From positions 1 to 35,928 of the forward strand of contig CAMVGV010000026.1 of NCBI GenBank assembly GCA_947167135.1: DNA of 35,928 nt. Reading direction: 5' to 3'. The notes below the pieces were generated by a model. That model was not told the DNA's origin. It made no database searches and was given only the letters and a program-made list of their open reading frames with translations. Positions 1 through 35,928 of the stretch are shown in pieces. Every line of letters starts with the position of its first letter. Position 1 is the first letter of the stretch. Source of the stretch: an uncultured Lachnospiraceae bacterium. GTDB taxonomy: Bacteria; Bacillota; Clostridia; Lachnospirales; Lachnospiraceae. The position numbers were made by a program, and so were the translations under genes.

Positions 1-70
1 CGAATACAAAGTGTGGCTATAGCGGAGAAGAAAAAGAGGGATGCGTAATGACTAGCATAACAAAAACTGC

Positions 71-99
71 TTGCAATATCCTCCGTGTTCTGATATTAT
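71..99 (+). promoter_or_regulatory. Sigma-A-type promoter upstream of rpmB
   Basis: A -35 box TTGCAA (71-76) is separated by exactly 17 bases from a -10 box TATTAT (94-99). A TG at 91-92 makes an extended -10. Transcription would start near 106, giving a leader of about 118 nt before rpmB. The leader contains a short GACC/GGTC inverted repeat at 111-121, and a strong AGGAGGTG ribosome binding site lies just before the start codon. Seen directly by eye; activity is inferred. Confidence 0.6.
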
Positions 100-223
100 A
101 TTCGCGTTGCTGACCTCGGGTCAGGGATTAAGCTTATCCGTTATCACAGAGCGGAGCGGCGTTTTAATCTGTAAGTCGGAAATCAATGGGGTTTAAATCC
201 CTTTAAAAGAGGAGGTGTGAAAA

Positions 224-409
224 ATGGCGAAGTGCGCGGTTTGCGGTAAGAGTGTTCTTTTCGGCAATAATGTAAGCCATTCTCATAGAAGATCTAACCG
301 TATATTAAAGTCCAACATCAGACACGTGAAATGCAAGGTCAACGGAGTTCCGAAAAGGCTCTATGTCTGCAGCAGGTGTCTCCGCTCAGGTTTGGTTGAG
401 AGGGCTTGA
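224..409 (+). CDS. rpmB: 50S ribosomal protein L28
   Basis: A 61-residue protein matching L28 in length and sequence. It starts MAKCAVCGK, has the central NVSHSHRRSNR segment and ends in VCSRCLRSG. It is the zinc-binding (C+) form: Cys4 and Cys7 pair with Cys49 and Cys52 as two CxxC knuckles. L28 is a component of the large ribosomal subunit. The start is well supported by a GAGGAGGTG Shine-Dalgarno sequence about 6 bases upstream. The gene has its own promoter (71-99) and a strong terminator (440-473), so it appears to be a monocistronic unit. In Firmicutes rpmB commonly sits next to the Asp23/FakA pair, as here. Confidence 0.96.
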   Translation: MAKCAVCGKSVLFGNNVSHSHRRSNRILKSNIRHVKCKVNGVPKRLYVCSRCLRSGLVERA

Positions 410-439
410 TACGTTTTTTGGAAAAAGCTTTGGTACAAT

Positions 440-473
440 AAAAGGGGCATCGTTAATGCGGTGTTCCTTTTTT
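440..473 (+). terminator. Rho-independent terminator after rpmB
   Basis: A 13-bp stem pairs AAAAGGGGCATCG (440-452) with CGGTGTTCCTTTT (459-471), including three G-U pairs, around a 6-base loop TTAATG. It ends in a run of T. It lies 30 bases after the rpmB stop codon and would end that transcript before the repeat region. Confidence 0.8.
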
Positions 474-505
474 GCATATATTCATTAAAAAGGGTATACT
501 ATAGC

Positions 506-720
506 TGTCATTCGGAGCGGGTATGTCATTCTGAGCGGGTATGTCATTCTGAGCGAAGCGAAGAATCTTTCCTGCGGAAGCAAAGATCCTTCGCTACGCT
601 CAGGATGACAGTGTAAGCGCATGATGACAGTGTAAGCGCATGATGACAGTGTAAGCGCAGGATGACGGTGAAGCGCAGGAGACAGTGTAAGCGCAGGATG
701 ACAGTGAAGCGCTGTATGTC
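506..720. repeat. Interspersed hairpin repeat with flanking tandem arm repeats
   Basis: The core is an imperfect inverted repeat. The left arm at 542-570 (TGTCATTCTGAGCGAAGCG...) pairs with the right arm at 582-610 around an 11-base loop. To the left are two 18-bp units (506-523, 524-541) that copy the outer end of the left arm. To the right are about five units of 17-19 bp (611-629, 630-648, 649-667, 668-684, 685-703), built on GTGTAAGCGCAKGATGACA and ending like the right arm, plus a degenerate sixth to 720. No coding capacity is credible here. This fills most of the 410-854 gap. Copies of the same family occur at 5231, 5479, 7762 and 10441. Confidence 0.85.
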
Positions 721-770
721 TGGGAATGAACACCCGGGATTATGAAGATGAATCGTTACTATTAAGAACA

Positions 771-794
771 GTCACTTGCGGAACCGCAAGTGAC
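771..794. other. Perfect 11-bp inverted repeat upstream of the Asp23 gene
   Basis: GTCACTTGCGG (771-781) and its exact reverse complement CCGCAAGTGAC (784-794) flank two bases. No T-run follows, so it is not a standard terminator. It lies 60 bases before the Asp23 start codon. It could be an operator-like palindrome or an mRNA stem in the leader of the Asp23-FakA operon. Function not known. Confidence 0.6.
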
Positions 795-854
795 GTATGA
801 AAACCAAGGCATTACGATGGATCAGCAGAATGAAGGGAGCGGCAGCAGAAGGAT

Positions 855-1211
855 ATGAAAGGACGTTTCAGTACCGAGCTCGGAAATATCAGCATAGATA
901 ACGAAGCCATAGCCCAGTATGCCGGAAATAAGGCAACAGAATGCTTCGGGATCGTGGGAATGGCCGCGGTCTCAATGAAGGACGGGCTGGTAAAGCTTCT
1001 GAAGCAGGAGAACCTGTCGAGGGGCATAAGCGTCAGGGTCAATGATAATAAGCTTTTTTTGGATTTTCATATCATAGTGGCCTACGGTGTAAGCATACAG
1101 ACGGTATGCGGGAATCTGGTGGATGCCGTCAGATACGATCTTGAGAGGTACACCGGCTTTGAAGTAGGCAGGATAAATATATTTGTTGAAGGCGTAAAGG
1201 TTATTGATTGA
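855..1211 (+). CDS. Asp23/Gls24-family envelope stress protein (YloU-like)
   Basis: A 118-residue acidic soluble protein of the Asp23/DUF322 family. The family signature is clear: an N-terminal GNISIDNEAIAQYAG segment, then ATECFGIVGMA, and a C-terminal alternating beta pattern (LFLDFHIIVAYGVSI). Family members are small cytosolic proteins often linked to the envelope, and the gene is conserved immediately before fakA in Firmicutes, as here. The 3' end overlaps or abuts the fakA start, so the two are probably cotranslated. An in-frame TGA at 831-833 limits the upstream extension, so ATG 855 is the only good start, although its Shine-Dalgarno (GAAGGA) is very close. A 13-codon reading frame (817-858) ends across this start codon and may couple translation. 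Confidence 0.9.
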   Translation: MKGRFSTELGNISIDNEAIAQYAGNKATECFGIVGMAAVSMKDGLVKLLKQENLSRGISVRVNDNKLFLDFHIIVAYGVSIQTVCGNLVDAVRYDLERYTGFEVGRINIFVEGVKVID

Positions 1212-1227
1212 TACAGGGGATAAGGCT

Positions 1228-2964
1228 TTGTCTATCGAAAAACTTGATGCTGCCTTGGCGAGAAAGCTTTTTCTCGGAGGAGCGGCATATTTAAATGCAA
1301 ATAAGGAAACAATAAACGAATTAAATGTTTTTCCGGTGCCTGACGGAGATACGGGCACAAATATGACCATGACAATTATGTCTGCAGTAAAGGAAGTGGC
1401 GAAGCTTCCGGAAAATGCAGATATGAAGGCTCTTTGTAAGGCTGTTGCAACAGGGTCTTTAAAGGGTGCCAGGGGAAACTCCGGCGTTATCTTATCCCAG
1501 CTTTTAAGAGGCTTTACCAAGGTTATTGAAGAATATGACGAGGTGACGGTACCGACGATAAATATGGCTCTTTCAAAGGGTACCGAGACTGCCTACAAGG
1601 CTGTTATGAAGCCAAAGGAGGGAACGATACTCACCGTTGCGAGAGGGATCTCCGAAAAAGCGGCGGAGCTTTCCGAAAGTGGCGAAGAGTTTATGACCGT
1701 TGATTTTGTAAGGCGAGTAACGGAGCATGGAGAATACGTGCTCTCTACCACTCCCGAGATGCTCCCCGTGCTAAAGGAAGCCGGGGTGGTGGATTCCGGC
1801 GGCAGGGGGCTTATAGAAGTAATGCACGGGATCCTGGCGGTACTTGAGGGAGAGGAGATAGATTTTTCCTTTGAAGCTGCCTTTGAAAGCGATGGGAACC
1901 GGGCAGCCGGCGCAGGAAGGGACGATATTTCCACTGCCGATATAAAGTTCGGTTACTGTACTGAATTCATCATAAAGCTTGAGAGGGTATTTAACGATCG
2001 GAACGAAGCGGATTTCAAGACCTTTCTCCAGAGTATAGGAGATTCCATAGTCTGTGTAGCCATGGACGATATAGTGAAGGTTCATGTGCATACGAATCAC
2101 CCCGGAAGAGCCTTTGAAGAAGGGCTCAAATACGGTCAGCTTACCAGTATGAAGGTTGACAACATGCGTGAGGAGCATGAGGAACGGCTCTTCCATATGG
2201 AGAGTAACGGGAATTATACGGAGATCAGGGATAGCGTCAATACAGGCGGCACAGATACAGATATCGGCCACGGCCCGGCAAAGGCAGAAAGCGGCAGGGC
2301 AGTAAAGCCCTTCGGATTTGTTACGGTGGCTGTGGGAAAGGGACTTACGGAGGTATTCAAAACCCTTGGGGCAGATGAGGTGATCGAGGGCGGACAGACA
2401 ATGAATCCCTCCACCGACGATATTTTAAGGGCAGTGGAAAGGATAAATGCAGAGACCGTCTATATCATCCCTAATAATAAGAATATAATACTTGCCGCCA
2501 ATCAGGCGGCAGCCTTAACCGAGGGTAAAAAAGCAGTTGTTATTCCGGCAAAAACGGTTCCGCAGGGAATCACGGCCCTGATCAATTTCATTCCGGATCA
2601 TGATGCAGAGACTAATGCCGAAGCTATGACAGAATCACTTGACAGTGTAAAAACCGGAGAGGTCACCTATGCCGTAAGGGATACCGTGATCGACGGCCGG
2701 GAGATCAGGAACGGTGACATAATGGGGATAGGAGACCACTCAATCCTCGCGGTAACACGGTCTGTAGATCAGACCGTGAAGGAGATGCTCAAGGCGCTTG
2801 TTGATGATGAGTCGGAGCTTATTACCCTGTATTACGGCGATGATATAGAGGAGCATGAAGCTGAGAAGCTAAAGGAACAGCTGGAGGATATGTGGCCGGA
2901 GCTTACGGTTGAGATCCAGTACGGCGGACAGCCGGTGTACTATTATATTTTATCCGTAGAGTAA
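1228..2964 (+). CDS. fakA: Fatty acid kinase ATP-binding subunit FakA (DAK2/DhaL family, YloV)
   Basis: A 578-residue protein with the N-terminal DhaL-type nucleotide-binding domain. The motif NVFPVPDGDTGTNM near residues 34-47 supplies the Mg-ATP-binding aspartates, and GARGNSGVILSQLLRGF follows. The middle and C-terminal parts fit the FakA dimerisation/acyl-carrier-binding region. FakA phosphorylates fatty acids presented by FakB (DegV) proteins so they can enter phospholipid synthesis; no fakB is in the window. The frame has no ATG near its beginning. TTG 1228 is preferred because AGGGG lies 8 bases upstream and the product begins MSIEKLDAAL, like relatives. A second TTG at 1204, overlapping the Asp23 gene, is possible. 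The gene lies between the Asp23 gene and recG in the conserved Firmicutes order. Confidence 0.93.
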   Translation: MSIEKLDAALARKLFLGGAAYLNANKETINELNVFPVPDGDTGTNMTMTIMSAVKEVAKLPENADMKALCKAVATGSLKGARGNSGVILSQLLRGFTKVIEEYDEVTVPTINMALSKGTETAYKAVMKPKEGTILTVARGISEKAAELSESGEEFMTVDFVRRVTEHGEYVLSTTPEMLPVLKEAGVVDSGGRGLIEVMHGILAVLEGEEIDFSFEAAFESDGNRAAGAGRDDISTADIKFGYCTEFIIKLERVFNDRNEADFKTFLQSIGDSIVCVAMDDIVKVHVHTNHPGRAFEEGLKYGQLTSMKVDNMREEHEERLFHMESNGNYTEIRDSVNTGGTDTDIGHGPAKAESGRAVKPFGFVTVAVGKGLTEVFKTLGADEVIEGGQTMNPSTDDILRAVERINAETVYIIPNNKNIILAANQAAALTEGKKAVVIPAKTVPQGITALINFIPDHDAETNAEAMTESLDSVKTGEVTYAVRDTVIDGREIRNGDIMGIGDHSILAVTRSVDQTVKEMLKALVDDESELITLYYGDDIEEHEAEKLKEQLEDMWPELTVEIQYGGQPVYYYILSVE

Positions 2965-3026
2965 AACAGGAGGCCGGGTCCGGCCGGTTATGACCTCATA
3001 TTCCGGGGGTTTTTAAAAAACAGTTT

Positions 3027-5078
3027 ATGGATCTGAATTCTGATATAAAGACATTAAAGGGTGTGGGAGAGAAGACCGCCGCTCTGTTTAACAGGGTGGG
3101 CGTCTTTTCTTTATGGGATCTTTTAATGTATGTGCCGAGAGACTATGAGTTATTACCTCCCATAATAAGCTGCTCCGGACTTAGGGGCGGCGAGAGTGCC
3201 GCTGTTCTTTTAACCGTAAAAACAGAGCCCAGGGTAATACACGTGAAGCACCTGTCCATTCTTTCCGTCACCGCGGCAGACGGATCCGGGAATGCTGTCA
3301 TACTTAAGTGGTTTAATTCCCCATATCTGAAAAAAATCCTGAAACCGGGCTTTACCCGGGTGTTTTACGGGAGAGCAGGGATGCACAATTCAGCTATTGA
3401 GCTGGAGCATCCGAGGTTTTTTGATAAGGAGGAATATGAAAAACTAACAGGCGTTATGCAGCCTGTTTATGCCCTTACAAAGGGGCTTTCTTCAAAGAGC
3501 ATAAAATCAGCTGTGGATAAGGTATTAAAGGAGTGTGCCATAGAAGACTTTCTGAGTCCAAAGGAGAGGGAGGAGCTTGGGCTTATGGAGTTACTTCCGG
3601 CGATCAGGACTCTTCACAGCCCGGCGGAAAGGGAAGATATCATAAGAGCAAGAAAAAGGATTTCCTTTAACGAATTTCTGGAATTTATCCTTAATATCAA
3701 AAGGATCAAGGCAGAAAAGGGAAATACGGTCAATTCATTTATTATCCCGGTTTCTGCCGCCGCGGGAAGGATAAGCGAATCCCTTCCCTATTCCCTTACG
3801 GCGTCACAGAAAAAGGCATTTTCGGACATTATGAGGGACATGGGTGGAGAATGTCCTATGAACCGGCTTCTGCAGGGGGATACGGGAAGCGGTAAAACAA
3901 TAGTTGCTTTTCTCGCCATGGCGGCCGCTGCGGAAAACGGCTTTCAGGCGGCGATAATGGCACCTACGGAGGTTCTGGCAAGGCAGCATGCGGAGAAGCT
4001 GAGGAGCCTTATAAAAAAGGCAGGGCTGCCCTTCAGAACGGTATTGCTTACAGGATCCTTAAGCGCAAAGGAAAGAAGAGAGGCGAGAGCCGAGATCGAA
4101 AGCGGGGAAGCGCAGCTTATAGTGGGGACACACGCCCTTATTCAGGAAGGGGTTATTTTCAAGGATCTGGCTCTTGCAGTGACGGATGAGCAGCACCGTT
4201 TCGGAGTTAAGCAAAGAGAAACTCTATCCGGCGGAAGTCCGGAGGACAGCGGACAAAGCATTAGCGAAAAGATCCCCCATGTGCTCGTGATGTCGGCAAC
4301 TCCCATTCCCCGGACACTCGCCATAATCCTCTATGGGGATCTGGATATAAGCATAATGGATGAAATGCCTGAAAAAAGGCTTCCGATAAAGAACTGTGTG
4401 GTTGGTACCGACTACAGGAAAACTGCCTATTCATTTATACTTAAGGAAATTGAAAAGGGACATCAGGCCTATGTGATCTGTCCGATGGTGGAGGCCTCCG
4501 AGGCTGTAGGCAGCGAAAATATCAGCGATTATTCGGAGAAGCTGAGAAGTATTTTCGGCGCAAAGGTACGCGTGGGCCTTCTTCACGGAAGGATGAAAAA
4601 CAGGGAAAAAAACGAGGTCATGGAGCGCTTTGCCTCCGGGGTTATAGATGTCCTGGTTTCCACAACCGTGGTCGAAGTGGGGGTGGATGTGCCTAATGCT
4701 ACGGTTATGATGATAGAAAATGCCGAGAGATTCGGGCTCTCGTCCCTTCACCAGATAAGGGGAAGAGTCGGACGGGGCGGAAGCCAGGGCTACTGCATCT
4801 TTGTGGACACCTCGGGAAAGGAAAAGGAAAACAATCGTCTGTCGATCTTAAATAAGACCAACGACGGCTTCAGGATAGCTGATGAGGATCTGAAGCTCAG
4901 GGGACCCGGGGATCTTTTCGGTATAAGGCAGTCCGGGGATATGGACTTCAGAGTGGCGGACATCTATAATGATGCCGATATGCTGAGGCTTGCGGCGGAT
5001 TTTTCAAAAAGGATAAGCCGGGAAACAACCGCAAAGCTTGAAAAATATGCACACTATGCCGGAAACGTGACTTTATAG
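3027..5078 (+). CDS. recG: ATP-dependent DNA helicase RecG
   Basis: A 683-residue protein close to the usual RecG length. The N-terminal wedge/OB-fold region includes GVGEKTAALFNRVGVFSLWDL. Helicase motifs follow: Walker A QGDTGSGKT near residues 282-290, DEQHRFG near 386, SATPIPRT near 422, and the C-terminal QIRGRVGRG near 576 with the RecG-type ending LKLRGPGDLFG. RecG regresses stalled replication forks and processes branched DNA. It lies 62 bases after fakA; that gap contains a GC-rich GGCCGG/CCGGCC inverted repeat (2972-2985). The ribosome binding site is weak, the nearest G-rich stretch being CCGGGGG about 15 bases upstream, so translation may depend on upstream transcription. All key motifs are intact. 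Confidence 0.97.
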   Translation: MDLNSDIKTLKGVGEKTAALFNRVGVFSLWDLLMYVPRDYELLPPIISCSGLRGGESAAVLLTVKTEPRVIHVKHLSILSVTAADGSGNAVILKWFNSPYLKKILKPGFTRVFYGRAGMHNSAIELEHPRFFDKEEYEKLTGVMQPVYALTKGLSSKSIKSAVDKVLKECAIEDFLSPKEREELGLMELLPAIRTLHSPAEREDIIRARKRISFNEFLEFILNIKRIKAEKGNTVNSFIIPVSAAAGRISESLPYSLTASQKKAFSDIMRDMGGECPMNRLLQGDTGSGKTIVAFLAMAAAAENGFQAAIMAPTEVLARQHAEKLRSLIKKAGLPFRTVLLTGSLSAKERREARAEIESGEAQLIVGTHALIQEGVIFKDLALAVTDEQHRFGVKQRETLSGGSPEDSGQSISEKIPHVLVMSATPIPRTLAIILYGDLDISIMDEMPEKRLPIKNCVVGTDYRKTAYSFILKEIEKGHQAYVICPMVEASEAVGSENISDYSEKLRSIFGAKVRVGLLHGRMKNREKNEVMERFASGVIDVLVSTTVVEVGVDVPNATVMMIENAERFGLSSLHQIRGRVGRGGSQGYCIFVDTSGKEKENNRLSILNKTNDGFRIADEDLKLRGPGDLFGIRQSGDMDFRVADIYNDADMLRLAADFSKRISRETTAKLEKYAHYAGNVTL

Positions 5079-5209
5079 CGAGCCATAAGCTATATATAAC
5101 AACCGTTCTTTTGTATACACCGGAGCGGATCGCAGGAAATAATATCTGCAGGAATTCCTGCAGAAAACGCCGGAAAGCGCTTAGACAGTGCTTTTTCGAG
5201 GTGAGGCGC

Positions 5210-5410
5210 TGTCATCCTGAGGAAATATTCTGTCATCCTGAGCGTCAGCGAAGGATCTTTTCTCCCAAGACAGAGAAGATTCTTCGCTTCGCTCAGAATG
5301 ACAAAATACTCGCTCAGAATGACAAAATACTCGCTCAGAATGGCAAAAAAGCCGCTCAGAATGACAAAAAGTGATCGCTAAGAATGGCAAAGAAACCGCT
5401 CAGAATGACA
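5210..5410. repeat. Second hairpin repeat with tandem arm copies
   Basis: The same repeat family as at 506-720. A left arm at 5231-5260 pairs with a right arm at 5275-5303 around a short loop. A partial left-arm copy precedes it at 5210-5220. To the right, five units of 21-23 bp repeat the outer right arm (CGCTCAGAATGACA): 5304-5324, 5325-5345, 5346-5366, 5367-5389 and 5390-5410. Most of the 5079-5587 gap is this array plus the single arms at 5479-5544. The rest of the gap (5079-5209, 5411-5478) shows no recognised feature. Confidence 0.85.
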
Positions 5411-5478
5411 AAGGGTGTCAGTAAAGCTCCAAACTATGTTATTCCGGGAAGAGGCAGCGTCACCCTGAGACGTTATCC

Positions 5479-5544
5479 TGTCATCCTGAGGGCGCAGCCC
5501 GAATGAGGCAGTGTCATTCTGAGGGCGCAGCCCGAAGAATCTTT
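5479..5544 (+). repeat. Two single-arm copies of the interspersed repeat
   Basis: TGTCATCCTGAGGGCGCAGC (from 5479, running to 5503) and TGTCATTCTGAGGGCGCAGC (from 5512, running to 5544 and ending GAAGAATCTTT) are two direct half-copies. They are the GGGCGCAGCCC variant of the repeat and have no opposing arm. The second ends 43 bases before the aminopeptidase start codon, so it lies within that gene's likely leader or promoter region. Confidence 0.75.
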
Positions 5545-5587
5545 ACGAAAACACTATTGGTATAAAACAATTTGAAAGGATCGATAA

Positions 5588-7501
5588 ATGGAAAATAAGA
5601 TCGGTAAAAGACTGTCCGCCTTGAGAAAGGCTATGAAGAAGGAAAACATTAATGCATACTACATCACGACAGCGGATTTCCATGATTCCGAGTATGTAAG
5701 CGCTTACTTCAAGGTGAGGGAGTATTTCTCCGGCTTTACAGGCTCAAACGGAAATCTCCTTGTGATGGAGGACAGGGCGTATCTCTGGACTGACGGGCGC
5801 TATTTCGTACAGGCGGAAAGTGAGCTTAAGGGAAGCGGCATTGAGCTTATGAAAATGGGTGAAAAGGACGTTCCCGATATATATGAATTCCTGAAGAACA
5901 ATCTGAAAGCCGGTGAAGTACTTGGCTTTGACGGAAGAACCGTCACGGCATCAGCAGGGAAAAGGCTGAAAAAAGCCTGTAAAGAGGCTGACGCAGAACA
6001 TAAAAGCGAGAATACAAAGAGCGATAAACAAAAGAGCGTCGATAAACAAAAGAGCGTCGATAAAAAAATCAGCGGAAATAATAAAAAAAAGCGGAGCAGG
6101 ATCAGCTTTAAGAAAGATATCACCTGTGATATTTTCAAAAGACCCGCTTTCCCTTTTAGCAGGGCCGAGGTATTAAGTGATGAGCTCTGCGGGGAGAGCC
6201 CTTCGTCAAAACTAAAGAGGGTACGGGAAAAGCTAAAGGAGAAGGGGGCTGAGGCTCTGCTTCTTACAAAGCTTGACGACATCATGTACTTATACAATAT
6301 CAGGGGAAATGATGTGGAGTACAATCCCGTGCTTATGAGCTATGCCTATATTTCGGAGGATGTCTCCGTTCTTTTCCTTCAACAGGAGGCGGTTACGGCA
6401 GATCTTAGGCAGCACCTTGACAAGGCCGACACCATGATACTGGATTACCGGAACCTAGAAAGATTCATCGGCAATCTGGAACCGAAAACATGCGTTATGA
6501 TTGACGAAAACAGGGTTAATTACTGTATTTATAAGAGCCTTAAGCGGAACTGCCGGATAATATCGGAGCCCAATCCCACGGAAGAGATGAAGGCTGTTAA
6601 AAACATTACAGAGCTTAAAAACATGCGGGAGATATTCCTTAAGGACAGCGCCGCAGTAACAAGATTCATACTCCGTTTAAGAAAAGGTATCGGAAATGAA
6701 GATTTTACCGAGGACTCGGCTGCTGACCTTCTTTTAAGGCTCAGAAAAGAGATCCCGGAATTCAGGGATCTTTCCTTTGGGACCATAAGCGCTTACGGGG
6801 AGAACGCCGCAATGATGCACTACGAGCCCGGGATGAACGGTGAAGTCAGGCTGAAGGCGGAAGGGATGCTCCTTGTGGATTCGGGTGCCCAGTATAACGG
6901 CGGCACCACGGATGTTACAAGGACTATAGTACTTGGCGGGATATCAGAAGAAGCAAGGCGTGACTATACCCTGACAGCCTGCGCTATGCTCAACCTTATG
7001 AATCTAAGATGGCTTGCGGGATGCACGGGGCAGAACATCGATATAATTGCAAGGAAACGCATGTGGGATGAGGGAAAGGACTACAAGTGCGGCACGGGCC
7101 ACGGTGTGGGTTATATCCTCAATGTCCACGAAGGACCACATAGTATCAGGTGGAAGGCAGGAGAAAGGGCTGTAGAGCTGAAGAGCGGGATGTGTGTTAC
7201 CGACGAGCCCGGAGTTTACAGAGCCGGTAAGTACGGCATCAGGATAGAAAACCTGCTGGTAGTAAGAGAGGACATAGAGACAGAGGACGGGCAGTTTCTG
7301 TCATTTGAAAACCTGACATTTGTACCCATTGACGATAAGGGAGTAGACAGATCCATAATGTCGGAGGAGGAGCTTGGATACTATACTTCTTACCAGAGGT
7401 CGGTATGTGAGGCAATGGAACCGTTTCTCAGTGAGGAGGAGATTAATGAATTAAAGGAATATGTGGGCCAGGTGAGCGCCCCTTCACCGTTTGACTCCTA
7501 G
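5588..7501 (+). CDS. Xaa-Pro aminopeptidase (M24B family, three-domain type)
   Basis: A 637-residue cytosolic metallopeptidase that removes N-terminal residues preceding proline. It has two creatinase-like N-terminal domains (about 1-180 and 200-340) and a C-terminal pita-bread catalytic domain. All five metal ligands are visible: Asp431 and Asp442 in DSGAQYNGGTTDVTRT, His505 in GTGHGVG, Glu540 in TDEPGVY and Glu554 in GIRIENL. The length and GGTTDVTRT signature match the eukaryote-like XPNPEP1 group, usually near 600 residues. The extra length comes partly from a Lys/Ser-rich insert at about 133-177 with internal repeats (DNA repeat 6023-6064). An adequate GAAAGGA ribosome binding site supports the start. 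It is flanked by repeat arrays, so probably transcribed separately from recG. Confidence 0.94.
   Translation: MENKIGKRLSALRKAMKKENINAYYITTADFHDSEYVSAYFKVREYFSGFTGSNGNLLVMEDRAYLWTDGRYFVQAESELKGSGIELMKMGEKDVPDIYEFLKNNLKAGEVLGFDGRTVTASAGKRLKKACKEADAEHKSENTKSDKQKSVDKQKSVDKKISGNNKKKRSRISFKKDITCDIFKRPAFPFSRAEVLSDELCGESPSSKLKRVREKLKEKGAEALLLTKLDDIMYLYNIRGNDVEYNPVLMSYAYISEDVSVLFLQQEAVTADLRQHLDKADTMILDYRNLERFIGNLEPKTCVMIDENRVNYCIYKSLKRNCRIISEPNPTEEMKAVKNITELKNMREIFLKDSAAVTRFILRLRKGIGNEDFTEDSAADLLLRLRKEIPEFRDLSFGTISAYGENAAMMHYEPGMNGEVRLKAEGMLLVDSGAQYNGGTTDVTRTIVLGGISEEARRDYTLTACAMLNLMNLRWLAGCTGQNIDIIARKRMWDEGKDYKCGTGHGVGYILNVHEGPHSIRWKAGERAVELKSGMCVTDEPGVYRAGKYGIRIENLLVVREDIETEDGQFLSFENLTFVPIDDKGVDRSIMSEEELGYYTSYQRSVCEAMEPFLSEEEINELKEYVGQVSAPSPFDS
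6023..6064 (+). repeat. 18-bp tandem repeat inside the aminopeptidase gene
   Basis: The unit GATAAACAAAAGAGCGTC occurs at 6023-6040 and 6041-6058 and begins a third time at 6059. It encodes repeated DKQKSV in a charged linker between the two N-terminal domains. The 18-bp unit keeps frame, so copy-number change would only lengthen or shorten the linker. Confidence 0.85.
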
Positions 7502-7694
7502 CTTTCGCCAGGTGGGTGACCATCGCCTGAACCGCTGTCTTCCGATGCCGCTTTTTCCGGAAAACGAAAAGAAGCGAAAAGGTTTCGGCCTGACATTGGT
7601 AAAGATCATCCGGTTTCCCGTTTAAAATCAATGTAGGTTCAAATTGGCAAAGGGTTATCGCATCACCCAGCAATATGAGTATACCATAATACAG

Positions 7695-7723
7695 TTGTTT
7701 TATCACGGGTTTGAATGTAGAAT
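7695..7723 (+). promoter_or_regulatory. Candidate promoter for the SNF2 helicase gene
   Basis: TTGTTT (7695-7700) lies 17 bases before TAGAAT (7718-7723), giving a plausible start of transcription near 7730, upstream of the repeat arm and the SNF2 start. The rest of the 7502-7812 gap shows no clear gene or terminator. A minus-strand frame at 7443-7706 was not accepted as a gene. Motif match only. Confidence 0.35.
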
Positions 7724-7761
7724 TATCTGGACACAGTATGGTAAACGTAACAGTTCATTCT

Positions 7762-7790
7762 TGTCATCCTGAGCAAAGCGAAGGATCTTT
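7762..7790 (+). repeat. Single arm of the interspersed repeat
   Basis: TGTCATCCTGAGCAAAGCGA continuing to GGATCTTT is one arm of the repeat family, with no opposing arm. It ends 22 bases before the SNF2 start codon and directly upstream of its AGGAG. Read as protein it gives the tell-tale CHPEQSEGS peptide, which shows that any reading frame extended through it is artificial. Confidence 0.85.
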
Positions 7791-7812
7791 CTATTATTTT
7801 AGGAGAAACGCG

Positions 7813-10434
7813 ATGGCAGACAACAGATCAGATACGGAGGACAGGCTCGCATTTATTTTTACGGAGGATTCCTTTCGTGTAGATAAACCTGATGAGGATG
7901 CGGGAAGCTTAAACAGCCTTAAATCAGCCTTTAGCGGCAATAAATACCAAACGTTATTAAACCTTGGCTTTGATGCAAAGCATAAGACGGGAAGTCCGTC
8001 ACTACGTTTTTTGCAGTTTATCTCTGAGAGCTTTATTAAGGATATTACCTCCAATCCCGAGCTTGAGGTTGCAAGGGAGTGGACACGTGCGGAGCTCAGT
8101 GATGAGAGTTTTGAAAAGATAGAGAGAGCAGTGCCCTTCAGTCTGGGGTCGGAATATATCAACAGGTCATGGATCGCGCTGCAGTATATGCATTTAAATA
8201 ATGCCTTTGCTGAAGCGCTGAAAAACTATGATGGTACGGTTAAAATGTTCCTGGAGGAGAAGAGCCAGGACTTAAGGGTGCCGGAACGGATCTTTTTTCA
8301 TCTGGTTGAAAGCAGGAACGAGGATTCGGATCCCTTTGCCTTTCTGGCAACCTATTCAACAAGAGATGAGGATAACAAGGTGCGTCACCTCCCTCTGTCC
8401 TATGCCCTTGAAGAATACAGGGATGACAGGGATAAGCTGCTCAAGCTCCTATCCTGTCTTTCAAAGGTCACGGAGGTTTCACCTCTCTTAAAGCGTTTTA
8501 TAGAATCCGGGGAGCTTTTTCATCCCTTACGTTTTTCGGCTGCTGAAGCTTTTGAATTTCTTAAGGCCGTACCTTCGATCGAGGACTGCGGCATAGTCTG
8601 CCGGATACCGAAGTGGTGGAGGCAGCAGAATTCCTCTGTAACGGTACAGGTAAACTTAGGCGATAAAAAGCCTGCGCTCTGCGGCTTTGAATCCATAATA
8701 TCAATGCAGCCGCAGCTTGTCGTGGACGGAGTGCCATTGACCAGAACAGATATCAATACGCTCCTTAAGCAGACAGAGGGTCTGTATTTACTAAAGGGAC
8801 GCTGGGTAGAAGTAAACCATAAGCGCCTGAAGAGCATGTTGGATAATCTGGATTCATATAAGGGTGAGCTCACTCTCCTTGAAGCAATGAAAATGTCTGC
8901 GGGTCTTGAAGAGGACGTGGATATTGATCTCGGGGTGGAAATATCAAACGGAAAGTGGCTTTCAGAGCTATTAAAAAACCTGAGGCAGCCGGGATCGATA
9001 AAGAAGGAAAAGGTGCCTTCCGGTGTAAAGGCAACCTTACGCTCTTACCAGGAAACAGGCTTCAGATGGCTTGCATATATGGAAAAGCTGGGCTTCGGCG
9101 CCTGCCTTGCAGATGACATGGGTCTCGGAAAAACCCTTCAGGTATTAACATTTCTAAGCTGGTATTATAAACACGATAAAAAAGCCAGAGTACTTTTAAT
9201 TGTTCCTGCATCACTTATCGGGAACTGGAAAAAGGAGGCAGAGCACTTTACCCCGGATCTTCCGGTTCAGGTGCTTCACGGAATGCCGGCGAAGAAACTG
9301 GAGGAGATAATTCAGAAAAGTCCTAGATTCCTTAATATTACGACCTATGGAATGGCTCTCAGGATGAAGTCCCTTCAGGAAATGAAGTTTTCTTATCTCA
9401 TCCTTGATGAAGCCCAGGCAATTAAAAACCCGGCGGCAAAGCAGACCAGAGCCATAAAGGGGATACAGGCGGAGCATCGTATCGCAATGACCGGAACACC
9501 AATCGAGAATGATCTTACAAATCTCTGGTCTCTCTTTGACTTCCTGAATAAGGGACTTTTAGGCTCATCACAGGAATTTAAGGGCTTTGCGGGGAGGCTT
9601 GATAATAATGCTGAGGGCTATGACAAGCTCCGGAGTATGATCTCCCCGTTTATCTTAAGGCGTATGAAGTCTGATAAGAAGATAATAGCCGATCTTCCGG
9701 ATAAGGTTGAAAAAAACGAATACGTGGATCTTTCCAAGAAGCAGATAATCCTTTACCGCCAGCAGGTTGAAAGGATGGAGAATGCTATTTCCGAGCTTTC
9801 CGGTATGGAGAGAAGAGGACTGATACTTGCCTGTATTACAAAATTAAAGCAGATATGTAACCACCCCGACCAGTTTCTCGGGCAGGACAGATTTGATCCT
9901 AAGGAGAGCGGGAAATTTGAGACACTGAGGACCATTTGTGAAACCATATACGAAAGACGGGAAAGAGTCCTTGTATTTACGCAGTATAAGGAGATAATAC
10001 CCTTCCTTATGGACTTTCTTGAAAGCATCTTTGAAACGGAGGGACTCTTTATTCATGGCGGAGTTCCGGTGGCAAAGAGGCAAAGGTACGTTGACAGGTT
10101 TAACGGCGAGGACTATGTTCCCTTTATGATACTCTCATTAAAGGCCGGTGGTACAGGCTTGAACCTGACGGCTGCAAATCATGTGATACATTTTGACAGA
10201 TGGTGGAATCCGGCAGTTGAGAATCAGGCTACCGACAGGGCGTACCGCATAGGGCAGGACAGATCCGTCATAGTCCATAAGTTTGTAACTACAGGTACTA
10301 TAGAAGAGAGGATAGACCAGATGATCCGCGACAAGACAGACCTCGCCGAATCCGTCATCGGTCATGGCGGCGAAAACTGGATCACCGAGATGAGTAATGA
10401 TGAGATCATGGGTATGCTGAGACTAAATCTGTAG
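7813..10434 (+). CDS. SNF2-family DNA helicase/translocase
   Basis: An 873-residue SWI2/SNF2 ATPase. The first about 400 residues are a poorly conserved accessory region. The motor starts near residue 415 (LRSYQETGFRWL). Walker A is LADDMGLGKTLQ near 433-444, the DEAQ box is near 530, and motif III is MTGTPIEN. The second RecA lobe has SLKAGGTGLNLTAANHVIHF and DRWWNPAVENQATDRAYRIG near 794-813. Such proteins translocate on double-stranded DNA and remodel nucleoprotein complexes. ATG 7813 is chosen because AGGAG sits 7 bases upstream. An upstream in-frame ATG at 7711 would add 34 residues encoded by the repeat arm at 7762-7790 and is rejected. The next gene encodes a SWIM zinc-finger protein, a known partner arrangement. 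Confidence 0.94.
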   Translation: MADNRSDTEDRLAFIFTEDSFRVDKPDEDAGSLNSLKSAFSGNKYQTLLNLGFDAKHKTGSPSLRFLQFISESFIKDITSNPELEVAREWTRAELSDESFEKIERAVPFSLGSEYINRSWIALQYMHLNNAFAEALKNYDGTVKMFLEEKSQDLRVPERIFFHLVESRNEDSDPFAFLATYSTRDEDNKVRHLPLSYALEEYRDDRDKLLKLLSCLSKVTEVSPLLKRFIESGELFHPLRFSAAEAFEFLKAVPSIEDCGIVCRIPKWWRQQNSSVTVQVNLGDKKPALCGFESIISMQPQLVVDGVPLTRTDINTLLKQTEGLYLLKGRWVEVNHKRLKSMLDNLDSYKGELTLLEAMKMSAGLEEDVDIDLGVEISNGKWLSELLKNLRQPGSIKKEKVPSGVKATLRSYQETGFRWLAYMEKLGFGACLADDMGLGKTLQVLTFLSWYYKHDKKARVLLIVPASLIGNWKKEAEHFTPDLPVQVLHGMPAKKLEEIIQKSPRFLNITTYGMALRMKSLQEMKFSYLILDEAQAIKNPAAKQTRAIKGIQAEHRIAMTGTPIENDLTNLWSLFDFLNKGLLGSSQEFKGFAGRLDNNAEGYDKLRSMISPFILRRMKSDKKIIADLPDKVEKNEYVDLSKKQIILYRQQVERMENAISELSGMERRGLILACITKLKQICNHPDQFLGQDRFDPKESGKFETLRTICETIYERRERVLVFTQYKEIIPFLMDFLESIFETEGLFIHGGVPVAKRQRYVDRFNGEDYVPFMILSLKAGGTGLNLTAANHVIHFDRWWNPAVENQATDRAYRIGQDRSVIVHKFVTTGTIEERIDQMIRDKTDLAESVIGHGGENWITEMSNDEIMGMLRLNL

Positions 10435-10440
10435 CGGCCC

Positions 10441-10500
10441 GTAATTCTGAGGGCGGAGCCTAGCCTATGTCATTCTGAGGGCGGAGCCCGAAGAATCTTC
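10441..10500 (+). repeat. Partial plus single-arm copies of the interspersed repeat
   Basis: A partial copy (GTAATTCTGAGGGCGGAGCC, 10441-10460) is followed by a fuller arm, TGTCATTCTGAGGGCGGAGC (from 10468), ending GAAGAATCTTC at 10500. Both are direct copies in the gene orientation. The second ends 19 bases before the SWIM-gene start codon, just before AAGGAG. Confidence 0.8.
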
Positions 10501-10519
10501 TACAAGGAGTAGATCATTA

Positions 10520-11254
10520 ATGAGCAGATACTGGAATGATATGACTGTCTATTCGCAGCCGAGCGCCGTGGAACTCCGGGCAAAGGCAAAAGACAGCGTA
10601 AAAAGAGCCGGAAAAAAGGGAAAGGATTATGAGCCTGTGTACTGTAATACAAGGCGCGGTCCAATCTGTGAAACATGGTGGGGACAGGCCTGGTGTGAGA
10701 ACCTTGAAAGGTACGCGGACTACGCTAACCGTATCGACAGGGGTAAGAGCTATGTAAGAAGCGGCGCAGTGATCGATCTTAATGTAAGCGAGGGGAAAGT
10801 CACGGCAAAGGTGCAGGGCAGGCGAAGAGCACCCTATAAGGTAGAGATCAGGATCGGAAGGCTTCCGGAGGAGCAGTGCCAGGCAATAATTGAACGCTGT
10901 TCAAGGAAGATTGAAAGCCTGGAAACTCTGGTAAAGGGTGAGTTTCCGGATGAGCTGAAGGATATATTCACGGAAAAGGGCGGTCTTTTCCCGACACCGA
11001 GGGACATTTCCTTTAGCTGCAGCTGTCCCGACTGGGCGATGATGTGTAAGCACGTCGCGGCGGTAATGTACGGCATAGGCGTACGTTTTGACGAGAACCC
11101 TTTCTATTTCTTCACTCTACGGGGCATAGATCCGGACCGCTTCATAAGCGTGGCGGTGGAAAGCAGTGTGGAAAGAATGCTGGAACACGCAAATGTTAAA
11201 TCAGACAGGATAATAAGGGATGAAGATCTGACAGAGCTTTTTGGGGTGGTCTGA
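10520..11254 (+). CDS. SWIM zinc-finger protein
   Basis: A 244-residue protein with a clear SWIM motif, CxCx6CxH: Cys167, Cys169, Cys176 and His178 within CSCPDWAMMCKHVAAVMYGI. The N-terminal half has a Trp-rich patch (ETWWGQAWCENLERYADYANR) seen in this bacterial family. SWIM domains bind DNA or protein, and this family is commonly encoded next to SNF2 helicases, as here: 85 bases separate the two genes and both carry a repeat arm in front. The pair probably acts together on DNA, but the precise role is unknown. AAGGAG lies about 9 bases before ATG 10520, supporting the start. Confidence 0.9.
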   Translation: MSRYWNDMTVYSQPSAVELRAKAKDSVKRAGKKGKDYEPVYCNTRRGPICETWWGQAWCENLERYADYANRIDRGKSYVRSGAVIDLNVSEGKVTAKVQGRRRAPYKVEIRIGRLPEEQCQAIIERCSRKIESLETLVKGEFPDELKDIFTEKGGLFPTPRDISFSCSCPDWAMMCKHVAAVMYGIGVRFDENPFYFFTLRGIDPDRFISVAVESSVERMLEHANVKSDRIIRDEDLTELFGVV

Positions 11255-11323
11255 ATGGATGCTTGTCCGAATCCGCTCTATGGGGTGCTGCTGTTCGTTG
11301 TTTTCGGAGGGGGTTGGTGATAA

Positions 11324-12268
11324 ATGAGCGCTGATATTCAATCTGTTTGTGTACTTCTGACCACATATAATAGGTCTGAAGTAACTATAAAAGCGCTGAA
11401 TTCCATAGATGACGAGAGTCTTCGGATCGATTATCTCGTGGTTGACGATGCCAGCTCCGACGGTACAAGGGCGGCGCTCCGGGACTGGAATAATACAGAC
11501 ACAGATAACGTAACAGGTGATACTAATGAAGAGCCTCACAGAAAAAGTAAGGGTATCCTTCACATTATCAAGGGAAGCGGCAGCCTTTACTGGGCAGGCG
11601 GAATGCGAAAGGGCATGGAGTTTCTGCTTAACGCCGATAAGAAAGCCGGAGAGACCGTCGTAAAGGATGGGGATAAGGTAATTCGCCTAAAAGTAAAGCC
11701 CTATGATTACCTCCTTCTTATCAATGATGATGTTGTTTTTTATCCGGGGATCATAAGGAAAATGATCGAAAGGTCAAAATCAAAGGGGGATATGCCGGTA
11801 ACCGGTGCCACAAAGGACAAAACAGGAAAGGCTTCATACGGAGGCGTGATCTATGATATGGAGAAGGCAAAGCCACGCCAGATGGATATTTCCGAGGCAG
11901 AAGAATACCCTGTTGACACAATAAATTGCAACTGTTTTCTTTTGCCCTGGGAAATTTTCAGGGAAGCAGGAGCCTTTGACAGTATGTACATACACTCCCT
12001 GGCAGACCATGATTACGGCTTTACCCTCAGTAATATGAATTATGATATCTGGCTCACGGATTTTTATGTAGGAGAATGCGAGGATAACAGCATTAAGGGC
12101 ACCTGGCGGGACAGCACCCTAAGCAGAGGAGAAAGATTGAAAAAAAAGGAATCTGTAAAGGGACTTCCCCGGAAGCAGTGGTACTATTATCTGAAAAAGA
12201 ACTTTGGCTCACGACAGGCCATCTGGCACAGTATTACGCCGTATTTACGGATATTATTCGGGAAGTAA
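11324..12268 (+). CDS. Glycosyltransferase family 2
   Basis: A 314-residue GT-A glycosyltransferase. The N-terminal motif VCVLLTTYNRSE begins the nucleotide-binding fold, followed by LVVDDASSDGT (about 38-48), GSGSLYWAGGMRKGMEF (84-100) and the metal-binding NDD in LLLINDDVVF (134-136). The YWAGGM segment resembles rhamnosyltransferase-type GT2 enzymes, but the donor sugar cannot be read from sequence. It would act at the cytoplasmic face on a lipid-linked glycan. It opens the glycan locus, 69 bases after the SWIM gene, with GGAGGGGG about 10 bases upstream. No membrane segment was seen. Confidence 0.88.
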   Translation: MSADIQSVCVLLTTYNRSEVTIKALNSIDDESLRIDYLVVDDASSDGTRAALRDWNNTDTDNVTGDTNEEPHRKSKGILHIIKGSGSLYWAGGMRKGMEFLLNADKKAGETVVKDGDKVIRLKVKPYDYLLLINDDVVFYPGIIRKMIERSKSKGDMPVTGATKDKTGKASYGGVIYDMEKAKPRQMDISEAEEYPVDTINCNCFLLPWEIFREAGAFDSMYIHSLADHDYGFTLSNMNYDIWLTDFYVGECEDNSIKGTWRDSTLSRGERLKKKESVKGLPRKQWYYYLKKNFGSRQAIWHSITPYLRILFGK

Positions 12269-12270
12269 TA

Positions 12271-12333
12271 GTTGTGAAGAGTTGTGAAAGGTTGTGAAAG
12301 ATTTTTGAAGTTGTGAAAGGTTGTGAAACCTTT
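12271..12333 (+). repeat. Short direct repeats upstream of the AAA-ATPase gene
   Basis: The decamer GTTGTGAAAG, with single-base variants, occurs at 12271, 12281, 12291, 12310 and 12320: three in tandem, a 9-base break, then two. The final part also forms a small stem, AAAGGTT (12316-12322) with AACCTTT (12327-12333). It fills nearly the whole gap between the GT2 gene and the AAA-ATPase start codon at 12345. It may be a binding array or slippage product; no function is known. Confidence 0.8.
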
Positions 12334-12344
12334 TCGAGGGAAAT

Positions 12345-13958
12345 ATGGGAACTTATCTGAATCCGGGTAACAGCGCCTTTGCGGAAAAAATACGAACCGA
12401 ATATGTGGATAAAACGGGGCTTATCAGGCTTATTAATTCCACTATCAATACAAACGAGAAGCTGACCTGTATAAGCAGACCGCGGCGCTTCGGAAAGTCC
12501 TATGCGGCTCAGATGCTCTGCGCATATTACGATAGAAGCTGCGATTCGGAAGAATTATTCAGTGATTTTTCTATTTCAGGAGATGAGAGCTATAGGGAGC
12601 ATCTGAATAAATATGATGTGCTGTATCTTGATATTAGCGGAATACTGGGAGAGATTCCTTCCGACAGAATAGTGCCGTTTATTAAGAGAAATATTACTTT
12701 GGAGATAGAGTCCCGGTATCCCGGTGTGAAAATAGAAGAAAGCTTTGCAGCTACTCTGGTGAACCTCGTAGATCATATTGGGAATAAGCTTGTTATGATC
12801 ATAGATGAATGGGATTCCCCTATAAGAGAATCGGGGGATAATCCGGAAGCAGAGAAAAGATACTTTGAATTTCTCCGATCATTGTTCAAAAACAGCGGAA
12901 CAACATCAAAGATATTTGCTGCGGTCTATATGACCGGGATCTTACCGATAAAAAAGGACAGGACCGGTTCCGCGGTTTTTGATTTTATGGAGCGTTCAAT
13001 CCTTGATCCCAGAGACTTTGCAGGTTATTACGGGTTTACGGAGGACGAGGTAAAAGGATTATGCGGTAGAAACGGAAGAAGCTTTGAAAGCATGAAAAAA
13101 TGGTATGACGGCTATACCATAGGGGAGAGGGAGTCCATATACAATCCTTATTCGGTTATGGAAGCCGTGAGATCAGGAAAATACAGATACTATTGGAAAA
13201 AGACCTCTGCGGCCGAAACCCTTATGACCTATATTGATCTGGATTTCGAAGGGCTGCAGGGAGAGGTTGCAAGACTTGTCGCCGGGGAAGAGATCCCGGT
13301 AAGTACCGAATCCTTTGAAAACGATATAAACACATTTAGGGGAAAGGATGACGTGCTTACACTCCTTATCCATCTCGGATATCTCACATTCAGGGAGGTG
13401 CCGGCCTCATACAATGCAGATGATGAGGAGACCATAAAGCTTGCAAGGATTCCTAATGAAGAGGTACGTTTTGAATTTGAGAGCATACTTAGACAGTCAT
13501 CCCACAGAGCCCTGATCAGTCTAATAAATAAATCGGATATTCTGCTCAATGATACGATCGCAGGACTTGAGGAGAGGGTGGCGAAAGCTATTCAGGAAGT
13601 CCACGATTCAGAGTATGCTCATACATTTTATAATGATGAACAGAGCCTTAGATATGTGATAAAGCTTGCCTATATTTCCTGTGTGGATAAATACGCAAAG
13701 GTGGAGGAGCTGCCTTCGGGACATGGTATCGCTGATGTGGTATTCATTCCGAAAAGAAATTCTGCCCTTCCGGCAATGGTAGTGGAGCTAAAATGGAACC
13801 ACTCCTCAGAGGCCGCGATTATGCAGATAAAGGACAGAAACTACCTCTCCGTGCTGAAAAACTACGGCGGTGAGATCCTATCGGTTGGAATAAGCTATGA
13901 TGAAAAAACCAAGGTCCATAGCTGCAGGATAGAGAGAGTAAGATTTGGTAAACAATGA
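12345..13958 (+). CDS. AAA-ATPase-like protein with C-terminal PD-(D/E)XK nuclease-like domain
   Basis: A 537-residue protein of the AAA-ATPase_like/DUF1703 type. It opens with the usual YVDKTGLIRLI segment. The Walker A-like motif is RPRRFGKS (45-52) and the Walker B is LVMIIDEWDSPI near 146-157. The C-terminal domain contains DVVFIPKRN and VVELKWN near 463-484, matching the D...ExK core of PD-(D/E)XK nucleases. Such proteins are abundant and multicopy in Bacteroidales and Clostridia; their role is not established, though mobile or defence functions have been suggested. It sits inside the glycan locus and its stop overlaps the next start (ATGA at 13955), so translation is probably coupled to the GT4 gene. 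Confidence 0.88.
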   Translation: MGTYLNPGNSAFAEKIRTEYVDKTGLIRLINSTINTNEKLTCISRPRRFGKSYAAQMLCAYYDRSCDSEELFSDFSISGDESYREHLNKYDVLYLDISGILGEIPSDRIVPFIKRNITLEIESRYPGVKIEESFAATLVNLVDHIGNKLVMIIDEWDSPIRESGDNPEAEKRYFEFLRSLFKNSGTTSKIFAAVYMTGILPIKKDRTGSAVFDFMERSILDPRDFAGYYGFTEDEVKGLCGRNGRSFESMKKWYDGYTIGERESIYNPYSVMEAVRSGKYRYYWKKTSAAETLMTYIDLDFEGLQGEVARLVAGEEIPVSTESFENDINTFRGKDDVLTLLIHLGYLTFREVPASYNADDEETIKLARIPNEEVRFEFESILRQSSHRALISLINKSDILLNDTIAGLEERVAKAIQEVHDSEYAHTFYNDEQSLRYVIKLAYISCVDKYAKVEELPSGHGIADVVFIPKRNSALPAMVVELKWNHSSEAAIMQIKDRNYLSVLKNYGGEILSVGISYDEKTKVHSCRIERVRFGKQ

Positions 13959-15274
13959 AGTTAGTCTGGCTTGTGAACTTTATACTGCCGCAGATCGCGG
14001 ATTTTCTGGGAAAGAAAAAGGGGGTCATCGGAGGCTGGACAGTCAGGCTCGCGGATATACTGGCAGAAAACCCCAATATTGATTTTACGGTGTTCTATCC
14101 ACAGTCAGAGCAGAGGGATAATATCACCGGACGGGCAGGGAATATCAGTTATGTGGGTTTTTATGAGAATGCCATACCGGAGCTATACTATAATGCCGAT
14201 ATGACGGAAAGGATGAAATCAGCTCTTGATACGATAAAGCCCGATATTGTTCATATCTGGGGATCGGAGTATGTTCACACACTTTCCATGGTCAGAGCCT
14301 TCAACAGGCCTGAGAGAACGGTGATATCGATAACCGGGCTTATATATAAGCTGGGAAGCTGCTATAATGCAGAGCTGCCTGAAAAAATAGTGAAACGCCA
14401 TACCTTCAGGGATTTTATCAGACAGGACAGTATAGAGCAGCAGAAAGAAAAGTTTCTGAAAAGAGGAGAGTGTGAAAAAGCCGCATTAAGAGAAGTAAAA
14501 CACGTAATTGGACGTACAGGTTGGGACAAAAGTACCACACTTGAGCTTAATCCGGATTTAGTCTACCATAAGGCCGGCGAAATACTCAGAAAAGAGTTCT
14601 ATGATGCGTTAGGGCACAGTGATATATGGAAAGCAGAAAACACTGATAAACACAGAATTTTTATGACTCAGTCCTATTATCCGATAAAGGGGATTCATTT
14701 TGTTCTAAAGGCATTGAGCAGAGTAAAGGAGACATATCCTGATGTGCTCCTTGCCATTACAGGAAAGGATATGCGGCCAAACACAATTAAAGAGCTTCTG
14801 AAACAGGATTCTTACGGGAAATATGTCTGCGATCTGATAAGTGAGTACGGATTAAATAATAATATAGAGTTTCTCGGTGAGCAGTTCGCAGATGATATGG
14901 TTAAGCAGTATCTAAGAAGCAGTGCTTTTCTGCTGCCGTCCGTGATGGAAAACTCTTCCAATTCCCTTGGAGAAGCAATGATGCTGGGAGTTCCCTGCAT
15001 AGCGGCACGAACAGGCGGCACTCCGGATATGATAAATGAGGATGAGGGGTGGCTATATGAATTTGGGGATACAGAGGAGCTTGCGGAAATAATAACAAGC
15101 GTTTTGAAAGAAGTTGACAGGGTTATCACAGGTGCAGGATCGGCATCTTTATCTGACAGACTGGAAAAAGCCGGAAAACACGCAATGAACAACCACGATA
15201 TAAAATCAAACAGTGAAGCATATATCAGGATCTATGACATGCTTTTGAAGGAAAACAATGCAGGACAACAGTAA
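13955..15274 (+). CDS. Glycosyltransferase family 4 (GT-B fold)
   Basis: A 439-residue GT-B enzyme. The N-terminal acceptor domain includes VIGGWTVRLADIL and IVHIWGSEYVHTL. The C-terminal donor domain includes QSYYPIKGIHFVLKAL, LLAITGKD and the E-x7-E-like region LPSVMENSSNSLGEAMMLGV (about 326-345), then PCIAARTGGTPDMI. It would transfer a sugar from a nucleotide donor to a lipid-linked glycan. The start overlaps the AAA-ATPase stop by four bases. The 3' end overlaps the next glycosyltransferase gene by 17 bases, so the genes from 12345 to 17190 look like one tightly packed transcript. Confidence 0.9.
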   Translation: MKLVWLVNFILPQIADFLGKKKGVIGGWTVRLADILAENPNIDFTVFYPQSEQRDNITGRAGNISYVGFYENAIPELYYNADMTERMKSALDTIKPDIVHIWGSEYVHTLSMVRAFNRPERTVISITGLIYKLGSCYNAELPEKIVKRHTFRDFIRQDSIEQQKEKFLKRGECEKAALREVKHVIGRTGWDKSTTLELNPDLVYHKAGEILRKEFYDALGHSDIWKAENTDKHRIFMTQSYYPIKGIHFVLKALSRVKETYPDVLLAITGKDMRPNTIKELLKQDSYGKYVCDLISEYGLNNNIEFLGEQFADDMVKQYLRSSAFLLPSVMENSSNSLGEAMMLGVPCIAARTGGTPDMINEDEGWLYEFGDTEELAEIITSVLKEVDRVITGAGSASLSDRLEKAGKHAMNNHDIKSNSEAYIRIYDMLLKENNAGQQ

Positions 15275-16160
15275 TCGACACGCCTATATAATGATGGTTC
15301 ACAATGAGTGGCGGATACTGAAGCTTATTTTGGAAATACTCGATGATGAGAGGAATGATTTTTTTATTCATGTCGATCTGAAAGTTAAGGATGAGGATAT
15401 TCCATATAAGTTAACAGATATACCAAAGAAATCCAGAGTTTATCTGGTACCCAGAATGAGTGTTACCTGGGGAGGAGACAGCCAGATATTCTGTGTGATG
15501 GGCCTATTGAAAGCAGCTTCATTTGGTCATTATAAATACTATCATTTTATCTCCGGAGCAGATATGCCTCTGATGTCGGTCGATAGGATATTCTCCTTTT
15601 TTTGCAAATATGAAGGGGCTAATTATTTTGAGTATCATAATCCATTAAATAGTGATATGGATAGAATACGCTATTTTTATTTCTGTCAGAATAAGATTGG
15701 AAAGGGACTTGATAATAAGACGCTTTTTTTCCAAAAGATAAAGGGATGGTTGTTGAAGCTCCAGAAGATACTTCGTATTAACCGTCTTTCAAATGAAAGA
15801 ATAACATTTTATAAAGGTGAGGCATGGTTTAGTATTACAGATGAAATGGCACAGTATTTTGTTTCTTCGGAGAAAAGGATAAGAAAACTATTTACAGGAA
15901 CTTGGTGTGGAGATGAGATGTGCTGGAACACTATCGCATTGAACGGTCCATATGCTGACAGTGTGAAAAATGACTGTCTCAGATACATTGACTGGGAGGC
16001 CGGCGATCCATATGTGTTTTGTAAGAAGGATTATCATCGTATAATGAATAGCGGCAAACTTTTTGCAAGGAAATTCAGTGATAGTGTCGACAGCGAGATA
16101 GTTGATCTGATCTATGAAAAGGTAACAGGGCGTAAGGCTGAAGAAATATCGAATGAGTAA
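15258..16160 (+). CDS. Core-2/I-branching-type glycosyltransferase (GT14-like)
   Basis: A 300-residue protein resembling the beta-1,6-N-acetylglucosaminyltransferase (Branch/GT14) family. Diagnostic segments are AYIMMVHNEWRILKLIL, FFIHVDLKVKDEDI, YHFISGADMPLMSVDRIF (about 94-111) and the later WFSITDEMAQYF and TGTWCGDEMCWNTI. Bacterial members add sugars, often GlcNAc or xylose, to exopolysaccharide; the donor is not certain here. The start at 15258 has GAAGGA immediately upstream and lies inside the preceding gene. The gene overlaps the next one by 8 bases. From here on the DNA becomes richer in A+T. Confidence 0.87.
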   Translation: MQDNSNRHAYIMMVHNEWRILKLILEILDDERNDFFIHVDLKVKDEDIPYKLTDIPKKSRVYLVPRMSVTWGGDSQIFCVMGLLKAASFGHYKYYHFISGADMPLMSVDRIFSFFCKYEGANYFEYHNPLNSDMDRIRYFYFCQNKIGKGLDNKTLFFQKIKGWLLKLQKILRINRLSNERITFYKGEAWFSITDEMAQYFVSSEKRIRKLFTGTWCGDEMCWNTIALNGPYADSVKNDCLRYIDWEAGDPYVFCKKDYHRIMNSGKLFARKFSDSVDSEIVDLIYEKVTGRKAEEISNE

Positions 16161-17190
16161 TGAAATGATTCCGGAAATCCATAATCCGTTGGTATCGGTT
16201 ATTATTCCGGTATACAATACAGAAAAGTATCTGGCAGAGTGCCTGGAGTCTGTAATATCCCAGACTTACAAATTCCTTGAGATACTTGTAATAGATGACG
16301 GATCTACGGATTCGAGTGGAGAGATATGCGACAGGTTTGCAGCAAGGGATGAACGTATAAAAATCATTCATAAGGATAATAAGGGAAGATCCGCCGCCAG
16401 AAACGACGGATTGGATCTGATGACCGGTGAGTACTTTACATTTGTGGATGCAGATGACATTTTGCTCAGAGAAGCGATAGAACTTCTGGTAAAAGCTCTT
16501 TCCGGAAATACAGATTTGGTTATAGCGAGAATTGTAGAATTCCTTCCCGATATGAAAAAAACAACCTCTGTTGAAAGTGGGAGGATGAAAAGAATTACCC
16601 AGAATGAGGCACTTGAGTGCTTTGCTCTGGATAATATGCACGGAGGTGATAAATCATTTGAAATCAAAGGGGCGGTATATTCTAAATTATATTGTGCCAA
16701 ATTGAAAGACATAAGGTTCCCGGAGGATCTGAGCTATGCCGAGGACTATCTATATACACTAACGGCATTATTGAGGTGTGAACTTATTGAATATCTGGAC
16801 CGGGTAGTATATCGTTACAGAAGGTATTATGAAGAAGAGAACCATTTCTGGAAGGGGTTTAGAACTTATTCACTTGAAGGAACCGAAGCCCGGATACGTG
16901 CACTTAAGCTCGTAAGAGAAAGCAGGGAAGATATTTTTGAGGATTTCCTGCTAAGAAGCTATTATTCTATTTTGGATGCATTTTGTACCTGTACAAGGCT
17001 GGGATATTCTGATTCGGCAAAAAAGATTTCGGAAGTGCTTGATGAAATCAAGGATGAATTAAAGAACAGCAGCAGTTACAGATCACTTAACCATTTTTCA
17101 AAGATTAAGCTTAAGTTATCCTTTTTCTCATATGGACTTTATGCTTTTCTGTATGAAGGGCATAATATGATAAGGAGAAATAAGGGGTAG
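16153..17190 (+). CDS. Glycosyltransferase family 2
   Basis: A 345-residue GT2 enzyme with a textbook N-terminal domain: PLVSVIIPVYNTEKYLAECL, VIDDGSTDSSGEICDRF (about 46-62), KGRSAARNDGL and the DxD region FTFVDADD near 94-101. The C-terminal third (LRSYYSILDAFCTCTRLGYS) resembles the helical tail of capsule glycosyltransferases. It is closely related in its first 100 residues to the enzyme at 20077. The start overlaps the GT14-like gene; ATG 16162 is an alternative that would shorten it by three residues. Confidence 0.9.
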   Translation: MSNEMIPEIHNPLVSVIIPVYNTEKYLAECLESVISQTYKFLEILVIDDGSTDSSGEICDRFAARDERIKIIHKDNKGRSAARNDGLDLMTGEYFTFVDADDILLREAIELLVKALSGNTDLVIARIVEFLPDMKKTTSVESGRMKRITQNEALECFALDNMHGGDKSFEIKGAVYSKLYCAKLKDIRFPEDLSYAEDYLYTLTALLRCELIEYLDRVVYRYRRYYEEENHFWKGFRTYSLEGTEARIRALKLVRESREDIFEDFLLRSYYSILDAFCTCTRLGYSDSAKKISEVLDEIKDELKNSSSYRSLNHFSKIKLKLSFFSYGLYAFLYEGHNMIRRNKG

Positions 17191-17195
17191 AAGAT

Positions 17196-18560
17196 ATGAC
17201 AGAGAATAATAACAGAAGCTTAAAAATAGATCATTGTTTGGACCGATTAATTAGAATGATAAATCGCATTACCATAATGCATTATGTTATCATTTTTCTT
17301 TTGTTTTATTCGGTCAGCATAATACCGTTATTCATTGCATCAAAATATGATGTTCCCATGGCAGATGATTTCGCTTATTCATATTTGACATCAGAGGTAT
17401 GGGTAAAAACACGCTCATTAGGGGCTGTTTTTAGTGCTGCACTTCAAACGGATGTTGACTTTTGGCATAATTGGCAGGGGTTATATTCATCAGCATTTCT
17501 TCAGGCACTTCAACCGGGTATTTTCGGAGAGTCATTTTATGGATTTGGTGCTGTTTTTGTAATCCTTTCTTTGATTGTGGGAGTTCTTTCGTTATCTGTC
17601 TTTCTTTTCAAGGTTTTTTTCCATTCGGGTGTTTTTGAAAGTCTTTTTATTGGAATGACTATTTTATTTGTTATTTTGCAGACAATGCCGGATATTACAC
17701 AGGGAGTGTACTGGTATAATGGTGCAGCGAATTACAGCTTTTTCTGGGCAGTTCAGTGTTTTTTCACTGTTTTTGTTTTGGCTTATCACAAGACGGAAAA
17801 AGCATGCAGATGTCTGATATATGTTTTTGGCTCTGTTATTATTGGATTTTTGCTGGAGGGAGCAAATCACATTACAGCTTTTTCAGGACTGTTGTTTATG
17901 GCAGTGGTTGTTGTTTACGACATAATTAAGAATAAAAGGAAAATGGCGATTATAAGTGCAGCAGTACTTGTCGTATTAATCACCGCCTTTTTGTTTAACA
18001 TTTTGTCACCGGGAACAAGCGTTAGACAGGCTGAGTATACTACTGGAAAATCTGCTTTCCTTTCCGTCGTTTCTTCAATTTGTCACGGGATATGGATGAT
18101 CACTGAATGGACCGATTTGAAGCTGCTATATATTTTTCTCGCAGTTCTTCCTGTGGTGCTGGTTATAATTGAAAGATCAGACAGATGCGGTTTTGTATAT
18201 CACAACCCATTGATAAACATTTTGATTTCGGTATTGTTTATATGCGCATTATATTGTCCCGGATATTATGCTATGGGATACGGAGGAACCGGTAGGATAG
18301 AAAATGTTGTGTATTACACATTTATCTTCCTCTACATGCTCAATATCATATATTTTACCGGATGGATCTATCAAAAGCTAAAGAGTAGCCGGAGAATGAA
18401 TCTTCTGGATGAAAACAGATATATTTTTATAATCACAGGTCTGATCGCGGTTTGTTTATTTACGGTTGGAGTACGGAGTAATGCATATTGGGCATTAAAA
18501 GCACTGGTTCAGGGAAGAGCAAGAGATTTTACAGTTGATTATATTACGTTTATTCAGTGA
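17196..18560 (+). CDS. Polytopic membrane protein, GT-C-like (DUF6056-type)
   Basis: A 454-residue integral membrane protein with roughly ten hydrophobic segments, the first at about 25-48 (HYVIIFLLFYSVSIIPLFIA). Just after it, MADDFAYS (about 55-62) places an Asp-Asp pair at the start of the first outer loop, where GT-C glycosyltransferases carry a catalytic acidic residue. Further loop motifs are FWHNWQGLYSSAFLQAL and GVYWYNGAANYSF. It may transfer sugars from polyprenyl-phosphate donors on the outer face, or modify the exported glycan. It is 5 bases after the GT2 gene and appears to end this transcript. The family name is a recollection; the GT-C reading is inference. Confidence 0.65.
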   Translation: MTENNNRSLKIDHCLDRLIRMINRITIMHYVIIFLLFYSVSIIPLFIASKYDVPMADDFAYSYLTSEVWVKTRSLGAVFSAALQTDVDFWHNWQGLYSSAFLQALQPGIFGESFYGFGAVFVILSLIVGVLSLSVFLFKVFFHSGVFESLFIGMTILFVILQTMPDITQGVYWYNGAANYSFFWAVQCFFTVFVLAYHKTEKACRCLIYVFGSVIIGFLLEGANHITAFSGLLFMAVVVVYDIIKNKRKMAIISAAVLVVLITAFLFNILSPGTSVRQAEYTTGKSAFLSVVSSICHGIWMITEWTDLKLLYIFLAVLPVVLVIIERSDRCGFVYHNPLINILISVLFICALYCPGYYAMGYGGTGRIENVVYYTFIFLYMLNIIYFTGWIYQKLKSSRRMNLLDENRYIFIITGLIAVCLFTVGVRSNAYWALKALVQGRARDFTVDYITFIQ

Positions 18561-18586
18561 TTTATTCTTTTTTGCCTCATATTTAA

Positions 18587-18592
18587 TATAAT
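18587..18592 (+). promoter_or_regulatory. Candidate -10 element upstream of the DUF4143 ATPase gene
   Basis: A perfect TATAAT lies within an AT-rich stretch in the 125-base gap between 18560 and the ATPase. No good -35 box is visible at 16-18 bases upstream, the nearest candidate being TTCTTT at 18565. It suggests the ATPase has its own promoter rather than reading through from the membrane protein gene. Confidence 0.3.
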
Positions 18593-18718
18593 ACACATCA
18601 CAAAATCACAAAGCGAATAATCACAATACGGCAAAATGAAATAGCGCAAAAAAGCAAAGCGCTCTCTTGCTGTGCGGTTTAAGGAGTGGTACAATGGTTT
18701 TACCGGAGCAAAAGAGAA

Positions 18719-20008
18719 GTGGATAGAGAATACATCAGCAGAATAGCGGACGGGGAACTGAATACAAAACTAAGTGTATTTGGAGCCGTGCATATTGTTG
18801 GTCCAAAATGGTGTGGAAAAACAACCACGGCTGAGCAACATTGCAAAAGTGCGTTAAAGCTTCAGAAGGATCCAAATAAGGAAGGTCTGATAGAAACTGC
18901 CAGAATCAATCCGGCAGTACTCCTTAACGGAGAAAAGCCAAGGCTTATTGATGAGTGGCAGGATGCACCAAATCTCTGGGATGCTGTAAGGGTTTATTGT
19001 GATGATAATCATGCGAGAGGGCAGTTTGTTCTTACGGGGTCGACATCACGGAAGCTTATAACCAGTCATACGGGAACCGGCAGGATCTCAAAATTAAAAA
19101 TGTATCCAATGAGTCTGTATGAGTCCAAAGAATCTAACGGAACGGTTTCTCTGTTTGAATTATTTAATAATAAGGATGCGCTAAAGGACGGTTGTGTTTC
19201 TGATCTCACTATTGATGGATTGATTGCTGCGGCCTGCAGAGGTGGATGGCCGGAGAGTGTTATTATAGGAAATATTGACTCAGGCATTTTAATAGCGAGA
19301 GACTATTACAATCAGATATATGAAGAAGATATGTATCATGTTGATGATGTGAAGCGTAACAAGGAAACAATGAAAGCGCTTCTCAGATCATACGGGCGTA
19401 ATCTTGCAACCATATCCAAAAATTCAAGTATTATGGCTGATGTGTCTGCCACCAACAGCATATCTGATGTCACATTTGCAGACTATTTGGATGTTCTTGA
19501 GAGATTATTCATTATTGAAGATATACATGGCTGGTGTCCCTCTATACGCTCAGCCACTGCAATAAGAAACGGCAGAAAACGGATGTTTGTAGATCCATCA
19601 ATAGCTGTGGCATCTCAGGGGGCATCACCGGAAATTTATAGTTTGGATCTCAAGACCTTTGGCTTTGTTTTTGAATGTCTGTGTATGAGGGACTTAAGGA
19701 TATACTCATCATCCTTGGATGGAAATCTGTCATATTATCGGGACCGTTATGGTCTCGAAGCAGATGCGGTACTTCACCTAGCAGATGGGAGATATGCACT
19801 TATTGAGATAAAACTCGGAGCGCATGAAATTGAGGAAGGCGCTAAGCATTTGAATGAACTGGAACGGCTGATAGGCAGATATAATGAAAAGGAAAAACAA
19901 TGCCCGCTAAGACAGCCGGATCTGAAATTGATCATCACCGGAACAAAGTATGGTTATAAACGTGAGGACGGGGTTTTTGTAGTACCTATTGGCTGCCTGA
20001 AAGATTAG
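18719..20008 (+). CDS. AAA_14/DUF4143-family ATPase
   Basis: A protein of about 429 residues that starts just before YISRIADGEL, the usual N-terminus of this family. Walker A is GPKWCGKTT (near 28-36), the Walker B-like segment is RLIDEWQDAPNLWDAVR, and the sensor-like segment is FVLTGSTS. The C-terminal DUF4143 half includes YYRDRYGLEADAVLHLADG and YALIEIKLG, which resembles a restriction-endonuclease-like fold. The function of the family is unknown. The start is uncertain. GTG 18719, with GGAG 10 bases upstream, gives the family-typical length. GTG 18686 is also in frame but overlaps its own AAGGAG. ATG 18694, with the best ribosome binding site, is in a different frame and stops after ten codons. 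Confidence 0.85.
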   Translation: MDREYISRIADGELNTKLSVFGAVHIVGPKWCGKTTTAEQHCKSALKLQKDPNKEGLIETARINPAVLLNGEKPRLIDEWQDAPNLWDAVRVYCDDNHARGQFVLTGSTSRKLITSHTGTGRISKLKMYPMSLYESKESNGTVSLFELFNNKDALKDGCVSDLTIDGLIAAACRGGWPESVIIGNIDSGILIARDYYNQIYEEDMYHVDDVKRNKETMKALLRSYGRNLATISKNSSIMADVSATNSISDVTFADYLDVLERLFIIEDIHGWCPSIRSATAIRNGRKRMFVDPSIAVASQGASPEIYSLDLKTFGFVFECLCMRDLRIYSSSLDGNLSYYRDRYGLEADAVLHLADGRYALIEIKLGAHEIEEGAKHLNELERLIGRYNEKEKQCPLRQPDLKLIITGTKYGYKREDGVFVVPIGCLKD

Positions 20009-20076
20009 CAGATCTGATAAAGTGCTTTTTGAATGTACCGTCTGACAGATGAAAGCCGTGTCAGGTGTGAAGAATA

Positions 20077-21051
20077 ATGGATCAAATAGATAATGAACCT
20101 CTGATCTCCGTCATTGTGCCGGTTTATAATGTGGAGAGATACTTAAGAAAATGTGTCAATAGTATTGTGACGCAGACATATCGGAATCTTGAGATAATAC
20201 TGGTTGATGACGGATCAACTGACCGATCCGGAGAGATCTGCGACGAACTGACCCGTACAGATGACAGAATCAGGGTTATCCACAAGGAGAATGGGGGTCT
20301 ATCATCCGCAAGGAATGCAGGCCTTGATGTGATATCCGGTGAATTTATTTCATTTATTGACAGTGATGATTTTATCTCAGAATCTTATATAAAATGTTTG
20401 TATAAGAGGATCAGCGAAGATGGGTCGGACATGGTGATCTCTGGATATACTACCTGTGACGAGGAAGGAAACAGCATCGGAGTATTCAGCTCCGGATGCA
20501 ATACAACAATTGACCGGAAGGAGTATTGGGACTGGGTAATACTCGGAAATCGGGAGACTGTTCTATACGGGGCGGTGGAAGCCTGGAGCAAGCTATATAA
20601 AGCTTATATTTTTTGTGAACTCAGGTTTCCTATAACTATCCATGAGGATGAGGCTATCATTTATGATGTTATAAATAGATGTAATAGGATTTCCGTGATG
20701 ACATCAACAGGTTATTATTATGTTCAAAGATCTGGAAGTATAATGAGTACCTATTCTGTAAAACGACTAGCAGCAGCTTCGATATTTATTGAAAGAAGCC
20801 AGAGGTTTCTTAATGATGGATTTCAGAAATATGCAGAATGTACATTAATGACAGCAGCATTTAAAATATCGGAAGGATTGAGATGCGTACCAGATAGTGA
20901 TACCAATAAGAAACAAACAAAGAAAGCTCTTTTGGAGGATTTTAGGTTGGCTGGCAAACTTGTAAGGATTAATAGTGTATTTTGGAAGTTTAGAATTAAG
21001 ACAATTATTTTTTCAATGTCACCGGAGTTGTTTGCTTTTCTGTTTGTATGA
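20077..21051 (+). CDS. Glycosyltransferase family 2
   Basis: A 324-residue GT2 enzyme with PLISVIVPVYNVERYLRKCV at the N-terminus, LVDDGSTDRSGEICDEL (about 42-58), GGLSSARNAGLDV and the DxD region ISFIDSDDF near 91-99. A later EDEA (HEDEAIIYDV) matches the acidic catalytic-base region of capsule GT2 enzymes. The donor and acceptor cannot be read. It follows the DUF4143 ATPase by 68 bases and has AGGTGTGAAG upstream of ATG. It is a paralogue of the protein at 16153, but the DNA here is more AT-rich than in region 1. Confidence 0.9.
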   Translation: MDQIDNEPLISVIVPVYNVERYLRKCVNSIVTQTYRNLEIILVDDGSTDRSGEICDELTRTDDRIRVIHKENGGLSSARNAGLDVISGEFISFIDSDDFISESYIKCLYKRISEDGSDMVISGYTTCDEEGNSIGVFSSGCNTTIDRKEYWDWVILGNRETVLYGAVEAWSKLYKAYIFCELRFPITIHEDEAIIYDVINRCNRISVMTSTGYYYVQRSGSIMSTYSVKRLAAASIFIERSQRFLNDGFQKYAECTLMTAAFKISEGLRCVPDSDTNKKQTKKALLEDFRLAGKLVRINSVFWKFRIKTIIFSMSPELFAFLFV

Positions 21052-21079
21052 GTATGATCAGGATAAATAAAAGGATTTA

Positions 21080-22147
21080 ATGCTTAGGTATTCATATATG
21101 AACGATAATGACAGCAGAAATCATATTCCAGCAATCTCTATTGTAATGGGTGTGTATAATGGGGAACAATATCTTCGGGAAGCTATAGATAGTATTCTGA
21201 GTCAGACATTTAGTGATTTTGAGTTTATTATTATAGATGATTGTTCTACAGATGATAGTAAAGAAATCATCAGCAGTTATAATGATCCCCGTATTAGATT
21301 TTTTAGGAACGAAAAGAATATGAAGATATCTGCGACTGCAAATTGTGGGATGAGACTGGCCAGAGGAAAATACATTGCCAGGATGGATCATGATGATATT
21401 AGTCTTCCTGAAAGATTTCAGAAACAATTCGATTATTTGGAATCACATCCGGATTATGGTTTGTGTGGCACAATGAAAGACGATATTATTAACGGTGTTC
21501 GTAATACAGTATGCGGACCCAAAATATGGAGCACAGACGAGGATCTTCGTTATGTGATGTTTTTCGGGAATCTTATTTACAATACTTCGTTGATGATGCG
21601 GCGGGATATAGTTGAACAATATCAGTTGTATTATGATGAATCTCTGGAATTTGGCAATGATTATGACCTGTGCCTCCGCTTTATGAAAGTGGCAAAGGTT
21701 TATAATATTCCAGAAACTTTGGTATTATACAGGTTATACGAAACGCAATCCACTAAAACTCTCGATAAAGAAGTGGTAAGAAAAGAAGAACTGGATATCA
21801 GGAATGATAATATAGAAAGCTATGGTTTTACTGAAGATGAGAAGATAGCACTAAAAAAGAGATATTCAGATAAAACAGGATTTAATCTGGCTGAAGTAAA
21901 AGCACTGGAAAGCGCCCTTACTAAGCTCTATGAATATGTAGGCTGTCCATATAATAAAACTACAGCGTTTAACAGAGCTTGGTTTCTTTTTGATATAATG
22001 AACAGGAATCAGAATCTGGGACCGGGTCTTATTCCTATTATCATAAAAGATAAGATATGGAAAACACTCAAAACACCAATGCAAATGCGAGTGAAGTTTA
22101 TTATTAAGTGTATTTTACATAAAAGATCAAAGCAGGTATGCGAATAA
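21080..22147 (+). CDS. Glycosyltransferase family 2
   Basis: A 355-residue GT2 enzyme. The motifs are ISIVMGVYNGEQYLREAIDS, IIIDDCSTDDSKEIISSY (about 50-67) and the metal-binding region IARMDHDDISLPERF near 98-112. The form MDHDD with SLPERFQKQ is typical of beta-glycosyltransferases making capsule or cell-wall polysaccharide. AAAGGA five bases before ATG supports the start. The gene overlaps the next one by 10 bases, so coupled translation is likely. Donor sugar unknown. Confidence 0.9.
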   Translation: MLRYSYMNDNDSRNHIPAISIVMGVYNGEQYLREAIDSILSQTFSDFEFIIIDDCSTDDSKEIISSYNDPRIRFFRNEKNMKISATANCGMRLARGKYIARMDHDDISLPERFQKQFDYLESHPDYGLCGTMKDDIINGVRNTVCGPKIWSTDEDLRYVMFFGNLIYNTSLMMRRDIVEQYQLYYDESLEFGNDYDLCLRFMKVAKVYNIPETLVLYRLYETQSTKTLDKEVVRKEELDIRNDNIESYGFTEDEKIALKKRYSDKTGFNLAEVKALESALTKLYEYVGCPYNKTTAFNRAWFLFDIMNRNQNLGPGLIPIIIKDKIWKTLKTPMQMRVKFIIKCILHKRSKQVCE

Positions 22148-23481
22148 AGAAAAAACTGGCAATCTGTATTCCCACATATAACAGGCCGGGGATACTGTCG
22201 CTTAAACTTTGGCGTGAAGCAGAGTATTATAATAAATTTGATATTGATGTTTATGTTTTTGATTCGAGCACGGATAACCTTACTCAAAGTGTAACGGAGA
22301 ATCCATATTCGAAAATAAACAATTTATATTATGTAAGGATTGATTCCGACATTCATTCCAACCTGAAAGCCTATATGGTGTTTCAGAAATACAGATTTGA
22401 GGGAGATTACTCCTATGTTTGGCTATGTTCAGATTCGGTCACGTGGAACGGATCGGTATTTGAAGAAGTCGAAAAATCTATTAGTAATGACAGATATGAT
22501 TTTCTTATCTTAAATTATAAGGATATTGATATTCTTGGAAACAGGGAGTATAACAACAAGGATACTTTTTTTCAAGACTGCTGCTGGTTTATGACGTTGT
22601 TCGGGGGAACTATTGTTAAGAGTGGTACAGTATTATCAGATGTACCATGGGAATATCTGAAAAAGAAGTATTGTGTCAAAAATAAGATCAATTTCAGCCA
22701 TTTAGGTTTGTATTTTGAAAGGTTAAAGTCTCTTAGCGGATTCAGAGCAAAGCATCTCTCTGTTCCTCCAGAAGGAGTTTTTTTTAACGGACTTGGAGGG
22801 CATTCCGGTTGGTATAATGATGCTTTTCAGTTATGGCTTGATTATTGGCCTTCAGCTGTTTATGCTTTTCCTGATTGCTATACCCAAAAGGATGATGTAA
22901 TTAGAAAGCATAATAAATATTCAGGTGTTTTTGATAAAAGAAGTCTTATTGGATACAGGATAAATAATGTTCTAAATTCTTCAATAAGAGATAAATACCG
23001 AAATGAGATGGTAAAATATGCCGATTTTGCATATAGGGATTTCATATGTTATTCATATTATCCTTCCATTTTATTAAGACTCAAGAAAAAAGGGAATGTT
23101 TTTAGAAACTATATTCACGGTCAAAATATAAAACGGTGGTTGTTGGAATTTTGCCGTGCTCATTCAGATTTGTACTTATGTGGTAATTGCGATTATACGA
23201 AGATAATCCATAGAATAATTAAATCAAACAATATAAAGATAATGGGTTATATCAAAACGCCATTTGATATGGCGGATGATCAATACGACACGTATGAAAC
23301 CGTGTATTACTTAAAGGATTTCAATATAAAGAATGATAATTGCGGTATAATATTGGGAATGGATTTTCCGTATTATTCGTTTATGAAGAATGGGGGAGCA
23401 TTCGAGCATATTGAAATAAAACACCTGTTTAGTGAATTTCTATATCATAGAAAAGGATTCAAATCGTATAGAGAGAACTAA
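22138..23481 (+). CDS. GT2-like glycosyltransferase with an extra C-terminal domain
   Basis: A 447-residue protein. The first about 120 residues form a GT-A-like fold: KLAICIPTYNRPGILSLKLW, VYVFDSSTDN and YVWLCSDSVTW near 91-101, where the last would supply the DxD-like acidic residue. The middle contains GFRAKHLSVPPEGVFFNGLG. The last about 125 residues (WLLEFCRAHSDLYLCGNCDY, then IMGYIKTPFD and GIILGMDF) look like a small Rossmann-type alpha/beta domain with no certain match. Such tails occur on other surface-glycan enzymes. The stop overlaps the ABC transporter start as TAATG. The glycosyltransferase call is fair; the role of the tail is unknown. Confidence 0.7.
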   Translation: MRIKKKLAICIPTYNRPGILSLKLWREAEYYNKFDIDVYVFDSSTDNLTQSVTENPYSKINNLYYVRIDSDIHSNLKAYMVFQKYRFEGDYSYVWLCSDSVTWNGSVFEEVEKSISNDRYDFLILNYKDIDILGNREYNNKDTFFQDCCWFMTLFGGTIVKSGTVLSDVPWEYLKKKYCVKNKINFSHLGLYFERLKSLSGFRAKHLSVPPEGVFFNGLGGHSGWYNDAFQLWLDYWPSAVYAFPDCYTQKDDVIRKHNKYSGVFDKRSLIGYRINNVLNSSIRDKYRNEMVKYADFAYRDFICYSYYPSILLRLKKKGNVFRNYIHGQNIKRWLLEFCRAHSDLYLCGNCDYTKIIHRIIKSNNIKIMGYIKTPFDMADDQYDTYETVYYLKDFNIKNDNCGIILGMDFPYYSFMKNGGAFEHIEIKHLFSEFLYHRKGFKSYREN

Positions 23482-25271
23482 TGAATAGTATTGGGAACTA
23501 TCTTAAAAAGATTAATTACATTCTTGACAGAAGACAAAAGAGAAATCTTATTATTCTTACAGTATGTATTGCTGTGGGATCTCTTTTTGAAACCCTGTCT
23601 GTTTCCGCTGTGCTTCCGGTTGTAAATGTAATAACTGATCCAGAGATAATAAGAACCAACAAATGGTTCATAATTTTGGGTCGATTATTACATATTGGTG
23701 AGGTCAGACAGTTTATCTTCGCCCTATCATTGATACTTGCATGCCTATATATAATAAAAAACATCTTTCTAATTTTTCTGTATAAACTGCAATTCAGGTA
23801 TATCAATAATAATCAGAAGCGGATTTCTTATAGATTGATGCAGTGTTATCTGTCCCAGGATTATCTATTTCACGTTTCGCATAGTGTTTCTGAGCTTCAG
23901 CGAAATTGTGGTATGGATGTTGCCAATTTTTTTCAGGTTTTGTTAAATGTGATACAGCTTACCACAGAACTTATGACAGCTTTATTTCTTGTTTTGTTTC
24001 TCCTGATGCAGGATGCTGCTACAACTATGTTTATCATCTGCTTAATGATGGTATTCATGTTCTTCGTTCTGTTTATTTTCAAGAAACAGCTCATTGTTAT
24101 CGGAATGCGTCAACGTGAGATAAGCTCCGAGATGAATAAATGGTTTTTACAGTCTTTTCAAGGAATCAAAGAAATTAAAGTGGCAAATCGAGAACAATAC
24201 TTTTTGGATCATTATGATGAGAATTTCAGCAAGTCAGTAGTACTTTCGGAAAAATCAATGCTGATTTCAATAATACCAAGACCTGTCATGGAAATGCTGG
24301 TGATATGTGGTCTGTTATCGTATGTTGCAATAAGGGTAATCATGGGAGTTGACCTGTCGAAATTTGTCCCCACACTGGCGGTTTTCGTGGTGGCAGCTTA
24401 CCGTTTGTTACCGTCTTTTAACAGGATAAGCGGATGTTTTTCAATAATAACCGGACTAAAAGCTTCGGTTGAAAATGTCTATAAGGATCTTCACGATATA
24501 GAAGGACTGCGTCAAAAAGTAGTAAGAGATAATGTTGATAATATAGAATTCTCTCTGGAAACAGGGATACGTCTTGAAAATATTGTATTTTATTATCCCA
24601 GCAGGCCGGAGGCTATTATACTGGATGGGATAAATCTGTTTATCCCACATAATAGATCTGTTGCTTTAATAGGCCCGTCAGGGGCTGGTAAAACCACACT
24701 TGCCGATGTGATTTTGGGAGTATTAAAACCAGAAATCGGACATGTGATTGTTGATGGAAAAGATATTTATGAACATCTGCACTCTTGGCATAAATATGTG
24801 GGTTATATTCCCCAGAATATTTACCTTATGGATGATACGATAAGGGCAAACGTAGCATTTGGCTATTCAAAAGAGGATACAGATGACAATAGAGTATGGA
24901 AAGCACTGGAGGAAGCTCAGCTCGCCGAGTATTTCCGAAGCAAAAATATAGATCTTGATGACAATATCGGGGCTATGGGATCCAAACTGTCTGGGGGACA
25001 GAGGCAGCGGATAGGTATTGCCAGAGCTTTATACCATGAACCGGAGATACTTATTCTGGATGAGGCCACTTCTGCTCTTGATACTGATACGGAAACTGCG
25101 GTAATGGAATCAATAGATAAGCTATCTGGAACAAAAACGATGATAATAATAGCGCACAGACTTACTACAATTCGGAATTGTGATATCATTTACGAAATCA
25201 AGGATGGATTGGTGTCTGAACGGAATAAAGACGAGGTGCTTGAGCAGTATCTGCGTGATACAAAAAATTGA
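23481..25271 (+). CDS. ABC transporter, fused permease-ATPase (lipid-linked glycan flippase type)
   Basis: A 596-residue half-transporter. Six membrane segments lie in the first about 320 residues, followed by a nucleotide-binding domain: Walker A GPSGAGKTT near 397-405, Q-loop IPQNIYLMDDTI, signature LSGGQRQRIGIARAL near 502-516, Walker B ILILDEATSALD and the H-loop IIAHRL. The arrangement and KEIKVANREQYF segment resemble MsbA/PglK-type exporters, which flip lipid-linked oligosaccharides. Within this locus it is the best candidate for moving the finished glycan-lipid to the outer leaflet; no Wzx or Wzy protein was seen in the window. It works as a homodimer in known relatives. Confidence 0.9.
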   Translation: MNSIGNYLKKINYILDRRQKRNLIILTVCIAVGSLFETLSVSAVLPVVNVITDPEIIRTNKWFIILGRLLHIGEVRQFIFALSLILACLYIIKNIFLIFLYKLQFRYINNNQKRISYRLMQCYLSQDYLFHVSHSVSELQRNCGMDVANFFQVLLNVIQLTTELMTALFLVLFLLMQDAATTMFIICLMMVFMFFVLFIFKKQLIVIGMRQREISSEMNKWFLQSFQGIKEIKVANREQYFLDHYDENFSKSVVLSEKSMLISIIPRPVMEMLVICGLLSYVAIRVIMGVDLSKFVPTLAVFVVAAYRLLPSFNRISGCFSIITGLKASVENVYKDLHDIEGLRQKVVRDNVDNIEFSLETGIRLENIVFYYPSRPEAIILDGINLFIPHNRSVALIGPSGAGKTTLADVILGVLKPEIGHVIVDGKDIYEHLHSWHKYVGYIPQNIYLMDDTIRANVAFGYSKEDTDDNRVWKALEEAQLAEYFRSKNIDLDDNIGAMGSKLSGGQRQRIGIARALYHEPEILILDEATSALDTDTETAVMESIDKLSGTKTMIIIAHRLTTIRNCDIIYEIKDGLVSERNKDEVLEQYLRDTKN

Positions 25272-25290
25272 AGTGCGAAATGAAGGAATA

Positions 25291-26424
25291 ATGAATAATA
25301 GAATAGCTGTCTTAGCGATATATAATACTAATGGAATACTGAGATCACACATAGTAAAACTGGTTGATGATTTAAGCGAAAGCTGTGATAGGTTGATCTG
25401 TGTGTGTGAATCAAAGATAAATGAATGCCAGATAAGAAGTATAAGAAAAAAAATAGACAAGTTAATATTTGTTAATACAAGAAAACTTGGTCGGGGAGAA
25501 GCATACTGGTATGGGGTAAAATATCTGTTTGAAAAAAAACTAATAACGGAATGCCAAGATATTATTCTTTGTGATATTAATCTCTATACGTATTTTTCTG
25601 ATCTCTCTGTTTTGATTAAGAATATATCAAGTATAGATGGAGAGGATGTTATATCTCTCTTTTCGAGGCCGGATAGGGAAATCATTGGATCATTCCTTTA
25701 TATTAAGAGTGCGTTAATTAATAACGGACAATTTGTGGATTATTGGAATGATTATAGATTCCCGAGTCTTTTCAGGTTAGGACGAGAGTTTTTTGACAAT
25801 GATTTTCTTAGCTATTTCAGGGCAAGTAACTACTCTTTTGGCTATTGTTTTCGTATAGAACTGAATGATGACGGACAGGTAACATATAAAGCAGAGTCGG
25901 GATATTCAGGGGTGTTTATTTCAGAAGATCTTGTTGAATTACCACGATTATTATATGATACAGAACTGATCAGAAAGCTGCTACCTTCTACAGAAGGTAA
26001 GACGGAAAAGCTGAAGGAATTCTTTGAATCAAAGTATGTAGACCATTATCCCGATAATCGTTGGGACGGTCTATTGTCGTGGGTAAACATACATAAGGGT
26101 GGTAAAGTGTATGTTTTCAGTAATAAGGAGAAGAACAGAGCAGGAATAATGGATTTATTTCGACTATTTGGCTTCATTAATACGATAAGTGTTGATACTG
26201 AGGACGAATTAAACCATATAGTTTTTCGAAAAGAAGACGGGTTTATTATTGATGGGGAAACAGAAGAGAACAGTAAGGTTCTGGATATCATACTAAGATA
26301 TATTCCTTATAGTATTCTTTATTATCATAATATCAGTGGGAAAGCTTTGATAAAGAATAAAGTATATGGATTAGCAGTTCAAAGAATAATTTGGAATAAT
26401 ATTAGTCGAATCAAAAGGATATAA
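25291..26424 (+). CDS. RgpF-like (rhamnan synthesis F family) protein, divergent
   Basis: A 377-residue protein. The N-terminal half reads like the rhamnan-synthesis F domain: IAVLAIYNTNGILRSHIVKL, then CDRLICVCESKI, LIFVNTRKLGRGEAYWYGVK in place of the usual RENxGxDfGxyK, and QDIILCDINLY. RgpF-type proteins add branching or polymer sugars to cell-wall polysaccharides. A C-terminal alpha/beta segment (GGKVYVFSNKEKNRAGIMDL, then GFINTISVDT) recalls the tail of the protein encoded at 22138. ATG 25291 with GAAGGA upstream is chosen. A longer frame from 25180 would overlap the transporter by 92 bases and adds an unlikely cysteine-rich start. Family assignment is tentative. Confidence 0.55.
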   Translation: MNNRIAVLAIYNTNGILRSHIVKLVDDLSESCDRLICVCESKINECQIRSIRKKIDKLIFVNTRKLGRGEAYWYGVKYLFEKKLITECQDIILCDINLYTYFSDLSVLIKNISSIDGEDVISLFSRPDREIIGSFLYIKSALINNGQFVDYWNDYRFPSLFRLGREFFDNDFLSYFRASNYSFGYCFRIELNDDGQVTYKAESGYSGVFISEDLVELPRLLYDTELIRKLLPSTEGKTEKLKEFFESKYVDHYPDNRWDGLLSWVNIHKGGKVYVFSNKEKNRAGIMDLFRLFGFINTISVDTEDELNHIVFRKEDGFIIDGETEENSKVLDIILRYIPYSILYYHNISGKALIKNKVYGLAVQRIIWNNISRIKRI

Positions 26425-26426
26425 AT

Positions 26427-27353
26427 ATGGTCACATTAAATATAGATTTTCCAAAGGATTTTTTTAAAAGTGAAACAAGAAGCGGTTTTTTGGTGACAGA
26501 AGAAAGAAAAAAAGTATGGGCCGTGCAACTGGATCTTCTATATGAATTGGATAGAATATGCAAAAAGAATGGCATAAACTATCTGATTGACAGCGGAACT
26601 TTATTGGGAGCTGTCAGACACAAAGGTTTTATTCCCTGGGATGATGATATCGATTTAATTATGCTTAGGGAAGATTACGAGCGTCTTATTAAGATTTCTG
26701 AACACGAGATAAAGAAACCGTATTTTTTTCAATATTATCGAAATGATAATTTTTATTTTCGTGGGCATTCACAATTCAGGAATTCTGATACGTGTGGGGC
26801 GTTACGACATGAACTCTTGAATGAAACATTTAATCAGGGCATTTTTATTGATATTTTTCCTGTAGATTCAGTTTCTGAGGATATGATAAAATTAAAAGAA
26901 CAGTTTGACGGGCTGACGGATTGTTATCAAATCCTTGAATGTATAAAATCCAAGGTGCCCAAATCAAACGGGATAATGTCTGCTGTAAAATATTGTTTTC
27001 TGAAATGGCGTTTTTTGAAGATTCATGATAAATATGAGAATTATGCAGTGATGAACGACGGTATGTCGGAATATATAGATAAAGTTGCGTTTCGTGGAAA
27101 AATTCATAAAAAGTTTTATCATATCAGAAAAAATATATTTGACGATACAATTCATTTACAGTTTGAGTTCCTGACGCTTCCGGCACCAAAAGATTATGAT
27201 GGTCTTTTAAGAGTTTACTTTGGAGACAATTATATGATTCCATCCAGAGCTCCAAGCTGCCATGCAGAGATATGTTTTAACGTTGAAAAATCATATGCAG
27301 ACGTGAAAAATGAGATAAATCATGGGTCTGTTGGTGATTATTTTATACTGTAG
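26427..27353 (+). CDS. LicD-family phosphotransferase
   Basis: A 308-residue LicD/FKTN-type protein. The signature is complete: LLYELDRICKKNGINYLID, DSGTLLGAVRHKGFIPWDDD (55-74) and DIDLIM, with Asp55 and the Asp72-73-74 and Asp76 cluster as metal and catalytic residues. LicD enzymes transfer phosphocholine, or related groups such as phosphoethanolamine or aminoethylphosphonate, from CDP- or CMP-activated donors to cell-surface sugars. The phosphonate genes at 32673-35825 make CMP-aminoethylphosphonate a plausible donor here; no choline kinase or choline transporter is in the window. AAAGGA lies about 7 bases upstream, and the gene follows the RgpF-like gene by two bases. Confidence 0.92.
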   Translation: MVTLNIDFPKDFFKSETRSGFLVTEERKKVWAVQLDLLYELDRICKKNGINYLIDSGTLLGAVRHKGFIPWDDDIDLIMLREDYERLIKISEHEIKKPYFFQYYRNDNFYFRGHSQFRNSDTCGALRHELLNETFNQGIFIDIFPVDSVSEDMIKLKEQFDGLTDCYQILECIKSKVPKSNGIMSAVKYCFLKWRFLKIHDKYENYAVMNDGMSEYIDKVAFRGKIHKKFYHIRKNIFDDTIHLQFEFLTLPAPKDYDGLLRVYFGDNYMIPSRAPSCHAEICFNVEKSYADVKNEINHGSVGDYFIL

Positions 27354-27419
27354 TTAATTATTGATCGAAATGATTAGATTTTATTTTGAGAATGAATGTC
27401 ATAGATTAATTATTGGAAT

Positions 27420-28499
27420 ATGAAGATAACTATTGTTGGTGGTGGAAATATAGGGACACAATTTGCGGTACATTGTGCAGAAAAAGGGAATGATGTCGTT
27501 ATTTTTACTTCAGAACCCCATCTGTTTAATAAACATTTATCTATTGTGGACGAAAACTACGAATGTATCCATGAAGGGGATATTTTGTATGCAACTGACA
27601 GGCCTGAAAAAGCGTTTGTAAATGCAGATATTATCATACTTACTGTTCCTGCAATGATCATTCCAAAGTATGAGAAATACATATATAATTACGCTGGAAA
27701 TGAAGCTGTAATTGGTATTATTCCCGGGAATGGAGGAGGAGAGTGTGTATTAAGAAGATGTATTAAACGGGGGAATACTGTTTTCGGACTTGAAAGAGTA
27801 CCAGCGATTGCACGATTGATAAAGAGAGGGTCTGTTGTTCGGTGTATTGGATATAGAAATGAGCTTCATGTTGCTTCTCTTCCAGGTTCTTCAGTAAACA
27901 GATGTGCAGATATTGTTGAGAGCCTTTTTGATATTCATTGTACTTGCATACCATGCTACCTTTCATTATCAATGACGCCATCAAATCCTATTCTCCATTC
28001 TGCCAGATTGAGGTGTATTTTTAAGGGATATATTCCTGGCGTGACGTACTCTGAGCTACCACTTTTTTATGAAGATTGGGATGATGAATCTTCCAGACTT
28101 CTTCTTTTATGCGATGAAGAGGTACAGGATATATGCAGATCTCTTCCGGAATGTAGTTTGGAATATGTTTCTTCTCTTAAAAATCATTATCAGAGTTTTA
28201 CTATTAAGGATATGACTGCAAAGATATCGTCAATTCCAGCATTTCAGGGATTGGAGACACCATCTGTAAAAACAGATAATGGATTAATACCAGATTTGCA
28301 TAACAGATATTTTGTTGCTGATTTTTCTTATGGATTGTCGGTTATCCAGCAGATTGGAGAGTATTGCGGCGTTAAAACGCCTAATATAGATGATACTATG
28401 AACTGGTACAGGGATATATCAATTGAAAAAGAAGAATTCCGATTCAGAGATTATAAGATACTTAGCTGTGATATGATGAAAGAGTTTTACTTATTATAG
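27420..28499 (+). CDS. Octopine/nopaline (opine) dehydrogenase-family oxidoreductase
   Basis: A 359-residue NAD(P)-dependent enzyme. The N-terminal Rossmann fold opens with KITIVGGGNIGTQFAVHCAE, then ADIIILTVPA. The C-terminal opine dehydrogenase domain carries NPILHSARL (about 190-198), with the conserved catalytic His near 194. The family reductively couples a 2-oxo acid, such as pyruvate, to the amino group of an amino acid or amine, forming N-(1-carboxyalkyl) products. In some capsules such N-carboxyethyl amino acids are sugar decorations, which could explain its place between licD-like and sulfatase-fusion genes. The true substrates are unknown. The ribosome binding site is weak. A 10-base repeat TTAATTATTG occurs at 27354 and 27406, just before the gene. 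Confidence 0.82.
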   Translation: MKITIVGGGNIGTQFAVHCAEKGNDVVIFTSEPHLFNKHLSIVDENYECIHEGDILYATDRPEKAFVNADIIILTVPAMIIPKYEKYIYNYAGNEAVIGIIPGNGGGECVLRRCIKRGNTVFGLERVPAIARLIKRGSVVRCIGYRNELHVASLPGSSVNRCADIVESLFDIHCTCIPCYLSLSMTPSNPILHSARLRCIFKGYIPGVTYSELPLFYEDWDDESSRLLLLCDEEVQDICRSLPECSLEYVSSLKNHYQSFTIKDMTAKISSIPAFQGLETPSVKTDNGLIPDLHNRYFVADFSYGLSVIQQIGEYCGVKTPNIDDTMNWYRDISIEKEEFRFRDYKILSCDMMKEFYLL

Positions 28500-28643
28500 G
28501 TTATGACAGTATGATTTATGCTTTATACAGAGGATAATCTTTTCATTCAGGTTGTTGCTCAAAAAATGCAGATCATTGACATTGCGAATCGCGAACGGAT
28601 TATGAGAACGGATCTTGCTGTATCATAGGAGAGTGGAATTAAA

Positions 28644-31409
28644 GTGAATGCATTAACAATACTATATTCATTATTTATTATGCCCCTTCAGTTGTTTTTT
28701 GAAGTGGTTTTTTCTTTTGCACAGCGTTTTACAGATAATCCGGGACTCTCAATAATTGTCCTGAGTCTGACAATGAATTTTCTTGTATTACCTCTTTATA
28801 AAAGGGCTGATGCAATACAGGATAGGCAGCGTGAAATTTCGAAGAAAATGCAACGCGGTATTTCACATATAAAGCGGGTATATTCCGGTGATGAAAAAAT
28901 GATGATGCTTCAGACCTATTACAGGCAGAATCATTATAAACCGACTGATGTTTTTAAGGAATCGCTTTCTTTATTAATACAGATACCTTTTTTTATAGCG
29001 GCTTACAGGTTTTTATCAAACCTTGCACTTCTTGATGGAGCTGCATTTGGACCCATAAGGGATCTCGGAATGCCGGATGCTCTTGTCGTTGTCGGAAATA
29101 CTAGCTTTAATTTTCTTCCGGTATTAATGACATTGATTAATATTATATCTTGTCTGATATATACGAAGGGCTTTCCTCTTAAGTCGAAGTTACAGCTGTA
29201 TATAATGGCTTTCTTATTTTTAATATTGCTTTACAATTCACCGTCAGGGCTTGTTTTATACTGGACTTTGAACAATCTTTTTTCATTGATAAAGAATATA
29301 TTTTTTAAGCTAAAAGACCCGACGAAGTTGCTTTCCATGTTATGTTCACTATGCGGTGTTGTTTTGGCTCTGTATAGTATTGCTTTTTTTGATAACACCC
29401 TAAAGAGAAGGATAATTGTTGTTTTATTCGGATTGTTTTTGCAAATTCCGTTTGCTGTAAGGCTGCTATTTAAGTCAAGCAAAGTGAACAATAGAATTCA
29501 CTTGGTATTTCCAAAGGCAAACCGAGAATTGTTTTTATTGTCATCTATTATGCTTTCCACGTTTATCGGGGGACTTATCCCATCGGCGTTATTGAAATCA
29601 TCACCTCAGGAATTTATTAATATTTCGTTATACTATAATCCGCTTTGGTATTTGTTTTATGTATTTTTAGTTTCAGTAGGGTATTTTGTATTATGGACGG
29701 GTGTCTTTTATTCTGTTGCAGATAATACCGGAAAAGTGATAATTGAAAAAATAATGTTACTGTTCTGTGGGACAGCTGTAATTGATTATATGTTTTTTGG
29801 AACAGATCTAGGCATTATTTCAGCTACTTTATGTTTTGAGGAGGATCTGATATATTCCTGGAAAGATAAAATCGTTAATTTACTCGTGATTTGTATATTA
29901 CTATTTCTTGTTTTTATTTCTACCAGGTTCGAAAAATATCTGGATAGTATCCTTATCACGATTATCGTGGTTGTACTGATAATGACAGGAATAAATGCCT
30001 TTATCTCATTCAGGGCAATTAAGCCGGTGGAGGCCAGGATCAAATCGGGGGAAAAAATAAGCTTCAATCTCAGTAAAAACGGAAAAAACATTATCGTGTT
30101 GATGCTTGATAGAGCTATCGGACCCTATGTTCCATATATCATGAATGAAAAACCGGAGTTAAAAGAAAAGTACGATGGATTTACCTGGTACTCAAATAGT
30201 CTTTCCTTTTCAAATAATACGAACACAGGTGCTCCTGCTCTGTTTGGAGGATATGAGTATTCTCCTGTAGAATTAAACAAAAGAGATAAAGAAAGGCTGG
30301 TAGATAAGCATAACGAATCGTTGAAGGTTATGCCGGTATTATTTGATGAGAACGGATATGAAGTTACTGTATGTGATGTTCCTTACGCTAATTATCAGTG
30401 GATACCGGATATGACGATTTATGATGATTATCCGGGTATCAATACATATAATACTGAGGGCATGTTCAGCTTGAAAGTTCAGCAAAGCAAACTGTTGAAT
30501 ACCAGAAGAAATCTTTTCTTTTACAGCTTAATGAAGGCTTCTCCAGTGATTATACAGAAATATATTTATGGTGGAAGCAATTATAATCATCTTACAGAGA
30601 GGGGATACACATCTACAGGACAGGTTACCGAGGGGACATCTGTTGCTCAGGGTATTTCATCAGAGTTTCTGTCATCATTCGATGTACTGAAAAACATTGA
30701 AAAACTCACGGATATAAGTAGCAGTGAGAAGAACACGTTCCTTATGATGAATAATAACGCAACACATGAGCCGATTCTACTTCAGGAACCCGAATATCTT
30801 CCGAAAGAATCTGTGAATAACACAGATTTTGATGCTGCTAATGTATCAAGATTTTCTGTTGACGGTAAGGAAATAAAGATGGAAAACGTTGATCATTTTA
30901 TCCATTATGAAACCGACATGGCATGTATGATACAGCTTGGAAAATGGTTTGACTATATGAGAGAAAATGGGGTTTATGATAATACCAGGATAATACTTGT
31001 ATCTGATCATGGAAGAAATCTGTCTCAGTTTGATGAATTAGAATTGAAAGAAGATGGAAAGTATTATGATTTGGAAAAAGTCAGCCATTTACTTATGGTA
31101 AAAGATTTTAATGAGAAGGGCTTCAAGGTTTCGGATGAATTTATGACAATAGCGGATGTACCAACTATTGCGGTATCCGGTATTATTGATAACCCTGTTA
31201 ATCATTTTACCGGCAAACCTATCAATAACGATGATAAGTTTGTTGGCGAGCAATATATCCTTTTGGACTCTCCTTGGGAGGTTGGGATTAATAATGGTAC
31301 CCAGTTTCTTCCCGGAGACTGGCTTGCAGTCCATGATAACATCTGGGATAAGAACAACTGGAGGGTTGTTGCAAGGGATGCAGTGTTTGCCGGGAAAGGG
31401 GAAGAATGA
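28644..31409 (+). CDS. YidC/Oxa1-like membrane domain fused to a sulfatase/alkaline-phosphatase-type domain
   Basis: A 921-residue protein. Residues 1-225 match YidC/Oxa1: a first helix LSIIVLSLTMNFLVLPLYK (35-53), a basic amphipathic loop, LLIQIPFFIAAYRFL (110-124), and SPSGLVLYWTLNNLFSLIKN (199-218). The equivalent of the conserved groove Arg is Asn45. Residues 230-450 add about seven more hydrophobic helices. Residues 480-850 form an extracytoplasmic sulfatase-fold domain: metal ligand Asp489 in VLMLDRA, a Thr nucleophile candidate (Thr526 or Thr528), His708, then LVSDHGRNL with Asp788 and His789, and ADVPTI. LtaS- and EptA-like relatives transfer phosphoglycerol or phosphoethanolamine. 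GTG 28644 with AGGAG upstream is the start. The stop overlaps the next gene (ATGA), which encodes a glycerophosphotransferase-like protein. Confidence 0.85.
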   Translation: MNALTILYSLFIMPLQLFFEVVFSFAQRFTDNPGLSIIVLSLTMNFLVLPLYKRADAIQDRQREISKKMQRGISHIKRVYSGDEKMMMLQTYYRQNHYKPTDVFKESLSLLIQIPFFIAAYRFLSNLALLDGAAFGPIRDLGMPDALVVVGNTSFNFLPVLMTLINIISCLIYTKGFPLKSKLQLYIMAFLFLILLYNSPSGLVLYWTLNNLFSLIKNIFFKLKDPTKLLSMLCSLCGVVLALYSIAFFDNTLKRRIIVVLFGLFLQIPFAVRLLFKSSKVNNRIHLVFPKANRELFLLSSIMLSTFIGGLIPSALLKSSPQEFINISLYYNPLWYLFYVFLVSVGYFVLWTGVFYSVADNTGKVIIEKIMLLFCGTAVIDYMFFGTDLGIISATLCFEEDLIYSWKDKIVNLLVICILLFLVFISTRFEKYLDSILITIIVVVLIMTGINAFISFRAIKPVEARIKSGEKISFNLSKNGKNIIVLMLDRAIGPYVPYIMNEKPELKEKYDGFTWYSNSLSFSNNTNTGAPALFGGYEYSPVELNKRDKERLVDKHNESLKVMPVLFDENGYEVTVCDVPYANYQWIPDMTIYDDYPGINTYNTEGMFSLKVQQSKLLNTRRNLFFYSLMKASPVIIQKYIYGGSNYNHLTERGYTSTGQVTEGTSVAQGISSEFLSSFDVLKNIEKLTDISSSEKNTFLMMNNNATHEPILLQEPEYLPKESVNNTDFDAANVSRFSVDGKEIKMENVDHFIHYETDMACMIQLGKWFDYMRENGVYDNTRIILVSDHGRNLSQFDELELKEDGKYYDLEKVSHLLMVKDFNEKGFKVSDEFMTIADVPTIAVSGIIDNPVNHFTGKPINNDDKFVGEQYILLDSPWEVGINNGTQFLPGDWLAVHDNIWDKNNWRVVARDAVFAGKGEE

Positions 31410-32671
31410 TGGGAGTATTACTGTATATAGATCCCGGAACCGGGAGTATGCTGTTTACAATCCTTATTGGACTTATCGGTGCCGGGGTTTATGCCTTCAG
31501 AATGCTTATATTAAAGTTCAGGTTCTTTCTGAGCGGAGGAAAGAAGGTGGCAGATAACGGAGAACGTATACCTTTTGTTATCTTTTCAGACAACAAAAGA
31601 TACTGGAATGTTTTTGAACCTGTCTGTCGGGAGTTTGACCGAAGAGGAGTGGATGTTGTCTATATGACCGCATCACCGGACGACCCTGCTCTGAATTCCG
31701 GTTATGAGCACGTTAAGGGTGAGTTTATCGGAGAAGGGAACAGAGCCTTTGCGAGGCTTAATTTCCTGAAGGCTGATTTGGTCTTTTCAACCACACCGGG
31801 GCTTGATGTGTATCAGTGGAAAAGGTCAAGGGATGTAAAGTACTACGTGCATATATTTCATGCAGCAAGTGATGTGACACTCTACCGTTCATTTGGAATA
31901 GATTATTATGATGCCCTTCTTTTGTCGGGACAGTTCCAGATCGATCAGATACGGTCACTTGAAAAGCTTAGGGAACTTCCGGAGAAGGAGCTTGTTGTTG
32001 CCGGTATTCCTTATATGGATGAAATGAAGGCGAGGCTTGACAATGCAGAACCGGTAGAAAAAAGTGGAACAACAGTTTTGCTTGCGCCCACCTGGGGACC
32101 TGAAGGGATATTGTCAAAATTTGGGGAGAAGCTGATCGATGAGCTGATAAAAACCGGGTATCAACTTATCATTCGTCCACATCCGCAGTCTTTCAGTTCA
32201 GAGAAAGAACTCATTGAGAGGCTTATTACCAAATACCCGGATTCCAATTCCCTTCAATGGAACCGGGATACCGACAATTTCGACGTATTAAGGAAATCTG
32301 ATATAATGATATCCGATTTTTCGGGGGTTGTATTTGATTTCACACTTGTATATGATAAACCTGTTATTTATACCGCCGCAAAGATAGACACTTCGGTATA
32401 TGATGCATGGTGGCTTGGGACCCCTACATGGACCGAAACGGTTTTACCCAGACTCGGAAAAGAACTTAATGGGGATAATCTGTTAAATGTCGGGGAGATA
32501 ATCAACGAATGTCTCGCAGATGATATCTATTCAGAGGGAAGAGAGTCTGTGAGAAGGGAATGCTGGGCATTTCCCGGCGAAAGTGTATCGAAGGTTACGG
32601 ACTATTTAATTGATACGATGAATAAGCTGAAAGAAAACAGTGTTACTGAGGATAAGGAGATGACAAGCTGA
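31406..32671 (+). CDS. CDP-glycerol glycerophosphotransferase-family protein (TagB/TagF-like)
   Basis: A 421-residue protein. The N-terminus has a YIDPGTGSMLFTILIG segment and a membrane anchor (about 13-35). The GT-B-like catalytic part follows: YYVHIFHAASDVTLYR supplies a candidate catalytic His, LLAPTWGP and YQLIIRPHPQSF lie in the donor domain, and DIMISDFSGVVFDFTL with YDKPVIYT forms the CDP-glycerol phosphate-binding region. Relatives add glycerol phosphate in teichoic-acid synthesis. No separate tagD was seen. It overlaps the YidC-sulfatase gene by four bases and is two bases before the PEP mutase gene, so it links the glycan and phosphonate parts. The substrate could be another CDP- or CMP-linked polyol or phosphonate. 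Confidence 0.85.
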   Translation: MMGVLLYIDPGTGSMLFTILIGLIGAGVYAFRMLILKFRFFLSGGKKVADNGERIPFVIFSDNKRYWNVFEPVCREFDRRGVDVVYMTASPDDPALNSGYEHVKGEFIGEGNRAFARLNFLKADLVFSTTPGLDVYQWKRSRDVKYYVHIFHAASDVTLYRSFGIDYYDALLLSGQFQIDQIRSLEKLRELPEKELVVAGIPYMDEMKARLDNAEPVEKSGTTVLLAPTWGPEGILSKFGEKLIDELIKTGYQLIIRPHPQSFSSEKELIERLITKYPDSNSLQWNRDTDNFDVLRKSDIMISDFSGVVFDFTLVYDKPVIYTAAKIDTSVYDAWWLGTPTWTETVLPRLGKELNGDNLLNVGEIINECLADDIYSEGRESVRRECWAFPGESVSKVTDYLIDTMNKLKENSVTEDKEMTS

Positions 32672-32672
32672 T

Positions 32673-33971
32673 ATGTCGAAGAAAGTATATACGTGTTTTT
32701 GCACGGATGTTATCCATGAGGGACATCTGAACATAATAAGGGAGGCAGAAAAGCTTGGCGATGTTACGGTCGGTGTGCTTACCGATTCCGAGATGATACG
32801 GTACAACCGCTTTCCGCTTAAAACTACAGAGGAAAGAGTGGAAATGTGTCGTGAGATACCGGGAGTAAAGTCGGTATATATTCAGAATACCATCATGTAC
32901 GATCAGGTGGTAAAGGAGCTGAATCCGGACTATATTGTTCACGGTGACAACTGGTCCGATGAATCGATGAAGGCAATAAAACGTAATATACTTGAGCTCC
33001 TAAATAAATATGGCGGGAAACTTGTAGAGATACCGTATACCTATTCCCCGGAGGTTGAAAAGACGGACAGACAGACCAGACAGAAGCTTGCCATGCCGGA
33101 ATTGAGACGTGCAAGGCTGAAGAAGCTCATGAGACTTGTACCTATTGTAAAGGTATGTGAGGTACACAGCGGACTTACGGGTCTCATTGTAGAAAAAACC
33201 GTTGTAGCAGACGGAGAAGCAATAGATCAGTTTGAAGCTATGTGGATAAGCTCACTCTGCGACAGTACTGATAAAGGAAAGCCTGATATTGAACTGGTGG
33301 ATCTGACAAGCAGGTTCCGTACGATAAATGATGTTATGGAGGTTACTACCAAGCCCATAATTTTCGATGGGGATACGGGAGGACTGACTGAGCATTTTGT
33401 GTATACTGTACGTTCCCTGGAAAGGATGGGAGTATCTGCCATAATAATTGAGGATAAGACAGGATTGAAAAAGAACAGTCTTTTCGGTACAGAGGTTCAG
33501 CAGACGCAGGACAGTATCGAAAACTTCTGTGAAAAAATATCTGCCGGCAAGAAGGCGCAGCTGTCGGATGATTTTATGATAATCGCCAGAATAGAATCCC
33601 TTATACTGGAGCAGGGAATGGAAGATGCTTTGAAAAGAGCACATGCGTATGTGGAAGCCGGAGCCGACGGCATTATGATCCACAGTCGGCGTAAGGAACC
33701 CGACGAAATACTGTTATTCTGCGACAGCTTCAGGGAGACAGACAAAGAAACACCGATAGTTGTGGTGCCGAGTTCTTTTAATACGGTAACAGAGAAGGAG
33801 TTATCCGATCACGGGGTTAATATTGTGATATACGCTAATCAGCTTTTACGCGCTGCGTATCCCGCCATGGAAAATGCGGCAAAGAGTATACTCCTTCATC
33901 ATAGGGCTCATGAGATAGACAGGAGTCTTATGTCTATTAAAGAGATTATTACACTGATAGATGAGTTTTGA
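32673..33971 (+). CDS. Phosphoenolpyruvate mutase with N-terminal cytidylyltransferase-like domain
   Basis: A 432-residue protein of two parts. Residues 1-128 are a cytidylyltransferase-like fold with HEGH (15-18), LTDSEMIRYNR, PDYIVHGDNW and the ending VEIPYTYSPEVE. Residues 150-432 are phosphoenolpyruvate mutase, which isomerises PEP to phosphonopyruvate, the first step of phosphonate synthesis. The catalytic signature EDKX5NS is intact as EDKTGLKKNS (260-269), preceded by KPIIFDGDTGG and followed by the E and K residues of KISAGKKAQ and IIARIESLI. A fused cytidylyltransferase is known in this enzyme group. Here the usual GISST-like loop after PYT is replaced by YSPEV, so the N-terminal activity is doubtful. 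The AAGGAG ribosome binding site lies 13 bases upstream. Next come transaminase and nucleotidyltransferase genes. Confidence 0.93.
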   Translation: MSKKVYTCFCTDVIHEGHLNIIREAEKLGDVTVGVLTDSEMIRYNRFPLKTTEERVEMCREIPGVKSVYIQNTIMYDQVVKELNPDYIVHGDNWSDESMKAIKRNILELLNKYGGKLVEIPYTYSPEVEKTDRQTRQKLAMPELRRARLKKLMRLVPIVKVCEVHSGLTGLIVEKTVVADGEAIDQFEAMWISSLCDSTDKGKPDIELVDLTSRFRTINDVMEVTTKPIIFDGDTGGLTEHFVYTVRSLERMGVSAIIIEDKTGLKKNSLFGTEVQQTQDSIENFCEKISAGKKAQLSDDFMIIARIESLILEQGMEDALKRAHAYVEAGADGIMIHSRRKEPDEILLFCDSFRETDKETPIVVVPSSFNTVTEKELSDHGVNIVIYANQLLRAAYPAMENAAKSILLHHRAHEIDRSLMSIKEIITLIDEF

Positions 33972-33991
33972 AGTTAAAGAGGTGATTTATT

Positions 33992-35116
33992 ATGACAGAA
34001 AGGAAAATTTTATTGAATCCCGGACCGTCTACCACGACAGAAAGCGTAAAAATGGCTCAGATAGTTCCGGATATTTGCCCGAGAGAAAAAGAATTCCGGG
34101 ATATTATGGCGCCGATAAGGAAAGAATTAACAGAAATCGTTCACGGCGATCCGGATGAATATACAGCAGTCCTTTTCTGTGGATCAGGAACCATATGTAT
34201 AGATGTGGCGCTGAATTCACTTCTGGCTGATAAAAAGAAAGCCTTTGTCATCAATAACGGATCATACAGCCAGCGGGCTGTTGATGTCCTTTCTTATTAT
34301 GGTCTTCCGTATATTGAGTTAAAACAGCCGTTTGATAAACAGCCCTCTTTATCTGCGATTGAGAAGGTGCTAAAAGAAAACGGGGATATAGGATATGTTT
34401 ATATAACCCATCATGAAACCGGAAGCGGTCTTCTGAATCCGGTAAGAGAGGTGGGAGAGCTAGCACATAGATACGGTACCTTTCTCATAACCGATACAAC
34501 GTCTTCGTTTGCCATGATTCCCATAAATGTTTATGAAGATAACATAGATTTTTGTATGGCCTCAGCCCAGAAGGGTATCATGGGAATGACAGGACTTTCT
34601 TATATCATCGGTAGAAAGAGCATTATAGAGGAAAGTGCGGGTTATCCCAGGCGCTCATATTACTGTAATCTGTACATGCAGTATGATTATTTTGAGCGAA
34701 CGGGAGAGATGCACTTTACCCCTCCTGTACAGACAATATATGCTGCAAAGCAGGCTTTGATCGAGTATCGTTCGGAAGGTGAAGAAGCAAAGTGGAAAAG
34801 ACACCAGAGGATAATGAATGCCATTAGGGAAGGAATTGACAGGCTGGGATTTAAGGAGGCTCTTGACAGATCAGTTCAGTCAGGACTGGTTGCAGCCATA
34901 AAATATCCCGATGATCCGAATTGGGATTTTGACAGAGTGCATGACCTGTGCTATGAAAAGGGATTTACCATATATCCCGGAAAGCTTGAAAGACAGAATA
35001 CTTTCAGATTGTGTGCACTCGGAGCAATAGACGAGGATGATATCAGAGACTTCTGGAAAGTATTTGAGGAGGCTCTGGAAAAGCTGGGAGTAGAGGTGCC
35101 TGTCTTTTATGAATAA
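33992..35116 (+). CDS. 2-Aminoethylphosphonate transaminase-type class V aminotransferase
   Basis: A 374-residue PLP enzyme of the PhnW/AepZ type. It begins ILLNPGPSTTTESVKMAQ, typical of class V, has the PLP-contacting FCGSGT (62-67), Asp168 in LITDTTSSF, and the Schiff-base Lys194 in MASAQKGIMGMTG. In phosphonate synthesis it would convert phosphonoacetaldehyde to 2-aminoethylphosphonate (AEP). Its position directly after PEP mutase supports the biosynthetic direction. The start has AAAGAGGTG upstream. It overlaps the nucleotidyltransferase gene by 8 bases; in some bacteria the transaminase and AEP cytidylyltransferase are a single fused protein (PntC), so this looks like the split form. 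Confidence 0.88.
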   Translation: MTERKILLNPGPSTTTESVKMAQIVPDICPREKEFRDIMAPIRKELTEIVHGDPDEYTAVLFCGSGTICIDVALNSLLADKKKAFVINNGSYSQRAVDVLSYYGLPYIELKQPFDKQPSLSAIEKVLKENGDIGYVYITHHETGSGLLNPVREVGELAHRYGTFLITDTTSSFAMIPINVYEDNIDFCMASAQKGIMGMTGLSYIIGRKSIIEESAGYPRRSYYCNLYMQYDYFERTGEMHFTPPVQTIYAAKQALIEYRSEGEEAKWKRHQRIMNAIREGIDRLGFKEALDRSVQSGLVAAIKYPDDPNWDFDRVHDLCYEKGFTIYPGKLERQNTFRLCALGAIDEDDIRDFWKVFEEALEKLGVEVPVFYE

Positions 35117-35825
35117 TAATGAAATCGCTGTGATAATGGCTGCAGGGATGGGTACCAGGATGAGACCTCTTACGGATGAGATCCCTAAACCCCTTGTCAG
35201 TATAAACGGACAACCTATGATAGAATCTGTTATTTGCTCCCTGAGACAGAGGGGTGTCGGGGAGATCATCATCGTGACCGGATACAGGAATTCTGATTTT
35301 GAGTACCTGAAGAGCAAATATGATGATATTGAGTTGATCCATAATCCGGAATATCAGATAAAGAATAATCTTTCTTCTGTTTTCTGTGCCTGTGACAGAA
35401 TGAAGGACCATGATTGTTTTATTTGTGAAGCAGATCTGCTGATATCCGATTATTCCATTTTCGACCGGATTTATGACCGGTCCTGTTATTTTGGAAGATT
35501 TGTTGGGGGACATTCTGACGACTGGGTTTTTTATCTCGATAAAAAGGAAAGGATAATAAGGATATGCAAGGGCGGTGATGATGTATTCAATATGGTCGGA
35601 CTGTCCTATTTTAAAAGGGATGATACCGATATCCTGGTACAGCTGATAAAGGATTCATACGAAAAGGAAGGAAACGAAGATCTTTTCTGGGATGAAGTGG
35701 TGGACAGAAATCTAGATAAGCTGGATTTGGGTATACAGGAAGTTAATGAAAAACAGATCTGTGAATTTGATACCATAGAGGAGCTTGCTGAAGCTGATCC
35801 CTCTTACCTTCGGTATCTGCAATGA
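35109..35825 (+). CDS. Nucleotidyltransferase, probable AEP/phosphocholine cytidylyltransferase (LicC/PntC type)
   Basis: A 238-residue GT-A-like nucleotidyltransferase. The N-terminal signature is AVIMAAGMGTRMRPLTDEIP with KPLVSINGQPMIE, followed by EIIIVTGYRNSDFEYLK, LSSVFCACD and the metal-binding CEADLLISD near 103-111. The small size and form match LicC and the N-terminal domain of PntC, which use CTP to activate phosphocholine or AEP. The overlap with the transaminase gene makes CMP-AEP the most likely product, to be used by a LicD-type transferase. Nucleotide and substrate choice are inferred from context. AGGTG about 10 bases upstream supports ATG 35109. Confidence 0.82.
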   Translation: MNNNEIAVIMAAGMGTRMRPLTDEIPKPLVSINGQPMIESVICSLRQRGVGEIIIVTGYRNSDFEYLKSKYDDIELIHNPEYQIKNNLSSVFCACDRMKDHDCFICEADLLISDYSIFDRIYDRSCYFGRFVGGHSDDWVFYLDKKERIIRICKGGDDVFNMVGLSYFKRDDTDILVQLIKDSYEKEGNEDLFWDEVVDRNLDKLDLGIQEVNEKQICEFDTIEELAEADPSYLRYLQ

Positions 35826-35900
35826 TGCCATAATGTCTTTTTTGTGGGTTGTGAAGAAAAGCGGTTGATGGTACTTAGGTTTTTGATAGGGAGATAGAAG

Positions 35901-35928
35901 ATGAAGGCTGATGTTTTATTCAAAATAA
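35901..35928 (+). CDS. 5' end of a gene cut by the window edge; possibly phosphonopyruvate decarboxylase
   Basis: ATG 35901 is preceded by GGGAG at a 7-base spacing, and nine codons (MKADVLFKI) remain open to the edge. The gene follows the nucleotidyltransferase by 75 bases. The pathway between PEP mutase and AEP transaminase needs phosphonopyruvate decarboxylase, which is not elsewhere in the window. N-termini of that thiamine-diphosphate enzyme often start with a short helix like this, but nine residues are too few to identify it. The start site is fairly well supported; the product is a guess from context. Confidence 0.4.

Follow-up and report, generated by a model that had tools for sequence, protein, structure and literature searches.

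The window, the 35,928-nucleotide stretch of an uncultured Lachnospiraceae contig analyzed here, carries the following genes and features:

26427..27353, forward strand: LicD-family phosphotransferase (PF04991, E 7.6e-40).
27420..28499, forward strand: opine/octopine-type dehydrogenase (PF02317), lying between the LicD gene and the fusion.
28644..31409, forward strand: fusion of a YidC domain, a transmembrane bundle and a sulfatase-fold domain, 921 aa in one open reading frame (ORF).
28644..29318, forward strand: YidC/Oxa1 core of the fusion, residues 1-225 (PF02096; fold match to 3wo7 and 6al2).
29520..30047, forward strand: five-helix membrane bundle of the fusion, residues 293-468, in the position of the EptA/LtaS membrane domain.
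30078..31406, forward strand: sulfatase/alkaline-phosphatase-fold domain of the fusion, residues 479-921 (PF00884 and fold).
31406..32671, forward strand: partner protein with an N-terminal YIDPGTG helix and a TagF-like GT-B glycerophosphotransferase domain (PF04464), its start overlapping the stop codon of the fusion.
31424-31444, forward strand: YIDPGTG motif of the partner, invariant in 51 aligned sequences.
32673..33971, forward strand: cytidylyltransferase-phosphoenolpyruvate (PEP) mutase fusion, the maker of the C-P bond (TIGR02320, E 2e-123, over the cut-off; PF01467 and PF13714).
33992..35116, forward strand: 2-aminoethylphosphonate (AEP) aminotransferase, PhnW/AepZ (TIGR03301, E 4.4e-129, over the cut-off).
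35109..35825, forward strand: PntC/LicC-like NTP-transferase, likely a CMP-AEP synthase (PF12804/PF00483).

A sequence-only reading of this DNA had proposed that a YidC/Oxa1-like domain and a sulfatase-fold enzyme are joined in one chain. This was confirmed in the relatives recovered by a genome scan, which found at least 592 encoding stretches, the best 80 of which gave 78 loci, mainly from Clostridia-type records. Most of these loci come from metagenome assemblies. In 73 of the 78, a single ORF spans the catalytic part and no fewer than 200 of the 225 YidC residues, and a frame error or a chimeric assembly joining two genes was therefore rejected. Among the exceptions, three run off the start of the locus (L065, L080 and L093), one, close to the end of its contig, is missing residues 1-39 (L060), and one begins at residue 86 and appears interrupted (L044). 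The YidC fold expected in residues 1-225 was recovered when the structure model was searched, by the matches to 3wo7 and 6al2, in a fold search that probes the parts of a multidomain model unevenly. No single model spans the whole protein among the NCBIfam models matching the proteins of the window. The family is widespread, yet uncommon: among 398 genomes sampled evenly across the phylum, 3, one of them the window's own, encode the bundle and catalytic part at E ≤ 1e-30. A phage origin was rejected, no relative being present among viral contigs, and so was a plasmid origin: 27 plasmid records match, none of which covers 80% of the query, and the ten plasmid matches listed are confined to residues 4-224, and six of the ten carry a yidC annotation. 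We found no description of a YidC-sulfatase-fold fusion in the openly available literature, as judged by titles and the openings of abstracts; automatic databases may well already list this architecture.

The bundle helices span residues 294-319, 334-358, 361-385, 406-428 and 430-466 in the structure model. PbgA aligns to residues 292-913 at an rmsd of 14.6, and therefore the relative placement differs between the two proteins. Structure matches of the fusion also include LtaS/LtaP, choline sulfatase and phosphonate monoester hydrolase. Residues Asp489, Thr526, His708, Asp788 and His789, which we take to be the nucleophile and metal sites by comparison with EptA/LtaS active sites and from their motifs, are invariant in all 109 distinct fusions (117 rows minus eight near-copies, the window's own being one of the eight), a set restricted to lengths above 820 aa and, in nine loci, also to copies with a GGY-type motif. 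Eight of the nine copies outside this filter agree at all five positions, and the ninth, at 16012 in L081, is cut before the last three. The nucleophile of S1 sulfatases is a cysteine or serine, matured to formylglycine, and that of the EptA/LtaS transferases is a threonine. Since the five residues are invariant and the nucleophile position holds Thr, not Cys or Ser, in 109 of 109 fusions, the domain most likely works as an EptA/LtaS-type phosphotransferase. The active site of LtaS/EptA kind that had been noticed in the sequence thus proved intact across the family, in agreement with the fold.

In the structure model, the YidC part shows the core membrane fold with its cytoplasmic hairpin, and it narrowly misses the cut-off of the TIGR03592 insertase subfamily (83.7 versus 84.3 bits). 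Of 87 full-length relatives, 68 entered the structure-set alignment, and roughly a quarter of these 68 were used for the YidC tree. In this tree of 62 sequences, the sulfatase-fused YidC parts form a clade of their own (SH-aLRT 100) on a long branch. The insertase module is under the strongest constraint: over all 5886 pairs of the 109 distinct fusions its residues are on average 61% identical, against 34% in the bundle and 49% in the catalytic domain. Among 25 fusions compared, the position of the groove Arg/Lys (Asn45 in the window) holds Asn in 22, Ser in 2 and Gln in 1; among 20 canonical YidC relatives it holds Arg in 10, Lys in 4 and Tyr in 2, with 4 unread. Ser41, Thr163 and Asn166 are invariant in the 25, and it follows from their alignment positions that these residues and Asn45 putatively face the groove. 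We do not take the missing groove Arg to prove that insertase function was lost: canonical YidC from this genus can carry Tyr there, so that loss of the charge proves no functional change. Residues of the cytoplasmic hairpin are also fixed in the 25 fusions, Glu84 and Tyr98 among them being unlike canonical YidC.

The fused domain is not the only YidC of its genome, an idea we rejected on finding a separate canonical-type yidC on another contig, next to an ORF that resembles jag by eye. Such a gene was seen in only 6 of the 25 genomes of the same genus (G000 to G024), and in a seventh the contig begins in its last codons. It is missing even from some genus genomes that are at least 93% complete, with or without the fusion; this scarcity is maybe an assembly gap.

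Several loci carry more than one copy of the fusion. In 29 same-locus pairs (not independent, ten coming from L063), the YidC parts are 85% identical, the bundles 51% and the catalytic parts 63%; the 19 pairs left without L063 give 80%, 51% and 61%, respectively. At fourfold sites, same-locus pairs are 53%, 37% and 42% identical in the three parts, and 149 random pairs are 30%, 29% and 31% identical. This same-locus excess in YidC implies that the YidC parts are partly homogenized between copies while the catalytic parts diverge. The combination of constant YidC and variable catalytic parts suggests a shared donor side and a diversified acceptor side. The locus L063 (1-20811) carries seven tandem copies, the first of them cut by the locus edge, plus one split in two ORFs, around one partner gene; in the five copies compared, YidC parts are 92 to 99% identical and catalytic parts 63 to 75%.

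The adjoining glycerophosphotransferase, which the sequence-only reading had named as a flank of the fusion, is its close genetic partner: in 63 of the 78 loci no more than 300 bp separate the two genes, which share a strand, and in 65 the partner occurs somewhere in the locus. The 13 loci without it in view include several short ones, and four (L061, L077, L082 and L087) have at least 5 kb on both sides. Clustering of neighbors blind to family placed the partner first (68 of 90 loci, the 90 including 12 short loci of the genus) and a LicA/LicC group second (24 loci). In 41 related genomes, the partner was present in 12 of the 13 with a fusion (rows of at least 35% identity to the fusion), and none of the 28 others had any match to it (hypergeometric P = 1.6e-9, which ignores the relatedness of the genomes); the exception, G019, has the fusion alone. 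Fusions outnumber partners, reaching four to one in G012 and G020. The partner matches PF04464 at 49.4 bits (cut-off, 22.1), and its best structure match is TagF (3l7k, E 1e-12; model pLDDT 87.5). It falls far short of the NCBIfam TarF/TarL equivalog cut-offs (15.1 and 13.9 bits versus 550 and 1000). Its alignment took in 50 of the 56 listed relatives. In L132 the partner adjoins sulfatase-fold proteins devoid of YidC, and therefore YidC is not invariably attached.

Downstream of the partner, the window encodes the C-P bond maker, the AEP aminotransferase and the PntC/LicC-like enzyme. No close phosphonopyruvate decarboxylase was found in the assembly of the window, where the contig ends at the window end. 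The AEP gene set accompanies the fusion in 2 of the 78 loci, L090 and L021; in the latter the partner lies 5.6 kb away (L172 comes from the same organism, with an identical Ppd). AEP genes occur with both the fusion and the partner in the window, in L090 and L021 and, beyond the 78 loci, in L137, L138 and L169. A PntC-like relative, labeled by BLAST, lies beside other AEP genes in L137, L138, L155, L156, L164, L165, L167 and L169. Choline-type genes are more frequent: choline kinase is found in 19 of the 78 loci, LicC/PntC-like enzymes in 28, LicB-like transporters in 10 and BCCT transporters in 2. A rough background from different genomes is 5 of 41 relatives for choline kinase over the cut-off and 11 of 41 for PEP mutase. 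An HMM built from five LicD members detected a LicD-like ORF in 2 of the 78 loci overall and in none of the 19 choline-kinase loci, in the stretch examined. Overall, 31 of the 78 loci have some donor gene, and 47 have none in view, 24 of these with at least 15 kb of sequence. On each of four trees (the partner and the three parts of the fusion; 25 labeled loci), the AEP or choline label changes three times, and therefore the pairing with a donor has probably switched repeatedly; the idea that one domain tracks donor specificity is unsupported, the count being the same on all four trees.

These data bear on the earlier suggestion that the fusion works in a setting of surface-glycan modification. 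The suggestion is supported. Of the opine dehydrogenase, which had been cited as a flank, no relative was found by tblastn in the 78 loci; this gene looks local to the window and is probably outside the system. The LicD of the window could take up CMP-AEP by itself, a point against the machine proposed below. Farther upstream, two ORFs resembling AAA-type ATPases by eye (12345-13958 and 18686-20008) lie among the glycosyltransferases of a glycan cluster. An NTP-transferase-class I/II aminotransferase fusion of about 600 aa is encoded near YidC-TagF-like or YidC-sulfatase genes in L160, L161, L166 and L062, and may serve a third activated donor, an amino-phosphonate or amino-alcohol.

A search for PF02096 in relatives also turned up YidC-TagF-like fusions, each encoded by one ORF, and Pfam confirmed both parts in the three such fusions scanned. 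This second architecture occurs in 15 of 299 genomes of the family (rows at 44% identity or more). Its YidC parts form a separate clade on a long branch (SH-aLRT 99) in the same tree and retain Lys (16) or Arg (1) at the groove position in the 17 sequences compared. By BLAST labels, phosphonate genes lie nearby in 7 of 18 loci. Six of these have AEP genes, including L131, where no PEP mutase is in view; in L130 the sole phosphonate gene is a PEP-mutase-like triple fusion below the TIGR02320 cut-off. A small or fused YIDP-motif helix is found in 12 of the 18 loci (in L130 on the opposite strand), and a sulfatase-fold membrane protein lacking YidC in 9, none being seen in the other 9 stretches. 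L165 and L167 are complete, with AepZ, Ppm, PntC, Ppd, the YIDP helix, YidC-TagF-like and sulfatase-fold proteins, and in L154 the helix is fused to the sulfatase-fold protein. As judged from their sequences, four modules (YidC, YIDP helix, TagF-like and sulfatase-fold) are partitioned among proteins in two ways, and such re-partition is classic evidence that they work together. In L130 (9467-14431), the YidC-TagF-like gene sits beside an iron alcohol dehydrogenase and the triple fusion, which joins NTP-transferase, cytidylyltransferase and PEP-mutase-like parts; this cluster is possibly a hydroxyethylphosphonate variant.

We propose, with a probability of a little under one half (about 0.47), that the fusion and its partner are the halves of one surface-decoration machine, in which a lipid-linked phosphonate or phosphocholine is made, flipped and transferred outside. 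The groups that this machine would put on the cell surface are probably aminoethylphosphonate or phosphocholine. In the cytoplasm, neighboring genes would make the activated group, here probably CMP-AEP and in relatives CDP-choline. The TagF-like domain of the partner would pass the phosphonyl or phosphocholinyl group from the nucleotide to a lipid of the inner leaflet, and the hydrophilic groove of YidC, acting as a flippase or scramblase rather than a protein insertase, would bring the polar lipid head to the outer leaflet. There, the LtaS/EptA-type domain would load the group onto Thr526 and deliver it to a surface glycan or lipid; the catalytic type of this last step is supported by the predicted fold and the invariant residues. 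Several copies of the fusion may serve different acceptors from one donor made by a single partner, which would explain the copy pattern observed. The scheme is drawn from the topology expected of these families, with the TagF-like domain inside, the catalytic domain outside and YidC between them, and from the report of in vitro lipid scrambling by E. coli YidC and by yeast Oxa1 and Get1, via the insertion channel (PMC10491306). A 2025 review likewise describes lipid scrambling as a presumed activity of YidC (PMC7618853). The earlier suggestion that the YidC groove hands a lipid-linked substrate to the catalytic domain would fit this scheme; the donor genes, the second architecture and the constant and variable parts of the tandem copies go beyond that reading. 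Our confidence is lowered by the 47 of 78 loci with no donor gene in view. Also counting against the model are the presence of the AEP set in just 2 of 78 loci, the fusions without a partner (G019 and the 13 loci noted above), the YidC-less proteins of L132, the 9 of 18 second-architecture stretches in which no sulfatase-fold gene was seen, the donor label that follows no single domain, and the phosphonopyruvate decarboxylase missing from the assembly. The broader proposal, that in two architectures, one with an outer-face transferase and one with a cytoplasmic TagF-like enzyme, an insertase fold now serves as a flippase dedicated to lipid-linked phosphonate or phosphocholine, is a tentative one.

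The strongest rival is that the YidC part acts as a dedicated insertase or intramolecular chaperone and that catalysis by the sulfatase-fold domain draws on an ordinary phospholipid as donor. Candidate clients would be the fused bundle, the YIDP helix of the partner or a surface polypeptide acceptor. The modeled fold is entirely YidC-like, and the fixed hairpin residues, with the distinctive Glu84 and Tyr98, could bind the partner. Nevertheless, the genome has a separate yidC, sulfatase-fold proteins exist without YidC in related loci, and no EptA- or LtaS-type enzyme is known to need an attached insertase. On balance we consider this role unlikely.

Another explanation, which we regard as rather improbable, has the partner modify a lipid-linked glycan in the cytoplasm, by adding either glycerol phosphate or the activated group; the fusion would be a phosphatidylglycerol-using enzyme like lipoteichoic acid synthase, and the phosphonate or choline genes would feed LicD or other enzymes. 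This would accommodate TagF as the best structure match of the partner, LtaS/LtaP among the matches of the fusion, LicD upstream in the window and the 47 loci with no choline or phosphonate gene in view. It would also fit the TagD-like ORFs recognized by motif in L043 and L168, because of which some donors may be CDP-glycerol. Against it stand the near absence of LicD-like ORFs (0 of 19 choline-kinase loci, 2 of 78 overall) and the link to phosphonate genes that recurs with the second architecture (7 of 18 loci).

That the YidC part is only a structural anchor, an accidentally captured helix bundle retained for stability, is very unlikely: gene fusions may be neutral, but this module varies least of the three parts and recurs, in another family, joined to a TagF-like enzyme. 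Equally improbable is an exported sulfatase or phosphodiesterase removing groups, as annotated, for which the Pfam name and the structural closeness of choline sulfatase and phosphonate monoester hydrolase speak, and against which stand the invariant Thr of EptA/LtaS kind and the membrane bundle preceding the domain.

If the machine proposed here exists, it is a new class of surface-decoration system and a natural case of a YidC groove moving lipid head groups, and the fusion offers a natural test case for the relevance in cells of lipid scrambling by insertases. The two proteins are candidates for transferring the phosphonate to the surface once its CMP form has been made, and for a phosphocholine decoration free of LicD. 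The carriers are anaerobes, and the records of many mention rumen or gut samples.

Each component resembles a known system and departs from it. With the YidC/Oxa1 insertases (SpoIIIJ/YidC, PF02096) the fusion shares the core fold and cytoplasmic hairpin, but it adds a catalytic domain, has Asn for the groove Arg/Lys in 22 of 25 sequences and forms a separate clade. With EptA/MCR/PbgA and LtaS/LtaP it shares a membrane bundle, an alkaline-phosphatase fold and a Thr at the nucleophile position, whereas the YidC module in front, the cytoplasmic TagF-like partner and, where seen, the accompanying genes for CMP-AEP or CDP-choline set it apart. The partner has the GT-B fold of the TagF/TarL CDP-glycerol glycerophosphotransferases, with PF04464 over the cut-off, but it is short, carries a single N-terminal YIDPGTG helix and is tied to AEP or choline genes. 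The LicABCD phosphocholine and PntC phosphonate decorations use the same activated groups; unlike them, the loci described here have YidC and sulfatase-fold modules and, in their choline-kinase members, no LicD-like ORF. LicD-like genes have been reported near PntC-type clusters (Rice et al. 2019; PMC6697681), in a paper whose main text contains neither the word YidC nor the word sulfatase. The proposed machine would parallel the GtrA/GtrB/Gtr systems in its logic. These comprise a synthase, a flippase and an outer transferase, and one donor serves several transferases. By hypothesis the fusion and its partner follow the same scheme, but they would move a phosphonyl or phosphocholinyl group instead of a lipid-linked sugar.
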